Shown here one piece after another: positions 1-64,000 of a stretch of DNA of 64,000 nt (its first letter is position 1; each line of letters opens with the position of its first letter). The translations under genes were made by a program, and so were the position numbers. Source of the DNA: Novosphingobium huizhouense (GTDB lineage Bacteria > Pseudomonadota > Alphaproteobacteria > Sphingomonadales > Sphingomonadaceae); contig NZ_JAILXZ010000002.1 in assembly GCF_020179475.1 (NCBI RefSeq), positions 620,001-684,000 of the forward strand, in the 5' to 3' direction. The notes below the pieces were generated by a model, which saw nothing but the letters and a program-made list of their open reading frames with translations, was not told the origin of the DNA and searched no databases.

Positions 1-93
1 ACTCCTGGATACAGGTCGGCGAAGATCGCCGCCCGTCACCGCATCAAGCATCCGGTGACGCCGATGTTCCGCATGTCGGCCGGCAGTGTCGTG

Positions 94-1272
94 TCAAAGC
101 GCCTGCGCGGCGGCGTGGGCCGAGGCCCAGGCCCACTGGAAGTTGTATCCCCCCAGCCAGCCGGTCACGTCGACCGCTTCGCCGATCGCGAACAGCCCGG
201 GCACCTTGCGCGCTTCCATCGTCTGCGAGGAAAGCTCCGCGGTGCTGATGCCGCCGGCGGTCACCTCGGCCTTCGCAAACCCTTCGGTGCCGCTCGGCAC
301 GAACTGCCAGTGCGCCAGCCGCTGCTGTGCGCCGCGCAAGGTCTTGTCGGTCAGCGCGCCGAGTTCGCCGTGCCACCCGCCCGCCTCCGCCAGCGCAGCG
401 GCGAGGCGGTCGGGCATGACCTCGGCCAGCGCCCGGCGCGCCTGGATGCGGGGGCGTTCGCGCTTGGCGGTCAGCAGCCAGTCCGCCGAAAGGTCGGGAA
501 CGAAGTCGATCCACACCGGCTCGCCGTGGGTCCAGTACGACGAGACCTGCAGGATCGCCGGTCCCGACAGGCCGCGATGAGTGAACAGCGCCGCTTCGCG
601 GAACGCGGCCTTGCCCGCGCGGGCGACGACCGGGGCCGAAACGCCCGAGAGCTCCTGGAACAGCGCTTCGCCGCCCGCCAGCGTCAGCGGCACCAGCGCG
701 GGCCGGGGTTGCACGACCTTGAGCCCGAACTTGCGCGCAAGGTCGTAGGCAAACCCGGTCGCTCCCATCTTGGGGATCGATGGCCCTCCGGTCGCGATCA
801 CCAGCGACGGCGCCGACAGCGTTTCGCCAAGGCCCGTCTCGACCCGGAAGAGATCGTCGCTGCGCCCGACCTCGCCGATCGTCCTGCCCACCCGAACGTC
901 GACCGCGCCCGCGGCGCACTCGGCCAGCAACATGGCCACGATCTGCCGGGCCGATCCGTCGCAGAACAATTGGCCGAGCGTCTTCTCGTGCCAGGCAATG
1001 CCGTGGCTTTCGACCAGGGCGAGGAAGTCCGCCGCCGTATACCGCGCGAGCGCGGAGCGCACGAAGTGCGGGTTCTGCGAAAGGTAGCGGTCGGGCGCGG
1101 CATGAAGGTTGGTGAAATTGCACCGTCCGCCGCCCGAAATCAGGATCTTCTTGCCCACTTCGTCGGCGTGATCGAGCACCACCACGCGGCGGCCGCGCTT
1201 GCCCGCCTGGGCGGCGCAGAACAGCCCGGCAGCGCCTGCGCCGAGGACGATGGCATCGTGGGTCGAGGACAT
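94..1272 (-). CDS. NAD(P)/FAD-dependent oxidoreductase, HI0933/YhiN family
   Basis: Predicted soluble flavoprotein of 392 residues, close to the usual 390-420 for the HI0933 (YhiN/BaiN-like) family. A Rossmann dinucleotide motif GAGAAG lies at residues 11-16, and the family signature GKKILISGGGRCNFTN is at about residues 40-55. The C-terminal segment near GLFAIGEAVDVTGWLGGYN is the second FAD contact typical of this family. The substrate is unknown; members have been linked to bile-acid or NADH-dependent reductions, but none of that can be read here. It diverges from the GST-like gene to its right. Positions 1-93, beyond its stop, hold no gene I can support. Confidence 0.9.
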   Translation of the reverse strand: MSSTHDAIVLGAGAAGLFCAAQAGKRGRRVVVLDHADEVGKKILISGGGRCNFTNLHAAPDRYLSQNPHFVRSALARYTAADFLALVESHGIAWHEKTLGQLFCDGSARQIVAMLLAECAAGAVDVRVGRTIGEVGRSDDLFRVETGLGETLSAPSLVIATGGPSIPKMGATGFAYDLARKFGLKVVQPRPALVPLTLAGGEALFQELSGVSAPVVARAGKAAFREAALFTHRGLSGPAILQVSSYWTHGEPVWIDFVPDLSADWLLTAKRERPRIQARRALAEVMPDRLAAALAEAGGWHGELGALTDKTLRGAQQRLAHWQFVPSGTEGFAKAEVTAGGISTAELSSQTMEARKVPGLFAIGEAVDVTGWLGGYNFQWAWASAHAAAQAL

Positions 1273-1369
1273 CGGCTTGCCCTAGCTGCAGTGCAGGCCC
1301 GTGAAAAGCGATTGCCGTCCTGACGGCCTGCGCGCATCGTTCGCATGTCTGCCCGCAAGAGGTGTTCCC

Positions 1370-2017
1370 ATGTCCCGCGTCATCACCGCCTTCCGCGCTT
1401 CGCCCGACCGCGGCCGCGGCCTTGCCCGCGACATGCGGGTGCGCTGGGCGCTCGAGGAACTGGGTCTCGATTACGCGGTGTGCCTGGTCGATTTCGCCGA
1501 GCTGCGCGCGCCAGCGCACCTCGCGCGCAATCCGTTCGGACAGATTCCGACGCTGGAGGACGACGGCCTCGTGCTGTTCGAAAGCGGGGCGATCGTGCTG
1601 CACCTCGCGCAGTCGGCAAAGGGCCTGCTGCCCGATCAACCGCATCCGCGCGCGCGCGCGATCAACTGGATGTTCGCCGCGCTCAACACGCTCGAACCGC
1701 CGATCCTCGAACTGGAAAGCGCCTTGCTCGGCGAAAGCGACAAGGCCTGGACCGCCGAGCGGCGCCCCCTGATCGAACAGCGGATCGACCAGCGCTTCGC
1801 AGCCTTGTCCACCCGCCTCGGCGCTGCGCCATGGATCGACGGCGCGTTCAGCGTTGGCGACCTCATGCTCGTATCGGTGCTGATCCGGGCCAGGGGGCCG
1901 GGCATCCTCGATCGCCATCCGGTACTGCGCGATTACGTCGCACGCGCCGAAGGACGCCCCGCCTACCAGCGCGCGTTCGCCGCGCAGCGCGCGGTCTATC
2001 TCGCGTCGCGCGGCTAA
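1370..2017 (+). CDS. Glutathione S-transferase family protein
   Basis: A 215-residue protein with the two-domain GST layout. The N-terminal thioredoxin-like half includes NPFGQIPTLEDDGLVLFESGAIV, the glutathione-binding strand with cis-Pro and the ESGAI contact. The C-terminal half is all-helical. A longer reading from 1301 exists. I prefer the ATG at 1370 because an AAGAGGTG ribosome site sits about 7 nt upstream and the family alignment begins at MSRVITAFR. The family conjugates or reduces electrophiles with glutathione; the specific substrate cannot be inferred. It stands alone and ends just before a small reverse-strand ORF. Confidence 0.88.
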   Translation: MSRVITAFRASPDRGRGLARDMRVRWALEELGLDYAVCLVDFAELRAPAHLARNPFGQIPTLEDDGLVLFESGAIVLHLAQSAKGLLPDQPHPRARAINWMFAALNTLEPPILELESALLGESDKAWTAERRPLIEQRIDQRFAALSTRLGAAPWIDGAFSVGDLMLVSVLIRARGPGILDRHPVLRDYVARAEGRPAYQRAFAAQRAVYLASRG

Positions 2018-2021
2018 GGCG

Positions 2022-2168
2022 TCAGGCTTCTTCGCTCTCGGGGATCAGCATCGCGCGCTTCTGCTGGACCGGGCGCCAACGCAGCAGCGGGGCCTGTACG
2101 CGGCAGGTCTCGTCGATCTCGTCCTGCCACGGACGCGGGTTGATCGCTTCTTCGATCTCGTATTCCAC
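2022..2168 (-). CDS. Small hypothetical protein (48 aa)
   Basis: A short ORF reading VEYEIEEAINPRPW at its start and ending PESEEA. It begins at GTG with a GAGGAG ribosome-binding match about 10 nt upstream. Composition is charged and rich in Glu and Pro/Arg, with no membrane segment or recognised motif. It lies between the GST-like gene (4 nt away, convergent) and lpdA (75 nt upstream on the same strand), so it could be the last cistron of the lpdA transcript. Its length gives little coding signal; the case rests on the ribosome site and protein-like composition. Confidence 0.45.
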   Translation of the reverse strand: MEYEIEEAINPRPWQDEIDETCRVQAPLLRWRPVQQKRAMLIPESEEA

Positions 2169-2243
2169 GAAAGGTCGTCTCCTCGCGCAATCAATGCGGC
2201 GGAGAGACGACCGTTCCTTTTGAAATCAATGACTTGAGAAAGA

Positions 2244-3656
2244 TCAGATGTGCAGCGCGCGGCCGTAGGCGGCAAGCACGCTCTCGTGCATCGATTCGCT
2301 GATCGTGGGGTGCGGGAACACCGTGTGCATCAGTTCGGCCTCGGTCGTCTCGAGCGTCTTGCCGATGACGAAGCCCTGGATCATCTCGGTCACTTCCGCG
2401 CCGATCATGTGCGCGCCCAGCAGCTCGCCGGTCTTCGCGTCGAACACCGTCTTGACGAAGCCCTCGGCCTCGCCGAGCGCGATCGCCTTGCCGTTGCCGA
2501 TGAACGGGAAGCTGCCGACCTTGACCGAATAGCCCGCTTCCCTCGCCTTCGCTTCGGTCAGGCCGACGCTGGCGATCTGCGGGTGGCAGTAGGTGCAGCC
2601 CGGGATGTTGGACCGGTCCATCGGATGCGGGTGGACGTCCTTGTTGCCGAGTTCGGCGGCAATCGCTTCGGCCGCGATCACGCCTTCGTGGCTCGCCTTG
2701 TGCGCCAGCCACGGTCCCGGGGTCACGTCGCCGATCGCCCAGACGCCCTTCACACTGGTGCGGCCATAGCCGTCGATCGCGATGATCCCGCGCTCGGCCT
2801 TCACGCCCACCGTCTCGAGCCCGATGGCTTCGGTGTTGGGCACGATGCCCACCGCGACGATCACGTGGCTGTACTCGGCCTCGCTGACCTTGCCGTCCTT
2901 GCCCTTGATCTTCGCCTTCACGCCCGTGGCCGAAACGTCGATGCTTTCGACGCCCGCACCGGTCAGCACGGTCATGCCCTGCTTCTTGAGCGCCTTTTCG
3001 AGGAATGCCGAAACCTCGGCGTCTTCCACGGGCACCACGCGGTCCATCATCTCGACCACGGTCACTTCGGCGCCCATGTCGTTGTAGAAGCTCGCGAACT
3101 CGATGCCGATCGCGCCCGAGCCGATGACCAGCAGCTTGCTCGGCATTTCCTTCGGCGTCATTGCATGGCGGTAGGTCCAGATGCGGTTCCCGTCGGCCTT
3201 GGCGAACGGCAGGTCGCGCGCGCGTGCGCCGGTGGCGACGATGATGTGCCTGGCGGTCAGCGTTTCGACGCCCTTGTCGCCCGTCACCTCGAGCGTGTTG
3301 GCGCTCTTGAGCACGCCGGTGCCCATGTGCACCGCGATCTTGTTCTTCTTCATCAGGTGCGTGACGCCCTGATTGAGCTGCTTGGCGACCCCGCGCGAGC
3401 GCTTGACCACCGCGTCGATGTCGGCGCGGATGTTGTCGGCGGCAAGGCCATAGGCGGCGGCGTGCTTCATCTGGTGATAGACCTCGGCCGAACGCAGCAG
3501 CGCCTTGGTCGGGATGCAACCCCAGTTGAGGCAGATGCCGCCGAGGTTCTCGCGTTCGACGATCGCGGTCTTGAGGCCGAGCTGCGCGCAGCGGATCGCC
3601 GCGACATAGCCGCCGGGGCCCGAACCGAGAACGATGACGTCGTATTGGTCAGCCAC
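2244..3656 (-). CDS. lpdA: Dihydrolipoyl dehydrogenase (E3)
   Basis: The 470-residue flavoenzyme reoxidises dihydrolipoamide on E2 subunits of 2-oxoacid dehydrogenase complexes, passing electrons through FAD to NAD+. FAD motif GSGPGGYVAA is at residues 11-20. The redox disulfide is in GGICLNWGCIPT (Cys42 and Cys47). The catalytic His-Glu pair is in HPTISE (His449 and Glu454) near the C terminus. The start is GTG at 3656 with GGAG 7 nt upstream. It lies directly downstream of pdhC with an 82-nt gap, which suggests it serves the pyruvate complex. It may also serve the branched-chain complex at 36-40 kb, which has no E3 of its own. Confidence 0.96.
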   Translation of the reverse strand: MADQYDVIVLGSGPGGYVAAIRCAQLGLKTAIVERENLGGICLNWGCIPTKALLRSAEVYHQMKHAAAYGLAADNIRADIDAVVKRSRGVAKQLNQGVTHLMKKNKIAVHMGTGVLKSANTLEVTGDKGVETLTARHIIVATGARARDLPFAKADGNRIWTYRHAMTPKEMPSKLLVIGSGAIGIEFASFYNDMGAEVTVVEMMDRVVPVEDAEVSAFLEKALKKQGMTVLTGAGVESIDVSATGVKAKIKGKDGKVSEAEYSHVIVAVGIVPNTEAIGLETVGVKAERGIIAIDGYGRTSVKGVWAIGDVTPGPWLAHKASHEGVIAAEAIAAELGNKDVHPHPMDRSNIPGCTYCHPQIASVGLTEAKAREAGYSVKVGSFPFIGNGKAIALGEAEGFVKTVFDAKTGELLGAHMIGAEVTEMIQGFVIGKTLETTEAELMHTVFPHPTISESMHESVLAAYGRALHI

Positions 3657-3738
3657 GCGAATGCTCCTTCAGGCCCTCTTTATCGGCCCATGATCTAGCG
3701 GCAGGCACGCAACGCGCCCGCTCCTCAAAGTGACAGTC

Positions 3739-5025
3739 TCAGGCGAGCAGGCCGAGCGGGTTCTCGATCAGCGTCTTGAGCGTGCTCATCAGTTCGGCGC
3801 CATCGGCCCCGTCGATCGCGCGGTGGTCGAAGCTGCCGGTCACGCTCATCACCGTGGCGACGGCGAGCGCGCCATCGACCACGTAGGGGCGCTGCTCTCC
3901 CGCGCCAACGGCCAGGATCATCGCCTGCGGCGGATTGATCACCGCGTCGAACTGCTTGATCCCGTACATGCCCAGGTTCGACAGGCTGGCGGTGCCGCCC
4001 TGGTATTCGTGCGGCTGCAGCTTGCCCTCGCGCGCCTTGGCCGCCAGCGCCTTCATCTCGGTGGCGATGGCCGAGACCGACTTGGCCCCGGCATCGACGA
4101 TGATCGGCGTGATCAGCCCGGAAGGCGCCGCGACCGCCACCGAAATGTCGGCGCGGCTGTAGGTGCGCAGTTCGTCGCCGGCGAAGCTCACGTTGCACTT
4201 GGGCACGATCAGCAGCGCCTTGGCCAGCGCCTTGATCAGCAGGTCGTTGACCGAGAGCTTCACGCCCTGCGGCTCGAGCGCCTTGTTGAGCTCGCCGCGC
4301 AGCTTGAGCAGCGCATCGAGGCGGATGTCGAGCGTGAGATAGATATGCGGAATCGACTGCTTCGCCTCGGTCAGGCGGCGAGCGATCGTCTTGCGCACGT
4401 TGTTGAGCTTCGACGCTTCGTAGGGAATGCCGAAATCGGGAATGGCAGCAGCGACAGCAGGGCCGGCGGCAGGGGCCGGAGCGGGCGCGGATGCCGCAGG
4501 CGCAGCGGCAGCGGCCGGCGCAGCAGCGGGCGCCGCGCCGCTGACGTCGGCCTTCACGATGCGACCATTGGGGCCCGAGCCCTTGATCGCGGCGAGGTCG
4601 AGGCCCTTGTCGGCGGCGATCCGCTTGGCGAGCGGCGAAGCGATCACGCGGTCGCCCTTGGGCGCCGCGGCGGCTGCCGGCGCTGGCGCCGAAGCGGGCG
4701 CGACATCTGCCTTGACCGCCGGCGCAGAGGTAGGCGCAGGCGCGGCTTCGGCCTTCGGAGCGGGAGCGGGCGTCGCCTCGTCGTCCTCGCCCGCGATCGT
4801 CGCGATCACGGTGCCGACCTTCACGCCCTCGGTCCCTTCGGCGATGTCGATCGACACCACCGTGCCTTCGTCGACCGCCTCGAATTCCATCGTCGCCTTG
4901 TCGGTCTCGATCTCGGCGATGATGTCGCCGGACGACACGGTATCTCCGACCTTGACGAGCCAGCGGGCGAGCGTGCCCTCTTCCATCGTCGGGGACAGAG
5001 CAGGCATCTTGATCGGGACGGTCAT
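3739..5025 (-). CDS. pdhC: Pyruvate dehydrogenase complex dihydrolipoamide acetyltransferase (E2)
   Basis: E2 of the pyruvate dehydrogenase complex transfers acetyl groups from lipoamide to CoA. The 428-residue reading has an N-terminal lipoyl domain with the lipoylated lysine in ETDKATMEF (Lys43). An Ala/Pro-rich linker follows, then a peripheral-subunit-binding domain beginning [15 protein letters not shown]. The catalytic domain carries the His/Asp active site in [12 protein letters not shown] (about His401 and Asp405). An upstream in-frame ATG at 5067 would add 14 residues, but family members begin at [17 protein letters not shown], so 5025 is preferred. The E1 subunits are not in this window. 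lpdA follows on the same strand. Confidence 0.95.
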
Positions 5026-5209
5026 GGCGGGTTCGGTTCCGTTCTGCGTGTCATCCGGTGTCGCCATCGGGCATTGCCGTTACGACAACCGGTCGCGGCA
5101 TTTCGCCACCCAGGCGCGCAGGGTCAACCCCATTGCCACTTGCCCCGCATACGAATTAGGCCGATGGTCGCAAAAACAGGGGGCGATCCGGGCCCCGTTG
5201 GAGAGCTCG

Positions 5210-5671
5210 ATGGCGCAGCAACGCGTCTACCTCGTCATCATGGACGAAACGCCCGAGGCGCAGAACGCGCTGCGTTTCGCCGCCCGCCGCGCCGCGCGGA
5301 CCGGCGGTGCCGTGCATATCCTCGCGCTCGTCCCGCCCCAGGAATTCGTCGCTTTCGGCGGCGTTCAGGCGACGATCGAGCAGGAAGCGCGCGATCGCGC
5401 CGAAGTGCTGGCGACCACCGCCGCCGGCGGGCTTGCCGCCGAATCCGGGCTCATGCCGACGATCACCGTGCAGCAGGGCGACGGCCCGCAAGTGGTGCGG
5501 GACTTCCTGAAAGGGCATCCCGAAGTCTCCGCGCTCGTGCTCGGCGCGGCAGCCGAGGGCGGCCCGGGCCAGCTCGTCTCGCACTTCGCGGCGCACGCCG
5601 GACAGTTGCCCTGCGTGCTGATGATCGTGCCGGGCGCCGCCGACGACGAAACCATCGACGCGGTCTCCTGA
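5210..5671 (+). CDS. Universal stress protein family (UspA-like)
   Basis: A 153-residue cytoplasmic protein starting MAQQRVYLVIMDETPEAQNALRFAARRA, the usual first strand and helix of the Usp fold. It has a central HILALVPP strand and a C-terminal LPCVLMIVPG strand. The ATP-binding glycine motif of UspA-type members, G2xG9xG(S/T), is not clearly kept: VLGAAAEGGPGQLVSHF is only a partial match, so nucleotide binding is uncertain. The ATG at 5210 has GGAGAG 5 nt upstream; longer readings from 4427 run antisense through pdhC and are not credible. It converges with the RNase R gene, ending 3 nt before it. Confidence 0.85.
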   Translation: MAQQRVYLVIMDETPEAQNALRFAARRAARTGGAVHILALVPPQEFVAFGGVQATIEQEARDRAEVLATTAAGGLAAESGLMPTITVQQGDGPQVVRDFLKGHPEVSALVLGAAAEGGPGQLVSHFAAHAGQLPCVLMIVPGAADDETIDAVS

Positions 5672-5674
5672 CTT

Positions 5675-7966
5675 CTAGCGCCGCTTGCCCTGGTGGCGGA
5701 TGTTGCCGGGCCGGCCGCGCTTGCCCGCCATGTAGTTGCCCTGCTTCTTCGGCCTGGCCTCCATCCGGCCGCCGCGCCGTTCGATCCGGCGCACGCCTTC
5801 CTCCACGTCCACCGGCTCGAACTTCAGCGCGCCGGTAAGCGGGTTCGCCTCGGCGAGCCGCAGCTTGAGCATCATGCCGATGGCGAACTGCTCGCCGCTC
5901 TGCTCGCCGACCAGCCGCTGCGCTTTCTCGTCGTAGGCGAAGCGCTCGGCGCCCAAGGTCGAGATCGGCACCAGCCCGTCCCCGCCCAGCCCCACGATCG
6001 TCGCGAACAGGCCGAACTTCTGCACGCCGGTGATGCGCGTGTCGAACACCTCGCCCACCCGCGCCGAAAGCCAGGCGGCAACATAGCGGTCGATCGTCTC
6101 GCGCTCGGCTTCCATCGCCCGCCGCTCGGCCACGCTGATCGCCTCCGACACGCGGGTCAGGTCGGCGCGGTCGCGGTCGGCGAGGCCCGAGGTCGGCGGC
6201 ACGTCGGCCTGCGGGCGCGGCTGTTCGAGGCCATAGGCATCGACCAGCGCGCGATGGACCAGAAGGTCGGAATAGCGCCGGATCGGCGAGGTGAAGTGCG
6301 CATAGGAGCCGAGCGACAGCCCGAAGTGCCCGGCATTGCGCGGGCCGTAATAGGCCTGGGTCTGGCTGCGCAGCACCGCCTCCATCACCAGCGCCTTTTC
6401 CGCCTCGTCGGTCACGTCCTTGAGCATGCGGTTGAACAGCGACGGCGTGATCACCTGTCCCAGCGCCAGCTTGCGCCCGAACGTCGCGAGATAGTCCTTG
6501 AGCGCGACGAGCTTTTCGCGGCTCGGCGGTTCGTGGATGCGATAGACCACCGGGGCGACCTTGGCTTCGAGCGCCTTGGCCGCGGCGACGTTGGCCGCGA
6601 TCATGAAGTCCTCGACCACGCGGTGCGCATCGAGCCGCTCGCGCACCGCGACTTCGGCGATGCGGCCCTGCTCGTCGAGCACGACCCGCCGCTCGGGCAG
6701 CTCGAGCGCCAGCGGATCGCGGGCATCGCGCGCCTTTTCGAGCAGGCGCCAGGCCTCCCACAGGTGGACGAGGTGCGGCGCGGCCTCGCCCGCATCGATC
6801 CGCCGCTGCGCTTCCTCGTAGGCGATGACCTCGGCGATGTTGACCAGCGCGCGGGTGAAGCGCCAGTCGGTGATCCGCCCCTGCGCGTCGATCGTCATGT
6901 GACACGCCATCGCCGCGCGGGTCTGCCCCGACTTGAGCGAGCAGACGTCGGCCGACAGCACCTCGGGCAGCATCGGCACGACCCGGTCGGGGAAATAGAC
7001 CGAATTGCCGCGCTTGCGGGCGTCACGGTCGAGCTGCCCGCCCGGCCGGACGTAGAACGAGACGTCGGCGATGGCGACGACCGCGCGGTAGCCGCCGGCG
7101 CCATCGGGCTCGGCCCAGATCGCGTCGTCGTGGTCGCGCGCATCGGCGGGGTCGATCGCGACGATCGGCAGCGCGCGCAGGTCCTCGCGCTTGTCCTCGC
7201 TCAACGGCAAGCGCGCGGCGCGCTCGGCTTCGGCCACCGCCTCGGGCGCGAAGCTGAACGGAATGCCGTGCTTGTGGATCGCGATCAGGCTGAAGGCGCG
7301 CGGCGCCAGCGGATCGCCGAGCACGGCGGTCACCTTCATGCCCGCGCGCGGCGACTTGCCGGCAGGTTCGGCCAGGACCAGCTGCCCCGCCTCGGCGCCG
7401 CCGAGGTCCGAGACCGGCACCGAATTGCGAACGCGCTTGTCGACCGGCGCGAGCCAGCCCTTGCCCGTTCCGTCGAGCTCGATCACGCCGAGCAGCTGCT
7501 CCTCGCGCAGCGCCAGCTTCTTCATCGGATGCGCCACCCACCCGCTGCCCGCCTCCTCGGTCCGCGCCAGCACGCGGTCGCCGGGCTTGAGCGCGGCTTC
7601 GCGGGTCCGCGCCCGCCCCCTGGGCTCGACGATGCGCAGCCGCGGCGGCGGGCTCGCATCGTCCGGCTGCCAGGTGTCGGGCACGGCGTAGACATCGCCC
7701 TCGTCGATCTCGACGATGCGCAGCACCGTCACCTTGGGCACCCCGCCCATCGCATGGAACGCGCTGCGGTTGCCGTCGATCAGCCCTTCCTCGGCCATGT
7801 CCTTGAGCAGGGCCTTGAGTGCGATCTTCTCGGCCCCCTTCACGCCGAACGCCTTGGCAATCTCGCGCTTGCCCGCAGGCTCGGCGCTCTGCGCGATGAA
7901 GTCGAGCACCTGCTGGCGCGTCGGGAGCCCCTGCGGCTGCTTGGGGGGGAGCTTGGATCTGACCAT
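5675..7966 (-). CDS. rnr: Ribonuclease R
   Basis: A 3'-to-5' processive exoribonuclease of the RNase II/R family that degrades structured RNA. The N-terminal winged helix (TRQQVLDFIAQSAE) and cold-shock-like domains precede the RNB catalytic block. That block opens with VAIDPADARDHDDAIW, containing the metal-binding aspartates, followed by GGYRAVVAIADVSFYV. A C-terminal S1 domain (GEVFDTRITGVQKFGLF) and a basic tail follow. I use the ATG at 7966 (763 residues); a GTG at 7987 would add seven residues. It lies 52 nt downstream of the M28 peptidase gene on the same strand and is probably co-transcribed with it. Confidence 0.94.
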   Translation of the reverse strand: MVRSKLPPKQPQGLPTRQQVLDFIAQSAEPAGKREIAKAFGVKGAEKIALKALLKDMAEEGLIDGNRSAFHAMGGVPKVTVLRIVEIDEGDVYAVPDTWQPDDASPPPRLRIVEPRGRARTREAALKPGDRVLARTEEAGSGWVAHPMKKLALREEQLLGVIELDGTGKGWLAPVDKRVRNSVPVSDLGGAEAGQLVLAEPAGKSPRAGMKVTAVLGDPLAPRAFSLIAIHKHGIPFSFAPEAVAEAERAARLPLSEDKREDLRALPIVAIDPADARDHDDAIWAEPDGAGGYRAVVAIADVSFYVRPGGQLDRDARKRGNSVYFPDRVVPMLPEVLSADVCSLKSGQTRAAMACHMTIDAQGRITDWRFTRALVNIAEVIAYEEAQRRIDAGEAAPHLVHLWEAWRLLEKARDARDPLALELPERRVVLDEQGRIAEVAVRERLDAHRVVEDFMIAANVAAAKALEAKVAPVVYRIHEPPSREKLVALKDYLATFGRKLALGQVITPSLFNRMLKDVTDEAEKALVMEAVLRSQTQAYYGPRNAGHFGLSLGSYAHFTSPIRRYSDLLVHRALVDAYGLEQPRPQADVPPTSGLADRDRADLTRVSEAISVAERRAMEAERETIDRYVAAWLSARVGEVFDTRITGVQKFGLFATIVGLGGDGLVPISTLGAERFAYDEKAQRLVGEQSGEQFAIGMMLKLRLAEANPLTGALKFEPVDVEEGVRRIERRGGRMEARPKKQGNYMAGKRGRPGNIRHQGKRR

Positions 7967-8018
7967 CGCCCCAATGTGGCCCTTCACCGCAGGCGTGGCA
8001 ACCGCCGAAGCCCGGAAA

Positions 8019-9353
8019 TCAACCGCCGATCGGACCGAACCCGCCGCCCGGCACCGCCGACGAAACCGGGCCTTCGGCGCCCCCCGCGGCCTTCGCGCTG
8101 ACGCCGAAGAACCAGTCGTCGCCGCGCACGTGCTCGAGCCGCAGCGTGGTGGCGGTCACCCCTTCCGCCACCTTCTCGGTCCAGCCGGGCGCATCGGTGC
8201 GGCGACGCCACACGGTGTAGGACACGGCGCCCGGCACGGCCGTCCATTCGAGGTCGGTCCACGTCGAAACCGCAGCCTTTGCGGTCACCACCGGCGGCAT
8301 CGGCGCCGAAGCCAGCGCCGCGAGGCCCCGCACGTTCAGCCGCGTGACCTTGGCGAGGTAGGGGAAGTCCATCTCGTCGATCGTGTCGCCGAACTTCACG
8401 CCGCCTTCGCTGCGCAGGTCCTGGTGCTGATGCTCGTAGTCCTCGATCGCCACCGAGAAGCGCACCGCGGGATAGCCCTTGTCCGAGAACGGCAGCTGGT
8501 CCCCGCCCCGCCCCATCCGGTCGGCGCGCCAGATCTGGCGCACGGCGAGGCCGCCCGGGTCCTGCGCCGCAAGGCTCTCGAGCCAGCGCGCGATGTTGCG
8601 CGAAGGGCTGTCGTTCTCGCCCCCGAAGCGCCGCATCTGCGCGCGCAAGGGCTCGGTCGAATCCGCGCGCAGCCCTTCGGACAGCACGCGCACGTGAGCA
8701 TCGTCCTTCACGCCGTCGCTGCCGGTCGAGCCGCCGACGATGTCGTTGTTGAACACCGCCTTCACCGTCCAGCCCTGCGCCTTGGCGTAGTCGGCCAGCA
8801 GCTTGCCGCCATAGAGCCCCTGCTCTTCGCCCGAGAGCACGGCATAGACGATCGTCGCCGGATACTTGCGCTGCGACAGCACCCGCGCCGCTTCCAGCAC
8901 CAGCGCGGTGCCCGAACCGTCGTCGTTGGCGCCCGGCGCATCGACCGTGGCGTTCATCACGTCGGAGCCGCGGCTGTCGATGTGGCCCTGCACGATGACC
9001 ACCTCGTTCGGGCGTTCGGTCCCGCGCTGGATCGCCACGACATCGACCAACCGGGTCGGCACGGGCACCCGCTCGCCCGAGATCGTCGTTTCGGGCAGCG
9101 CGATCTCGAGGCAGTTGCCGCAGGCCTTGGCGGTCTTGCGCAGTTCGGCCTCGGCCCAGCGCCGCGCGGCGCCGATCCCGCGCCGGGGGTCGGTCTGGCT
9201 CGACAGCGTGTGGCGCGTGCCGAATGCGACGAGCCGCTCGATGTCCGCGCGCAGCCGCGCCTCGGACACGCCTTGCGCCGGGTCGGAGACGGTTTGCGCC
9301 GAAACCGGCAGGGCGAGCGAGAGCGCGATGATCGGGAAAAGAATGCGTTGCAT
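8019..9353 (-). CDS. Secreted M28 family zinc aminopeptidase
   Basis: A 444-residue exported peptidase. The N terminus MQRILFPIIALSLALPVSAQ is a cleavable signal peptide. The M28 metal ligands are visible as VQGHIDSRG (His-x-Asp), the bridging Asp in APGANDDGSG and the catalytic SGEEQGLYGG. A 90-residue C-terminal region (from about SASAPMPPVVTAKAAV) resembles a fibronectin-III-like module (EWTAVPGAVSYTVWRR), which may bind substrate or surface. Expected role: removal of N-terminal amino acids from peptides in the periplasm or outside the cell. It is upstream of rnr on the same strand and divergent from the M3 peptidase. Confidence 0.9.
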   Translation of the reverse strand: MQRILFPIIALSLALPVSAQTVSDPAQGVSEARLRADIERLVAFGTRHTLSSQTDPRRGIGAARRWAEAELRKTAKACGNCLEIALPETTISGERVPVPTRLVDVVAIQRGTERPNEVVIVQGHIDSRGSDVMNATVDAPGANDDGSGTALVLEAARVLSQRKYPATIVYAVLSGEEQGLYGGKLLADYAKAQGWTVKAVFNNDIVGGSTGSDGVKDDAHVRVLSEGLRADSTEPLRAQMRRFGGENDSPSRNIARWLESLAAQDPGGLAVRQIWRADRMGRGGDQLPFSDKGYPAVRFSVAIEDYEHQHQDLRSEGGVKFGDTIDEMDFPYLAKVTRLNVRGLAALASAPMPPVVTAKAAVSTWTDLEWTAVPGAVSYTVWRRRTDAPGWTEKVAEGVTATTLRLEHVRGDDWFFGVSAKAAGGAEGPVSSAVPGGGFGPIGG

Positions 9354-9484
9354 CGCCGCAGTTTAGCCCGCCGATCCGGCCGGACAAGGTTTGTTTCGAA
9401 ACCATCATCGCCCGATTGCGCGCTTCCTTGCGCGTGCCTATCCTCGGCCATCCGCGGATTTTCCGACAGGGGAGAGAATTTCCG

Positions 9485-11524
9485 ATGCGCCAGACGCTTT
9501 CCGCCATGCTGCTTGCCGGCAGCATGCTCGCCGCTCCGGCCTGCGCCGCGACGCTCACGCCGTCGGCGGCCGATGCGTTTCTCGGCGATGTCGTCGGCAA
9601 TCCCGGCGATGCCGCCACGATCAACGGGCTGTGCGACCGGGCGCTCGGCGAAGTGGCGAAGCGGCAGTCCGCGCTGGAGGCCGAGACCGGCCCGGCCGGC
9701 ATCGAAACCACGCTGCGCGCCTACGACGATCTTACCGAGATCATCTTCAGCATGCTCGGCCAGATGTCGCTCTACCGCGAAGTCATGGCCGATGCGGCGC
9801 GGCGCGATGCGGCGGCGGCCTGCGAAGTGAAGCTCAACGGCGCGGCGACGCGGCTCAGCCTGTCGCGGCCGATCTACGACCGCCTGAAGGCGATCGATGC
9901 GGGCAAAGCCGATGCCGCCACCCGGCTGCTGCTGACCCGCACCCTCGGTGGGTTCGAGCGCAGCGGCGTCGCCTTGCCGCCGGCGGAGCGCGCCCGTGCG
10001 CAGGCGCTGGCCGACAGGATCTCGCAGGCGGGCTCGGCCTTCGAGCAGACCATCGCGGCATCGCGCAAGACCGTGAGCGCCGACCCCGCCGAACTTGAAG
10101 GCCTTCCCGCCGATTTCATCGCCGCGCACAAGCCCGGGGCCGATGGCAAGGTGACGATCGGCACCGAATATACCGACTACGGCCCGGTGATGACCTATGC
10201 TCGCAGCGAAGCGCTGCGCCGGCGGCTGTCCGAAGCCTACCTGACGCGCGGCTATCCCGCCAACGACGCCAACTTGCGCACCCTGATCGACCTGCGGCAG
10301 GAACTGGCGACGCTGCTCGGGCGCAAGGACCACGCAACGCTGGTGCTCGAGGACAAGATGCTCGGCTCGCCCGACAAGGTTGTCGGCCTGCTGGAAGACC
10401 TCGCCTCGGCGGCGCGGCCGGCGGCGGAACGCGACTATGCGCGCAAGCTCGCGGTCCTGCAGGCCGAGAAGCCGGGCGCGACCGCGTTCCAGCCCTGGGA
10501 CAACAGCTACCTCACCAACATCGTGCAAAAGCGCGATTTCGCCTACGACACGCAGGAAGCTCGCAAGTACTTCGCCTACGACAACGTGCGCGACGGCATC
10601 CTGCGGCTGACCGAGGATCTGTTCGGCGTGAAGATCACGCCGTGGCAGACCGCGACCTGGGATCCCAAGGTGGAAACCTACGAGATCCACGAGGCGAGCG
10701 GCCCCGAAGCCGGCAAGCTGCTCGGCCGGTTCTATTTCGACAGCCACCCGCGCGACGGCAAGTACAGCCACGCCAACATGATCCCGTTGCGCGGCGGCAT
10801 CGCCGGCCGGGTCGTGCCGGTCGGCGCGCTGGTGATGAACCTGCCGGCCGGTGGCCACGCGACCGGGCTGATGGAGCACAACGACGTCGAAACCTTCCTC
10901 CACGAATTCGGCCATATGCTCCATCACATCTTCGGCGGGCAGAGCGCGCGCTGGATGGGCCTTTCCGGCGTCTCGACCGAGTGGGATTTCGTCGAGGCGC
11001 CCTCGCAGATGCTCGAGGAGTGGGTCTACGACTACGACACGCTGGCGCGCTTCGCGGTTGATGCGCAGGGCAACACCATCCCGCGCCCGCTGGTCGAGAA
11101 GATGAACAAGGCGCGCTACTTCAACCTCGGCATGGCCGACATGCGCCAGTTCGGCCTGTCGAACATCTCGCTGCGGCTGCACCAGGGCCAGGCGCCGGCG
11201 GACCTCGGCGCGCGCACGCGCGAACTCGATGCCGCCTACAACCTGCTGCCGCTGCCCCCCTTCGCGCAATTCCAGGACAGCTTCGACCACCTCAACGGCT
11301 ACTCGGCGATCTACTACACCTACCAGTGGTCGAAGGTGATCGCCGACGACATGTTCACCGCCTTCGCCAGGAACGGGCTGCGCGACAAGGCGACGGCGCA
11401 GCGCTATCGCAACCTCGTCCTCGCCCCGGGCGGGGCCAAGCCCGCGGCGGAGCTGGTGGCCGATTTCCTCGGCCGCCCGATCAGCGTCGATGCCTACAAG
11501 GCGGAAATGGCCAAGGACCAGTGA
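9485..11524 (+). CDS. Secreted M3 family zinc metallopeptidase (oligopeptidase / dipeptidyl carboxypeptidase type)
   Basis: A 679-residue peptidase with signal peptide MRQTLSAMLLAGSMLAAPACAA and the M3 zinc signature HEFGHMLHH, with a downstream acidic ligand in STEWDFVEAPSQMLEEW. The family (thimet oligopeptidase, OpdA, Dcp) cleaves short peptides in an enclosed channel; export implies periplasmic peptide breakdown. ATG 9485 is chosen over an in-frame start at 9416 because GGGGAGAG lies about 8 nt upstream and a clean signal peptide follows. The Cys in PAC is not a good lipobox. It is divergent from the M28 peptidase gene, so two exported peptidases flank a 131-nt intergenic region. Confidence 0.92.
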   Translation: MRQTLSAMLLAGSMLAAPACAATLTPSAADAFLGDVVGNPGDAATINGLCDRALGEVAKRQSALEAETGPAGIETTLRAYDDLTEIIFSMLGQMSLYREVMADAARRDAAAACEVKLNGAATRLSLSRPIYDRLKAIDAGKADAATRLLLTRTLGGFERSGVALPPAERARAQALADRISQAGSAFEQTIAASRKTVSADPAELEGLPADFIAAHKPGADGKVTIGTEYTDYGPVMTYARSEALRRRLSEAYLTRGYPANDANLRTLIDLRQELATLLGRKDHATLVLEDKMLGSPDKVVGLLEDLASAARPAAERDYARKLAVLQAEKPGATAFQPWDNSYLTNIVQKRDFAYDTQEARKYFAYDNVRDGILRLTEDLFGVKITPWQTATWDPKVETYEIHEASGPEAGKLLGRFYFDSHPRDGKYSHANMIPLRGGIAGRVVPVGALVMNLPAGGHATGLMEHNDVETFLHEFGHMLHHIFGGQSARWMGLSGVSTEWDFVEAPSQMLEEWVYDYDTLARFAVDAQGNTIPRPLVEKMNKARYFNLGMADMRQFGLSNISLRLHQGQAPADLGARTRELDAAYNLLPLPPFAQFQDSFDHLNGYSAIYYTYQWSKVIADDMFTAFARNGLRDKATAQRYRNLVLAPGGAKPAAELVADFLGRPISVDAYKAEMAKDQ

Positions 11525-11567
11525 TCCGGGCGGCGCGGCGGCCATCGCGCCGCCGCGCCGCGCGTCA

Positions 11568-13115
11568 TCAGTAGGCGCGCGCCACCAGGATGCGCTCGAC
11601 CGCAGGCTCGCCGGTGAACGGGCAGGTGCCCTCGGCGGGCGCGGCATCGAGCGGGGTGTTGCGGATGGTGAGCTTGAGCGCCTTCAGCTGCTCGACCACC
11701 TTGTCGAGCGCGGCGCCGGTCGGGCGCGACCACTGGATCTCGACCCAGCCGGGGAACTTTCGATCCTCGGCGAAATAGGCGGCAAGGCCGGCAAGGTCGC
11801 TCACGCCCCGCTCGATCTGCGCATCGCGACGCGCGCGGGCTTCGGCGTAGAGCGAGCGCTCGATGTCCTCGAGTTCGGCCGACGCCATCGCCACGAATTC
11901 GCCCTGCGCCATGCCCACGAAGTTGGCCTTGGCCGCCTCGTTCCACAGGCGGTCGCGGCGCAGCACCGAAACCTGTCCGCCCTCGGCATCGCGCCCGCCG
12001 ATCTCGAGGATCAACGGCACGCCCTTCTTGACCCAGGCCCAGCGCTTCTGCGTCGCCTTGCCCGGCCGCTTGTCGAGCAGCACGCGCACGCGCTCGCCGA
12101 AAGCGGAGAGCTTCGCCAGTTCCGCGCGCAGCGCCTCGCAATAGGCGAGCAGCGCGTCGTCGCCGTCGTTGTCGCGCAGCATCGGCAGGATCACGATCTG
12201 CTGCGGCGCCACCTGCGGCGGGGTGCGCAGGCCGTCGTCATCGCCATGGGTCATGATCACGCCGCCGATCATCCGGGTGGAGACGCCCCAGCTGGTGGTG
12301 TGGCACAGCGTCTGCTGGCCTTCCTTATCCTGGTAGCGGATTCCCGCCGCCTCGGCGAAGCCGGTGCCAAGGTAGTGCGAGGTGCCCGCCTGCAGCGCCT
12401 TGCCGTCCTGCATCATCGCCTCGATCGAATAGGTCGCGACCGCGCCGGGGAACCGCTCGTTCTCGGGCTTGGGACCCGCGATCACCGGCAGCGCCAGCGG
12501 ACCTTCGGCAAAGGCGCGATACATCTCGAGCGCGCGCAGCGTCTCGGCCATGGCGTCGGCCTCGTCGGCGTGCGCGGTATGGCCTTCCTGCCAGAGGAAC
12601 TCGCTGGTGCGCAGGAACATGCGCGTGCGCATTTCCCAGCGCACCACGTTGGCCCACTGGTTGGTCAGCAGCGGCAGGTCGCGCCACGATTGCACCCAGC
12701 GCGCCATCGCCGCGCCGATCACCGTTTCCGAGGTCGGGCGGACGACCAGCGGCTCTTCCAGCTTCGCTTCGGGGTCGGGCACCAGCCCGCCCTTGGGATC
12801 GGCGATCAGGCGATGGTGGGTGACGACCGCCATCTCCTTGGCGAAGCCTTCGACGTGGTCAGCTTCCTTGGCGAAGTAGGACAGCGGGATGAACAGCGGG
12901 AAGTAGCAGTTCTCGACGCCGGCCGCCTTGATCTGCTCGTCCATCAGCTTCTGGATGCGCTCCCAGATGCCATAGCCCCACGGCTTGATCACCATGCAGC
13001 CGCGCACGCCCGATTCCTCGGCGAGCTCGGCCTCGGCGATCACCGCCTGGTACCACTGGGCGAAATCTTCCTCGCGGGTGACGGGAAGCGCGTGCTTGAT
13101 CGTAGGCTTGTTCAT
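11568..13115 (-). CDS. proS: Prolyl-tRNA synthetase, archaeal/eukaryotic-type (ProS type 3)
   Basis: A 515-residue class II synthetase charging tRNA-Pro. Motif 2/3 elements are visible (VVRPTSETVIGAAMARWVQ, LPLLTNQWANVVRWEMRTRMFLRTSEF), as is the anticodon-binding domain near PQQIVILP. The architecture, ALPVTREEDFAQWYQAVI at the start and a C-terminal extension ending VERILVARAY, is that of the short archaeal/eukaryote-like ProRS also found in some bacteria. It is not the E. coli type, which carries an inserted editing domain. Start ATG 13115 gives MNKPTIKHALPVTR; an upstream ATG at 13151 would add 12 atypical residues. It lies downstream of phaR on the same strand (66 nt). Confidence 0.94.
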   Translation of the reverse strand: MNKPTIKHALPVTREEDFAQWYQAVIAEAELAEESGVRGCMVIKPWGYGIWERIQKLMDEQIKAAGVENCYFPLFIPLSYFAKEADHVEGFAKEMAVVTHHRLIADPKGGLVPDPEAKLEEPLVVRPTSETVIGAAMARWVQSWRDLPLLTNQWANVVRWEMRTRMFLRTSEFLWQEGHTAHADEADAMAETLRALEMYRAFAEGPLALPVIAGPKPENERFPGAVATYSIEAMMQDGKALQAGTSHYLGTGFAEAAGIRYQDKEGQQTLCHTTSWGVSTRMIGGVIMTHGDDDGLRTPPQVAPQQIVILPMLRDNDGDDALLAYCEALRAELAKLSAFGERVRVLLDKRPGKATQKRWAWVKKGVPLILEIGGRDAEGGQVSVLRRDRLWNEAAKANFVGMAQGEFVAMASAELEDIERSLYAEARARRDAQIERGVSDLAGLAAYFAEDRKFPGWVEIQWSRPTGAALDKVVEQLKALKLTIRNTPLDAAPAEGTCPFTGEPAVERILVARAY

Positions 13116-13181
13116 GGCGCGGGGGTTAGTGCCCTGCGCGGATTCGGGCAATCCCGGAACCCGAACCCTCCACCTGCAGAT

Positions 13182-13736
13182 TCACTTCACCAGCTGGTCG
13201 AGCTTCTTCTGCATGTCGGCCATCTGCTTGCGCAGCGCGTCGAGCTCGTCGGCATCGCCGGCGGGCTTGGCTTCCTCGCGCGCGCCGGCGGCGCCGGGCA
13301 CGAAGGCGGCGGCGGCGGCCTTGAACATCTCCATGTTGCGCTGGGCGATCTGCGCAAGCGGGTTGGCGCCGATCGATTCCTCGATCGCCTTGCGCAGCTT
13401 GACCTGGTTCTCGCGGAAGTGCTCCATCGAGGCCTCGAGGTAGCCGGGCAGCAGCGCCTGCATCGAATTGCCGTACATCGAGATCAGCTGGCGCAGGAAG
13501 TTGGTGGGCAGCATCTGCTCGCCGGTCGATTCCTCCTCCATGATGATCTGGGTGAGGATCGTGTGCGTCAGGTCGGCGCCGGTCTTGGCGTCGATCACCT
13601 GGAAATCAACGTTGTCCTTGACCATCTGGGCGAGGTGATCGAGCGTGATGTAGCTCGACGTGCTGGTATTGTAGAGCCTGCGGTTGGCGTACTTCTTGAT
13701 GATGACCGCTTCGCCGTTCTTCGCCTGCTGTGCCAT
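13182..13736 (-). CDS. phaR: Polyhydroxyalkanoate synthesis regulator PhaR
   Basis: A 184-residue DNA-binding regulator of PHA granule genes. The N-terminal PHB/PHA accumulation regulator domain is recognised by IIKKYANRRLYNTSTSSYITLDHL at residues 12-35, followed by the TGEQMLPTNFLRQLISMYG region and a Lys/Ala-rich coiled C terminus ending QMADMQKKLDQLVK. The family senses free PHA polymer and releases operator DNA controlling phasin genes and itself. A perfect 14-bp palindrome overlaps its predicted promoter (13765-13778), consistent with autoregulation. The PHA synthase and phasin genes are not in this window. Confidence 0.94.
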   Translation of the reverse strand: MAQQAKNGEAVIIKKYANRRLYNTSTSSYITLDHLAQMVKDNVDFQVIDAKTGADLTHTILTQIIMEEESTGEQMLPTNFLRQLISMYGNSMQALLPGYLEASMEHFRENQVKLRKAIEESIGANPLAQIAQRNMEMFKAAAAAFVPGAAGAREEAKPAGDADELDALRKQMADMQKKLDQLVK

Positions 13737-13764
13737 GTTCTGTGCGCCCCCGCTGGGTCCTTTG

Positions 13765-13798
13765 CTGCTAATTAGCAGATGCGGTATGTGCGGCGCAA
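13765..13798 (-). promoter_or_regulatory. phaR promoter with perfect palindromic candidate operator
   Basis: On the minus strand TTGCGC (13793-13798) and TAATTA (13769-13774) are separated by 18 nt and lie just upstream of phaR. The -10 hexamer is the centre of the perfect palindrome CTGCTAATTAGCAG (13765-13778). The half-sites CTGC and GCAG resemble the CTGC/GCAG motifs reported for alphaproteobacterial PhaR proteins, but here they are six bases apart rather than three or four. Binding would block the -10. Promoter and operator assignment are inference from position and pattern. Confidence 0.5.
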
Positions 13799-13804
13799 TA
13801 AAAG

Positions 13805-14896
13805 TTAGCGAATAGCGTTAAAATCTGCGGAACGGGAAAACCGGCGGCCGAGCAGGGTCAGCAGCTCGTATTGCGACAGCCCGCTTGCCGCGCTCGCCGC
13901 GGGAAGCGCATAGTCGATCGCCACCCAGTCGCCTTCGCCGCACTCGGGCGCGGCCGAGAGATCGACGATGACGAGATCCATCGAGACCCGTCCGAGCACG
14001 GGCAAGATCTTGTCCCGAAAAGAAAATGCTCCGATGTTCGACCAGCAGCGGAGATAACCGTCGGCATATCCGGTGGCGAGGATTCCGGCGCGGATCGGAC
14101 GGTCGGCGACGAAGGTCGCGTTGTACCCGACGCGGTCGCCCGGCTGCAGCGCGCGGACCTGCACCACCGCCGCTTCGGGATACGCGGTTTGCCCTATCGT
14201 GCCTGCGAAATCGCGCCGCGGAATCCCGCCGTAGAGCGCGATCCCCGGCCGCGTCAGGTCGGCATGGTAATCGGCGCCGAGCGCGATCCCGGCGCTGTTG
14301 GCAAGGCTGTAGCGACGTCCCGGGAGTGCGCTGCGCACTTGCGCGAAACGCGCCAGTTGCTGCGCGTTCTGCGCAGTATCCTCGTCGGCGCTGGCAAGGT
14401 GGCTCAGCACCAGGTCGATGTCGATCCGCGCCAGCAGCGGATGGCCGAGATCGGCCATCGCCAGCCCCAGCCGGTTCATGCCGGTGTCGACCATCACGTG
14501 GCACGCCCCGCCACCCGCCTCGTGCCAGCGCGCCACCTGCTCGAGCGAGTTGAGCACCGGGCGCACGCCCGTCCGCAGCGCGAAGGCCACGTCGGCGGCA
14601 TTGAGCGGCCCGTGCAGCACCGCGACCTGCCCGGCCGGCACGTGGGCGATCACGTCGGGGACTTCGCTCCAGTGCGCCACGAACCAGTCGCGACACCCCG
14701 CCGCCGCGAGCGTCGGGACCACCCGCGCGGCGCCGAGCCCATAGGCATCGGCCTTGACCGCAGCGCCCGTGGCCGCGGCGCCCGACATCCGGGCGAGCGC
14801 GCGCCAGTTCTCGGCCAGCGCTGCCGCATCGAGCCGCAGCCGCAGCGCCGCGGGCGGCGGCGGAACGAGAGCAGGATCAGGCAGCGTCGTCACCAT
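13805..14896 (-). CDS. alr: Alanine racemase
   Basis: A 363-residue PLP enzyme interconverting L- and D-alanine for peptidoglycan. The PLP lysine lies in AAVKADAYGLGA. Other conserved features are MVDTGMNRLGL, and ATGYADGYLRCWSN followed by VLGRVSMDLVIVDL, which carries substrate-pocket residues. ATG 14896 (MVTTLPDP) is preferred to 14983, which would sit deep in the upstream transporter gene. Even so, the start overlaps the transporter's 3' end by 20 nt, suggesting translational coupling. phaR follows after the phaR promoter region. Confidence 0.94.
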   Translation of the reverse strand: MVTTLPDPALVPPPPAALRLRLDAAALAENWRALARMSGAAATGAAVKADAYGLGAARVVPTLAAAGCRDWFVAHWSEVPDVIAHVPAGQVAVLHGPLNAADVAFALRTGVRPVLNSLEQVARWHEAGGGACHVMVDTGMNRLGLAMADLGHPLLARIDIDLVLSHLASADEDTAQNAQQLARFAQVRSALPGRRYSLANSAGIALGADYHADLTRPGIALYGGIPRRDFAGTIGQTAYPEAAVVQVRALQPGDRVGYNATFVADRPIRAGILATGYADGYLRCWSNIGAFSFRDKILPVLGRVSMDLVIVDLSAAPECGEGDWVAIDYALPAASAASGLSQYELLTLLGRRFSRSADFNAIR

Positions 14897-16493
14897 AGTC
14901 CCGCGGCGCACCGCCCTTGAGCCCCCAGGCCGCGACGACGAGCGCGACCAGCACGACGATCCATGTGTACCACAGCCCGGCATAGGGATTGCCGGTCTTG
15001 GCCACGATCAGCGTCGAGATGAACGGCAGGAAGCCGCCGAAATAGCCGGTGCCGATGTGATAGGGGATCGACATCGAGCTGTAGCGGATGCGCGGCGGGA
15101 ACATCTCGGCCAGCAGCGCGGCGACCGGGCCGTAGGTCGCGCCCGACAGCGCCATCACCAGCACCAGCCCGAGCACGACCAGCGCCGCGCGGGCGAAGTC
15201 GGGCCGAACCTTGGTGAAATCATAGCCCGCCGCGCCGAGCTTGGCCTGAAGCTGCGCGGCGCGCGCCTTCTTGTCGTCCCAGGCATAGTCGTCGAGCACC
15301 AGCGCCCTGTCGCCCGCCTTGAGCGAGAGCGCGCCGCCGCTGGCGAGCGCATAGGGCACGCCCGATCCGGTAAGGTCCGCCAGCAGCTTGCCGCAGGGCG
15401 TCGCCTGCTCGCTGGCGAAGGCGCTGTAGCTGCAATCGGGGCCGGAGACGACCACCGGCTCCGCCCTGGCGCTTGCGGCGAGCCCGGGGTTGGCGGCGTT
15501 GCCGATCATCCAGAACACCGGGAACAGCAGCGCCAGCGTCGCGACATAGCCGAGCACGATCGGCAGCTTGCGCCCGACCTTGTCCGAAAGATGGCCGAAC
15601 AGCAGGTTGAAGGGCATCCCGATCACGCAGGCGACGCCGACGAGGATCTCGGCCATGGTGTCGTCGACCCGCACCGCCGACTTGAGGAACGAGAGGCCCG
15701 AGAACATCGCGGTGTACCAGATCACCGTCAGGCCCGCGGCGACGCCGAACAGCGCGATGAACAGCCGGCGCTTGTTGCCGGGATAGGTTAGGCTCTCGAC
15801 GAAGGGGTTGCCGGCCAGCTCGCCCTCCTCCTTCATCGCCTTGAACACCGGGCTTTCGGACAGCTTGAGCCGCATCCACAGCGAGACCGCCAGCAGCGCG
15901 AGGCTGAGCACGAAGGGCACGCGCCAGCCCCAGCTCGCCCAGGTCTGCTCGCTCATCAGCGCCTTGCAGCTCAGCACGACGACGAGGCTGAGGACGAAGC
16001 CGCCCATCACGCTCGCCTGGATGAAGCTGGTGTAGAAGCCGCGGCGCGCAGGGTCGGAATGTTCCGCGACATAGACCGCCGCGCCGCCGTATTCGCCGCC
16101 CAGGGCAAGGCCCTGCAGGATCCGCAGCACGATCACCAGCACCGGCGCCGCCATGCCGATCGTCGCCGCCGAGGGGATCAGCCCGACGCCTGCGGTGGCG
16201 ATGCCCATCAGCAGCACGGTGACGAGGAAGGTGTACTTGCGCCCCAGGCGGTCGCCGAGGAAGCCGAACAGCACCGCGCCCAACGGGCGGAAGCCGAAGC
16301 CGACCGCGAAGACCAGCCAGAACAGCAGCATTTCCAGCGTCGCGTTGCCGGTCGGGAAGAACGCCTTCGACAGGATCGAACCGAGCGTGCCGTAGATGAA
16401 GAAGTCGTACCATTCGAACACGGTTCCCGCGCTCGAAGCGGCGATGACCAGCCGGATGTCGCTGGCGCTCGGCGCGCTTGGCTGTTCGCTCAT
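14877..16493 (-). CDS. MFS transporter, metabolite:H+ symporter (MHS) type
   Basis: A 538-residue inner-membrane carrier. The start MSEQPSAPSASDIRLVIAA followed by GTVFEWYDFFIYGTLGSIL is the hallmark of MHS-family (ProP/KgtP-like) transporters. The loop 2-3 motif is GFLGDRLGRKYTFL, and the second-half repeat FGHLSDKVGRKLPIV is also present. About twelve hydrophobic segments can be picked out. Between the segment ending PVFWMIGNAA and the one starting ARAALVVLGLVLVM is an unusual 90-residue hydrophilic loop with two cysteines (GPDCSYSAF, ATPCGKL), longer than in E. coli homologues. The substrate is unknown; osmolytes or dicarboxylates are typical. AGGACGAG lies just upstream of ATG 16493. Confidence 0.88.
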   Translation of the reverse strand: MSEQPSAPSASDIRLVIAASSAGTVFEWYDFFIYGTLGSILSKAFFPTGNATLEMLLFWLVFAVGFGFRPLGAVLFGFLGDRLGRKYTFLVTVLLMGIATAGVGLIPSAATIGMAAPVLVIVLRILQGLALGGEYGGAAVYVAEHSDPARRGFYTSFIQASVMGGFVLSLVVVLSCKALMSEQTWASWGWRVPFVLSLALLAVSLWMRLKLSESPVFKAMKEEGELAGNPFVESLTYPGNKRRLFIALFGVAAGLTVIWYTAMFSGLSFLKSAVRVDDTMAEILVGVACVIGMPFNLLFGHLSDKVGRKLPIVLGYVATLALLFPVFWMIGNAANPGLAASARAEPVVVSGPDCSYSAFASEQATPCGKLLADLTGSGVPYALASGGALSLKAGDRALVLDDYAWDDKKARAAQLQAKLGAAGYDFTKVRPDFARAALVVLGLVLVMALSGATYGPVAALLAEMFPPRIRYSSMSIPYHIGTGYFGGFLPFISTLIVAKTGNPYAGLWYTWIVVLVALVVAAWGLKGGAPRDYGDDAA

Positions 16494-16563
16494 TCTCGTC
16501 CTGTCTCCCCGTTTCCGCGGCTGCTCTAGCGAAGCCGCGCCGGTCGCGAAAGCCTCGCGAAGA

Positions 16564-16986
16564 TCAGGGCAGCGCCGCGAGCGCGGCGTCCCAAGGAAGA
16601 AGGATCGCGCCGTGGCGGGCGGGATAGGCGCGCGCAGGTTCCAGCAGCGCGATGCCCGGCCAGCCGGGCAGCGGCGCTTCGCCTGCAAGCCAGGCCGCGA
16701 TCGCGGCGCGGGCGGCGGCGATCTCGGCCCGGTCGCGGCCGCGGGTGGCCGTCGCGAAGACATGGGCCGCCGCCTGCCCCACCGCGCAGGCGTGGGGCCT
16801 CAGCCCGAGCCGGGCGACCCGCCCCGCGGCGTCGGTGGCAAGGCCGAGCCGGATCGTGCTCCCGCACGAGCGCGAGCGTGCCTCGCCCTCGAGCGGCAGG
16901 TCCTCGTCCCAGGGAAAGGCGGCAAGGCCAGTCGCGGCGGCGAGGATCGCGGGGGTGTAGAGCGGCTGCGCCAAGGCTGCGCTCAA
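16564..16986 (-). CDS. NifU/IscU-like iron-sulfur cluster scaffold-family protein
   Basis: A 140-residue protein matching the NifU N-terminal/IscU fold. Cys41 is in RSRSCGSTIRL, Cys67 in RPHACAVGQAA, and the C-terminal stretch YPARHGAILLPWDAAL aligns with the IscU segment that normally has His-Cys. Here the residue after the histidine is glycine (Gly126), so the third cluster-ligand cysteine appears to be missing. The start is inferred as TTG at 16986, overlapping the cvpA stop as TTGA, because no ATG lies near the domain start; the longer ATG-initiated reading runs through cvpA out of frame. It is co-transcribed with radA and cvpA. Scaffold activity is uncertain. Confidence 0.72.
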   Translation of the reverse strand: MSAALAQPLYTPAILAAATGLAAFPWDEDLPLEGEARSRSCGSTIRLGLATDAAGRVARLGLRPHACAVGQAAAHVFATATRGRDRAEIAAARAAIAAWLAGEAPLPGWPGIALLEPARAYPARHGAILLPWDAALAALP

Positions 16987-17570
16987 TCGGCGGCGTGGCG
17001 CTTGCGGCGCGGCCTGTCGGGCGCAGCGCCGCCCGCATCGCCCGACGCATCGCCCGACGGATCGGCCGCCTCCGCCGCCGCTTCGCGCCGCTCGGCGATC
17101 AGCGTCATCAGCTCCTCGCTGGCGGCGTTGAGCACGGGATAGGTCCGGCCGAGCGAGATCCAGTCCGGGCGCCCCGACACGCCCCAGACGACGTCGTAGC
17201 CGAAGACCAGGACCGAGAAGCCGAGCACGACGACGACGAACGCCTTGAGCGCGCCGAAGCCGAAGCCGAGCAGGCGGTCGATCGGACCGAGCGTCGAGCC
17301 GCGGCTCGCCTGGCCCATGCGGCGGGCGATGAACCGGGTGGCGAAGACCGGCCCGACCATCAGCAGCGCGAAGGCGAGGATGCCGGCGCCGGTCTCGGTC
17401 GACAGGTGCGGCTCGAGCCAGAGAGTCAGCGGCGCGTGCAGGTAGCGCACCGCGACGACGGCGGCGCCCCAGGCGAGGAGGCTCAGCACCTCCTCGACGA
17501 AACCGCGGAAGAAGCCGCCGATCGCGCCGATCGCGACGACGAGGAGCACGACATAATCGAAGCCGGTCAT
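16983..17570 (-). CDS. cvpA: CvpA family membrane protein
   Basis: A 195-residue inner-membrane protein starting MTGFDYVVLLVVAIGAIGGFFRGFVEEVL, the characteristic CvpA opening. It has about four transmembrane segments, ending near VVVVLGFSVLVFGYDVVWG, then a cytoplasmic tail rich in Ala, Gly and Asp that finishes PRRKRHAAD. E. coli CvpA is linked to colicin V production, and homologues to envelope stress and bile resistance; the molecular function is not settled. It lies 11 nt after radA, and the NifU-like gene begins within its stop codon, so the three form an operon. Confidence 0.9.
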   Translation of the reverse strand: MTGFDYVVLLVVAIGAIGGFFRGFVEEVLSLLAWGAAVVAVRYLHAPLTLWLEPHLSTETGAGILAFALLMVGPVFATRFIARRMGQASRGSTLGPIDRLLGFGFGALKAFVVVVLGFSVLVFGYDVVWGVSGRPDWISLGRTYPVLNAASEELMTLIAERREAAAEAADPSGDASGDAGGAAPDRPRRKRHAAD

Positions 17571-17581
17571 TGCCCTGCCTG

Positions 17582-18949
17582 CTACGAGCCGGCCATGATC
17601 CGGTCAACGAGATTTGGCAGGAGCTTGAGCGCGCCGTAGCTCAGATGGGATACTTTCTCGGCCGGGCTGTCGGGCCCGTAGGCGCGGGTGAAGCCGAGCT
17701 TGGCCGCTTCCTTGAGCCGGATGCCGCCATGCGCCACCGGGCGCACCTCGCCGGCGAGCGAGACTTCGCCGAACCAGGCGCAGCCCGACGGCAGCGGACG
17801 ATCGGACAGCGCCGAGACCAGCGCCGCCGCCACCGCGAGATCGGCCGCCGGGTCGGTCAGGCGGTAGCCGCCGGCGACGTTGAGGTAGACCTCGGCCGAG
17901 GAGAACGAGAGGCCGCAGCGCGATTCGAGCACCGCCAGCAGCATGGCGAGCCGGCCCGAATCCCAGCCGACCACCGCCCGGCGCGGCGTGGCGCCGCTCG
18001 CAAGGCGGACGGTCAGCGCCTGGATCTCGACCAGCACCGGCCGGGTGCCTTCGAGCGCGGGGAACACCGCGCTGCCGGCGACCGGCTGTTCGCGGCCCGA
18101 GAGGAACAGCATCGAGGGATTGGCGACTTCCTCGAGCCCCGCCCCGGCCATGGCGAAGACGCCGATCTCGTCCACCGGGCCGAAGCGGTTCTTGAGCGCG
18201 CGCAGGATGCGGTACTGGTGGCTGCGCTCGCCCTCGAAGCTCATCACCACGTCGACCATGTGCTCGAGCACGCGGGGGCCGGCGATGGCGCCGTCCTTGG
18301 TGACGTGGCCGACGAGGACCATCGCGACGCCGTTCTCCTTGGCGTAGCGGATCAGTTCGAAGGCGCAGCCGCGCACCTGGCTGACGGTGCCGGGCGCGCC
18401 CTCGATCTGGTCGGAATGCATCGTCTGGATCGAATCGATCACCAGCAGCGCGGGCGGGTCCATCGTCCCGAGCGTGGTCAGGATGTCGCGCACCGAGGTG
18501 GCCGAGGCGAGCCGGATCGGCGCCTTGCCGAGCCCGAGCCGGTCGGCGCGCAGGCGGACCTGGTCGGAGGCTTCCTCGCCGCTGATGTAGACCGACAGGC
18601 CCCCGGCATTGGCGATGCTGGCCGAGGCCTGGAGCAGCAGGGTCGACTTGCCGATGCCGGGGTCGCCGCCCATCAGGATGGCCGAGCCCGGCACCAGCCC
18701 GCCGCCCAGCGCGCGGTCGAATTCGGCAAGACCGGTGCGGCGCCGCTGCGGCAGTTCGACCGGCGCGTCGAGCGAGACGAAGCGCACCGCGCGCCCGCCG
18801 CTCGACAAGTCGTGCCGCGCCGAGAACACCGTTTCGGGCGCTTCTTCGACGAGCGTGTTCCATTCCGCGCAATCGGGGCATTGCCCCTGCCAGCGGTTCG
18901 ACACGCTGCCGCAGGCCTGGCAGACAAATCGGCGTTTCGGTTTGGCCAT
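17582..18949 (-). CDS. radA: DNA repair protein RadA
   Basis: A 455-residue RecA-related, branch-migrating DNA helicase. An N-terminal four-cysteine zinc finger (CQACGSVSNRWQGQCPDC) is followed by Walker A GGDPGIGKSTLL, the family-specific KNRFG motif (RALKNRFGPVDE) and a C-terminal Lon-protease-like domain (SGCAWFGEVSLAGEVRPV). It helps process recombination intermediates with RecA. ATG 18949 gives MAKPKRRFVCQACG; an upstream ATG at 18985 adds 12 atypical residues. It heads the radA-cvpA-NifU-like group and is divergent from a small exported protein. Confidence 0.96.
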   Translation of the reverse strand: MAKPKRRFVCQACGSVSNRWQGQCPDCAEWNTLVEEAPETVFSARHDLSSGGRAVRFVSLDAPVELPQRRRTGLAEFDRALGGGLVPGSAILMGGDPGIGKSTLLLQASASIANAGGLSVYISGEEASDQVRLRADRLGLGKAPIRLASATSVRDILTTLGTMDPPALLVIDSIQTMHSDQIEGAPGTVSQVRGCAFELIRYAKENGVAMVLVGHVTKDGAIAGPRVLEHMVDVVMSFEGERSHQYRILRALKNRFGPVDEIGVFAMAGAGLEEVANPSMLFLSGREQPVAGSAVFPALEGTRPVLVEIQALTVRLASGATPRRAVVGWDSGRLAMLLAVLESRCGLSFSSAEVYLNVAGGYRLTDPAADLAVAAALVSALSDRPLPSGCAWFGEVSLAGEVRPVAHGGIRLKEAAKLGFTRAYGPDSPAEKVSHLSYGALKLLPNLVDRIMAGS

Positions 18950-19067
18950 GCCGCTCCACCTAATGCGAACATAATGCGAACGCAAGCGCCCGTTGCCGCC
19001 ACATTGGCGATCTACGGAGCGTGTGGCGAACGGCTCGTTAAGGCATTGCGTTCATCACGAGCGCGCC

Positions 19068-19601
19068 ATGCCCCAGACCGCTCCGCTGCTCGGCATCGAG
19101 CCGAAGATGTATCGCCACTTCGCCGCGATCACGCTGGTCCTGTCGAGCGCCGTGGCGATCTTCACCAATGGCGCCGCCACCCCCGACGCCGCTTCCGCGC
19201 CCCCTGCCCCGGCCGGCCCCGCGCCCGAGGCCGCACCGGGCGCCGCGCCCCGCGCCGCGGGCGTGGTGACGACGAGCCGCAACGGCACGCTGATCGATGC
19301 GCGCCACGGCCCGCCGCCCGGCTCGGCGACGATGGACATCGGCCCCGACCCGGTCGACACCATCGACACCTCGCTAACGCCGGTCGCGCCTGCGGCCCCG
19401 GCGGGCCAGCAGATCGCTATCGAGATCGACCCGCGCGAGCTGGCGCGGATGACCCCGGCGCAGCGCGACGCCGCGCTGAGGCAGCTGGCCGAGGAACGCA
19501 GGCGGCGCGAGGCGGCCGGACCCTATCGTCCTTCGCCGATGGAGCTGCACGCCCTGCGCGCCGCATCGGCCATCCGCTCGGGCTCGGACGGGGCGGACTG
19601 A
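19068..19601 (+). CDS. Conserved hypothetical membrane-anchored Ala/Pro-rich protein
   Basis: A 177-residue protein. A single hydrophobic segment (YRHFAAITLVLSSAVAIFTNG, residues about 15-35) is followed by an Ala/Pro-rich region, and then a charged region with ELARMTPAQRDAALRQLAEERRRREAAG that is probably helical. This looks like a signal anchor with a periplasmic tail. No catalytic motif was recognised. I chose the ATG at 19068 because the hydrophobic segment follows directly; an in-frame ATG at 18993 would add 25 residues from the radA promoter region. It is transcribed divergently from radA. Confidence 0.68.
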   Translation: MPQTAPLLGIEPKMYRHFAAITLVLSSAVAIFTNGAATPDAASAPPAPAGPAPEAAPGAAPRAAGVVTTSRNGTLIDARHGPPPGSATMDIGPDPVDTIDTSLTPVAPAAPAGQQIAIEIDPRELARMTPAQRDAALRQLAEERRRREAAGPYRPSPMELHALRAASAIRSGSDGAD

Positions 19602-19890
19602 GCGACCCCGCCCCCACCCGCAGGCCCGATTCGCGCTTCGAAAACGCGCGAAAGGTTGACGGGGTTTACACAGTCCAGGGAAACAATCGCGAGCCCCCGC
19701 CGCCCACCCGGCGACACGCGAAATCCCGATTGGCTTCAACGGCTTGAAAGAACGGTTGGCGGTGCCTTACGCCATTTCGCGCGTGTAGGACAGGCCTGCC
19801 CTGCAACTTGCATATGCAAGGTCGCCGCAACGTGGAGAGCGCCGCCTTGCGGAGGGGCGCAGGACGGCCCCGCAACAGGCGCGAACAATG
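19602..19890. other. Intergenic region with 14-bp palindrome, otherwise unassigned
   Basis: No convincing gene is present. The region holds the perfect 14-bp palindrome CTTGCATATGCAAG at 19807-19820. Several ORFs run across it but have poor composition and overlap the tRNA on the wrong strand. The tandem repeats at 19891-19976 follow. Confidence 0.4.
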
Positions 19891-19976
19891 GGATCGGAAA
19901 GGGGGGATCGGAAAGGGCAGATCAGGCAGGCGGGATAAGGCAGGCCGGATCAGGCAGGCCGGACCAAACAGGCCGG
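19891..19976. repeat. 14-bp-period tandem repeat block beside tRNA-Leu
   Basis: Six consecutive 14-bp units can be aligned. Two are of type GGATCGGAAAGGG(G/C) at 19891-19904 and 19905-19918. After two bases come four of type AT(C/A)AGGCAGGC(C/G)GG at 19921-19934, 19935-19948, 19949-19962 and 19963-19976, the last diverged (ACCAAACAGGCCGG). The block ends 14 nt before the 3' end of tRNA-Leu. A fixed period with two sequence families suggests slippage expansion. No associated gene is visible. Confidence 0.8.
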
Positions 19977-19990
19977 GCCGGACAGGAAGG

Positions 19991-20074
19991 TGGTGCCCCT
20001 GGCCAGACTCGAACTGGCACGGATCTCTCCAACCGATTTTGAGTCGGTCGCGTCTACCATTCCACCACAGGGGC
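19991..20074 (-). tRNA. tRNA-Leu (anticodon CAA)
   Basis: On the minus strand the acceptor arm GCCCCTG pairs with CAGGGGC, followed by ACCA, so CCA is encoded. The anticodon loop reads CTCAAAA, giving CAA. The T-arm GTTCGAGTC is intact, and an extended variable region typical of leucine tRNAs is present. Length is 84 nt. A weak sigma70-like promoter lies upstream at 20088-20116. Confidence 0.95.
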
Positions 20075-20087
20075 ACGCAGCGCCGAC

Positions 20088-20116
20088 GGCTTAGCCGCCG
20101 GCGCGCAAAGGTTCAA
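20088..20116 (-). promoter_or_regulatory. Candidate promoter for tRNA-Leu
   Basis: On the minus strand TTGAAC (20111-20116) and TAAGCC (20088-20093) are separated by exactly 17 nt, about 14 nt upstream of the tRNA. The -10 match is weak. The -35 overlaps the last codons of the inositol monophosphatase gene. Confidence 0.4.
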
Positions 20117-20934
20117 CCGGCCTTGATCGCGCCGGCCAGCAGCTTGTGCAGCCGCGAATGGAGCGCATCGTTGCCGGCGAGCACGGTCTCGTCGCAGATC
20201 GGCAGCGAGCGGCCGCGGAAGTCGGACACGAAGCCGCCCGCCTCGCGCACCAGCAGGCAGCCGGCGGCGGTGTCGTAGGGCTGCAGCGCCGATTCCCAGA
20301 ACCCGTCGAAGCGCCCCGCCGCCACCCAGGCGAGATCGAGCGAGGCCGCGCCGAAGCGACGGATCCCGGCGACGCGCGGCCCCAGTTCCTGGTAGATGCG
20401 GATCCATTCGCCCATGTCGCCGCGATTGGCGAAGGGAATGCCGGTGCCGATCACCGCTTCATCGAGGTTGCGGCGCGCCGAGACGCGCAGGCGACGGTCC
20501 TGCAACCAGGCGCCGCGGCTCTTTTCGGCCCAGAAGCTTTCGTCGGTGACCGGCTGGTAGACGATCCCGGCGGTGACTTCGCCCCAGCCCGAGCCATCGA
20601 GCTTGGGCTCCTGCACCGCGATCGAGATCGCGAAGTGCGGGATGCCGTGGAGGAAATTGGTGGTGCCGTCGAGTGGATCGACGATGAAGCGCGGCTTGTT
20701 GGGATCGCCGGCCAGCTCGCCCGCCTCCTCCATCAGGAAGCCCCATTCGGGGCGCGCCGCGCGCAGTTCGTCCCAGATCGTCCGCTCGGCCGCCTGATCC
20801 GCCTTCGAAACGAAGTCGGACGGCCCCTTGCGGCTGACCTGGAGGTGTTCGACTTCGCCGAAATCCCGACGGAGACGCTGCCCGGCCTTGCGGGCAGCCT
20901 TCTCCATCACGCGCATCAGGCCGGACATCGCCAT
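20113..20934 (-). CDS. suhB: Inositol monophosphatase family protein (SuhB-like)
   Basis: A 273-residue Mg2+-dependent phosphatase. The metal site is seen in IVDPLDGTTNFLHGIP (the WxDPxDGT motif class) and the second motif in SALQPYDTAAGCLLVREAGG. In this family SuhB also binds the transcription antitermination complex for rRNA operons, but whether this copy does so cannot be read. It begins 6 nt after the efp stop, so the two genes form an operon. Alternative in-frame ATGs at 20928 and nearby differ by only a few residues. Confidence 0.92.
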   Translation of the reverse strand: MAMSGLMRVMEKAARKAGQRLRRDFGEVEHLQVSRKGPSDFVSKADQAAERTIWDELRAARPEWGFLMEEAGELAGDPNKPRFIVDPLDGTTNFLHGIPHFAISIAVQEPKLDGSGWGEVTAGIVYQPVTDESFWAEKSRGAWLQDRRLRVSARRNLDEAVIGTGIPFANRGDMGEWIRIYQELGPRVAGIRRFGAASLDLAWVAAGRFDGFWESALQPYDTAAGCLLVREAGGFVSDFRGRSLPICDETVLAGNDALHSRLHKLLAGAIKAG

Positions 20935-20940
20935 GGCGGA

Positions 20941-21504
20941 TCAGCCCGCCTTGCCGACGTAGGTGCGCTCGTACACGTCGACGACGATGCGCGTGCCGCT
21001 TTCGATGTGCGGCGGCACCATCACGCGAACGCCGTTGTCGAGGATCGCGGGCTTGTAGCTCGACGAAGCGGTCTGGCCCTTCACCACCGCGTCGGCCTCG
21101 ACGATGGTGGCTTCCACCTGTTCGGGCAACTGCACCGAGATCGGGCGCTCGTCGTACATTTCGAGCACGGCGGTCATGCCGTCCTGGAGGAAGGCGTCGG
21201 CGCCGCCGAGGAGGTCCTTGGGCAGGGTGATCTGGTCGTAGGTCTCGACGTCCATGAACACGAGGTCGTCGCCCTCGGCATAGAGGAACTGGAAGTCCTT
21301 GGTGTCGAGCCGCACGCGCTCGACGGTGTCGGCGCTGCGGAAGCGGACGTTGGTCTTGCGGCCGTCGATCAGGTTCTTCATTTCGACCTGCATGAACGCG
21401 CCGCCCTTGCCGGGCTGGGTGTGCTGGGTCTTGGCGACCTTCCAGATGCCGCCTTCGTATTCCAGGATGTTGCCCGGACGAATGTCCACGCCGCTGATCT
21501 TCAT
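20941..21504 (-). CDS. efp: Translation elongation factor P
   Basis: A 187-residue factor that relieves ribosome stalling at polyproline. It has the KOW-like N-terminal domain with QPGKGGAF, whose lysine is the position equivalent to the modified Lys34 of E. coli EF-P. Two OB domains follow, ending [18 protein letters not shown]. Which modification is used is unknown: no EpmA/EpmB or EarP gene is in the window. A promoter-like TTGAAG-17-TAAGGG pair lies upstream on the minus strand, between efp and the divergent exported protein. suhB follows 6 nt downstream. Confidence 0.96.
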
Positions 21505-21599
21505 GATGGAAAGAACCCTGCCAGAGATGGGGAAGCGCGGCCCTTAGCGCCTAGCGGCGATTGCTTCAAGCACGCGCGTCGTGCTAGCGGACGGCGGTC

Positions 21600-22064
21600 A
21601 TGAAGTCGCACGCCCTTGTCCTGTCGCTGGCCCTTGCCGCGACGCTGCTTCCGGCGGGCGCGGCCCGCGCGGTCCCGGGCGGCGAACTGCACACGCTGAT
21701 CGTCGGCCACTGGGTCTGCGAGCGCCCCGGCGACGCGACCGCCCCGCCGGTGCGGCTGGCGGCCGACGATTTCTGGGCGGTCCAGGATTCGAGCTATCGC
21801 CTGAGCGACGGCGCGCGCGGCAGCTACCTGCTGCTCGCCGACCGGCTGGTGATGACCTCGGGCCCGTTCGAAGGGCGCGTCTATGCGCTCGAGAGCGCAG
21901 CGACGGTGCGCCCGCTGGGCGAGGACGGCGCTGCGCTTGCCGCGCGCTGCGTCAAATCGGGCACGCCTTCGGCCTACGTCGAGATGCCCGGCGACCCGGG
22001 CGCGCCGGCCACGGCGCCGGCCGACGCGGCAGCGCCGCGCAACCAGGCGACGAACCGGCGGTAA
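21600..22064 (+). CDS. Conserved hypothetical exported protein
   Basis: A 154-residue protein with a clear signal peptide (MKSHALVLSLALAATLLPAG, cut near AARA-VPGG). The mature part has two cysteines (VGHWVCERPG and AARCVKSG) that could form a disulfide, and strand-rich segments such as GSYLLLADRLVMTSGPFEGRV, suggesting a small periplasmic beta protein. The C terminus is Ala/Pro-rich and probably disordered. No family was recognised. It is divergent from efp and ends 20 nt before the convergent OPT transporter. Confidence 0.75.
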   Translation: MKSHALVLSLALAATLLPAGAARAVPGGELHTLIVGHWVCERPGDATAPPVRLAADDFWAVQDSSYRLSDGARGSYLLLADRLVMTSGPFEGRVYALESAATVRPLGEDGAALAARCVKSGTPSAYVEMPGDPGAPATAPADAAAPRNQATNRR

Positions 22065-22084
22065 AGCGGCCTGGCCGAAGCGGC

Positions 22085-24043
22085 CTAGTAGTGGTCCGTG
22101 CGCACCGAATCGCGCTGCATCGTGGCGTAGGCGAAGGCGACGATCGTCCCGAACACGACGAGGCCGAGCGGCACCGCAACGCCGGTGTCGCCCGCGAACG
22201 ACAGCGCCTCGGGATCGTCGGTGGCGGCGACCAGCGCGGCGAAGGCGATGTTGAACAGGCCGTCGCCGACGATCAGCCCGGTGGCGGCGAGCACGCCCAT
22301 GCGCTCGGCGAATTCGCGGTCCTTCTGGCGCGCCGCCCAGCGGTTGTAGAGATGGCCGAGGACCGCGCCGAGAACCACCAGCGCGGTGACCTGCATCGGC
22401 AGGTACATGCCCATGCCGACCGCGAGCGGCGGCAGGCTGCCGCGGCCCGACTTGCGCAACAGCTCGTCCGCCACGATCGCCGCCGCGCCGATGCCTGCGC
22501 CGAGGCCGATCAGTCCCCAGTCGAGATTGCCGCCCAGCACCCCTTGCGCGATCGCCGAGATCAGCGCCGCCTGCGGCGCCGACAGCGCGCCGGGGCCCGC
22601 GCCGGGCATCCCTTCGAAGCCGAAGGTGGTGTTGAGCAGATCGAGGATCGGCGGGATCACCGAGGCCCCGAACACGACCCCGAGGATCAGCGCGACCTGC
22701 TGGCGCCACGGCGTCGCGCCGACCAGCTGGCCGGTCTTGAGATCCTGGAGGTTGTCGTTCGAGATCGTCGCCACGCCGAACACGATCGCGGTGACGAACA
22801 GCGCGAAGGCGACTAGCGCGCGGGTGTCGGCCGGGGAATGGCCGCGCCCGTAGAGCAGCAGGAGCAGCAGCGACACGCCCAGCACGGCAAGGATGCCGAC
22901 CCCCGAGATCGGGCTGTTCGAGGCGCCGATCAGCCCCGCCATGTAGCCGCAGACCGCGGCGATGACGATCCCGGCGACGGCGACGTAGAGCACCGCGGCG
23001 GCGATGGTCGGGCCGAGCCGGTCCGCGATCGGCCCGCCGCCCGCGAAATCGGCGAGCAGCAGCGCGACCGGCACCATCAGCGCGAGGATCATGGCCCCGA
23101 CGATCCCGATCGGGATGTCGCGCTCGGTCAGCGGCAGGCTCGCCATGCCGCCATCGGCGCGCGCGCGGCCGGCCGCGATCGAGGCGGCGATGCCCCTGAC
23201 GATCGGGCCGATGACCCGCAGCAAGGTCCAGATCGCGGCGATGCCGATCGTGCCCGCGCCGATGAAGCGCACCTTCTGGCGGAACACCTGCGCGACGAAA
23301 TCGGCAAGCTCGACCCCGCCGGGCGCCCCGCCGGCGGTATAGGCGGGCAGCAGCAGGCCGAAGCTGACGACGATGCCGACCAGCATGGCGACGCCGACCG
23401 CGAGCCCGACGAGATGCCCGACCGCGACCAGCGCGAGCGACAGCCCGCCGGCGAGCGAGGTCGCGCCCGAGCCCACCCGCAGCGTCAGCGAGGCTTCCTC
23501 GGCGACGAGGCCGGTCTTGGCGATGAGCGGGAAGCTCGCGCCGAGCGAGGCGCCGCGGGCGACCGCGGCGAGGCCCTTGCGGTTCTCCTCGACCCCGCCC
23601 ACGCCGGCGCCGACCTTGAGCACTTCGGCGGCGGCGACGCCTTCGGGGTAGGGCAGATCGGAGCCGGTCACCAGCGCGCGGCGCAAGGGCACCGAATACA
23701 TCACGCCGAGCGTCCCGCCGATCGCGATCAGGCACACCGACTGCCAGTAGGGAAAGCCGTTCCACCAGCCGACCATGACCAGCCCGGGCAGGACGAACAC
23801 GATCGCCGACAGCGTGCCGGCCGAACTCGCGATCGTCTGGACGATGTTGTTTTCCTGGATCGTGGCGCCGGGCAGGAGCCGCAGCACCGCCATCGAGATC
23901 ACCGCCGCCGGGATCGAGGTGGCGAAGGTCAATCCGATGCGCAAGCCCAGATAGACGTTGGCCGCGGTGAAGACGAGCGTCAGTGCCGCTCCGAGGGCCA
24001 CGCCCCGGACCGTGAGTTCGCGGCTTGGTGACAGATCGGGCAT
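22085..24043 (-). CDS. OPT family oligopeptide/metal-chelate transporter
   Basis: A 652-residue polytopic membrane protein of the oligopeptide transporter (OPT) superfamily. It begins ELTVRGVALGAALTLVFTAANVYLGLRIG, the typical first helix, and carries IQENNIVQTIASSAG and PYPEGVAAAEVLKVG, both conserved in prokaryotic OPT proteins. About 14-16 hydrophobic segments are visible. Substrates in characterised relatives are peptides or metal-chelator complexes. ATG 24043 is supported by AGGAGG upstream; the in-frame ATG at 24133 would start within the M23 peptidase 3' end. It lies 46 nt downstream of that gene. Confidence 0.92.
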   Translation of the reverse strand: MPDLSPSRELTVRGVALGAALTLVFTAANVYLGLRIGLTFATSIPAAVISMAVLRLLPGATIQENNIVQTIASSAGTLSAIVFVLPGLVMVGWWNGFPYWQSVCLIAIGGTLGVMYSVPLRRALVTGSDLPYPEGVAAAEVLKVGAGVGGVEENRKGLAAVARGASLGASFPLIAKTGLVAEEASLTLRVGSGATSLAGGLSLALVAVGHLVGLAVGVAMLVGIVVSFGLLLPAYTAGGAPGGVELADFVAQVFRQKVRFIGAGTIGIAAIWTLLRVIGPIVRGIAASIAAGRARADGGMASLPLTERDIPIGIVGAMILALMVPVALLLADFAGGGPIADRLGPTIAAAVLYVAVAGIVIAAVCGYMAGLIGASNSPISGVGILAVLGVSLLLLLLYGRGHSPADTRALVAFALFVTAIVFGVATISNDNLQDLKTGQLVGATPWRQQVALILGVVFGASVIPPILDLLNTTFGFEGMPGAGPGALSAPQAALISAIAQGVLGGNLDWGLIGLGAGIGAAAIVADELLRKSGRGSLPPLAVGMGMYLPMQVTALVVLGAVLGHLYNRWAARQKDREFAERMGVLAATGLIVGDGLFNIAFAALVAATDDPEALSFAGDTGVAVPLGLVVFGTIVAFAYATMQRDSVRTDHY

Positions 24044-24089
24044 TCGGGCGCGCTCCTCCTCGCGGCGGGTTCTGGCATGGACCGCTGCG

Positions 24090-24824
24090 TTAGGGAAGAT
24101 TCTTGAGCAAATAGTAAGGGTCGACCGGATCACCTTCGTTCCAGGGGGCGCCGGCCCGCGTGCGCAGCACTTCGAAATGCAGGTGCGGCGCGGCCGGATC
24201 GGCGTTGCCGGTCGCGCCCACCGCGCCGATCACCTGCCCGGCGGCGACCGGCTGCCCTTCGGCCAGCGCAGGCGCATAGGCCGAAAGGTGCGCGTAGTAG
24301 GTCATCGTCGCGCCGTCGACGCTGCGGATGTAGATCGTGTTGCCCCCGTCCTTCGACAGGAACAGCTTGTCGATCCGCCCGGCGAGCGCGGCGCGCACCG
24401 GCGTGCCCACCGGCGCTGCGATGTCGATCGCATGGTGCGCGCGCGTGCCGTCGCCGCGCGGCGCTTCGTAGGTATCGACGAGCTGCCCCGGCGCGACGCC
24501 CGCGACGGGCATGACGAGGCGCGGCAGCGGCGCGGCGGGCCGCTCGACGGCGGGGGACGGGGCAGCAGAGGACGGGGCGGCAGAAGAGGGGGCGGCGGGG
24601 GACAGGACGGCGGGCGCCGACAGCCGGACCGGGCCGGGCGCATCGCGGTGGGCGATCCACAGGGCGCCGACCACCACCCACGCCGCCGATGTCACCGCCG
24701 CGGTGGACAAGACCAGCCGCGCCTTTTCGCGCCAGCCCTGCCCGCTGCTCAAGGCCGCGCCCGGGTCATGCCACGAACTCCACCCGGGTCGCGGTGGTGA
24801 CCATCTGGGCGAGGCGCGCGGCAT
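24090..24824 (-). CDS. M23 family (LytM-type) peptidoglycan endopeptidase-like protein
   Basis: Up to 244 residues. One transmembrane segment (LVLSTAAVTSAAWVVVGALWIA) is followed by an Ala/Pro/Ser linker and a C-terminal LytM domain. Zinc ligands are visible as HHAIDIAAPVGTPV (His-x3-Asp) and PHLHFEVL (His-x-His). Expected to cut peptide cross-links in the periplasm or to activate amidases. The ATG at 24824 overlaps the upstream L,D-transpeptidase by 59 nt. A TTG at 24752 (LSSGQGWREK) would avoid the overlap and still precede the membrane segment, so the true start is uncertain. Its pairing with an L,D-transpeptidase supports a cell-wall role. Confidence 0.85.
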   Translation of the reverse strand: MPRASPRWSPPRPGWSSWHDPGAALSSGQGWREKARLVLSTAAVTSAAWVVVGALWIAHRDAPGPVRLSAPAVLSPAAPSSAAPSSAAPSPAVERPAAPLPRLVMPVAGVAPGQLVDTYEAPRGDGTRAHHAIDIAAPVGTPVRAALAGRIDKLFLSKDGGNTIYIRSVDGATMTYYAHLSAYAPALAEGQPVAAGQVIGAVGATGNADPAAPHLHFEVLRTRAGAPWNEGDPVDPYYLLKNLP

Positions 24825-25893
24825 CCCAGTTGGTCAGGCGGACGCAACCGTGGCTCTCGCTGCGGCCGATCGTCTCGGGCTCGGGGGTGCCGTGGATGCC
24901 GTAGTGCGGCTTCGACAGGTCGATCCAGACCACGCCGACCGGCCCGTTGGGGCCCGGCGGCAGCAGGACCTTGGGCTTCTTGTCGGAGACGTCCCAGAAC
25001 AGCTCGGGATTGTAGTGGAACTCGGGATTGTGATCGATCCCGTTGATCTTCCACTTGCCGAGCGGCAGCGGATCGTGGCTCGAGCCGGTGGTGACGGTGA
25101 ACACGGCGAGCAGCTTGCCGTCGGCGCCATAGCCCCTGAGCGTGCCCGCGCCGCGGCTGACCACCACGCGATCGAGCGCCGGCTGGTCTGTCCCGACGCC
25201 GAGCGCGACCAGCGTGCGCAGCCAGTCCTCGTCCTGGTCGCCGAGCGCGGAAATCGCATCGGCGCCGACATTGGGCACGCGGATCTTCTGCCCCGAGGCA
25301 AAGGGCGCGGCAGCGCCGCCGGCCGGCGCGGGGTTGAGCGCGTGGAGCACCGCGGCGGTGGTGTGGAAGCGTTCGGCCAGCTTCTCGTCGAGCGAGGCGT
25401 AGCCCAGCACCGGCAGCCGCGCCTGTGCCTCGGGATCGGGCGGCAGCGGCGCGAAGGGGCCGGCGGCGAAGTCCGCGGGGATCGTCACCAGCCGGGTGGC
25501 CGCGATCTGCGACCAGCGCGCCAGCACCGACTGCGAGGGATCGTCGAGCTCGCCGGTGACCGGCAGCCCGTTCGCCTCCTGGAAGCCGCGCAGCGCATTG
25601 CGCGTCGACAGGCCCAGTTCGCCATCGACGATGCCCGGCGCGAAGCCGAGCCGCTCGAGAATGACCTGCGCCTTCATCACTGTGCGCGGCACGTCATCGG
25701 CCATCGCCGGATCGGGCGGCTGGCCCGGACCGGGATCGCTCGAGGCCATGCTGTCGGCGGTGATGGCGGGGCGCCTGGCGGCGGCTTCGGAGGAGGTCGG
25801 ACTATCGCTTGTGCCCGGGCCGATTTGCGAACCATTCGAGTTGCAGGCGCCCGCTGCGAGGGCGAGGCAGGTACTCAAGAACAAGCGATGCAT
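24766..25893 (-). CDS. Lipoprotein L,D-transpeptidase (YkuD domain) with peptidoglycan-binding domain
   Basis: A 375-residue cell-wall cross-linking enzyme. ATG 25893 gives MHRLFLSTCLALAAGAC with lipobox LAAGAC, so it is probably an outer-membrane or periplasmic lipoprotein. An N-terminal peptidoglycan-binding domain (VLERLGFAPGIVDGELGLSTRNA) precedes the YkuD domain, whose active site reads HYGIHGT...SESHGCVRLTNWDA with the catalytic cysteine in SHGCVRL. It would form 3-3 cross-links or attach proteins to peptidoglycan. The 3' end overlaps the M23 peptidase gene; thiE lies 57 nt upstream on the same strand. An upstream ATG at 25938 would spoil the signal peptide. Confidence 0.92.
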   Translation of the reverse strand: MHRLFLSTCLALAAGACNSNGSQIGPGTSDSPTSSEAAARRPAITADSMASSDPGPGQPPDPAMADDVPRTVMKAQVILERLGFAPGIVDGELGLSTRNALRGFQEANGLPVTGELDDPSQSVLARWSQIAATRLVTIPADFAAGPFAPLPPDPEAQARLPVLGYASLDEKLAERFHTTAAVLHALNPAPAGGAAAPFASGQKIRVPNVGADAISALGDQDEDWLRTLVALGVGTDQPALDRVVVSRGAGTLRGYGADGKLLAVFTVTTGSSHDPLPLGKWKINGIDHNPEFHYNPELFWDVSDKKPKVLLPPGPNGPVGVVWIDLSKPHYGIHGTPEPETIGRSESHGCVRLTNWDAARLAQMVTTATRVEFVA

Positions 25894-25950
25894 TGGTGAT
25901 CCCGGTGACGTGTCGACCGGAAACTCATAACAATACAACAGGTTCCCGGC

Positions 25951-26592
25951 TCACTCCGAGGCGGAAAGGATCGCCTTGGCAAGCCCGCGGACCCGCTCGG
26001 CGGGATCGCCGCCCCACACCGCCTGGCTTACCGCGAGGAAGTCGGCGCCGGCCTGCACCAGCCCTGCGCAATTGTCCGCAGTGATCCCTCCGATGGCGAC
26101 GCAGGGCAGCTCGAACAGCGTCGACCACCAGGTGAGCAGCTCGGGCTCGGGCCGGTGCTTGGTCTCCTTGGTGCTGCTGGGGAAGAAGGCGCCGAACGCG
26201 ACGTAGTCGGCCCCCGCCTCGCCCGCTTCCATCGCGAGGTGGCGGCTGTCGTGGCAGGTGACGCCGATCTGCGCCTCGCGCCCGAGCCGCTGGCGCGCTT
26301 CGGCGACGGTGCCGTCGTCCTGGCCGAGATGGACGCCGTCGGCGCCGAGACGCTTGGCGAGCGCGATCGAATCGTTGACGATGAACGCCACCTCGCGATC
26401 GGCGCAGATCCGCTGCAGCGGTTCGGCCAGCCGCGCCGCCGCGTGCTCGTCGAGGCCCTTGACCCGGAACTGGAACGCCGCGACCGGCGCTGCGGGATCG
26501 GAGGCATCGAGCGCCCGGGCGAGCTGGTCGGCAAAGGCGCCCGAGACATCGAGCGGCGAGATCAGGTAGATCGAGCAGGTGGGTGTGGCCAT
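25951..26592 (-). CDS. thiE: Thiamine phosphate synthase
   Basis: A 213-residue TIM-barrel enzyme joining HMP-PP and thiazole phosphate to give thiamine phosphate. Visible family features are the phosphate-binding strand in VAFIVNDSIALAKRLGADGVHLGQDD, then IGVTCHDSRHLAMEAGEAGADYVAFGAFFPSS, and CVAIGGITADN near the C terminus. The opening MATPTCSIYLISPLDVSGAF is slightly longer than in E. coli ThiE. No TPP riboswitch elements were seen in the 84 nt upstream. It lies in the broader sphingomonad cluster downstream of fba. Confidence 0.93.
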   Translation of the reverse strand: MATPTCSIYLISPLDVSGAFADQLARALDASDPAAPVAAFQFRVKGLDEHAAARLAEPLQRICADREVAFIVNDSIALAKRLGADGVHLGQDDGTVAEARQRLGREAQIGVTCHDSRHLAMEAGEAGADYVAFGAFFPSSTKETKHRPEPELLTWWSTLFELPCVAIGGITADNCAGLVQAGADFLAVSQAVWGGDPAERVRGLAKAILSASE

Positions 26593-26676
26593 GGGTCGAG
26601 CGCCCTACCCTTCCCGCAGCCCCCGCGCAATCGGCCGTTCCGGAACCGTTCAGCGCATCGTGCCATTGTCGCGGGC

Positions 26677-27051
26677 ATGAAGACGCTGCTGCCCCTGCTC
26701 GCCACCCTCCCGCTCGCCGCCTGCGCGACGATTCCCGCCGATGTCCGGGCGGACGGATTTGCCCGGCTGAACGAAGCGACCCGGGCGGGACCGGTCACCG
26801 TCCGTCCGCTGGCAGTGATCGAGGACAGCCGCTGCCCGATGAACGCGCGCTGCATCCAGGCCGGGCGCGTGGTCGTCTCGGCGGTGGTCACCGAGGATGG
26901 CCGCCCGCAGGAGCGCAAGCTGGTGCTGGGCGAGGAGTCGCTGCTGGCCAGCGGCAGCATCATGCTCGACACGGTCGAGCCCGCGACCCGCACCGACACG
27001 CCGATCCGCGCGCAGGACTATCGCTTTCACTTCGGCTGGACGGATCGCTGA
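26677..27051 (+). CDS. Small conserved lipoprotein, function unknown
   Basis: A 124-residue protein. The signal MKTLLPLLATLPLAACATIP contains a good lipobox (LAAC), so a lipid anchor is likely. The mature domain has a conserved-looking Cys pair in EDSRCPMNARCIQAGRV and beta-strand-rich sequence (RVVVSAVVTEDG, DYRFHFGWTDR). Similar short exported proteins with an SRCP...C..AG core occur in many proteobacteria as hypotheticals. It faces thiE divergently and converges with the membrane protein to its right. A longer reading from 26155 runs antisense through thiE and is rejected. Confidence 0.75.
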   Translation: MKTLLPLLATLPLAACATIPADVRADGFARLNEATRAGPVTVRPLAVIEDSRCPMNARCIQAGRVVVSAVVTEDGRPQERKLVLGEESLLASGSIMLDTVEPATRTDTPIRAQDYRFHFGWTDR

Positions 27052-27063
27052 GGCAGCAGCGCC

Positions 27064-27534
27064 TCAGCCCGAAACGGCAATTCCGCGTTGCGCCATGGCG
27101 GCATCGAAGGGTGCCGGGTCGTCGAGGCGTATGGCGAGGCGGCGGCGCTTGCCCGCGATCGCCCCTTCGGCGACTTCGATGATGCGGTTGGGATGGGCAA
27201 CGGGCACCAGCTTGCGCACATCCGGCGCGCCAAGCGTGCCCGCGGGCCAATCGCGCCGGATGCCGGCGATCTGGTCCAGCCGCAGCTCGACCTTGCGCAG
27301 CGAGCCCATGTGCAGGACCAGCACGTCGCCCTCCAGCCGATGCGGCAGTCGCGCGAAAGAGCGGATCCAGCCGACCAGCCAGACCAGCGACACGAAGGTC
27401 AGGATCGTCAGCGGCCAGGCGAGCACGGGCCACTTGAGCGAAACGACCAGGTGCACGGCGAGCATTTCGAGAACCGCGAGGCCGAACAGCGCCCAGACCA
27501 TTGGCGCGACGCTGCGATGATAGGAAAAGGTCAT
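27064..27534 (-). CDS. Hypothetical protein with two transmembrane segments
   Basis: A 156-residue protein, MTFSYHRSVAPMVWALFGL at the start. It has two hydrophobic stretches (about residues 12-30 and 35-55, VLAWPLTILTFVSLVWLVGW) and a C-terminal hydrophilic domain beginning RLEGDVLVLHMGSLRKVELRLDQI. The layout resembles membrane-anchored PH-like (bPH) domains, which is inference only. ATG 27534 is chosen because the reading from 27648 adds 38 residues of non-protein-like sequence. It lies 113 nt downstream of fba on the same strand. Confidence 0.7.
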   Translation of the reverse strand: MTFSYHRSVAPMVWALFGLAVLEMLAVHLVVSLKWPVLAWPLTILTFVSLVWLVGWIRSFARLPHRLEGDVLVLHMGSLRKVELRLDQIAGIRRDWPAGTLGAPDVRKLVPVAHPNRIIEVAEGAIAGKRRRLAIRLDDPAPFDAAMAQRGIAVSG

Positions 27535-27647
27535 GGCGGCATCCCGTGGCAGAAACGGAGACGCCCCGCCCCCGGTTGTGCGGGGTGCGGGGCGGCCTTT
27601 CTCCATCCTCAGGCAACTTGTGGAAGGGGGCCTTGCCCCTTCCCGCA

Positions 27648-28556
27648 TCAGGCCGCGACGGCGGCGGTCTTCTGCGTCGAACCGGTGTAGATTTCGTCGA
27701 TCGCCGCGCCGAGCGCGGCGTCGAATTCAGCATCGCTCATCTGGAAGCGCAGGTCTTCGAGCAGCGCGCGGCTGAAGCTGGCGATGATGCCCGTGTTCTT
27801 CGCCAGCTCGACGCAGGCCTCGGGGCGCTTGTAGCCACCCGACAGCGCGACGACGCGCAGCACCTTGGGGTGCGAGACGAGCGGATCGAACGTGCCCGGC
27901 ACGATCGGCAGCGACAGCTTGAGCATGACCTGCTGGCCTTCGGGCAGTTCATCGAGGGCCTTGAGAATCTCGGCGAGCAGGATCTTGTCGCAGTCGGCGC
28001 GGGTCTCGCTCTTGATGTTCACTTCGGGTTCGATGATCGGCATCATCCCGTGCGAAAGCACCTGGCGGCCGACTTCGAACTGCTGCCGGACCACCGCGGC
28101 GATGCCTTCGGCATTGGCCGAGTTGATCACCGAACGCTCCTTGGTGCCATAGACGCCGAGCGCCTTCGAGCGTTCGAGCAGCGCATCGAGCGTGGGCATC
28201 GGCTTCATCAGCTGGACGCCGTTCGCTTCGTCTTCCAGGCCCTTGTCGATCTTGATGAAGGGCACGACGCCCTTCTCGATCAGCGCGGCAGGCACGCCCT
28301 TGCCATCGACGGTGCCGTCCATGGTGCGTTCGAACAGGATCGCGCCGATGACCTTGTCGCCGGTGAAGGCGGGCGACTTGATGATCCGGCTGCGCATGGC
28401 GTGGATCAGGCCGAACATTTCCTCTTCGCTCGACCACGCATCGGCGGCGACGCCGTATCCGGCGAGCGCCTTGGGCGTCGAACCGCCGCTCTGGTCGAGC
28501 GCCGCGATGAATCCGTTACCCGCGGCCATCTTCTCGGTCATTTCGGCGTAGTTCAT
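27648..28556 (-). CDS. fba: Class I fructose-bisphosphate aldolase
   Basis: A 302-residue Schiff-base aldolase for glycolysis and gluconeogenesis. It begins MNYAEMTEKMAAGNGFIAALDQSGGSTPKAL, the typical bacterial class I opening, and has the catalytic region around VMLKLSLPIVPGTFDPLV with the Schiff-base lysine. The C terminus carries VALSGGYKRPEACVELA. Class II signatures (zinc histidines) are absent. ATG 28556 is preferred to the 51-residue extension from 28709, which runs through two hairpins in the leader. It is the last gene of the tkt-gapA-MOSC-pgk-fba series, separated from pgk by a terminator-like stem. Confidence 0.94.
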   Translation of the reverse strand: MNYAEMTEKMAAGNGFIAALDQSGGSTPKALAGYGVAADAWSSEEEMFGLIHAMRSRIIKSPAFTGDKVIGAILFERTMDGTVDGKGVPAALIEKGVVPFIKIDKGLEDEANGVQLMKPMPTLDALLERSKALGVYGTKERSVINSANAEGIAAVVRQQFEVGRQVLSHGMMPIIEPEVNIKSETRADCDKILLAEILKALDELPEGQQVMLKLSLPIVPGTFDPLVSHPKVLRVVALSGGYKRPEACVELAKNTGIIASFSRALLEDLRFQMSDAEFDAALGAAIDEIYTGSTQKTAAVAA

Positions 28557-28584
28557 GGCGGTTCCCGTGCTGTGGAAGTGAAGT

Positions 28585-28643
28585 CGGACCGAAGGTCCGG
28601 TGGCGCCGGTGCGCACCTGGGCCGGACCTGCCCGAGCAGGTCC
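28585..28643 (-). promoter_or_regulatory. Two stem-loops in the fba leader
   Basis: Two short perfect inverted repeats lie in the 178-nt pgk-fba gap. GGACCTGC/GCAGGTCC is at 28624-28643 (4-nt loop) and CGGACC/GGTCCG at 28585-28599 (3-nt loop). The second is 29 nt upstream of the fba start. They share the core GGACC/GGTCC, so the arms could also pair with each other, as in an attenuator. No U-tract follows. Function is unknown. Confidence 0.45.
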
Positions 28644-28684
28644 CGAAGCGCCCACGTGCATACCTATGCGCAAACGCTCCATAA

Positions 28685-28718
28685 ACAGGCGCGGGTTGCA
28701 GTGCAACAACGCGCCTGT
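28685..28718 (-). terminator. Candidate terminator downstream of pgk
   Basis: An inverted repeat with outer arms ACAGGCGCG/CGCGCCTGT (28685-28693 and 28710-28718) and inner GTTGCA/TGCAAC. On the minus strand it is followed by only three T residues, so termination may be partial, which would separate fba expression from pgk. Confidence 0.5.
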
Positions 28719-28734
28719 CGGATGGATCGATTTT

Positions 28735-29919
28735 TTAGCCGAGCGCGGCGACGCCCGGCAGTTCCTTGCCTTCCATCCATTCGAGGAAGGCGCCGCCGGC
28801 GGTCGAGATGTACGAGAAATCCGCTGCGACGCCCGCGTGGTTCAATGCGGCGACGGTATCGCCCCCGCCCGCGACCGAGATCAGCGAGCCTTCCTTGGTC
28901 AGCGCGGCGGCGGTGCGCGCGAGCGCGACCGTGGCGGCGTCGAACGGTTCGATCTCGAAGGCGCCGAGCGGGCCGTTCCAGACCAGCGTGCGGCAGGTCT
29001 TGAGCACGTCGCCGAGCGCTTCGACGGCCTGCCGGCCGACGTCGAGGATCATCTCGTCGGCGGCGACCTCGTGGACGTTGCAGGTGCGCAACGAGGCCGG
29101 GTTGGCGGCGAATTCCTTCGACACGACAACGTCGTAGGGCAGGTGCACGGTGCACCCGGCCTTGTCGGCATTGTCGAGGATCTCCTCGGCGGTGGCCTTG
29201 AGGTCGTGCTCGCACAGCGACTTGCCGACATCGACCCCGCGCGCGGCGAGGAAGGTGTTGGCCATGCCGCCGCCGATGATCAGGTGATCGACCTTGCTGA
29301 CGAGGTGCTTGAGCACATCGAGCTTGGTCGAGACCTTGGCGCCGCCGACGACCGCGGCCACCGGGCGCTCGGGCGCGCCGAGCGCCTTTTCGAGCGCCTT
29401 GAGCTCGGCCTCCATGGCGCGACCGGCATAGGCGGGGAGCGCGCGGGCCAGCCCCTCGGTCGACGCGTGCGCGCGGTGCGCGGCGGAGAAGGCGTCATTG
29501 ACGTAGAGATCGCCGAGGCCGGCGAAGCGCGCGATCACGGCGGGATCGTTCTTTTCCTCGCCGCCGAAGAAGCGGGTGTTTTCCAGCACCGCGATGCTGC
29601 CGGGCGCGAGCGCCGCGACCGCGGCCTTGTCGCCCTCCCAGTCGATGTAGGCGACCGGGCGGCCGAGCACGTGGGCGAGCGGATCGGCGAGCTTCCTCAG
29701 CGAGAACTCCTCGGACGGCTGGCCCTTGGGGCGGCCGAAATGGGCGAGGACGAGCACCTTGGCGCCCTTGTCGGCCAGCTCGTTGAGCGTCGCGACGGTG
29801 GCGCGCAGGCGGGTGTCGTCGGTCACCCGGCCATCGGCCATCGGCACGTTGAGGTCTTCGCGGACCAGCACGGCCTTGCCCTGCACATCGCCGATATCGT
29901 CCAGCGTCTTGAAGCTCAT
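28735..29919 (-). CDS. pgk: Phosphoglycerate kinase
   Basis: A 394-residue glycolytic kinase. It starts [40 protein letters not shown] with the substrate-binding Arg/Asp cluster, has [15 protein letters not shown], the hinge region [18 protein letters not shown], and the C-terminal nucleotide loop [17 protein letters not shown]. Its ATG overlaps the stop of the upstream MOSC gene as ATGA, indicating coupled translation. It converts 1,3-bisphosphoglycerate from the adjacent gapA product. Confidence 0.96.
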
Positions 29920-30377
29920 GTCTCGATCCTCACTTCGTCGCCGATGGCGATGGCGCCATCGCTGATGACCTTGCCGCACACGCCGCCGCGCCAATCGGGC
30001 AGCAGCGCGGCTTTCAGGCCGGGGGCAATTTCGTCCATGCGGCTGCACGGGTCGCATTCACAGGTGATGCGGATGCGCAAAGTCTCGCCGATGCGGATGA
30101 TCGCGCCGGGTTGGCGTGGCAGGCGCAGGCCGGAAACCAGCAGGTTAGCGCGGCGCACATGCCAGGGCAGGTCGATCTTGAGATCGGCGAGCGCGGCGGC
30201 CCAGCTTTCCGCCTCCATGACGGTGATCTGTCGTTTTCCGGTCTTGCCGGGGCGGAGGGCGCCACGCAGATCGCCGTGGACGCCCTCGCCTTCGGTCACC
30301 TGGACGCGGGACAGCGTCTCGATGGGACCGCGCGGCCGATCGTGCCGCGCTATGCCCTGGAGATGTCCCGCGTCCAT
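29916..30377 (-). CDS. MOSC domain-containing protein
   Basis: A 153-residue protein with a MOSC (molybdenum-cofactor sulfurase C-terminal) fold. It shows [47 protein letters not shown] and the conserved cysteine region [16 protein letters not shown]. In related proteins (YiiM, mARC) the domain binds Mo-cofactor or sulfur; stand-alone members mostly lack an assigned role. It sits between gapA (6 nt) and pgk (ATGA overlap), so it is translated with glycolytic enzymes, which is unusual outside this group. The reason for this placement is unknown. Confidence 0.85.
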
Positions 30378-30383
30378 CGCGGC

Positions 30384-31391
30384 TTAGAGGAACTTCGCCA
30401 TCGCGCCCGCGGTATCGAGCATGCGGTTCGAGAAGCCCCATTCGTTGTCGTACCACGACAGCACGCGCACTAGCTTACCTTCGAGCACGGCGGTCTCGAG
30501 GCTGTCGATGGTCGACGAGTGCGGATCGTGGTTGAAGTCGATCGAGACCAGCGGCTCCTCGGTGTAGCCGAGCACGCCCTTGAGCGCGCCTTCGGCGGCG
30601 GCCTTGAGCAGGCCGTTGACTTCCTCGACGCTGGTGTCGCGCTTGGGCGTGAAGGTCAGGTCGACGACCGAGACGTTCGGGGTCGGCACGCGGATCGACG
30701 AACCGTCGAGTTTGCCCTTGAGGTCGGGCAGCACTTCACCCACCGCGACGGCGGCGCCGGTGCTGGTCGGGATCATGTTCATCGCCGCGGCGCGGGCGCG
30801 GCGCGGGTCCTTGTGGATCTGGTCGAGGATCTTCTGGTCGTTGGTGTACGAGTGGATCGTGGTCATCAGGCCGCGCTCGATGCCGATCGCTTCGTGCAGG
30901 ACCTTGGCGAGCGGGGCGAGGCAGTTGGTGGTGCACGAGGCGTTCGAGACGATCAGGTGGTCGCCGGTCAGCTTGTCGTGGTTGACGCCGTAGACGACGG
31001 TGAGGTCGACGCCCTTGGCCGGCGCCGAGATCAGCACGCGCTTGGCGCCCGCGTCGAGGTGCTTCTGGCCGCCGGCGCGGTCGGTGAAGAAGCCGGTGCA
31101 TTCAAGCGCGATGTCGATGCCGTTGGCGGCGTGCGGCAGGTTGGCCGGATCCTTCTCGGCCGTCACCTGGATGCGCTTGCCATCGACGATCAGGTCGTTG
31201 CCGTCGACCGAGACGTCGCCGGCGAAGGCGCCGTGGACGCTGTCGCGCTTGAACAGCAGGGCGTTGGCCTTGGCGTCGGCGAGGTCGTTGATCGAGACCA
31301 GCTCGAGCCCGGCTTCCGGGCGTTCGAGGATGGCGCGCGCGACGTTGCGCCCGATACGTCCGAAACCGTTGATCGCAACCTTGATCGCCAT
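30384..31391 (-). CDS. gapA: Glyceraldehyde-3-phosphate dehydrogenase, type I
   Basis: A 335-residue tetrameric enzyme. NAD-binding begins [20 protein letters not shown], and the catalytic cysteine lies in [13 protein letters not shown] with [11 protein letters not shown] downstream. Substrate phosphate contacts are seen at [21 protein letters not shown], and the C terminus reads [19 protein letters not shown] lies 8 nt upstream of the ATG. It follows tkt by 19 nt and precedes the MOSC gene by 6 nt, making a compact operon. Confidence 0.97.
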
Positions 31392-31410
31392 GTCAAAAAC
31401 TCCCTTTAAA

Positions 31411-33378
31411 TCACGAAAGACGTTCGAGGACCTGCGGGACGATCTTGTCCACGCTGAACCCGAAGTGATCGAACAGGACGTCGGCCGGGGCCGATGCGCC
31501 GAAGGTATCCAGGCCGATGGTCAGGCCATCGCCGACATACTTCTGCCAGCCGAAGGTGACGCCCGCCTCGATCGAGACCTTGAGCACGCCGGCCGGTAGC
31601 ACGTCGGCCTTGTAGGCGGCGTCCTGTCCGTCGAACAGTTCGAGGCACGGGGCCGAAACCACGTCCGCGCCGATGCCCTTGGCTTCGAGCGCGACCGCGA
31701 CGTCCTTGGCGAGCGCCACTTCCGAACCGGTGGCGACGAGCACGACCTTGCGGTCGGCCTGGGCGCTGACCAGGCGATAGGCGCCCCTGGCGCTCTTCAT
31801 CTCGGCATCGAAGCGGACCGGCGGCAGGTTCTGGCGCGACAGCGCGAGCACCGAGGAGGCGTGCTTGTCCGCCAGCGCGAGCGCCCAGGCCTCGGCGGTC
31901 TCGATCGCGTCGGCCGGGCGGAACACGCGCAGGTTCGGGATCATGCGCAGGCTCATCACGTGCTCGACCGGCTGGTGGGTCGGGCCGTCTTCGCCAAGGC
32001 CGATCGAATCGTGGCTGAGCACGTAGATCGCGCGGGTGTGCTGCAGCGCCGACATGCGGATCGCGTTGCGGCAGTAGTCGGCGAAGACGAGGAAGGTGCC
32101 GCCGTAGGGGATGATCCCGCCGTGCAGCGCCATGCCGTTCATCGCCGCGGCCATGCCGAATTCACGGATGCCGTAGTAGACGTAGCGCCCGTCGTAGCTG
32201 CCGGGGCCGAACGGCAGGGTCGACTTGGTCTTGGTGAGGTTCGAGCCCGTCAGGTCGGCCGAGCCGCCGACCATCTCGGGGATCGCGGCGGTGAAGGCTT
32301 CGAGCGCCATCTCGCTCGCCTTGCGGGTCGCGACCTTGGGCGGGTTGGCGATCAGCGACTGGACATAGGCATCGAAGCCGGTGTCGGCGGGCAGGTCCCC
32401 GGCCATGCGGCGGGCAAGCTCGGCGGCCTTGTCGCTGGCGGCGGCGCGCGCCTGCCATTCGGCGTGGGCGGCCTTGCCGGCTTCACCCGTCGCGCGCCAG
32501 TGGCCAAGAATCTCCCCGGGGATCTCGAACGGGGCCGAAGTCCAGCCGAGGTATTCGCGCGCGGCGGCGATCTCGTCGGCGCCCAGCGGCGCGCCGTGGA
32601 CGCTGTGGCCGCCCTGCTTGTTGGGCGCGCCCTTGCCGATCACGGTGCGGCAGGCGACGATCGACGGACGCGGATCGGCGGCCGCTTCGGCGAGCGCGCG
32701 GGCGATGTCGGCGAAGTCATGCCCGTCGCACGAGGTGGTGTGCCAGCCGGTAGCGGCGTAGCGGGCGAGGATGTCCTCGCTGGTCGAGAGCGAGGTGTCG
32801 CCGTCGATGGTGATCTTGTTGTCGTCCCACAGCACGTTGAGGCGGCCGAGCTTCAGCGTGCCGGCAAGGCCGATGGCTTCGTGGTTGACGCCTTCCATCA
32901 GGCAGCCGTCGCCGGCGATCACCCAGGTCTTGTGGTCGACCAGCTCGTCGCCGAACTGCGCGTTGAGGTGGCGTTCGGCCATCGCCATGCCGACCGCCAT
33001 CGCGATGCCCTGGCCGAGCGGGCCGGTGGTGCATTCGACGCCGTCGATCAGGAAGTTCTCCGGGTGGCCGGCGCAGACCGAGCCCATCTGGCGGAACTTG
33101 CGGATGTCCTCCATCGTCGGGCTTTCGTAGCCCGAGAGGTGGAGCAGCGCGTAGATCAGCATCGAGCCGTGGCCGGCCGAGAGCACGAAGCGATCGCGGT
33201 CCGACCACCTGGGCGCGGAAGGATCGAACTTCAGGAACTGCGACCAGAGCACCGTGGCGACGTCGGCCATGCCCATCGGCATGCCGGGGTGGCCGGAGTT
33301 GGCTGCCTGGACCGCGTCCATGGCGATCGCACGGATCGCGTTGGCCATGGGACCGAGCGCGGCGGGATCACGAGTCAT
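31411..33378 (-). CDS. tkt: Transketolase
   Basis: A 655-residue TPP enzyme of the pentose phosphate pathway. It shows the N-terminal [19 protein letters not shown], the TPP/Mg motif [34 protein letters not shown] and the mid-domain [17 protein letters not shown], all diagnostic. It is the first gene of the central-carbon cluster and is divergent from the zapA group. No strong promoter was identified in the 326-nt upstream region. Confidence 0.97.
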
Positions 33379-33704
33379 AACCTGAGAAAACCCTTCCAGC
33401 GCGCGAAGGCGCGCGCATTACCGGTGATTCGGAGCGCGGCCTCTTTGGTGACCGCACCCCGAAGCGTCAAGGTCGCGAGGGTGACGGCATCACCCCTGCA
33501 TGTCGAGCCGGCGCATACGTTCCCGTTGGCCGGGCGCATACGAATGCGCGAGCCGATTCGCAAGCCCGCACCGCGACATCCCCGCGGCAGCCCCGCGGCC
33601 GCCCCGCAGCAGCCGTCGCCGCTGGCGCTTATCAACAGCTGCGCGGTTGCCGCCGCGCGCATCGGCGTTACAAGCCATGTCGCTCTATGCTAGCGGTTGG
33701 AATC
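33379..33704. other. Divergent intergenic region between tkt and the zapA cluster
   Basis: These 326 nt separate divergent transcription units and should hold both promoters. On the minus strand a TTGACG lies about 90 nt upstream of tkt, but no convincing -10 follows at the proper distance. The region is otherwise GC-rich. I see no gene. Confidence 0.4.
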
Positions 33705-33932
33705 ATGGCGAGCGAACACGATCTCGAAGCGGCCCTCGACCGGATCGAACAGGCCCTGTCCCGCCTCGAGGCCGCGGCGGCCGAAAAGGTCGAGCAGGCC
33801 GAACACGGCGGCGCCGCCGTGGTCGAGCTGGGCGAGCTGCGCTCGCGCCACCGCAAGCTGAAGGACACCGTGGCGCAGGAACTGCGCCAGCTGGACCTGC
33901 TGCTCGCCAATCTTCCGAACCCGCGCGGATAG
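33705..33932 (+). CDS. Small coiled-coil protein upstream of zapA
   Basis: A 75-residue acidic helical protein, MASEHDLEAALDRIEQALSRLEAAAAEKVEQAE, with heptad-like spacing of leucines and a C-terminal LKDTVAQELRQLDLLLANLP helix, so probably a coiled coil. It ends 4 nt before zapA, so the two are co-translated. Its location suggests a link with ZapA/FtsZ ring regulation, which is inference only. ATG 33705 is used; an ATG at 33687 would add six residues. Confidence 0.75.
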   Translation: MASEHDLEAALDRIEQALSRLEAAAAEKVEQAEHGGAAVVELGELRSRHRKLKDTVAQELRQLDLLLANLPNPRG

Positions 33933-33936
33933 CCAG

Positions 33937-34302
33937 ATGAGCAATGTCACTCTCTCGATCGGCGGTCGCAACTTCGCCGTCTCGGCCAGCGACGGCGAGG
34001 AAAGCCACATCGAGATGCTCGGCCGGATGATCGACGAGCGCGCGCGCCGGATCGGGGCCCATACCCAGTCCGAACCGCGGATGCTGCTGTTCGCCGCGCT
34101 GGTCCTGGCCGACGAACTGCACGAAGCGCACGACGCCGCGCCCCCGCCGCCGCCTGCCCCGCCGCCGCCTGCTCCCGAACCGGTATCGCCGCCCGCGCCG
34201 CCGCCCGGCCCGAGCGCGGCGATCATGGCGCGGATCGAGGCGATCGCCGCGCGTGTCGAAAAACTGGCGCTGCACCTTGAGCATCAGGAGCCGGCGTCCT
34301 AG
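33937..34302 (+). CDS. zapA: Cell division protein ZapA
   Basis: A 121-residue FtsZ-ring stabiliser. The ZapA core is residues 1-65, including VTLSIGGRNFAVSASDGEESHIEMLGRMIDERARRIG and MLLFAALVLADEL. A proline-rich spacer (about residues 68-92, mostly Pro/Ala) then separates it from a short C-terminal helix AAIMARIEAIAARVEKLALHL, a likely dimerising coiled coil. The long proline spacer is typical of alphaproteobacterial ZapA. The 6S RNA candidate and fau follow, the classic proteobacterial arrangement. Confidence 0.92.
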   Translation: MSNVTLSIGGRNFAVSASDGEESHIEMLGRMIDERARRIGAHTQSEPRMLLFAALVLADELHEAHDAAPPPPPAPPPPAPEPVSPPAPPPGPSAAIMARIEAIAARVEKLALHLEHQEPAS

Positions 34303-34342
34303 ATCGGAGGGCGACGGGTACTGCCCGGCACGAGCCGTTTGA

Positions 34343-34517
34343 AACATCCCTGAGGCTATAAGCAATCCACGGGGGCTGTCCCTGCCCGAGGCCACTCTGT
34401 TTCCATTGGGGTCCTGGGTACATGGTCCCCACCTGACGTTGAGGCGTCGGTGGATTTTCCGAGCAAACGACCCATGGTGGTCCCGTCACCCACCCGGTTC
34501 CCGAAGGCTCTGCAGGA
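34343..34517 (+). ncRNA. ssrS: Candidate 6S RNA
   Basis: The 221-nt gap between zapA and fau is the conserved position of 6S RNA. Within it are stacked helices. CCATTGGGGTC (34403-34413) can pair with GACCCATGG (34469-34477), allowing a 2-nt bulge, and it encloses an apical hairpin CCACC-T-GACG/CGTC-GGTGG (34429-34453) with loop TTGAGG. A 5' segment around ATCCCTGAGG and a 3' segment CTGCAGGAG can form a partial closing helix. 6S RNA mimics an open promoter and sequesters the sigma70 holoenzyme. Ends are approximate, and I did not run a covariance model. Confidence 0.75.
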
Positions 34518-34523
34518 GACCCC

Positions 34524-35105
34524 ATGCCCCACAGCAAGGCCGACTTGCGCAAGGCCCTGCGCGCCGCGCGCCGCGCGCACGTCGCCGCGCTCGACCCCCG
34601 GGTGAAGGCACTGCTGTTCATGCGTCCCCCTGCCCCGCTTCTGCCGATCTTGCCGCACGGCGCGACCATCGGGCTCTACGCCGCCACGCCCGACGAGGCC
34701 CCGGCGCTGTCCTACGCCCGCTTCTTCCACGAAGCCGGGCACCGCGTGGCGCTGCCCTGGTTCGCCTCGCGCAGTGCGCCGATGACGTTCCGCGCCTGGG
34801 ATTCACCGCACCTCGACGAATTGCTCGGCGAAGGTCCGTTCGGCACCGCGCAGCCCTTTGCGCAGGCGGCCGAGGTCGCGCCCGACGTGCTGTTCGTGCC
34901 GCTGGTCGGCTTCACCGCGGAAGGTCACCGGCTGGGCCAGGGCGGCGGCCACTACGACCGCTGGCTGGCAGAGCATCCCGCCGTGCCCGCGATCGGGCTT
35001 GCCTGGGACGCGCAACTGGTCGAAAGCCTGCCCCTCGAGGCGCATGACCGCCGCTTGCGCGCCGTGGTAACGCCGACGCGCCTCTATGGACCGTTCGACG
35101 CATGA
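34524..35105 (+). CDS. fau: 5-formyltetrahydrofolate cyclo-ligase
   Basis: A 193-residue ATP-dependent enzyme converting 5-formyl-THF to methenyl-THF (YgfA/MTHFS family). The N-terminal basic helix SKADLRKALRAARRAHVAAL is followed by family motifs including VPLVGFTAEGHRLGQGGGHYDRWLA, the nucleotide/substrate loop. It begins immediately after the 6S RNA candidate, as in many proteobacteria. Its stop overlaps the start of the DUF2842 gene. Confidence 0.94.
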   Translation: MPHSKADLRKALRAARRAHVAALDPRVKALLFMRPPAPLLPILPHGATIGLYAATPDEAPALSYARFFHEAGHRVALPWFASRSAPMTFRAWDSPHLDELLGEGPFGTAQPFAQAAEVAPDVLFVPLVGFTAEGHRLGQGGGHYDRWLAEHPAVPAIGLAWDAQLVESLPLEAHDRRLRAVVTPTRLYGPFDA

Positions 35106-35335
35106 GCATGGGTGAATTCAGGGACGCAAAGCCTACCTGGCGCAAGCCGGTCGGCATCCTGGCGCTGTTTGCCGGCCTCATCGCCTACGGCGTGCTGGTG
35201 GCGACGCTGTCGGGCTGGATCGGGCAGCTGCCGGTGCTGGTGCAGACCGCGATCTACCTGGTGCTCGGCGTGGCGTGGCTGCTGCCGCTGCGGCGTTTCC
35301 TGATCTGGATGGAGACCGGGCGCTGGTCCGCCTGA
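35102..35335 (+). CDS. DUF2842 family membrane protein
   Basis: A 77-residue protein with two hydrophobic helices (about residues 17-37, VGILALFAGLIAYGVLVATL, and 46-64, VQTAIYLVLGVAWLLPL) and a conserved C terminus RRFLIWMETGRW. It matches DUF2842, a small alphaproteobacterial membrane family of unknown function. The ATG overlaps the fau stop as ATGA, so it is coupled to fau. An internal ATG two codons later is equally possible. Confidence 0.88.
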   Translation: MSMGEFRDAKPTWRKPVGILALFAGLIAYGVLVATLSGWIGQLPVLVQTAIYLVLGVAWLLPLRRFLIWMETGRWSA

Positions 35336-35387
35336 ACGACCGTTCCCGAGCGCCCCTGCCTGAGCGACCGCTCGGGATCCGCAAACG

Positions 35388-35415
35388 AAAAAGGCGCCGC
35401 GAACGGCGCCTTTTT
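35388..35415 (-). terminator. Terminator after first tRNA-Asp (bidirectional)
   Basis: The stem GGCGCCG/CGGCGCC with a 4-nt CGAA loop is flanked by AAAAA and TTTTT, so it can act in both directions. It ends the minus-strand tRNA-Asp transcript at 35429 and may also terminate the fau-DUF2842 transcript. Confidence 0.8.
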
Positions 35416-35428
35416 CCGTTTTCGACGA

Positions 35429-35505
35429 TGGCGCGAGTGACGGGGCTCGAACCCGCGACCTCCGGCGTGACAGGCCGGCACTCTAACCAACTGAGCTACA
35501 CCCGC
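35429..35505 (-). tRNA. tRNA-Asp (anticodon GTC), copy 1
   Basis: A 77-nt tRNA on the minus strand. Acceptor GCGGGTG pairs with CACTCGC, anticodon arm GGCCTGTCACGCC gives GTC, T-arm GGGTTCGAGCCC, CCA encoded. It is identical to the copy 130 nt upstream and is followed by its own terminator. Confidence 0.97.
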
Positions 35506-35513
35506 TCATCGTC

Positions 35514-35536
35514 AAAAAAAGGCGCCCGCAAGCGCC
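35514..35536 (-). terminator. Terminator between the two tRNA-Asp copies
   Basis: On the minus strand the stem GGCGC/GCGCC with a 6-nt loop is followed by a run of seven T residues. It lies after the promoter-proximal tRNA-Asp, so read-through would be needed to express the second copy from the shared promoter. Confidence 0.65.
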
Positions 35537-35558
35537 CCTTTTCATCTCCCGAAGCGAA

Positions 35559-35635
35559 TGGCGCGAGTGACGGGGCTCGAACCCGCGACCTCCGGCGTGA
35601 CAGGCCGGCACTCTAACCAACTGAGCTACACCCGC
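35559..35635 (-). tRNA. tRNA-Asp (anticodon GTC), copy 2
   Basis: The same 77-nt sequence as the copy at 35429-35505, with GTC anticodon and encoded CCA. This is the promoter-proximal copy; a promoter with a consensus -35 lies just upstream on the minus strand. Confidence 0.97.
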
Positions 35636-35655
35636 GTTTCCGCTTGGGAGCCGCG

Positions 35656-35684
35656 CCTCTATGGCAGCCACGGTGCCCTGTCAA
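35656..35684 (-). promoter_or_regulatory. Promoter for the tRNA-Asp pair
   Basis: On the minus strand a perfect -35 TTGACA (35679-35684) and a -10-like TAGAGG (35656-35661) are separated by 17 nt and end about 20 nt before the tRNA. Confidence 0.65.
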
Positions 35685-35850
35685 TAAACCGACACGACAA
35701 TTTTTCGCGACGCCGCCCCCGCTCCGCCGACCCTTGCGGAAAAGCACCGCAAAAACATGGTTTCCGCAACGTTAACCCTGTTTTTACCGCTGCCGTGACA
35801 GCGTCCCGGGACGGCGCGCCGGGGGGCGCGCCCGACGGGGGGACACGGCG

Positions 35851-36396
35851 ATGGCGGCAACGGGGACGGCGACGGGGACGATCGGTCGGAGAACAAGGAG
35901 CGCGGGGCTGCTGGCGGCAGGGCTCGCGGCAGCGGCAGCAGCAACGGCAACGGCAGCCGCGGCGAAGGCGGCGCCGGTCGGGGCGCCCGATGCCGCAAGC
36001 GCGCGCGTGCGCCTTGCCAGCGACGTCTTCGTCGAACGTTTCGCGCCGGCCGGCGAGGGCCGCGTCGCGCGCGTGCTCGAACGCGCGGCCGTGCTGCGGC
36101 CGGGCGACCGGGTGGTGTTCGTGGTCAATTGGCAGGCCAGTCGCGCGCAGCAGTTCACCCTGACCAACCCGATGCCGCAGGCGATCGCGTTCGAGGGCAG
36201 CGCACGCGAGGACGCGCAGGTCTCGGTCGACGGCGGGCGCACCTGGGGCGCGCTCGATCAGCTGTCCGTGCGGACCCGCGACGGCCGCCTGCGCCCCGCC
36301 ACCGGCGAGGACGTCACCCATGTGCGCTGGCGGGTGCCGGGCGCGATGGCCGCGCTCGGCGCCGGTCAGATGACCTATCGCGGGATCGTTCGCTGA
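35851..36396 (+). CDS. Hypothetical exported protein
   Basis: A 181-residue protein. After an Arg pair (IGRRTRSAG) comes a long Ala-rich hydrophobic stretch (about residues 17-40) that is probably a signal sequence. The mature part has strand-rich sequence: VLRPGDRVVFVVNWQASRAQQFTLTNPMPQAIAFEG, DAQVSVDGGRTWGAL, THVRWRVPG. This resembles the DUF11-like immunoglobulin-type repeats of surface proteins, an inference from composition. No neighbours on the same strand; it converges with the branched-chain dehydrogenase E2 gene, ending 3 nt away. Confidence 0.65.
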   Translation: MAATGTATGTIGRRTRSAGLLAAGLAAAAAATATAAAAKAAPVGAPDAASARVRLASDVFVERFAPAGEGRVARVLERAAVLRPGDRVVFVVNWQASRAQQFTLTNPMPQAIAFEGSAREDAQVSVDGGRTWGALDQLSVRTRDGRLRPATGEDVTHVRWRVPGAMAALGAGQMTYRGIVR

Positions 36397-36399
36397 ACC

Positions 36400-37752
36400 T
36401 CAGTCGGCGAGCAGCAGGACCGGCGCCTCGATCAGCTTCTTGACCGCCTGGACGAAGCTCGCCGCATCCCAGCCATCGACCACGCGGTGGTCGCAGCTGA
36501 TCGAGATGTTCATCAGCTTGCGCTTCTCGATGCGCTCGCCCCCCATGCCGTCGGGCACGAACATCGGGCGCTCGATGATCCGGTTGGGACCGATGATCGC
36601 GACTTCGGGGCGGTTGATGACCGGCGTCGTGGCGACGCCGCCGAGCGGCCCGAGCGAGGTGACCGTCAGGGTCGAGCCCGAAAGCTCCTCGGACTTCGCG
36701 GTGCCGTTGCGCGCGGCTTCGGCAAGGCGCGCAATCTCGCGCGCGAGCTGCCACAGGTTGAGACTCTGCGCGTTGCGGATCACCGGCACCATCAGCCCGG
36801 CGGGCGTTTGTGCGGCCATGCCCATGTGCACCGCGCCGTAGCGGGTGACCACGCCGGCTTCGTCGTCGTAGCGCGCATTGAGCATCGGGAACTGCGGCAG
36901 CAGCCGGCAGAACGCGGTGATCAGCAGCGGCAGCATGGTCAGCTTGGGCTTGTCGCCGCGATGGGCGTTGAGCTGTTCGCGCATCGCTTCGAGCGCGGTC
37001 ACGTCGCATTCCTCGACATAGGAGAAATGCGGGATGTTGCGCTTGGAAGCGGCCATGTTCTCGGCGATGCGACGGCGCAGGCCGATCACCTTGATCACCT
37101 CGTCGCCGCGCTCGGCGCCGGCCGCACGGTAGCCGCCGGCAGCGCTGTAGGCGAGGAACTGGTCGAGATCGGCGTGGCGGATGCGGCCTTCCTCGGACGG
37201 GCGCACTTCGGACAGGTCGATGCCGAGATCGTGCGCGCGCTGGCGCACTGCGGGGCTGGCAAGGACCTTGGCGCTGCCCTTCCCCTTCCCGTTCGTGTCG
37301 AGCGAAGTCGAGACACGCGCAGGAGATGGCGAAGCAGCCGGGATCGGGGGTGGCGCAGTCGGTGTCTCGACTACGCTCGACACGAACGGTTCGGGTGTCG
37401 CGGGCGCAGGCGGTTCGGGCGTCTCCGCCTCGATCCGCTGCTCGACGACTTCGGCCTTCGGCGCGGGCGCAGCGACGGGCGCGGGCGCGGCCTCGCTCGC
37501 CTCCCCTTCCCCGTCGGTTTCGATCACCACCAGCGGCGAGCCGATCGCGACGACATCGCCGACCTCGCCCGCGACCTCGACGACCACGCCCGAAACCGGG
37601 CTTTCCATCTCGACCGTGGCCTTGTCGGTCATCATGTCGGCGACGCGGGCGTCTTCCTCGACGCGGTCGCCCACTTGCACGTGCCAGGCGACGATTTCGG
37701 CCTCGGCGATGCCTTCGCCGATGTCCGGCAGGCGGAACGTGAACTTGCCCAT
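36400..37752 (-). CDS. bkdB: Branched-chain 2-oxoacid dehydrogenase E2 (dihydrolipoamide acyltransferase)
   Basis: A 450-residue E2. The lipoyl domain carries the lipoylated lysine in MTDKATVEME (Lys44). The linker spans roughly residues 80-160, the subunit-binding domain starts KVLASPAVRQRAHDLGIDL, and the catalytic domain has SCDHRVVDGWDAA (about His422 and Asp426). The linker includes FVSSVVETP (123-131) and RVSTSLDTNG (146-155), the translations of two arms of an inverted DNA repeat inserted in frame. ATG 37752 is the natural start; longer readings run through the E1beta gene. It is 5 nt after E1beta. E3 is presumably supplied by lpdA at 2.2 kb. Confidence 0.93.
   Translation of the reverse strand: MGKFTFRLPDIGEGIAEAEIVAWHVQVGDRVEEDARVADMMTDKATVEMESPVSGVVVEVAGEVGDVVAIGSPLVVIETDGEGEASEAAPAPVAAPAPKAEVVEQRIEAETPEPPAPATPEPFVSSVVETPTAPPPIPAASPSPARVSTSLDTNGKGKGSAKVLASPAVRQRAHDLGIDLSEVRPSEEGRIRHADLDQFLAYSAAGGYRAAGAERGDEVIKVIGLRRRIAENMAASKRNIPHFSYVEECDVTALEAMREQLNAHRGDKPKLTMLPLLITAFCRLLPQFPMLNARYDDEAGVVTRYGAVHMGMAAQTPAGLMVPVIRNAQSLNLWQLAREIARLAEAARNGTAKSEELSGSTLTVTSLGPLGGVATTPVINRPEVAIIGPNRIIERPMFVPDGMGGERIEKRKLMNISISCDHRVVDGWDAASFVQAVKKLIEAPVLLLAD
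37289..37389. repeat. Inverted-repeat element inside the bkdB linker
   Basis: Two 28-bp arms, 37289-37316 and 37362-37389, are reverse complements except for one position (TTCGC versus TACGC cores). They are separated by 45 bp. The arm contains GTGTCGAGCGAAGTCGAGAC. I recognise it as a dispersed palindromic motif common between genes in sphingomonads. Here it lies entirely within the coding sequence and keeps the frame, adding about 34 low-complexity residues to a flexible linker. Confidence 0.8.
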
Positions 37753-37757
37753 GGCGA

Positions 37758-38812
37758 TCAAGCCTTCATCAAACGGTCGACGGCCTCGCCGATGCGGACG
37801 GGACCCGGGAAATATGCCCATTCGAGGCTGTGCGGATAGGGCGTGTCGAAGCCCGTCACGCGCTCGATCGGCGCTTCGAGGTGGTAGAAGCAGCGTTCCT
37901 GCACCAGCGCGGAAAGCTCTGCGCCGAAGCCGCCGGTGCGGGTCGCCTCGTGGACGATCAGGCACTTGCCGGTCTTTTCCACGGACGCCTCGATGGTTTC
38001 GATGTCGAGCGGCACCAGCGTGCGCAGGTCGATGATCTCTGCATCGACTTGCTTCTCGGCGCAGACCGCGGCGGCGACGTGGACCATCGTGCCATAGGCG
38101 AGCACGGTGAAGGCCTGGCCCGGGCGCACGATCCGCGCCTTGCCCAGCGGGATCGAATAGTAGCCTTCGGGCACCACGCTGTCGGGGTGCTTGTTCCACG
38201 GCTCGACCGGCTTGTCGTAGTAGCCGTTGAACGGGCCGTTGTAGATGCGCTTGGGTTCGAAGAAGATCACCGGATCGTTGTCCTCGATCGCGGCGATCAG
38301 CAGGCCCTTTGCGTCGTGCGGCGTCGACGGCACGACGGTCTTGAGGCCCGCCACGTGGGTGAACAGGGCCTCGGGGCTCTGGCTGTGGGTCTGGCCGCCG
38401 AAGATGCCGCCGCCGAAGGGCGAGCGCACCGTCAGCGGCGCGACGAATTCGCCCGCCGAGCGGTAGCGCAGCCGCGCCGCTTCCGAAACGAGCTGGTCGA
38501 GCCCGGGGTAGATGTAGTCGGCGAACTGGATTTCCGGCACGGGGCGCAGGCCATAGGCGCCCATGCCGACCGCCACGCCGATGATGCCGCATTCGGAGAT
38601 CGGCGTGTCGAACACGCGGGTCTTGCCGTACTTCTTCTGCAGGCCGGCCGTCGCGCGGAACACGCCGCCGAAGTAGCCGACGTCCTCGCCCATGACGACG
38701 ACGTTGGGATCGCGCTCCATCATGATGTCGAGTGCGTCGTTGATCGCCTCGATCATGTTGAGGCGGCGGGTGGGAGCGTCAGCGAGGCTGACCGGGGCTT
38801 CCTCGATCATGG

Positions 38813-38816
<4 letters not shown>
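37758..38816 (-). CDS. bkdA2: Branched-chain 2-oxoacid dehydrogenase E1 beta subunit
   Basis: A 352-residue transketolase-like subunit. It opens MTMIEEAPVSLADAPTRRLNMIEAINDALDIMMERD and has VVMGEDVGYFGGVF, RVFDTPISECGIIGVAVGMGAYGLRPVPEIQFADYI and the C-terminal domain LRTLVPLDIETIEASVEKTGKCLIVHEATRTGGFGAEL, all typical of E1beta. Its start overlaps the E1alpha stop as ATGA. An ATG two codons later is possible. The gene is intact, but its partner E1alpha has a premature stop, so the complex may not assemble. Confidence 0.93.
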
Positions 38817-40198
<1,382 letters not shown>

Positions 40199-40200
40199 TT

Positions 40201-40229
40201 ATTTTATTACGCGACGCTTTTCGAGTCAA
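40201..40229 (-). promoter_or_regulatory. Promoter of the branched-chain 2-oxoacid dehydrogenase operon
   Basis: On the minus strand TTGACT (40224-40229) and TAAAAT (40201-40206) are exactly 17 nt apart in an AT-rich patch between thyA and bkdA1, close to sigma70 consensus. Predicted transcription starts near 40194, giving an 85-nt leader to ATG 40108. A start at 40183 would leave only about 11 nt, which favours 40108. Confidence 0.7.
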
Positions 40230-40241
40230 TCAGGGCTCGTC

Positions 40242-41198
40242 CTAGACGGCGACCGGCGCGGACAAGGCTTTCTGCGGTTCGTAGCCGTGCACGACGAAAT
40301 CCTCGATGGCGTAGTCGAAGATCGTCGGCGGCCTTCGAATCAGCTCGAGCCGGGGCTCTCCCGCAGGCGCGCGGGCGAGCTGCTGCTCGACCAGTTCGGC
40401 GTGGTTGCGGTAGAGGTGCGTATCGCCCCCCATCCACACCAGTTCGCCGGGTTCGAGGTCGCACTGCTGCGCCAGCATGCGGATGAACAGCGCCGCGCCC
40501 CACAGGTTGAACGGCAGGCCGAGCGCCACGTCGCAGCTGCGCTGGTAGAGCAGCCCGTTGAGCCGGTTGCCGGCGACATGGAACTGGTAGGTCTTGTGGC
40601 ACGGCGGCAGCGCCATCGCGTCGAGCTCGGCGACGTTCCAGCCTTCGACGATGTGGCGCCGGCCGCCGGGATTGGCGCGCAGGCTCTCGACCACCTGCGC
40701 GACCTGGTTGACGCCGGTGGCGCGCTGGCGAAACAGGCCGTCCCCGGCCGGCTCGAAGACCGGCCAGTCGACCCACTGCTTGCCGTAGACCGGGCCGAGA
40801 TCGCCCCAGCGCGCGGCGAAGTCCGCGTCCTCGACGATGCGGCGCGAGAAGGCCGCGCGTTCGATCGGATCGCCGGTCTCGCGGCGGTAGCGATCGAGCG
40901 GCCAGTCGGTCCAGATTTCCACCCCCTGCGCACAGAGCGCGCGGATGTTGGTGTCGCCGGTCAGGAACCACAGGAATTCGCGCGTGGCGGTCTTCCAGTA
41001 GACCCGCTTGGTCGTGAGCAGCGGCATCCGCCCGTCGGACAGATCGAAGCGCAACTGGGCGCCGAAGACCGAGCGGGTGCCGACGCCGGTGCGGTCGACC
41101 CGCTCGTCGCCATGCTCCCAGATCCTGCGCATGAGCTCGAGGTACTGCCACTCGGGATGATCGCGCAGGGAATCGGGACGGGCCATCGGCGTTGCCAT
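40242..41198 (-). CDS. thyA: Thymidylate synthase
   Basis: A 318-residue ThyA-type enzyme making dTMP from dUMP and methylene-THF. The catalytic cysteine lies in LPPCHKTYQFHVAGNRLNGLLYQRSCDVALGLPFN, the canonical PPCH motif, followed by the substrate loop. The N-terminal DRTGVGTRSVFGAQLRFDL is also canonical. An insertion around GDPIERAAFSRRIVEDADFA makes it longer than the 264-residue E. coli enzyme, as in other ThyA of this size class. The C terminus ends LSAPVAV. ATG 41198 and an ATG at 41186 are both possible starts. No dfrA gene lies nearby. Confidence 0.95.
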   Translation of the reverse strand: MATPMARPDSLRDHPEWQYLELMRRIWEHGDERVDRTGVGTRSVFGAQLRFDLSDGRMPLLTTKRVYWKTATREFLWFLTGDTNIRALCAQGVEIWTDWPLDRYRRETGDPIERAAFSRRIVEDADFAARWGDLGPVYGKQWVDWPVFEPAGDGLFRQRATGVNQVAQVVESLRANPGGRRHIVEGWNVAELDAMALPPCHKTYQFHVAGNRLNGLLYQRSCDVALGLPFNLWGAALFIRMLAQQCDLEPGELVWMGGDTHLYRNHAELVEQQLARAPAGEPRLELIRRPPTIFDYAIEDFVVHGYEPQKALSAPVAV

Positions 41199-41343
41199 GC
41201 CACGGAGTCTAGGCACCTTGCCCGGATCTAGGAAGAGGGATCGCGTCGCCGCCTCCCGCCAACCGCCTTGCTCAACCACCCTACGTAGAATCCCGCTGCG
41301 CACGACCGTCCAAGTATCAAGGGGATAGTGGGATAGGCGGGCA

Positions 41344-41769
41344 ATGTCCGCCCGTCTTCCCGCCCCTCCTGCCACGCCGCCACGCCCGCGCGCGCGCTCC
41401 GGCTCCCGGCCGGTGCGTCACACTGCCACAAAGGCGGCGCCTGTGGCCGCACCCGCCGCTTTCGTGCAGGCAGGGCTCGGCCTTGCGATCCTGGTCGCGG
41501 CGATCGCCTATCCCTTTGCCGGGCGCGCCGCGCTGGCGATCCCGCTGTCCGCGGCGGCATCGCGCGAGGGACTGCCCGCCGCATCGACCGGCGTCGCGAT
41601 CCTCGGCCGCTCGGACGTGAACGGCCTTGCGATCGTGCGCACGCCCGACGAGCGCGCCGGCCTTGCCGCGCTGCGGCGCGGATGGCTGTTGCTGGCGGTG
41701 CCATCGCTGCTGTGCGGAAACCGGATTCGGACCTCGTCCGTCACCTCAAGGAATACCTCGAATGGATGA
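41344..41769 (+). CDS. Hypothetical membrane protein
   Basis: A 141-residue ORF with a basic, Pro/Arg-rich N terminus. It has one clear hydrophobic segment ([21 protein letters not shown], about residues 40-60) and a second, shorter one ([15 protein letters not shown]) near the C terminus. The central part [21 protein letters not shown] is protein-like. Its 3' end overlaps the chemoreceptor start by 8 nt, which would couple the two if it is real. No family recognised, and the N-terminal 35 residues could be an over-extended start. Confidence 0.55.
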
Positions 41770-43285
41770 TCTCGAAGACCTGCGCCGCCGCGGCGTCCGC
41801 GCGCTGGCGGCGATCGGGTGGCTGTGCACCGCCATCGCGCTCGCCCGCGCCCTTGCCGGCGGGGGCTACCTGCCCGCGGTGATCGCGGCGGCGATCTCGG
41901 TCCTGCCAACCATGTTCGCGATGTCGGGCCGCTGCGACACGCCGGTGCGGGTGTCGCTCGGCCTGACGCTGCCGCTCTACCCTGCGCTGTTCCTTGCGCA
42001 GTGGTCGGGGACCGGCTGGCTGCTCGACCAGCACATGATCTTCTTCGCGGTGATCGCCACGCTTGCCATGCTGGCGGACTGGCGCCCGATCGTGGTCGCC
42101 GCGGCGGTGACCGCGGTCCATCATATTGCGACCAACTTCCTCGCGCCGAGCCTGGTCTTTCCCGACGGCAGCGACTTTGCCCGCGTGCTGCTCCACGCCG
42201 TGATCGTCGTGATCGAGAGCGGCGCGCTCGTGTTCCTCGCCAGCCAGCTCGAGATGCAGGTGGTCCGCCAGGCCGCGGCGCGCCAAGCGGCGAGCGAGAT
42301 GGCAGCTGCGGGCGAGCGGGAGCGCGAGCGGGTCGCACGCGAACAACAATCGGTCATCGACGCGCTCGAGGCACGGCTGGTCGCGCTCGCGCAGGGCGAT
42401 CTCGCCGCGCGCATCGACCGGGCATTCCCCGATACCTACGAACCGCTGCGCACCACGCTGAACGCCGCGACCACCGACCTGGCGCGGCTGGTCCGCTCGG
42501 TCAGCGAGACGGCGATGCAGATCACCAACAACTCCGGCGAAATCCGCGTTGCCTCCGACGATCTCTCGCGCCGGACCGAGCAGCAGGCGAGCGCGGTCGA
42601 ACAGAACAGCTCGGCCACGCGCAAGCTGACGGGCGACATCGAATCGACCGCCAGCCGCGCGGGCGAGGTCAACCTTTCGATCAGCACCGCGCAGGCCGAT
42701 GCCCGCAACGGCGGCGAAGTGGTCGAACGCGCGATCGGCGCGATGAACGCGATCGAACAGTCGGCGGGCGAGATCGGCCAGATCATCACCCTGATCGACG
42801 GCATCGCCTTCCAGACCAACCTGCTCGCGCTCAACGCCGGGGTCGAGGCCGCGCGCGCCGGCGATGCCGGCAAGGGCTTCGCGGTGGTCGCCAACGAGGT
42901 GCGCGCGCTGGCGCAGCGCACCGCCGATGCCGCGCAGACCATCAAGAACCTGATCACCGTGTCGAGCGAGCAGGTCAGCCAGGGGGTTGCCCTGGTGGGC
43001 GAGACGGGCACGGTGCTGCGCACCATCGTCGACCAGATCACCAGCATCGGCAGCGCCATCGGCGACATCGCCAGCGCCGCGCAGGCGCAGGCGCGCGATC
43101 TGCACGATGTCGGCCGCGCCTTCGGCGATCTCGACCGCGTGACGCAGCAGAACGCGGCGATGGTCGAGGAAAGCAACGCCGCCGCGCACAACCTTGCGCG
43201 CGAGGCCGAGAACCTCAAGGCGCTGGTGTCGCGCTTCCGCACCGACGGTGGCGCGACCGCGGTTGCGCTGCGCCGGGCGGCGTGA
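41762..43285 (+). CDS. Methyl-accepting chemotaxis protein with a multi-spanning membrane sensor
   Basis: A 507-residue chemoreceptor. The N-terminal 170 residues hold five or six hydrophobic segments without a periplasmic ligand domain. Histidines sit in or near the membrane in [22 protein letters not shown] and [19 protein letters not shown], a pattern I recognise from several proteobacterial MCPs. A HAMP-like region and the MCP signalling domain follow, with hairpin tip [44 protein letters not shown] 41762 overlaps the preceding ORF. The histidines could bind heme or metal, which is inference. No other chemotaxis genes lie beside it. Confidence 0.9.
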
Positions 43286-43340
43286 AACCGGGACAAATCG
43301 GGGCGGGCGGGGCCTTTGGCAAAAATTCTGCCCTGCCCGC

Positions 43341-43369
43341 TTGCACACTGGCAAACGCCCCCGTATAGG
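43341..43369 (+). promoter_or_regulatory. Promoter of tRNA-Pro
   Basis: TTGCAC (43341-43346) and TATAGG (43364-43369) separated by 17 nt, 41 nt upstream of the tRNA. Confidence 0.65.
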
Positions 43370-43410
43370 GCGCGCCTGCCTTGCAGCCGGGTGACCGGCA
43401 GCAGATCGGT

Positions 43411-43487
43411 CGGGGAATAGCTCAGCCTGGTAGAGCACTGTCTTCGGGAGGCAGGGGCCGGAGGTTCGAATCCTCTTTCCCCGACCA
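43411..43487 (+). tRNA. tRNA-Pro (anticodon CGG)
   Basis: A 77-nt tRNA. Acceptor CGGGGAA pairs with TTCCCCG, anticodon stem-loop CTGTCTTCGGGAGGCAG gives CGG, T-arm GAGGTTCGAATCCTC, discriminator A followed by encoded CCA. A promoter lies 41 nt upstream and a strong terminator 21 nt downstream. Confidence 0.96.
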
Positions 43488-43508
43488 CTTACATACCGGC
43501 AGGTATCG

Positions 43509-43537
43509 AAAAGCCGCCCTTCGGGGCGGCTTTTTTA
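43509..43537 (+). terminator. Rho-independent terminator after tRNA-Pro
   Basis: The stem AAGCCGCC/GGCGGCTT with a short CTTCGG-type loop is followed by TTTTTT. It is the strongest intrinsic terminator in the window. Confidence 0.88.
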
Positions 43538-43631
43538 TTGGCCCGTCAGCTACTTCGGAACCATGCGCAGTCTTGCGCACTGTCACGGCGAACGGCGCTT
43601 GCCATGCGCCCGCCCGAACAGGAGACCCCCC

Positions 43632-44141
43632 GTGCCGACAACCCCTGCCTATTCGGATGCGATCGCCCTGCTCAAGGCCGATCACCGCAAGGTCGAAGAC
43701 TTGTTCACCAAGTTCGAAGCGGCCTCCGACGCCAAGAAGCCCGATCTGGCGCGCCAGATCTGCAACGAACTGAAGATCCACACGATCATCGAGGAAGAAA
43801 TCTTCTACCCCGTGCTCAAGGGCAAGATCGAGCAGGACACCTGGACCGAGGCCTATGTCGAGCACGACGGCGCCAAGGTGCTGATCAACGACATCATGGC
43901 GACCGACCCGCAGGACGAGTTTTTCGACGCCAAGGTCAAGGTCCTGTCCGAGGAGATCCGGCACCACGTCCACGAGGAGGAAGCCCGCTCGGAGGGCATG
44001 TTCTCGCAAGCCAGGGCCTCGGGCGTCGATCTCGTCGCGCTGCGCGACCAGATGCTGGCGCGCAAGAACGAACTGATGGCGCAGGCCAAGACCGGCGAAC
44101 TGCCGCCCGCCAGGACCAGCGTGGTCAAGGCCGCGGCCTGA
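43632..44141 (+). CDS. Hemerythrin domain-containing protein
   Basis: A 169-residue four-helix HHE/hemerythrin-like protein with metal-ligand histidines and glutamates spaced along the helices: LKADHRKVEDLF, IHTIIEEEIFYPVL, YVEHDGAKVLINDI and EIRHHVHEEEARSEGMF. These would bind a di-iron centre for oxygen, NO or iron handling. The start is GTG 43632 (VPTTPAYSDAIALL) with AGGAGA 7 nt upstream; a longer reading from 43563 adds 23 atypical residues. It stands alone between the tRNA-Pro terminator and the FkbM gene. The C-terminal tail is basic and Ala-rich. Confidence 0.88.
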   Translation: MPTTPAYSDAIALLKADHRKVEDLFTKFEAASDAKKPDLARQICNELKIHTIIEEEIFYPVLKGKIEQDTWTEAYVEHDGAKVLINDIMATDPQDEFFDAKVKVLSEEIRHHVHEEEARSEGMFSQARASGVDLVALRDQMLARKNELMAQAKTGELPPARTSVVKAAA

Positions 44142-44234
44142 ACCGGCGCCAGGCGTCGTCAGAACTGCGTTGACAATCGCTGCGCGCTCCCCCGTACTGG
44201 CAATCGTTGCAACCACCCGGGGGAGCGTTGCGAA

Positions 44235-45023
44235 GTGCTGATCGAGCTTGATCTTTCATCGGCGCGTCCGTCGAACGTGGTGACGGCAATATCCAAGAAC
44301 GGCGGGGCGTTCGAGCCCGAGATCGTGACGGTGGTCTGTGCGTTCTGCGAAGCAGAGCCGGTGCCGGTGTTCATCGACGTCGGCTCGAACATCGGGGTCT
44401 ATCCGCTGATCGCGGCCTCGCTCGCGGCGCGGCTCGGCAAGACGATCGACGTCCATGCGTTCGAGCCGCTGCCCGCGCTGCAGGACAAGGCCCGCAGGCT
44501 CGCTGCGGACAATGGCGTCGCCTATGTCCTGCACGAAGAAGCGGTGAGCGACCGCGCGGGGACCGCGGACTTCTATGTGTCGGCGCGCTCGGATGCCTCC
44601 AATTCACTGGTCGCGGGCTTCCGGCCTGCGCGCGAAGTGCTCGAGGTCGGCGTGACCACACTCGACCACCAGAGCGGGCTGGTGACGCGCGAGGACGCGC
44701 AGGTGCTGCTGCTGGTCGATGTCGAGACCCACGAGCCGGCGGTGCTGGAAGGGGCGCGCGGCTTCATCGCCAGGCACCAGCCGCTGATCATCTGCGAAGT
44801 GCTGGCCGGCCGCACCGAAGCGGCGCTGAACGCGATCGTCGCGTCGCTGGGATACACGCCCTACCGCTTCGACGGCGAGCGCTGGAGCCGCGAGGCCGAG
44901 ATCTTCGGCGACCGCTCGCACACCCATCGCGACTGGATCTTCGCCCCGCCGGCGCGGGCGGCGCGGATGGGCGCGGCGTGGACTTGCGAGGCCCGGGCGG
45001 CGGTCCGCTTCGCGATCGGCTGA
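44235..45023 (+). CDS. FkbM family methyltransferase
   Basis: A 262-residue SAM-dependent O-methyltransferase-like protein. SAM motif I is FIDVGSNIGVYPLIAASLAARLG, then HAFEPLPALQDKARRLAADNG and the C-terminal LLLVDVETHEPAVLEGARGFI, all typical of FkbM proteins. These often modify polysaccharides or lipids, but the substrate is unknown because no glycan genes lie nearby. The GTG start at 44235 has GGGAG upstream. A perfect TTGACA at 44170-44175 lies upstream, but the best -10 (TACTGG) is at 19-nt spacing. It converges with recG. Confidence 0.88.
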   Translation: MLIELDLSSARPSNVVTAISKNGGAFEPEIVTVVCAFCEAEPVPVFIDVGSNIGVYPLIAASLAARLGKTIDVHAFEPLPALQDKARRLAADNGVAYVLHEEAVSDRAGTADFYVSARSDASNSLVAGFRPAREVLEVGVTTLDHQSGLVTREDAQVLLLVDVETHEPAVLEGARGFIARHQPLIICEVLAGRTEAALNAIVASLGYTPYRFDGERWSREAEIFGDRSHTHRDWIFAPPARAARMGAAWTCEARAAVRFAIG

Positions 45024-45062
45024 GCGCATGCACGGCGCACCGCGCGACGCGGCCCGCACGCA

Positions 45063-47120
45063 TCAGCCGCCGCGCAGCAGTTGCACGCCCCAGTCGCGCT
45101 CGAACAGGTAGAGCAGCACCCGCGCCGCCTCTCCGCGCGGCGAGGTGAGACCACCGTCGCGCTCCATCAGCAGGCGCGCATCGTCGTGCGCGAGCGGCAG
45201 CAGGCGGGCGATCTGCTCGAAATCGGCGACGCGGAACGGGGTATCGCCCGACTGGCGCGTGCCGAGCAGTTCGCCGCCGCCGCGCAGGCGCAGGTCCTCC
45301 TCGGCCAGGCGGAAGCCGTCCTGCGTCTCGCGCATCAAGGCCAGCCGCTCGCGCCCGACTTCGGATAGCGCTTCGCCGCGCAGCAGCAGGCAGGTGGACT
45401 TCTGGCTGCCGCGCCCGACGCGGCCGCGCAGCTGGTGGAGCTGGGCGAGCCCGAAGCGTTCGGCCTGCTCGATCACCATCAGCGTCGCGTTGGGAACATC
45501 GACGCCGACTTCGATGACCGTGGTCGCCACCAGCAGCTTCGCCTCGCCGCCGGCGAAGCGCTCCATCGCCGCGTCCTTCTGCTCGGGCCGGAGCTGGCCG
45601 TGGACGAGCTCGACGGTATCGCCGAAGCGTTCGCGCAGCATCGCATGGCGCGCCTCGGCCGCGGCGAGGTCCTCGCTCTCCTGCTCGCGGACCATCGGGC
45701 AGACCCAGTAGGCCTGCGCGCCACCGGCGATGTGGCGGCCGATCCCGTCGATCACGTCGGCGAGCCGTTCCTGCGAGACGACGCGGGTGTCGATCGCCTG
45801 GCGGCCCGGCGGCATCTCGTCCAGTCGCGAGACGTCCATCTCGCCATACTGGGCGAGCGTCAGCGTGCGCGGGATCGGGGTGGCGGTCATGGCGAGGCAG
45901 TGCGGCGTGCGGCGCGCCTTCTGCGTCAGCATCAGCCGCTGGCCAACGCCGAAGCGGTGCTGCTCGTCGATCACCACGAGTCCGAGGTTGCGGTAGGCGA
46001 CCGCGTCCTGGAAGATTGCGTGGGTGCCGACGCAGATCTGGATCGAGCCGTCGAGCAGCCCCATCAGGATCGATTCGCGCGCACGGCCCTTGTCGCGCCC
46101 GGTGAGCAGTTGCACGGTGACGCCGGTGCCCGCCGCCATCCGCGCCAGCGTCTCGGCATGCTGGCGGGCGAGGATTTCGGTCGGCGCGAGCAGCGCGGCC
46201 TGGGCGCCCGCCTCGACCGCGATCAACATCGCGTGGAGCGCGACCGCGGTCTTGCCCGAGCCGACGTCGCCCTGCAGCAGGCGGAGCATCGGCGCGCCTT
46301 GGGCAAGGTCGCCCTCGATCTCGGCGATGGCGCGCGCCTGCGCTCCGGTCAGCGCGAAGGGCAGGTTCAGCTTCGCGCGCAAGCGGCCGTCGCCCACGAG
46401 CGGGGTGCCGCTGCGCTGGCGGTTGGACGCGCGCACCAGCATCAGCGCAAGGGCATTGGCGAGCAGTTCGTCGTAGGCGAGCCGGTCGCGCGCCGAAGGA
46501 TGCAGGGCGCGGTGGCACTCGGTGAGCGCGTCCTTCCAGGCGGGCCAGCCCTGTTTGGCGAGGAGGCCCGGCTCGATCCATTCGGGAAGCTCGGGCAGGA
46601 GGCCGAGCGCCTGGTGGGCGAGCGCCTGGATGCGGCTCTGCGTCAGGCCTTCGGACAGCGGATAGACCGGTTCGTTGAGCTGGCCCATCAGCCCCGCCCC
46701 GTCCTCGGCGACATGGTCGGGGTGGACGATCTGGAGAAACTGGCCGAACTGGTCGAGCCGTCCCGCCACCCAGCGCTTCTCGCCGACGGGGAGCTGCTTC
46801 TTGGCCGAGTAGGAAGCGCGGCCGAAATAGACCAGCGCCACCACGTTGCCGAGCGCGTCGTCGGCGAGGATGCGATAGGGGCCGCGCCCCGAAGCGCCGC
46901 GATGTTCGCGCACCGTCAGCGCGACGACGATCTGCTCGCCGACGCTCGCCTCGTCGAGATTGGCGACGGCGCGGCGGGCGACGAAGCGATCGGGCAGGTG
47001 ATAGGCGAGATCGCGCACGCGGGTGAGGCCCAGCTTGTCGAGCGGGCGCGCGAGCCCCGGCCCGACGCCCTTGAGGCTGCCGGTCTCGGCGAAGAGCGGG
47101 TTGAGCAGGTCCGGGCGCAT
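45063..47120 (-). CDS. recG: ATP-dependent DNA helicase RecG
   Basis: A 685-residue fork-reversal helicase. The N-terminal wedge/OB region contains LKGVGPGLARPLDKLGLTRVRDLAYHLPDRF. Walker A is LLQGDVGSGKTAVALHAML, motif II is DEQHRFGV and motif VI lies in HQLRGRVGRGSQ. ATG 47120 (MRPDLLNPLFAETG) is chosen over 47156 by family alignment. It is divergent from sdhE and mfd, an arrangement conserved in alphaproteobacteria. Confidence 0.96.
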   Translation of the reverse strand: MRPDLLNPLFAETGSLKGVGPGLARPLDKLGLTRVRDLAYHLPDRFVARRAVANLDEASVGEQIVVALTVREHRGASGRGPYRILADDALGNVVALVYFGRASYSAKKQLPVGEKRWVAGRLDQFGQFLQIVHPDHVAEDGAGLMGQLNEPVYPLSEGLTQSRIQALAHQALGLLPELPEWIEPGLLAKQGWPAWKDALTECHRALHPSARDRLAYDELLANALALMLVRASNRQRSGTPLVGDGRLRAKLNLPFALTGAQARAIAEIEGDLAQGAPMLRLLQGDVGSGKTAVALHAMLIAVEAGAQAALLAPTEILARQHAETLARMAAGTGVTVQLLTGRDKGRARESILMGLLDGSIQICVGTHAIFQDAVAYRNLGLVVIDEQHRFGVGQRLMLTQKARRTPHCLAMTATPIPRTLTLAQYGEMDVSRLDEMPPGRQAIDTRVVSQERLADVIDGIGRHIAGGAQAYWVCPMVREQESEDLAAAEARHAMLRERFGDTVELVHGQLRPEQKDAAMERFAGGEAKLLVATTVIEVGVDVPNATLMVIEQAERFGLAQLHQLRGRVGRGSQKSTCLLLRGEALSEVGRERLALMRETQDGFRLAEEDLRLRGGGELLGTRQSGDTPFRVADFEQIARLLPLAHDDARLLMERDGGLTSPRGEAARVLLYLFERDWGVQLLRGG

Positions 47121-47217
47121 CGGCGGGACATAGGCGGAACGCGCGAGCGCTGCCAAGGGCCGCGATTGCCCGATGGCCCCACTTGAGTCGCCGGGCGGCT
47201 TGGCCTAACCCGCCGGC

Positions 47218-47484
47218 ATGATCGACCCCGACCGTCTTCGCCGCCTGAAATTCCGCGCCTGGCACCGCGGCACGCGCGAGGCGGACTACATGATCGGCTG
47301 CTATTTCGACCGCTTCCACGACGGCTGGGACGAGGCGCAGGTCGCCTGGTTCGAGGCGCTGATCGACGAGGAAGACGTCGACATCATGGGCTGGGCGCTG
47401 GGCACAATCTCCGTTCCGGAGGCGTATCAGGGCGCGATGATGGACGCGATGCGCAAGCTCGATTACGTGGATATCCCGCGCTGA
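47218..47484 (+). CDS. sdhE: FAD assembly factor SdhE
   Basis: An 88-residue protein of the SdhE/SDH5 family, which promotes covalent flavinylation of succinate dehydrogenase. The signature RAWHRGTREADYMIGCYFDRF includes the essential RGxxE motif, and VAWFEALIDEEDVDIMGWALG forms the rest of the five-helix fold. It lies between divergent recG and mfd, 38 nt ahead of mfd, so it is probably co-transcribed with mfd. The sdh operon is not in this window. Confidence 0.93.
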   Translation: MIDPDRLRRLKFRAWHRGTREADYMIGCYFDRFHDGWDEAQVAWFEALIDEEDVDIMGWALGTISVPEAYQGAMMDAMRKLDYVDIPR

Positions 47485-47522
47485 AGCGGGAGCCATCGCA
47501 CAGCGCGAGCATTTCCTGACCA

Positions 47523-50500
47523 ATGTCCGACATCGCCAAGGTCCTTTCGGCCAAGACTCCGCTAATACTGTCCTCGATCGCCCGCGGCGCGCAGCCGCTG
47601 GTGCTGGCCGACCTTGCGCGCGCGGCAAAGGGCCGCGCGGTGTTCGTCGCGCCCGACGACGGGGCCGCCCGCGCGATCGTCGAGAGCGCCGCCTTCTTCG
47701 CGCCCGAGCTCGAGGTGATCGACTTCCCGGCGTGGGACTGCCTGCCCTTCGACCGCGCCAGCCCTGCCCTGTCGATCAGCGCGCGCCGGCTCGCGGCCTT
47801 GCAGAAGCTGCAGCACAAGCGGGACAGGCCGCAGTTGCTGGTCACCACGATCAACGCGCTGCTGCAGCGCGTGCTGACGCCGTTCCGCATCCGCGAATCG
47901 ACGCGCCTGTTGACGCCGGGCGTGGAGATCGGGCGCGAGAGCCTGATCGCGCTGCTCCAGCGCCAGGGCTACACCCGCACCGACACCGTGGTCGACGCGG
48001 GCGAATATGCCGTGCGCGGGTCGATCTTCGACATCTACCCGACCGGGCTCGACCATGGCCTCAGGCTCGACTTCTTCGGCGACGAGCTGGAAACGCTGCG
48101 GCTGTTCGATCCGGCCACGCAGCGCTCGGTGCAGCCGGTCGAGACGCACCTGCTGATCCCCGCGAGCGAGGCGCTGCTCGACGAGGACAGCATCAAGCGC
48201 TTCCGCAGCCGCTATCGCGAGATGTTCGGCGCCAATGCGACCGGCGACCCGCTCTACCAGGCGGTGAGCGACGGGCGTCGCCTCGCCGGCATGGAGCACT
48301 GGCTGCCGCTGTTCGAGGACCGGCTGGTCACGCTGTTCGACCACTTGTCCGCCGACGACGACCTGGTGGTGATCGACGCCGGCGCGCTCAAGGCGGCGGA
48401 CTCGCGGCTGTCGGACATCGCCGACTACCATCAGGCGCGGATCGAGAGCGTGAGCCGCGGCGGCGCGAGCTATCGCCCGTTGCGCGAGAATGCGCTCTAC
48501 CTCGCCCGCGACGAGTTCGAGCGCGCGCTCGCCGGCTGGCCGGTGCACCGCGCGACCATCTTCGCCGAGCCGGAGTCGAAGACCACGGTCGACTTCGGCT
48601 TTACCAGCAGCCGCGACTTCACCCCCGAGCGCGCGCAGGGCGCGAACGTCTACGAAGCGGCGGTCAAGCATCTCGCGGCGCTCGGCACGCGGGGTTTGAA
48701 GCCGATCGTCGCGGCCTACACCAACGGTTCGCGCGCGCGGCTCGCCGCGATCCTCGGCGATGCCGGAAAAGGACCGCTGGCGCTGGCGGACAGCTGGCAG
48801 GAAGCGCTCGGCCTTGCCGCCAAGGGCAAGCCGGTCGCAGTGGTGCTGCCGCTCGAGCAGGGCTTCGCCAACGCCGAGCTGGAGCTGCTGACCGAGCAGG
48901 ACATCCTTGGTGACCGGCTGGTCCGCCGCAAGAAGAAGCGCAAGGACGCCGACGCCTTCCTTGCCGAGCTGTCGGCGCTCAATCCGGGCGACCTCGTCGT
49001 CCACATGGAGCACGGGATCGGGCGCTACCTCGGCCTCGAAGCCGTGGGCGTGGGCGACAGCCCGCACGATTGCGTCCAGCTCGAATATGCGGGCGGCGAC
49101 AAGCTCTACATCCCGGTCGAGAACCTCGACGTGCTGTCGCGCTATGGCGCGGAGAACGAGGGCGTTGCGCTCGACAAGCTCGGTGGCGAGGCCTGGCAGC
49201 GGCGCAAGGCGCGGATGCGCGAGCGCATCCTCGAAATGGCGGGCGGGCTGATGGCCACCGCGGCGCAGCGCGCGCTGCGCCAGGCCGACGTGCTCGCCGC
49301 CGATCCGGCCAGCTTCGGTCCCTTTGTCGACCGCTTCCCCTGGGACGAGACCGAGGACCAGGAGCGTGCGATCGAGGACGTGCTGGGCGACATGGTCGAA
49401 GGCAAGCCGATGGACCGGCTGGTCTGCGGCGACGTCGGCTTCGGCAAGACCGAGGTCGCGCTGCGCGCCGCCTTCGTCGCGGCGATGGCTGGCAAGCAGG
49501 TGGCGGTGATCGCGCCGACGACGCTGCTCGCGCGCCAGCACTATGCGGGCTTCGTCGAGCGCTTCAACGGCTTCCCATTGAACATCGGCCGCCTCTCGCG
49601 CCTCGTGCCGGCCAAGGAAGCGGCGGCGACCAAGGCGGGCCTTGCCGACGGGACGATGGACATCGTCATCGGCACGCATGCGCTGCTGTCGAAGTCGGTC
49701 GAGTTCAAGCGGCTCGGCCTCGTCATCGTCGACGAGGAGCAGCGCTTCGGCGTGACGCACAAGGAGAAGCTGAAAGAGCTGAAGGCCGACGTCCACGTCC
49801 TGACGCTGACCGCGACGCCGATCCCGCGCACGCTGCAGATGGCGATGTCGGGCCTGCGCGAGCTGTCGACGATCCAGACCCCGCCGGTCGACCGTCTGGC
49901 GGTGCGCACCTACGTGATGCCGTGGGACGACGTGGTGATGCGCGAGGCGCTGATGCGCGAGCACCAGCGCGGCGGGCAGAGCTTCATCGTCGTGCCGCGC
50001 ATCGCCGACATGCCCGAGCTGGAGGAATGGCTGCGGCTGAACGTGCCCGAGGTCCGCTTCGTGACGGCGCACGGGCAGATGACTCCGACCGAGGTCGAGG
50101 ACCGCATGGGCGCGTTCTACGAGAAGAAGTACGAGGTGCTGCTCTCGACCACGATCGTCGAGAGCGGCATCGACATTCCGAGCGCGAACACGATCATCCT
50201 CCACCGCGCCGACCGGTTCGGCCTCGCCCAGCTCTACCAGCTGCGCGGGCGCGTCGGGCGCGGCAAGCTACGCGCTTACGCCTACCTGACGTTCCCCGAG
50301 GACCAGGCGCTGTCGGAGATCGCCGAGAAGCGGCTGAAGGTGCTGGGAGACCTCGATTCGCTCGGCGCGGGGTTCCAGCTCGCGACCCACGACCTCGACT
50401 TGCGCGGCGCGGGCAACCTCCTGGGCGACGAGCAATCGGGGCACATCAAGGAAGTGGGCTTCGAACTCTACCAGTCGATGCTCGAGGACGCGATCCTCGC

Positions 50501-51011
50501 GGCCAAGGCGGGCGACCTTGCGGCGATGAAGGAGCGCGACACGCTCAGCCCCCAGATCACCGTCGACGCGCCGATCCTGATCCCCGAGGACTACGTGCCG
50601 GATCTGGCCGTGCGCATGGCGCTCTATCGCCGGATGAACGATGCCGAAGGGGCGGATGCGGTGGAAGCGCTCGCCGCCGAGATGATCGACCGCTTCGGCC
50701 CCCTGCCCGGCCCGACGCAGAACCTGCTGCGGCTGATCGAGATCAAGCGCCAGGCGATCGAGGCGCGCATCGCCAAGATCGACGTCGGGGCGAAGGGGGC
50801 GCTGGTCTCGTTCCACAACGACGACTTCCCCGATCCGCTGGGTCTGATCGGCTATGTCGAGCGGCTGAACGGCGTTGCCAAGCTGCGGCCCGACAACAAG
50901 CTCGTGATCCAGCGCGCCTGGGGCAACCCGGAGAGCCGGCTGAACGGGCTGGTGCAGCTGACCAAGGGGCTCTCGGCGATCGCGCGCAAGGCGGCGAAGA
51001 AGGCGGCCTGA
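47523..51011 (+). CDS. mfd: Transcription-repair coupling factor Mfd
   Basis: A 1162-residue DNA translocase that removes stalled RNA polymerase and recruits UvrA. It has the N-terminal UvrB-homology module, then the RNA-polymerase-interaction domain (PGDLVVHMEHGIGRYLGLEAV). The motor follows, with Walker A CGDVGFGKTEVALRAAF, motif II DEEQRFGVTHKEKL, TLTATPIPRTLQMAM and motif VI QLRGRVGRGKLRAYAY. The C-terminal TRCF domain ends FPDPLGLIGYVERLNGVAKLR. Length matches the family. It follows sdhE and converges with the EAL protein gene, ending 6 nt before it. Confidence 0.97.
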   Translation: MSDIAKVLSAKTPLILSSIARGAQPLVLADLARAAKGRAVFVAPDDGAARAIVESAAFFAPELEVIDFPAWDCLPFDRASPALSISARRLAALQKLQHKRDRPQLLVTTINALLQRVLTPFRIRESTRLLTPGVEIGRESLIALLQRQGYTRTDTVVDAGEYAVRGSIFDIYPTGLDHGLRLDFFGDELETLRLFDPATQRSVQPVETHLLIPASEALLDEDSIKRFRSRYREMFGANATGDPLYQAVSDGRRLAGMEHWLPLFEDRLVTLFDHLSADDDLVVIDAGALKAADSRLSDIADYHQARIESVSRGGASYRPLRENALYLARDEFERALAGWPVHRATIFAEPESKTTVDFGFTSSRDFTPERAQGANVYEAAVKHLAALGTRGLKPIVAAYTNGSRARLAAILGDAGKGPLALADSWQEALGLAAKGKPVAVVLPLEQGFANAELELLTEQDILGDRLVRRKKKRKDADAFLAELSALNPGDLVVHMEHGIGRYLGLEAVGVGDSPHDCVQLEYAGGDKLYIPVENLDVLSRYGAENEGVALDKLGGEAWQRRKARMRERILEMAGGLMATAAQRALRQADVLAADPASFGPFVDRFPWDETEDQERAIEDVLGDMVEGKPMDRLVCGDVGFGKTEVALRAAFVAAMAGKQVAVIAPTTLLARQHYAGFVERFNGFPLNIGRLSRLVPAKEAAATKAGLADGTMDIVIGTHALLSKSVEFKRLGLVIVDEEQRFGVTHKEKLKELKADVHVLTLTATPIPRTLQMAMSGLRELSTIQTPPVDRLAVRTYVMPWDDVVMREALMREHQRGGQSFIVVPRIADMPELEEWLRLNVPEVRFVTAHGQMTPTEVEDRMGAFYEKKYEVLLSTTIVESGIDIPSANTIILHRADRFGLAQLYQLRGRVGRGKLRAYAYLTFPEDQALSEIAEKRLKVLGDLDSLGAGFQLATHDLDLRGAGNLLGDEQSGHIKEVGFELYQSMLEDAILAAKAGDLAAMKERDTLSPQITVDAPILIPEDYVPDLAVRMALYRRMNDAEGADAVEALAAEMIDRFGPLPGPTQNLLRLIEIKRQAIEARIAKIDVGAKGALVSFHNDDFPDPLGLIGYVERLNGVAKLRPDNKLVIQRAWGNPESRLNGLVQLTKGLSAIARKAAKKAA

Positions 51012-51017
51012 AGCGCT

Positions 51018-52304
51018 TCAGGCGAATTCGGCGAGCGCGGCCATGTCCTTGGCCGAAACCGGCCCGGCGCGCAGGAAGCCCTGGAAGGTGTCGCAGCCTT
51101 CCTCCTGCAGGATGGCAAGCTGGGCTTCGGTCTCAACCCCTTCGGCGACGACGCTCATGCCGAGCGCGCGCGCCATCGCTATCATCGCGGTGACGATCGC
51201 GCGATCGCGCCGGTCGCGGGCAATGTCGCGGACCAGCGAGCGATCGACCTTGAGCGCATCGAGCGGCAGCGCCTTGAGCGCGCGGAAATTGGAAAAGCCG
51301 GTGCCGAAGTCATCGAGCGCGACGCGCACGCCGTCGAGCGCGAGGTCCTCGATCGCCGCGGCGCAGTCGTCGAAATCGGAGATCAGCGTGCGTTCGGTGA
51401 TCTCGAGCGTCAGCCGCCGCGCGGAAAAGCGGGTCTCGCCGATAAGCCGCCGCATTGTCTCTGCAAAGCGGCCGAGGGCGAAGTCCTCTGGCGTGACGTT
51501 GAGCGAAAGGCGCATCGTATCGGGCCAGGCGCAGGCCGCATCGAGCGCCAGCGTCGCCACGTGCTCGGTCATCTGCGTCACGAGGTCGCCGCGCTCGGCG
51601 ATCGCGAACAGCGTCTCCGCGCCGATCCGGCCGAACTTGGGATGCTCCCAGCGCGCCAGCGCCTCGGCGCCGCACAGCGCGCCCGTGGCGACGTCGAACT
51701 GCGGCTGGAACAGGACCGCGATTTCCTCGCGGTGGAGCGCGCCGATGAGGTCGGCTTCGAGGCTCGCGGCGCTCTGCCCCCGCGCCGGGTGGCTGCCGTC
51801 GGCCCACAGGATGCGCCGTACCGGTGAGCGTTGCAGTTCGAGGCTGGCCTGGTCGAGCCGGTCGAGCAGGTCGGCGCCGGGCTCTCCCGACAGGCCGCGG
51901 ATCAGCGCGGTGCGCGGTTGCAGGCGGATGGCCTCGCCCTCGACGAGCATCGGGCGGCTGATGGCGCGGCCCAGCGCTTCGGCCAGCCAGTGCCAGCGCG
52001 CGCGCGGAAGCGGCGCGGCCGAGGCGAGGATGAAGTCGGCGCCGCCGGTGCGGGCGACGAGCGCGTCGGGTCCGAGCTCCTCCCAGGCGAAGTCCGAAAG
52101 GCGCTGAGCGACTTCGACGAGCGCGAGGTCGCCGCCGGTCTTGCCATAGGCGAGGTTGACCGTCTGCAGACGCTGCAAGCTCACCAGCATGGCTTGCACG
52201 AAACCGTCCCGCCCGGCCGCATCGAGCCAGGCGCGCGCACCCGCGGTGCTGACGAGGCCGGTCAGCACATCGCGCTCGGATTCAGCGAGAGCCCGTTTCA
52301 TCAT
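51018..52304 (-). CDS. GGDEF/EAL protein with degenerate GGDEF; probable cyclic-di-GMP phosphodiesterase
   Basis: A 428-residue cytoplasmic protein without membrane segments. The N-terminal GGDEF-like domain has RTGGADFILA in place of GGDEF, so cyclase activity is unlikely. The C-terminal EAL domain keeps its catalytic set: GAEALARWEHP, RLSLNVTPEDF, LTLEITER, ALDDFGTGFSNF, LKVDRSLV, VVAEGVETEAQ and GFLRAGP. It probably hydrolyses c-di-GMP. Starts GTG 52310 and ATG 52304 or 52301 are close; 52304 is used. It has no PAS or other sensor domain and sits between mfd (convergent) and nadK (divergent). Confidence 0.88.
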   Translation of the reverse strand: MMKRALAESERDVLTGLVSTAGARAWLDAAGRDGFVQAMLVSLQRLQTVNLAYGKTGGDLALVEVAQRLSDFAWEELGPDALVARTGGADFILASAAPLPRARWHWLAEALGRAISRPMLVEGEAIRLQPRTALIRGLSGEPGADLLDRLDQASLELQRSPVRRILWADGSHPARGQSAASLEADLIGALHREEIAVLFQPQFDVATGALCGAEALARWEHPKFGRIGAETLFAIAERGDLVTQMTEHVATLALDAACAWPDTMRLSLNVTPEDFALGRFAETMRRLIGETRFSARRLTLEITERTLISDFDDCAAAIEDLALDGVRVALDDFGTGFSNFRALKALPLDALKVDRSLVRDIARDRRDRAIVTAMIAMARALGMSVVAEGVETEAQLAILQEEGCDTFQGFLRAGPVSAKDMAALAEFA

Positions 52305-52356
52305 GTCCACGCATAGGCCAAGCGCGTCGCGAAATCACCACCTCGCTGTTTTGGCA

Positions 52357-52385
52357 TTGCACCAGTTTGGCGCGCTCCATATCAC
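52357..52385 (+). promoter_or_regulatory. Candidate promoter of nadK
   Basis: TTGCAC (52357-52362) and TATCAC (52380-52385) separated by exactly 17 nt, 50 nt upstream of the nadK start, in the gap divergent to the EAL gene. Confidence 0.5.
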
Positions 52386-52435
52386 CCGCGCGGAGAGTGC
52401 AACCGGCGCCGACTGCAGACAGGGAATACCGACAG

Positions 52436-53215
52436 ATGCCCGAAAGCCAGCGCCTTGCGTTGCTCGCCTCGCCCACCGACCGCGCGCAGGAAGCGCTCGA
52501 GGCGCTGCGCCGGACCCATGACTGGGTGCCGGTAGAGGAAGCCGACACGGTGGTGGCGCTGGGCGGCGACGGCTTCCTGCTGCAGGTGCTGCACCAGATG
52601 CTCGAACAAGGGCCCAACCTGCCGGTGTTCGGGCTCAACCTCGGCACCGTCGGTTTCCTGATGAACAAGCACAAGTCGAGCCGGACGATCGCCGAGCGCG
52701 TGGCCAAGGCGCGCGGCATCGCGGTGGCGCCGCTGAGGATGGAGGCGACCACCAACAACGGCGAGACCGCCACGTCCTGGGCGATCAACGAAGTCTCGCT
52801 GCTGCGCGAAACGCGCCAGACCGCCAAGCTCGAGGTCTCGGTCAACGGCAAGGTCCGCATCCCCGAGCTTGCCTGCGACGGCGTGCTGGTGGCGACCCCG
52901 GCGGGATCGACGGCGTACAATCTGTCGGCGAACGGGCCGATCCTGCCGCTGGGTTCGAACATGCTGGCGCTGACCCCGATCAGCCCGTTCCGCCCGCGTC
53001 GCTGGCGCGGCGCGATCCTGCCCGAGACCTACGAGATCGTGTTCCGCGCGCGCGAATCCGTGAAGCGCCCGGTGCTCGTCGTCGCCGACCAGCGCGAAGT
53101 GCGCGACGTCAGCGAGGTGCGCGTCGTCGCCGCGCCGGACAACCGCCTGACCCTGCTGTTCGACCGCGGCCAGAGCCTCGAGGAACGCATCTTCGCCGAA
53201 CAGTTCATGGTCTGA
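52436..53215 (+). CDS. nadK: NAD kinase
   Basis: A 259-residue enzyme phosphorylating NAD to NADP. Family motifs are VVALGGDGFLLQVLHQ (GGDG, phosphate donor site), GLNLGTVGFLMN (NxxGxxGF) and VLVATPAGSTAYNLSANGPIL (ATP/Mg). Length is near the short alphaproteobacterial form. ATG 52436 (MPESQRLALLASPTD) is preferred to 52367, which would begin between the predicted -35 and -10. It is followed by tRNA-Asn. Confidence 0.95.
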   Translation: MPESQRLALLASPTDRAQEALEALRRTHDWVPVEEADTVVALGGDGFLLQVLHQMLEQGPNLPVFGLNLGTVGFLMNKHKSSRTIAERVAKARGIAVAPLRMEATTNNGETATSWAINEVSLLRETRQTAKLEVSVNGKVRIPELACDGVLVATPAGSTAYNLSANGPILPLGSNMLALTPISPFRPRRWRGAILPETYEIVFRARESVKRPVLVVADQREVRDVSEVRVVAAPDNRLTLLFDRGQSLEERIFAEQFMV

Positions 53216-53236
53216 GAAAAACATCGCATCAGGCGC

Positions 53237-53264
53237 TTGCCAAACCGGAAACGCCTGTTATTAG
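53237..53264 (+). promoter_or_regulatory. Promoter of tRNA-Asn
   Basis: TTGCCA (53237-53242) and TATTAG (53259-53264) separated by 16 nt. A perfect leader hairpin GCCCCGG/CCGGGGC (53274-53291) lies between it and the tRNA at 53295, probably removed during processing. Confidence 0.6.
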
Positions 53265-53294
53265 CGCGCACCTGCCCCGGGCAACCGGGGCTGC

Positions 53295-53369
53295 TCCCTG
53301 ATAGCTCAGCGGTAGAGCTCTCGACTGTTAATCGAGCGGCCGTAGGTTCGAATCCTACTCAGGGAGCCA
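53295..53369 (+). tRNA. tRNA-Asn (anticodon GTT)
   Basis: A 75-nt tRNA. Acceptor TCCCTGA pairs with TCAGGGA, anticodon stem-loop CTCGACTGTTAATCGAG gives GTT, T-arm TAGGTTCGAATCCTA, discriminator G followed by encoded CCA. Confidence 0.97.
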
Positions 53370-53409
53370 TTTTCTCCACATCGTGACACCGTTCGCACCC
53401 GCCGGCCGC

Positions 53410-54873
53410 TCAGGCTGCGCGCGAGGGGCGGCGGTCCCAGACTTCGGCATCCTTGGGGCGCAGCGTTTCGCGCCGCTCGAAGCGGAAGGTGCCGATGATC
53501 GCGGCCATCGAGCGCGCCTCTTCCGACAGGCTGCGGGCGGCCGCGTTGGACTCCTCCACCATCGCCGCGTTGTGCTGCGAGTTGCGGTCGATCTGCTCGA
53601 GGTCGCTGTTGAGCGACTGGATGTCGGCGGCCTGGTTCTGCGAGAACGCGGAAATCTCGGCCGCCTTGGTCGCGGCGGTCTCGAGCCCGGAGATGATCGC
53701 GCCGAGCGAATGGCGCGTATCGCCGACCAGATCGACGCCGACCCGCACGTCCTCGGCCGAGTTGACGACGAGCTGCTTGATCATGCTCGCCGATTCGGTG
53801 GTCCGCTGCGCCAGCGCGCGCACTTCGGAGGCGACCACCGCGAAGCCCTTGCCCGCATCGCCCGCCCGCGCCGCCTCGACGCCGGCGTTGAGCGCGAGGA
53901 GGTTGGTCTGGAAGGCGATGGCGTCGATCACCTCGATGATCTTGGCGATTTCGGAGGACGAGGCCTGGATCTTGTCCATCGCGGTGACCGCCTGGGTCAT
54001 CACGTTGCCGCCCTGCTCGGCGTGCTTGGACAGGTCCGACAGGCTGGTGTCGACCTCCTGCGCGAGGTTTGCGGTCTGCACCACCGACTGCGTCGCGTTG
54101 CGCATTACTTGGGCGATGCGGCTGGTCGTGGCGGCCTGGACTTCGGTGCGGTCGGCAAGGTCGCTGGCGGCCGAGCTGATCTCCTCGGCGCCGACGCGGA
54201 CGTTGCTCGCCGAATCGGTCATCTTGGTCACCAGCTTGCTGATGTTGTAGCGCATCTTGTGGAAGTGCTCGGCAAGCTCGGTATAGGCGGGCGGAAGCTC
54301 GTCGAGCTGCGCCCGCAGGTCGCCCTTCGCCACCTCGCCGAGCGCGCGGCTCATTTCCCCGATGACCTTTTCGCGCGCGTGGCTTTCGGCATCGAAATAG
54401 GCGCCGAGCGCGGCCTCCATGTCGTGCAGCGCAGTCTTGACGAACGTCCCGATCATCTTGCCCACCGACTTGCCGTTGAGCGGCGTGACGACGCGGCGCG
54501 ACAGCATGCCGATGATGACCTGCTCGATGACGTAGGCGTAGGAGCTGATGTAGAAGCTGGGCTTGAGCCCGACGTCGGCGTGGATCCGCCCGATCTTTTG
54601 CGAGCGCGCCTGGCTGTTGCTGTCGAACGGCCCTGAAAACAGGTCCTGCCAGTGGCGATACTGCGCCGACGAGGCGCGATCGCGGATTTCCTGCGTCGGC
54701 AGCAAGGCCAGCGCCTCGCGATCCATCGAGATCGCGCGGTAGAGATTGTCGAGAGCACCCCTCGCGTAGCGGCCGACCATCACCTTGATCGGGCCGTAAT
54801 GCCGGTAATTGGCTTCATCGAGCGGGCAGAGGATCTGACGCGAAGAACCGTTGGCAGTCGTGGTGACGTTCAT
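53410..54873 (-). CDS. Globin-coupled methyl-accepting chemotaxis protein (HemAT-like)
   Basis: A 487-residue soluble chemoreceptor. The N-terminal 170 residues form a protoglobin domain, with the proximal heme histidine probably in [20 protein letters not shown]. The MCP signalling domain follows, with hairpin tip [45 protein letters not shown]. Such proteins sense oxygen for aerotaxis or related outputs. No transmembrane segment is present. Start ATG 54873 (MNVTTTANG) has AAAGG at a good distance; ATG 54903 would add ten residues. No che genes are near. Its signalling domain resembles that of the other MCP at 41.8 kb. Confidence 0.9.
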
Positions 54874-54903
54874 GGGCTCGGCCTTTTCCGAGGTTGAGCC
54901 CAT

Positions 54904-55115
54904 GGTTTCGCATGAGGATTTTAACCATTGCCCCTTGGGGCATTAGTATCAATCCACTATTGCACGACCGATTGCCGGTTCGCTTCCGACTTGCGCCCCG
55001 ATCGTCCCACAACGCGCGGCGGCCGCCCGAAAACCGCCAAGTTGCTGGAGCCGGCGTTGCTGCAATCGATGCAACAACGCCGGCGTTGTTCATTCGGCAA
55101 AGCTTTGCCGCAAGT
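54904..55115. other. Intergenic region with a long stem-loop
   Basis: This 212-nt gap holds the perfect inverted repeat GCCGGCGTTG/CAACGCCGGC (55050-55059 and 55075-55084) with additional TGCA pairing inside. It lies downstream of the exported protein gene on the minus strand, but no T-tract follows, so intrinsic termination is uncertain. Confidence 0.55.
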
Positions 55116-55739
55116 TCAGTTCTTCGCGCTTGCCGCCGGGGCCACTGCCGCGGGCGCGGCGACACTTTCCGCCGCCGGAACGGCCGCGGCCTTGTCGACC
55201 AGCGACCCCGTGACGAGTCGGGGCGCATCGCCCGGGACCGTGAAGTGGAGCGGTTCGACCGTGTGCGCGCGCAACTGTTCGCCGTTGACGATCGTTGCCG
55301 AACGGCCGGTGACGAACGCCGAGAACACCCCCACGGCGACAGCGGCGCCAACGGTCGCGCCGGTATTGCCCTCACCCTCCTGGCGGTAGGATCCGGTCAA
55401 GGGGATGCGGCGCCCGGCGAAATCGAGGTAATCGAACGACACTTCCATCTTGCCCGACTTGCCGAACGCCCCCTTGTTGGTGAGGAACGTCACCGTCCCT
55501 TCGCCCGAGGTGCCCTTGGGAATGAGGACATAGCCGTCCTGCATCACGTCGAACATCGTCGAAAGACGGAACTTCGCGCCCTCCTTCAGCTTCTTGCCCT
55601 TGGAGGTCAGCGTGTCGTTGGGCGTGACCACCACTTCCGCATTGGGCGCAAGCACGACTTCGCGCAGCGTGGCCTGCGGATCTTGCGCAAAAGCAGCCGA
55701 CGGCAGAACAGCAAGCGCCAGCGCAACAAAATACTTCAT
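55116..55739 (-). CDS. Hypothetical exported protein with glycine-zipper segment
   Basis: A 207-residue protein with signal peptide MKYFVALALAVLPSAAFA-QD. The mature part is strand-rich (EVVLAPNAEVVVTPNDTLTSKGKKL, DGYVLIPKGTSGEGTVTFLTNKGAFGKSG). A glycine-zipper-like hydrophobic stretch, NTGATVGAAVAVGVFSAFVTG, could insert in the outer membrane. The C terminus is Ala/Pro-rich. The ribosome site AAAAGGGGGG is strong. It lies 139 nt downstream of the CHAT gene on the same strand, so it might be co-transcribed. An AT-rich palindrome TTCCTTTTAAAGGAA (55827-55841) in the gap suggests a separate promoter. Function unknown. Confidence 0.75.
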   Translation of the reverse strand: MKYFVALALAVLPSAAFAQDPQATLREVVLAPNAEVVVTPNDTLTSKGKKLKEGAKFRLSTMFDVMQDGYVLIPKGTSGEGTVTFLTNKGAFGKSGKMEVSFDYLDFAGRRIPLTGSYRQEGEGNTGATVGAAVAVGVFSAFVTGRSATIVNGEQLRAHTVEPLHFTVPGDAPRLVTGSLVDKAAAVPAAESVAAPAAVAPAASAKN

Positions 55740-55878
55740 AAAGAACCCCCCTTTTCGATCCGAATTCTCGAATCGTGCGACCTCAGTGTCACGGGGGGCT
55801 TGCCATGTCTATCAGCGGGTAGATAATTCCTTTTAAAGGAAAAATCGGCCTCCGAACGCTCGCAAGCTTTTTCTCCTG

Positions 55879-58800
55879 TCAGCGCGACGCCTGGGTGGGC
55901 GAAGGCTGTGCGCCTTGAAGCAGCGGCTTCGCGCCGTCGCCCAGAATGATGAACGCGGCCCAGTAGAACGGGTGCGAGGTGTTGGCATCGTCCATCAGCT
56001 TGCCCTGCGCTTCCTCGAGCGCCTGCGCCAACGGTTCGCCCGGCCTTGCACCGACGACACCGCCGATCAGGCGCTTGGTCGCGTCGAAGTCGTCGGGCAC
56101 GGGCCAATGGCTGGCGATCACCGAGCGCGCGCCCGCGCCGACGAAGGCGCGGACCAGGCCATCGAGCGCATAGTTGCCGCCGGTGGTGACGCCCGCCTCC
56201 CGGCTGGCCGCCACGGTCGCCATGCCGGCGGTGTCGCAGGCCGACAGGATGACGAGGTCGGCATCGAGCTTGAGGTCGAATATCTCGCGGAAGCTGAGCA
56301 AGCCATCCGAGCCCTGGTCGCCGAAGCTGGTGACCAGCGCGGGCCGCGCCGGGCAATCGGCGCGCGGCGCGGTGACGAGGCCGTGCGTCGCGAAGTGCAG
56401 CACCCGGTACTGGTCGAGCGTCTTGTCCGAGAGCAGCGCCGAATCGCTGAACGTGGCGTCGGTGCGCACGTCGCTCGCTCCGCCGATCGTCTGGCGCGCG
56501 AAGACCAGTTCGTCGGCCGCGATCGGACGTTGCCAGGTGACCAGCGGCCAGTCGCACTCGTCCGCCACGGCCGCGACCGGACGGAATGCCGGGACCGCAT
56601 TGTGGCCGAGCCCGAGGTAGGGCCGCGGCGCGTGCGAAGGCGAGAGCTTGCGCAAATCGAGGAAACCGCGCGGGGAAACCGCGATCGAAATTTCGCGACC
56701 GCGCGCCAGCCAGGCGATGCCGGTGAAGTCGAAGGCATCGGCATCGGACGACCTGGTGCGCTTCTTGTAGGCGGCGATGCCCTTGTCGTCGGTGACCAGC
56801 ACCGAGGGCGGCAATTGCAGCATCGCGGCGTCGGGTTCGAACACGAGGTGCTTCACCGCCGGCAACTGCGCGTCGATCGCCCCGAACAGCGTGCGATAGA
56901 GCGCGCGCGAGCGGTCGAGGTCGAACGGATAGTTCACCTGCTTGCCGTTCTCGACCTTGACGATCGAATCGCGGATCGCCTGAACCTCGTCGGCAAGCTT
57001 GTTGCGGTCGAGGTCGAGGCGGAAGGTCTGCGCGCCATCGGGCTTCGCGAACAGCGCGTAGAGGCTGTCGCCCGCCGCGATCAGCTTGTAGTAGGCCTCG
57101 CCCGGGCGCAGCGCCTGCTGCAATTCGCCCAGCGTGACCCGCTGCGGGGCGAGCACGTTGTAGCGCGGATAGGCGGCAAGCTTGCTGACCAGTTCGGTCT
57201 GGTCGCGCTGGAGCGACGCCAGCGTCTCCCGTGCCGCGGACAGGGCGGTTTGTTCCTGCGGGGTCGGCGCGGGCAAGGCGGCCAGCCGCGTCACCTCGGC
57301 ATCGGTGCGCGCGATGTCGCGGCTGCGGGTCACCGACAGGCGAAACAGCGCGGCGGCATCGTCGTTGCCTTCGGACAGTTCGCGCGCCAGCACCGCCTGG
57401 GTCTGCGCGACGCCGGGGCGCTGGAGGACTTGCGCAGCGGTGAACATCGCGGCGGCGCTGGCCGCATCGCCGTCACGGGCCAGCAGGCCGAAGTAGGGCG
57501 AGAGCATCTCGCGCAGGATCGTCCCGCTGTCGCTGACCAGCGCGCTCTGCTCGATCACGCTGGCGTAGAGCGCCTTGGCCCCCGCGGCATCGCCGCTGCG
57601 GCCAAGGAACGCCGCCTTGCGCGCCTGCGCCGCGAGCAGCGCGGGCGATTGCGGGAACGCTGCGGCAAGCGTGGCGATGGCGCGATCGAAGTCGACCCCG
57701 GCTTCGCCCTTGCGGCCTTGCGCCTCGTTGAGCAGCGCCTGCTCGATCTGGATTTCCGAGCGCATCCACCCGGTCGAATCGACGCGCCCGCCGCGCACCG
57801 CGGCGAGCCGGCGATCGGCTTCGGCAAGCTTGGCGAGAGCTTCGGCATAGCGGCCCTTGAGCCGCTCGGCCGTGCCCGACAGCGCCACGCCCTGCGCATC
57901 GAGGATCTCGGCGCGTTCGGCCGGGGTGAGCCCCGGATCTGCGCCGCCCAGCCGCAGCAGGGTATCGTTCTCGCGGTTGATCTGCTCGGCGAGCGGCAGG
58001 TTGATTTCGCCCATCGCCAGCTTGTCGCGGTCGAAGGTGACGCTTACCGGCGGCACCGGCTTGGCGAGCTGCGCCAGCGCCGCATCGGGCTTCTTCTGGT
58101 TGAGCAGGTCGATCGCGCGGTAGTTGCGCAGCCGCCGCTGGGTCACTCCGTCGCCAGCGCCGAGCGTGGCCTGCGATTGCTCGAACAGGCGCTGCGCCGC
58201 GGCGAAGTTGCCGAGGTTCGACTGCTGCAGGCCCTGGTTTGCCAGCGCTTCGGAAAGGTCCTGCGGATCGGCGGCGCGGTCGCGGCTGGCGAGCGCTTCG
58301 AAGAACTCGGCGGATTCGGCGAAGCTGCCGCCATTGTTGCGCAGGTAGCCTTCATCGCGCGCGCCCGACTGGTCGAGTTGCCCCGCCTGGACGCGGGCGA
58401 AGGCGGCAGGGTCGGACACTTCGGTGCTGGCGACGCGGATCTCGCCCGGCACCGGGCGGTCGGTCGCGACGCTCGCCAGCGCGAGCCGCAGCGCCGGGTC
58501 GTAGCCGGCGAGCCCTTCGACGAAGTAGCTTACCCCGCCGCGCCTGACGAGGTAGCGGCGATAGTCGACCCGCGAGCGCGGGTCCTTGCAGGCAAGGCTT
58601 TGCACCGCCCCCAACCCGTCGAGCGTCGCCGCGCCCGGCTCGGCGCACTCAAGCGTGACGCCCGGCAGCGCGCTGGGTTCGGTTGCCGGCACGACGTCGC
58701 GCCGCACCGCGATCAGCGAGCCGACCGCGCCCGCCGCGTCGCGGCAGGTGAGCCGGTAGGAGCGATCGAACATGCCGCCGAGGCGCGCATCGACCGGAGC

Positions 58801-58941
58801 GTTCTGCGCGGTGCACATCACCCCCGACGAGCCGATGCGGAACGAGTTGCGGATCGACAGCGGCGGCGCCTTGGCCTCGGTGATCCCCGGCAGGGTGAGC
58901 GCGAGCGCGGCAAGGCTCGCCCCGATCAGTCGCGCGCGCAT
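55879..58941 (-). CDS. Exported TPR-CHAT domain protein
   Basis: A 1020-residue protein with signal peptide MRARLIGASLAALALTLPGITEA. The mature N-terminal region (about residues 30-180) contains several cysteines. A helical TPR-like region follows (about 200-560, e.g. LSEALANQGLQQSNLGNFAAAQRLFEQ). The C-terminal CHAT caspase-like domain (about 690-1005) has both catalytic residues: His853 in VLHFATHGLV and Cys902 in VILSACDTAGM, followed by FVGAGARSVIASHWPVPD. Such domains are cysteine proteases of the caspase/separase clan; most known prokaryotic ones are cytoplasmic, so export is notable. Its ATG overlaps the upstream exoprotein stop (TGATG), so the pair is translationally coupled. It may process or sense that exoprotein. 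Confidence 0.88.
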   Translation of the reverse strand: MRARLIGASLAALALTLPGITEAKAPPLSIRNSFRIGSSGVMCTAQNAPVDARLGGMFDRSYRLTCRDAAGAVGSLIAVRRDVVPATEPSALPGVTLECAEPGAATLDGLGAVQSLACKDPRSRVDYRRYLVRRGGVSYFVEGLAGYDPALRLALASVATDRPVPGEIRVASTEVSDPAAFARVQAGQLDQSGARDEGYLRNNGGSFAESAEFFEALASRDRAADPQDLSEALANQGLQQSNLGNFAAAQRLFEQSQATLGAGDGVTQRRLRNYRAIDLLNQKKPDAALAQLAKPVPPVSVTFDRDKLAMGEINLPLAEQINRENDTLLRLGGADPGLTPAERAEILDAQGVALSGTAERLKGRYAEALAKLAEADRRLAAVRGGRVDSTGWMRSEIQIEQALLNEAQGRKGEAGVDFDRAIATLAAAFPQSPALLAAQARKAAFLGRSGDAAGAKALYASVIEQSALVSDSGTILREMLSPYFGLLARDGDAASAAAMFTAAQVLQRPGVAQTQAVLARELSEGNDDAAALFRLSVTRSRDIARTDAEVTRLAALPAPTPQEQTALSAARETLASLQRDQTELVSKLAAYPRYNVLAPQRVTLGELQQALRPGEAYYKLIAAGDSLYALFAKPDGAQTFRLDLDRNKLADEVQAIRDSIVKVENGKQVNYPFDLDRSRALYRTLFGAIDAQLPAVKHLVFEPDAAMLQLPPSVLVTDDKGIAAYKKRTRSSDADAFDFTGIAWLARGREISIAVSPRGFLDLRKLSPSHAPRPYLGLGHNAVPAFRPVAAVADECDWPLVTWQRPIAADELVFARQTIGGASDVRTDATFSDSALLSDKTLDQYRVLHFATHGLVTAPRADCPARPALVTSFGDQGSDGLLSFREIFDLKLDADLVILSACDTAGMATVAASREAGVTTGGNYALDGLVRAFVGAGARSVIASHWPVPDDFDATKRLIGGVVGARPGEPLAQALEEAQGKLMDDANTSHPFYWAAFIILGDGAKPLLQGAQPSPTQASR

Positions 58942-61900
58942 CACTGTCCTCCCTCGGCGGTGTTCTCGTTGACCGGCGAGCCCATCAGCGCCGGGTTGCC
59001 GCTGCCCGCGACGGGTTCCTCGATGCGGCCGGGCGGGTTGAGCGGGCGCATGTCGATCAGCGGGGTGGGCGGGACGATCGGCGGCCCGGCCGCATCGTTC
59101 GCCGCGTCCTTCTGCTCATCCGAGGGCTGCTCGCCATCGGCATCGGGAGTGGGAGTGAACCCGGGCGTGTTGCCGAGATCGTTCTGGCCGAGGATCTCGA
59201 TCTGGTTGGAGATCGTCGGTCCCGCGATCTCGACGGGAATCTCCGGCTCCTCGACCGGCGTCGTCACCTTGCCGCAAGTGGTTGCGGCGATCAGGCAACC
59301 GTTGACCTGGCTGTCGGTGCCGAAGAACTGGATCTGGCTGTGGTTCTGGCCGAAGGCGGTGAAGGCATCCTTGCCGGCGAGGATCTTGCCGCTGCCGTCG
59401 AGGAAGCTGCCGCTGACGATCATCCGCACCGGGAAGGTGCCGAGCGGAACGATGCGGAAGCCGTCGGCGGCGGTGACGAAGCCCGCGGGCGCATCGACGG
59501 TGCCGGTGTTCTGGACGTAGAAGCTGCGCCCCACGGTGAAGTCGAACCCGCCCGCGGCGAGCACCCCGTCGGGCCGCTGGACCGCCGTCGGGCGCGCCAG
59601 ATCGGCGACGAGACCGGTATAGGCGATGTCCTGCGCGAGCTTGTCGAGGATCGTCCCCTCGGCGACATGGATGCCCGCGGCGGTGATCCGCAGGGTGCCC
59701 GAGAGCGCCTGACCGCTGCCGGTGATCGCGAGCGAGCCGGTCGCAGCGTCCAGCTCGAAGCGGCCGGTGGCGAACTCGAGCGCGTTGGTGGCAAGGAAGC
59801 CCCGCGCGGCGACATTGCCGAGGATGCGGATGCCGCCCGAGATCTGCCCTGCGTCGTTGACCGTCTCGAACCGGACGCTGCCGTTGGGATCGTCGATCGT
59901 GCTCCCGGACTGCGGCCCGGTGATGGCGAGATTGCCGATGCGGATATCGGCAGCGCCCGCGCCATCGAGCGCGCGCACGGTGAGCGAGCCACTGCGGATC
60001 AGCGCCCATTCGGGTGCGCTGAGGTTCCACTCGGTGTAACCGAAGCCATCGCCCAGGGTGACGCCGTTCTGGCTCAACGAGCGCAGCAGGATCGTGCCGC
60101 TGGCGCCCGCATCGAGCCCGAGCGGCTCGCCGTCGAGCGAAGCGGTGTTGATCGCGATCGCGGTCGACGCGACGGTGATCGAAGGCGCCGCCCAGCGCGC
60201 GTTGACGAGCGCAAGACCGCCGCTGTCGACCATGATCGACTGGCTCGCGTCGATCTGGCCGAGCGTGGCGCCGCCGGCCGAGGCCGAGGCGAACCGTCCA
60301 CCCGAAGCTTGGGTGATCTGGATCGTTCCACCGGTGCGCACGGGCGACGGCGCCGAAGCCAGCGCGGCGACGTCGTAGGCGCCGGCCTCGACCGTGTTGA
60401 TGACCGTTGCCGATCCGCCGACCAGGATGCGCCCCTGTCCGGCGACGATCGCGCCGGTCTCGGGATCGATCTGCCCGGAGACAAGCTCGCTCGCCACCAC
60501 GTTGCCGCCGGCGAGCAGGGCCATGTCGCGCCCGATGACCTGGCCAAGCGACAGCCCGCCTTGCGCGACCAGCGCGATATCGGTCTTCGCCGCGACCAGC
60601 CCCGCCGTCAGATCCCCGAGCGAACGGACCTGGATGCCGTCCGCCTGGCTGAACAGGCTCGAGAACGTGGCGTTGCCCGCGACGTTGGCGGTCACCGGGC
60701 CGTAGGCGGTCACCGCCTGGAACCCGGCATTGCCGCCCGAGCGCAGCGTGATCGCCCCGTCGGCCGCGAACAGGCCGAGCCCGCCCAGCGCGCCGCCGGC
60801 ATCGAGGGTGATATCGCCGGTCGATGCCGTCACCGCGCCGAGCGTCGCGGTGGTCGCCGCGTTCGCGCTCACCCCGGCCTGCGCCAGGAGGTCGGCGGTG
60901 AGCAGCGAACCGCCCGAGCGCAGGTCGATCGCCCCCCCTGCGGTCAGCGCGCCCAGCTGGACCGCGCCCGCGGTGCTCTCGACGGTGACGTCGGTATCGG
61001 CGGTCATCGTGGCGGCGGTGATCGCCCCCGTGGCGAACAGGCCGATCGAGCCGATCGACGAGGCGAGGTCGGACAGCGACAGGCTGCCGCCCTGCGCGCG
61101 AATGGCGATGTCGTCCTGCGTGGCGATGGTCCCCGCCACGATGGCGCCGGGCGCCGTCAGGTCGAGCCCGCCGCCGGTTGCGGTTACCTGCCCGAGCTCG
61201 ATGCCGCCGCTGGTGGTTGTGATCGCAATCGCCCCGCCGGCCCGGACCGCGCCCGCCTGGACCCCGCCTACGGGTCCCGGCCCCGGGGGAACCGGGCCGA
61301 GAACCGATTCACGCGCGGTGCTGACATCGCCGCCGGCGGCAATCGTCAGATCGGCGCCCGCGGTGAGCCCACGCGTCAGCACGCCGCCGGTCGCGGTCAG
61401 CGAGAGCGCGCCGCCGCTGGTCACGCTGCCGAGCAGGAGCGGCCCCGCCGCGCCCACCGTCACCGTGCTCCCGGAAAGGTCTTCGGTGACGACCCGATCC
61501 GTGCGCGAGAGCACCGTGAGCGCCCCGCCCGCGGCGAGGGAACCGGTCGTGACCGTCCCATGCCCGTCGAGATCGATCGCGCCGCCGAGAGCTTCGACAT
61601 TGCCGAGGCCGATCGTGCCGGCCGTGCTGGTCGCCGAAACGCCGCCCGCCGCCTGGACCGCCGGGCTGGTCAGGGCGCCGCCCGGGATTGCGATGTCGCC
61701 CACCGCGCGCAAGATGATGTCGCCGCCGCTGGCGATGTCGACGAGGCTCAGCGTGCTCGCACTGTCGAGCGTCACCGCGCCCGTCGTCCGCACCGCGCCG
61801 AGCGCGATCGCACCGGTGGAGCTGGTTGCGGAGAAGCTGCCCTCGGCCTGGACCGCCGGGCTGGTCAGGGCGCCGCCCGGGATTGCGATGTCGCCCACCG

Positions 61901-64000
61901 CGCGCAGCGTGACGTCGCCGCCGCTGGCGATGTCGACGAGGCTCAGCGTGCTCGCGCTGTCGAGCGACACCGCGCCCGTCGTCCGCACCGAACCGAGCGC
62001 GATCGCGCCGGGCGAGGTGATGTCGAGCGAGGTTGCGGTGACATCGCCGCCGCTGATGCCGCCCGCAGCAGTGAACACCGCGGCGCCGGCATCGACCGCG
62101 CCACCCAGCGTAAGCGTCCCGGCGGAATCGAGCACCACCGCACCCGTCACGTCGAGCGACTGCAGCGAAAGCGTCTGCGCGGTTGCTGCGGTCAGCGATG
62201 CCGCCGCGATCATACCCGTCGCCCCGATCGCGCCGGTCGCACGGACCGTGCTTGCGGCGAACAGCGCATCGTAGTCGTAGGTCGAGCCGCGCGGCGAGCC
62301 GCCGGCCGCAGCCATCGCGTAATCGGCAATCAGCAGGCGCCCGGTCGCATCCGCTCCGGCGAGGGAAATGTCCCCCCCGGCAAGCAGCGCCCCGTCAACC
62401 GCGTTGACCTGGCCGAGGTCGAGCGTACCGGCGGTGAACAGCCGGGTCGCGCGGGCATCGAGGTTGCCGAGCGTGATCGAGGTGTCGCTCAGCACTGCAA
62501 GCTCGCGCGTCGAACCGGCGCTGCCCGAGGACGCAACGTGGACGTCCTGGCCGGTCAGCGTCCCCGCCGCGCTCAGCGATGCGCGGTCGACGGCATCGAC
62601 CGTGCCGCCGATGGCGAGCTGGCCGCCCGCGCTCACGGTAACGGCATTGCCCGCCGCGATGGCGCCGAGCGCCACGTCGCCGCTGCCGACCACCGAGACC
62701 AGCCCAGTGGCGCCGAGGTTGCCGAGGCTGATCGTGTCGCCCGCGCCGATCAGCAGATCGCCCGAGGCCGAAACGTCGAACAGCCGCACTGCGCCGCTGG
62801 CCGTGATGCTCGTGCCCGTGCCGGCCTTGAACGAGACGTCGCCGATGATGTCGCGGTCGCTGGTGACGGAAAGGTTGTTGGCCACCTCGATCAAGCCGGG
62901 CGCCGTCACGGTCAGGCCGGAAGACACCCAGTTGCCCGCGTGGATCTCGGCATGATCCGCCGTCAGCCGCCCGCTGTCGACCACCACGGTGAGGTCGCCC
63001 GGGGTATCGAACTGGAAGCCGGAGGCTACCGTAACCGTGCCGTTCTGCACGCTGATCGGCGCCGCGAAGTTGCCGGGCTGCACGGTGCCGCTCGCGTAGA
63101 ATTGCAGCGAGCGCGCAGACACGTCGCTGTTGCGCACGGTCAGCTCGACCGGTTCGCCGAGCGCGGTGGCGACGCCGTTGACCGTGCCGAAGCCCTGCGT
63201 CGCGGTGGCGGCGAAGGTCAGGTCCTGTGCATCGAGCGAACCGCGCTGCGCATCGAGCAGATAGCGGCTGGTCACCAGCAGGTGCGCGCCATCGGCGGTA
63301 TCCGCTCCGTTGGGGGAATCGGCCGGGACGCCGACGGTGGCGTCGCCGCCGTTGCCCTGGGTGCTGCCGAGGCCACCGCTGCCGCCCACCGCGCTTGCGT
63401 CGAAATAGCCTGCGCCGCTGAGCGAGACGTTCGCGCCGCGCACCAGCAGGGTCGCACCGCCGCCGACGCCATTGCCGCCATTGCCGCCCGCGCCGTCGCC
63501 AAGCCCGCCGATGCCGCCGCTGCCGCCATTTCCTGCGGCGCCGAGCGCATAGGCCGAAATCGTGCCGAACCGCGCGTAGCCCTGGTTGAGCGCACCGGTA
63601 TCGTTCCCGCTCTGCGTGCCGACCTGGATGGTGCCGCCCAGGCCGTCGCCGCCGCGCCCGCCCAGGCCCCCGGCCGTGCTGTCGTTGTCGCCGCCGTTGC
63701 CGCCGACACCGCCAGCGCCTTGCGCGCTGAGGACCGCGGTATCGATGATCAGCGCGCCGTTCCCGGCGCTGCCGAGCACCGCGACGCTGCCGCCGAGCCC
63801 GTCGCCGCCGCGCCCGCCGATGCCGTCGACGCCCGTGCCGTTGCGCGCGGTGCCGCCGGTGCCGCCGAAGCTCTGCGCCAGCACGGTTGCCGATCCGATC
63901 GTGATCTTGGCGCTGCCGGCGAGATCGCTCTGCGACGAGATGATCGCCGCCCCGGCGGTGGCGCTTCCGCCCACGCCGCCGTCGCGCCCCGCACCGCCCA
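58941..64000 (-). CDS. Giant filamentous-haemagglutinin-like exoprotein (partial, N terminus beyond window)
   Basis: The frame is open to the window edge, giving at least 1686 residues; the true start is to the right. The visible part nearest the N terminus is extremely Gly-rich (GGVGGNGGDNDSTAGGLGGRGG-type). The rest is a long series of beta-strand turns (ITLDSAST, VTLRAVGDIAI, SLQSLDVTGAV), consistent with a right-handed beta-helix of the TpsA/FHA kind. A C-terminal block has a Cys pair (NGCLIAATTCG) and ends in a Pro-rich tail, IDMRPLNPPG...ENTAEGGQ. No autotransporter beta-barrel is present, so two-partner secretion is likely, with the TpsB gene outside the window. Two 65-residue repeats are almost identical. 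Confidence 0.85.
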   Translation of the reverse strand, partial: GGAGRDGGVGGSATAGAAIISSQSDLAGSAKITIGSATVLAQSFGGTGGTARNGTGVDGIGGRGGDGLGGSVAVLGSAGNGALIIDTAVLSAQGAGGVGGNGGDNDSTAGGLGGRGGDGLGGTIQVGTQSGNDTGALNQGYARFGTISAYALGAAGNGGSGGIGGLGDGAGGNGGNGVGGGATLLVRGANVSLSGAGYFDASAVGGSGGLGSTQGNGGDATVGVPADSPNGADTADGAHLLVTSRYLLDAQRGSLDAQDLTFAATATQGFGTVNGVATALGEPVELTVRNSDVSARSLQFYASGTVQPGNFAAPISVQNGTVTVASGFQFDTPGDLTVVVDSGRLTADHAEIHAGNWVSSGLTVTAPGLIEVANNLSVTSDRDIIGDVSFKAGTGTSITASGAVRLFDVSASGDLLIGAGDTISLGNLGATGLVSVVGSGDVALGAIAAGNAVTVSAGGQLAIGGTVDAVDRASLSAAGTLTGQDVHVASSGSAGSTRELAVLSDTSITLGNLDARATRLFTAGTLDLGQVNAVDGALLAGGDISLAGADATGRLLIADYAMAAAGGSPRGSTYDYDALFAASTVRATGAIGATGMIAAASLTAATAQTLSLQSLDVTGAVVLDSAGTLTLGGAVDAGAAVFTAAGGISGGDVTATSLDITSPGAIALGSVRTTGAVSLDSASTLSLVDIASGGDVTLRAVGDIAIPGGALTSPAVQAEGSFSATSSTGAIALGAVRTTGAVTLDSASTLSLVDIASGGDIILRAVGDIAIPGGALTSPAVQAAGGVSATSTAGTIGLGNVEALGGAIDLDGHGTVTTGSLAAGGALTVLSRTDRVVTEDLSGSTVTVGAAGPLLLGSVTSGGALSLTATGGVLTRGLTAGADLTIAAGGDVSTARESVLGPVPPGPGPVGGVQAGAVRAGGAIAITTTSGGIELGQVTATGGGLDLTAPGAIVAGTIATQDDIAIRAQGGSLSLSDLASSIGSIGLFATGAITAATMTADTDVTVESTAGAVQLGALTAGGAIDLRSGGSLLTADLLAQAGVSANAATTATLGAVTASTGDITLDAGGALGGLGLFAADGAITLRSGGNAGFQAVTAYGPVTANVAGNATFSSLFSQADGIQVRSLGDLTAGLVAAKTDIALVAQGGLSLGQVIGRDMALLAGGNVVASELVSGQIDPETGAIVAGQGRILVGGSATVINTVEAGAYDVAALASAPSPVRTGGTIQITQASGGRFASASAGGATLGQIDASQSIMVDSGGLALVNARWAAPSITVASTAIAINTASLDGEPLGLDAGASGTILLRSLSQNGVTLGDGFGYTEWNLSAPEWALIRSGSLTVRALDGAGAADIRIGNLAITGPQSGSTIDDPNGSVRFETVNDAGQISGGIRILGNVAARGFLATNALEFATGRFELDAATGSLAITGSGQALSGTLRITAAGIHVAEGTILDKLAQDIAYTGLVADLARPTAVQRPDGVLAAGGFDFTVGRSFYVQNTGTVDAPAGFVTAADGFRIVPLGTFPVRMIVSGSFLDGSGKILAGKDAFTAFGQNHSQIQFFGTDSQVNGCLIAATTCGKVTTPVEEPEIPVEIAGPTISNQIEILGQNDLGNTPGFTPTPDADGEQPSDEQKDAANDAAGPPIVPPTPLIDMRPLNPPGRIEEPVAGSGNPALMGSPVNENTAEGGQ
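61651..62040 (-). repeat. Two near-identical 195-bp tandem repeats in the exoprotein gene
   Basis: Copies at about 61651-61845 and 61846-62040 start at the same motif GCCTGGACCGCCGGGCTGG and differ at only a few positions until close to the end of the second copy. Each encodes 65 residues containing LDSASTLSLVDIASGGD and IAIPGGALTSPAVQA. The exact 65-codon period keeps the beta-helix register and indicates a recent duplication. Confidence 0.85.

What the first reader, a model, noticed from the sequence alone, without database searches (positions are those of the whole stretch)
55879..64000. Signal-peptide-bearing TPR-CHAT protease translationally coupled to a giant TpsA-like exoprotein
A CHAT (caspase-like) protein with both catalytic residues visible (His853, Cys902) carries an N-terminal signal peptide, and its start codon overlaps the stop of a very large Gly-rich beta-helical exoprotein by one base. 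Known bacterial CHAT proteases with assigned roles act inside cells. Here the protease appears destined for the periplasm or cell surface with a partner exoprotein made from the same mRNA. A plausible role is proteolytic maturation, release or contact-dependent activation of the exoprotein. The small exported glycine-zipper protein downstream may belong to the same unit. Function is inference; the coupling and domains are seen in sequence.
Basis: partly seen in the sequence, partly recalled or inferred. Interest (0 to 1): 0.7.

Follow-up and report, generated by a model that had tools for sequence, protein, structure and literature searches.

The report
Exported CHAT protease for tagged exoprotein
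Many alphaproteobacteria make, from one operon, a giant surface protein, the pore that exports it, and an exported caspase-like protease, and the giant protein ends in a short conserved tag that goes with the protease gene, so the protease probably trims or releases it.

Summary
Beyond the window the exoprotein is complete (3054 aa, Sec signal, N-terminal TPS secretion domain) and is preceded by its TpsB pore. TpsB-TpsA and TpsA-CHAT both overlap by TGATG. The CHAT protein has a signal peptide, an intact His853/Cys902 dyad, and six further cysteines invariant in 57 of 57 aligned homologues. The pairing is conserved: 81 of 86 close CHAT homologues in 199 family genomes have TpsB within 30 kb, all on the same strand, in two gene orders; one order adds a CHASE2 cyclase. 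Distant homologues in other families of the class are often TPS-linked too (16 of 20 loci). New here: TpsA proteins beside CHAT carry, after a beta-helix and a cysteine pair, a disordered tail with a short motif near GN-[PED]-x-L-W, median 29 aa from the C-terminus. A profile trained on 42 tails scores 38 of 48 other CHAT-linked tails above threshold and 0 of 11 TpsAs whose TpsB lacks CHAT. Most likely the motif presents the pore-stalled periplasmic tail to the TPR-CHAT protease, which processes or releases TpsA, as LapG does for CdrA. Cleavage itself is inferred. The small downstream protein does not belong.

The parts
55879..58941 (-). exported TPR-CHAT protease (1020 aa from ATG; GTG at 58944 possible): signal peptide, N-terminal beta domain about 33-144, TPR region, CHAT 678-1003
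   Evidence: Pfam CHAT 1.1e-58; His853/Cys902 and 7 Cys invariant in 57 of 57 aligned rows; AF2 model pLDDT 81, pTM 0.78; fold matches Csx29 and separase
58941..64000 (-). C-terminal part of the TpsA exoprotein; the gene continues beyond the window to its ATG at 68105 (3054 aa), and the TpsB (ShlB/FhaC) pore gene follows outside the window at 68105-69880 in continued numbering (L003:4105-5880)
   Evidence: TpsA; TPS domain on the extension. TpsB: Pfam ShlB 5.3e-13 and POTRA_2 1.1e-07; its stop overlaps the TpsA ATG as TGATG
59274..59297 (-). cysteine pair of TpsA (C2937 and C2944, C-x6-C) at the end of the beta-helix
   Evidence: last confident stretch of the model
58983..59021 (-). C-terminal motif of TpsA, EEPVAGSGNPALM (aa 3029-3041), in a disordered tail
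58939..58943 (-). TGATG overlap of TpsA stop and CHAT start
   Evidence: in 41 named rows the nearest CHAT start lies on the TpsA stop as TGATG/TAATG in 7 and as NTGA in 28

Best explanation
This is a three-partner form of two-partner (type Vb) secretion. Shown: a TpsB pore, a 3054-aa TpsA exoprotein and an exported TPR-CHAT cysteine protease are encoded in one overlapping operon, and CHAT-linked TpsAs carry a short C-terminal motif (near GN-[PED]-x-L-W) in a tail behind a cysteine pair; the tail is predicted disordered. Inferred: TpsA passes N-terminus first through TpsB. A disulfide loop formed by the cysteine pair stalls the end of the beta-helix in the pore, as in HMW1, HxuA and CdrA, leaving a tail of about 110 aa in the periplasm. 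The motif docks this tail on the TPR-CHAT protein, which cuts TpsA near its C-terminus to release or mature it. Where a CHASE2-cyclase is in the same cluster, it probably links the state of the system to cAMP.
For: Operon and overlaps. Pairing: 81 of 86 CHAT places of 200 bits or more have TpsB within 30 kb, 81 of 81 on the same strand (chance about 2% each, rough); 70 of 72 TpsBs of 400 bits or more have CHAT. Two gene orders; in a tree of 66 chosen CHATs the 60 TPS-linked ones lie apart from 6 without TPS neighbours. TPS domain: profile matches HxuA 4i84 at 1.8e-08; Pfam TPS in 12 of 22, NCBIfam adhes_NPXG in 22 of 22. Motif: PSSM on tails not used for training, 38 of 48 above threshold, 35 of 48 above the best of 450 shuffled tails (9.3 bits), controls 0 of 11, best of 775 body windows 6.8; strict regex 72 of 90 against 1 of 11 and 2 of 775. 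In 42 TpsA C-termini (last 380 aa) the motif P, G, N and L (39, 39, 36, 36 rows) and both Cys (38, 37) are about as conserved as the best columns of the beta-helix (40) although the tail around them varies. Tail disordered in the model. Contrasts: L089 (CHAT) has an extra tail with a motif read by eye, its TPS relative L140 (no CHAT, 373 bits) ends at the Cys pair; genome G147 has one TpsA of each kind. Export: signal peptides in 53 of 57 and 20 of 21 rows as I set the starts, lipobox-like N-termini in L089 and L102; seven Cys invariant in 57 of 57. His and Cys kept in 80 of 80 readable rows. Fold: Csx29 Z 27.6, separase Z 24.2; Csx29 cleaves Csx30, bound through its C-terminal domain (PMC10028731 passages). 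Precedents for a pore-locking disulfide anchor and for LapG cutting CdrA: PMC5422565.
Against: No cleavage is shown. In 42 of 90 tails (the training type) the motif Asn is followed by Pro, a poor scissile bond, so the motif may be a docking site and not the cut site. The motif lies C-terminal to the Cys pair, so a cut at the motif alone would not free TpsA. Only 11 of 20 control loci gave a readable TpsA tail; these come from few lineages and are mostly distant in the TPS domain. 10 of 48 tails score below threshold: one non-cognate TpsA, one frameshifted, and eight cognate ones, among them L089, L090 and L091, whose motif I assign by eye only. Loose forms of the motif also occur in 3 to 6 of 11 controls. 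Pfam TPS does not match the window's own TpsA; TIGR01901 hits it below cut-off. One genome on a single contig (G127) has CHAT without a neighbouring TpsB.
Confidence: 0.62

Rival explanations
1. The CHAT protein is a docking anchor or secretion factor, not a processing enzyme: its TPR region holds the motif and tethers TpsA through the TpsB pore, and catalysis is secondary.
For: TPR regions commonly bind short peptides, and the fold matches include peptide-bound Rap and NprR; a GN-P bond is an unlikely cut site.
Against: His and Cys kept in 80 of 80 readable rows, including divergent clades; the CHAT fold is kept.
Confidence: 0.2
2. The motif is read by another factor (TpsB or a general periplasmic protein) and CHAT acts on something else; the two only travel together.
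For: Only co-occurrence is shown; some lineages also keep a CHASE2-cyclase in the cluster.
Against: The 11 TpsAs that could be read beside CHAT-less TpsBs of 200-400 bits lack the motif by PSSM, including L140, the TPS relative of L089.
Confidence: 0.12
3. Polymorphic toxin or CDI-like system in which CHAT releases a C-terminal toxin from TpsA.
For: Large TpsA protein with a variable tail; proteolytic release of CdiA C-termini has been proposed (PMC5422565 passage).
Against: In the window's TpsA the tail is a disordered Pro/acidic linker without a Pfam domain, and TpsA overlaps CHAT by one base, leaving no immunity gene between them.
Confidence: 0.03

Closest known systems
LapG-CdrA of Pseudomonas aeruginosa (periplasmic protease acting on the C-terminal tail of a TpsA adhesin)
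   Same: A periplasmic protease acts on the pore-held C-terminal tail of a TPS exoprotein with a cysteine hook; link to cyclic-nucleotide signalling (PMC5422565, PMC7616799)
   Different: [quoted passage not shown] here the protease is encoded in the operon and TpsA bears a motif that goes with it; the cyclase is a CHASE2 class III enzyme and not c-di-GMP machinery
Craspase TPR-CHAT protease Csx29 and its substrate Csx30
   Same: TPR plus CHAT fold (Z 27.6), His/Cys dyad, substrate bound by its C-terminal domain; candidate partner encoded beside it here
   Different: [quoted passage not shown] here the protein is exported, has six extra invariant cysteines and an N-terminal beta domain, and sits with TPS genes
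HMW1/HxuA-type TPS with disulfide-locked C-terminal anchor
   Same: TPS domain, TpsB partner, Cys pair after the beta-helix
   Different: In 7 of 11 CHAT-less controls the last Cys pair lies within 41 aa of the end (in the other four at 64-79 aa); CHAT-linked TpsAs mostly have it about 110 aa from the end and add the motif
C-terminal sorting systems (LPXTG/sortase, PEP-CTERM/exosortase; recalled)
   Same: Short conserved C-terminal tag paired with a dedicated exported cysteine peptidase
   Different: No hydrophobic helix or basic cluster seen after the motif in the tails read; transpeptidation untested

Membership tests
Two-partner secretion (type Vb), TpsA | Sec signal plus N-terminal TPS domain | tested here: met
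   Profile of 22 domains matches HxuA TPS (4i84, 1.8e-08); NCBIfam adhes_NPXG 22 of 22, Pfam TPS 12 of 22. The window's own copy alone stays below the curated cut-offs
Two-partner secretion (type Vb), TpsA | long beta-helix | tested here: inconclusive
   AF2 model of the last 380 aa is strand-rich and confident up to the Cys pair; no fold search was made with it
Two-partner secretion (type Vb), TpsB | POTRA plus ShlB/FhaC barrel gene next to TpsA | tested here: met
   ShlB 5.3e-13, POTRA_2 1.1e-07, overlapping TpsA
CHAT / clan CD peptidases | CHAT fold with His-Cys dyad | tested here: met
   Pfam 1.1e-58; dyad in 80 of 80 readable rows; separase 5fc2_B Z 24.2, rmsd 3.5, 314 aligned
CHAT / clan CD peptidases | proteolytic activity | not testable with these tools
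   needs biochemistry
Craspase Csx29 | TPR-CHAT fold | tested here: met
   7y9x_B Z 27.6, rmsd 8.2, 489 aligned
Craspase Csx29 | association with Cas7-11 and Csx30 | not tested
   no cas search was run; the neighbours are TPS genes
LapG (periplasmic protease of CdrA/LapA) | LapG-family catalytic domain | tested here: not met
   CHAT is the only Pfam family found up to E 0.1
HMW1/CdrA-type cysteine-hook anchor | Cys pair near the TpsA C-terminus | tested here: met
   86 of 90 CHAT-linked rows have at least two Cys in the last 420 aa, the first two 5-9 residues apart
HMW1/CdrA-type cysteine-hook anchor | disulfide that holds TpsA in the pore | not testable with these tools
   needs biochemistry
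PEP-CTERM/LPXTG-type sorting | motif followed by hydrophobic helix and basic cluster | tested here: not met
   by reading the tails and, for the window's TpsA, the model: what follows the motif is short, hydrophilic and disordered
CDI / polymorphic toxin | C-terminal toxin domain plus immunity gene | tested here: not met
   no Pfam domain in 1685 aa; CHAT overlaps TpsA directly

The most novel reading that the evidence does not exclude
A caspase-fold counterpart of sortase: the exported CHAT enzyme recognises the GN-x-x-L-W tag of TpsA, cuts at or near it and joins the new C-terminus to a surface acceptor, and in many lineages a CHASE2-cyclase reads the result, making a tag-processing-signalling system not described before for type Vb secretion.
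Probability: 0.12. Interest if true: 0.88.

Novelty: new variant of a known kind. Interest (0 to 1): 0.72.

Why it matters
A 2017 review states that the genes of the putative proteases that mature TpsA proteins appear not to be part of TPS operons and that several of these proteases are unidentified (PMC5422565 section 9). Here is a conserved family in which the candidate protease is the third gene and the candidate substrate carries a visible tag, so substrate, enzyme and site can be tested directly in harmless environmental bacteria. It would place a caspase/separase-fold protease in the cell envelope with a defined partner, and would give function to proteins now annotated only as 'CHAT domain-containing protein' and 'hypothetical protein'.

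Tried and rejected
Small exported protein as part of the unit: rejected. Toxin/immunity reading: rejected. Loose motif G[NDSK]xx[hydrophobic]x: not discriminating, 41% of 120-aa body windows and 3 of 11 controls hit; only stricter forms and the PSSM separate the sets. Clustering tails at 50% identity left 48 of 67 CHAT-linked against 0 of 4 control clusters (Fisher 0.009), so the control set is small in independent lineages. My first statement that the motif Gly is the only invariant column of the TpsA C-terminus came from 35 rows (own plus 34 of 41 usable named tails); with all 42 rows no column is invariant and the motif columns are only about as conserved as the best beta-helix columns. Plasmid CHATs outside sphingomonads: in the 8 regions with annotation that I viewed no TPS gene is annotated beside CHAT (that annotation is incomplete); Niveispirillum (unannotated) has TpsB, TpsA-like and CHASE2-cyclase ORFs by BLAST. 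LapG-like folds were not listed for the CHAT model, which is no evidence of absence.

Rows dropped or left out: 10 of 100 CHAT-linked tails as duplicates; L049|79 (tail reads out of frame) and TpsAs cut by a locus end were not used; L160|53 (second, non-cognate TpsA) and L181|2 (frameshifted tail) are counted and the Cys count, but dropped. Of 20 control loci 9 gave no complete TpsA. Of 80 named CHAT loci, 64 gave a full protein under my start rule and 56 of these were aligned with the window's.

Full report
1. What is there. The window lies at G000:C22:620001-684000. I took the next 20 kb (L003) and read on in window numbering. On the minus strand the order is TpsB (first ATG 69880, stop ends 68105), TpsA (68105-58941, 3054 aa), CHAT (58941-55879, 1020 aa). 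Both junctions read TGATG, so each downstream start shares one base with the upstream stop. TpsB matches ShlB (5.3e-13) and POTRA_2 (1.1e-07); the gene upstream of it is secA, 178 bp away.

2. TpsA is a TPS exoprotein. Its own N-terminus does not reach the Pfam TPS or TIGR01901 cut-offs. An alignment of 22 homologous N-termini matches the solved TPS domain of HxuA (4i84, E 1.8e-08; 4rm6, 8.7e-07). Of its 22 members, 12 match Pfam TPS and 22 match NCBIfam adhes_NPXG, counted at E 0.1.

3. The CHAT protein is an exported TPR-CHAT protein. Pfam finds CHAT at 678-1003. An AF2 model from 57 sequences has pLDDT 81.4 and pTM 0.78, with a beta domain at about 33-144, helical repeats, and the CHAT region. 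VIA-align gives Csx29 (7y9x_B, Z 27.6, rmsd 8.2, 489 aligned) and separase (5fc2_B, Z 24.2, rmsd 3.5, 314 aligned). His853 and Cys902 are kept in 80 of 80 readable rows of an 81-row set that also includes CHATs without TPS neighbours. The protein has seven Cys: 43, 66, 99, 118, 796, 863 and the catalytic 902. All seven are invariant in 57 of 57 rows, the window's and 56 named ones. In a more divergent set of 21, six are invariant and Cys863 is nearly so. Six cysteines besides the catalytic one fit disulfides in an oxidising compartment (inference). A simple hydrophobic-plus-AxA test finds signal peptides in 53 of 57 and 20 of 21 rows; the misses are rows whose start I set at an ATG inside or near the hydrophobic stretch, or whose stretch falls just short. 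Three N-termini match a lipobox pattern, of which L089 and L102 look real.

4. The pairing is conserved. Of 199 family genomes, 90 have a CHAT match at 1e-10 and 107 a TpsB match. Among 86 CHAT places of 200 bits or more, 81 have a TpsB (200 bits or more) within 30 kb, all 81 on the same strand. The five without are in G127 (one contig), G116, G176, G190 and G156 (drafts of 230 to 420 contigs). Of 72 TpsBs of 400 bits or more, 70 have CHAT; of 26 between 200 and 400 bits, 12 do. Two gene orders are common: TpsB-TpsA-CHAT, as here, and CHAT - CHASE2 class III cyclase - small gene - TpsB - TpsA (annotated example in Sphingobium herbicidovorans). In the 80 best named loci, from Novosphingobium, Erythrobacter, Blastomonas, Sphingomonas, Sphingopyxis and others, a cyclase of this kind is seen in 25, one of them on the opposite strand. 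In 41 named rows with a complete TpsA end (one of them, L233, with TpsA downstream of CHAT), the nearest CHAT start is on the TpsA stop as TGATG/TAATG in 7 and as NTGA in 28; five more lie within 13 bases. The window's genome has a cyclase 51% identical over 682 aa to the operonic one, but elsewhere. In a tree of 66 chosen CHAT proteins all 60 TPS-linked ones fall on one side (support 100) of 6 without TPS neighbours.

5. It is seen beyond the family. In 385 genomes of the class, 25 have a CHAT match at 1e-40; in 398 of the phylum, 12 at 1e-30, all within the class. I fetched 20 of the distant places: 15 have a TpsA-like ORF beside CHAT (TpsB is also in the fetched stretch in 12 of the 15) and one more has a TpsB. 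The other four (L275, L283, L288, L290) show neither; three of them lie on contigs under 25 kb. TpsA calls here rest on BLAST of 50 bits or more without composition correction, so adjacency to TpsB matters. Among 20 weaker CHATs within the family four are TPS-linked (L094, L095, L096, L102); beside the other 16 no TPS gene was found.

6. The motif. Reading the TpsA C-termini beside CHAT showed a short conserved stretch in otherwise variable tails: EEPVAGSGNPALM here, DEPVTGAGNDDLW in the second gene order, NPLIGRGNEGLI or ELITGATNEALW in distant family members, and GVAGAGNESLW, WGNEALWQ (end of protein) or SNTGKDTLW in other families. In 42 aligned C-termini of 380 aa, the motif P, G, N and L are kept in 39, 39, 36 and 36 rows and the two Cys in 38 and 37; the best columns of the beta-helix reach 40 (35-row version).

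7. Tests of the motif. Controls: of 20 loci with a TpsB but no CHAT, 11 gave a readable TpsA C-terminus. Strict pattern P[VIL][TSAVIL][GS]xG[ND] in the last 260 aa: 72 of 90 CHAT-linked tails, 1 of 11 controls (a PIVSLGN unlike the rest), 2 of 775 body windows. A 13-column PSSM trained on 42 tails of the GNP type, tested on the other 48: 38 above 1.95 bits (the higher of the two 99% values of body windows and shuffled tails) and 35 above the best of 450 shuffled tails (9.3); best body window 6.8; controls 0 of 11, best -3.1. The ten below are L081, L089, L090, L091, L102, L211, L212, L233, the non-cognate L160|53 and the frameshifted L181|2. Median distance of the motif from the C-terminus, among tails above threshold, is 29 aa (IQR 27-33). 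GN[PEDSTA]x[LF]x in the last 260 aa: 66 of 88 family tails, 9 of 16 distant-class tails, 0 of 11 controls, 36 of 708 body windows. Looser patterns do not discriminate. The control set is small and mostly more distant in the TPS domain, so part of the contrast could be ancestry. Against that: L140 (no CHAT) shares a TPS domain at 373 bits with L089 (CHAT), yet L140 ends 2-9 aa after its last two Cys while L089 adds a tail with FDPLVGTNNEGLF, a motif form that I assign by eye since it scores below the PSSM threshold; genome G147 has both kinds.

8. Architecture of the end of TpsA. A Cys pair lies about 110 aa from the C-terminus (118 and 111 here). 86 of 90 CHAT-linked rows have at least two Cys in the last 420 aa, the first two 5-9 residues apart. 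In 7 of 11 controls the last pair lies within 41 aa of the end, in the other four 64-79 aa from it. The AF2 model of the last 380 aa is confident up to the Cys pair and then low in confidence and without secondary structure to the end. [quoted passage not shown] CdrA is held by a cysteine hook (PMC7616799 passages).

9. Mechanism, with likelihoods. Functional unit of the three proteins: about 0.95. Motif recognised by the CHAT protein: about 0.75. Proteolytic processing or release of TpsA at its C-terminal end: 0.62. Sortase-like transfer: 0.12. Shown are gene order, domains, export signals by sequence, motif and its association; inferred are docking, cleavage, pore stalling and the role of the cyclase. 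A difficulty: the motif is C-terminal to the Cys pair and often contains Asn-Pro, so it may be the docking site while the cut is elsewhere.

10. Known or new. Searches of the open PMC library for CHAT with TPS, export or CHASE2 terms, and for TPS in Sphingomonas, showed in their listings no paper joining the two. Of the papers listed there I opened only PMC5422565 (passages and section 9) and PMC2853523 (passages); one search showed 25 of 237, and subscription papers are mostly not held. For Csx29 I read passages of PMC10028731. The parts are known kinds; the operon-borne exported CHAT protease with a matching C-terminal tag on TpsA is, as far as these searches show, a new variant.

Noticed in passing
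C-termini of TpsA in L114 (ends 14739) and L115 (ends 11434): In some second-order TpsAs the motif is followed by several degenerate copies (VTGTRNENLDE and the like), as if the tag had been duplicated.
   Followed up: no
G000:C11:199894-200775 (L238): The window's genome has a CHASE2-cyclase 51% identical to the operonic cyclases of relatives, but far from the TPS operon.
   Followed up: partly
G000:C22:592436-593431: A second TpsB-like gene in the same contig as the window, away from the one CHAT gene; its TpsA would be an internal control but could not be fetched.
   Followed up: no
L097-L101, L103-L113: Further CHAT proteins of the family, several with signal-peptide-like N-termini, with no TPS gene found beside them; their partners are unknown.
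   Followed up: no
L160:13268-19756: A second TpsA directly downstream of CHAT that lacks the motif.
   Followed up: partly
L049 and L132 (G114): A CHAT gene between two TpsA genes; the downstream one has the motif IDTPVISSGNSSLW.
   Followed up: no
L245, L244, L243 (cyanobacterial plasmids): CHASE2 protein, DUF1822 and CHAT genes lie close together, with DUF928 in Picosynechococcus, which resembles the CHAT-CHASE2 link seen here without annotated TPS genes.
   Followed up: no
L236 (Pseudosulfitobacter plasmid): Caspase family protein, serine protease, two hypothetical proteins and a CHAT protein in a row on an 82-kb plasmid; 46 Pseudosulfitobacter plasmid records match.
   Followed up: no
window 55116-55739: Small exported protein behind CHAT with no Pfam or NCBIfam match up to E 0.1; it is not linked to the operon in the relatives examined.
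   Followed up: yes
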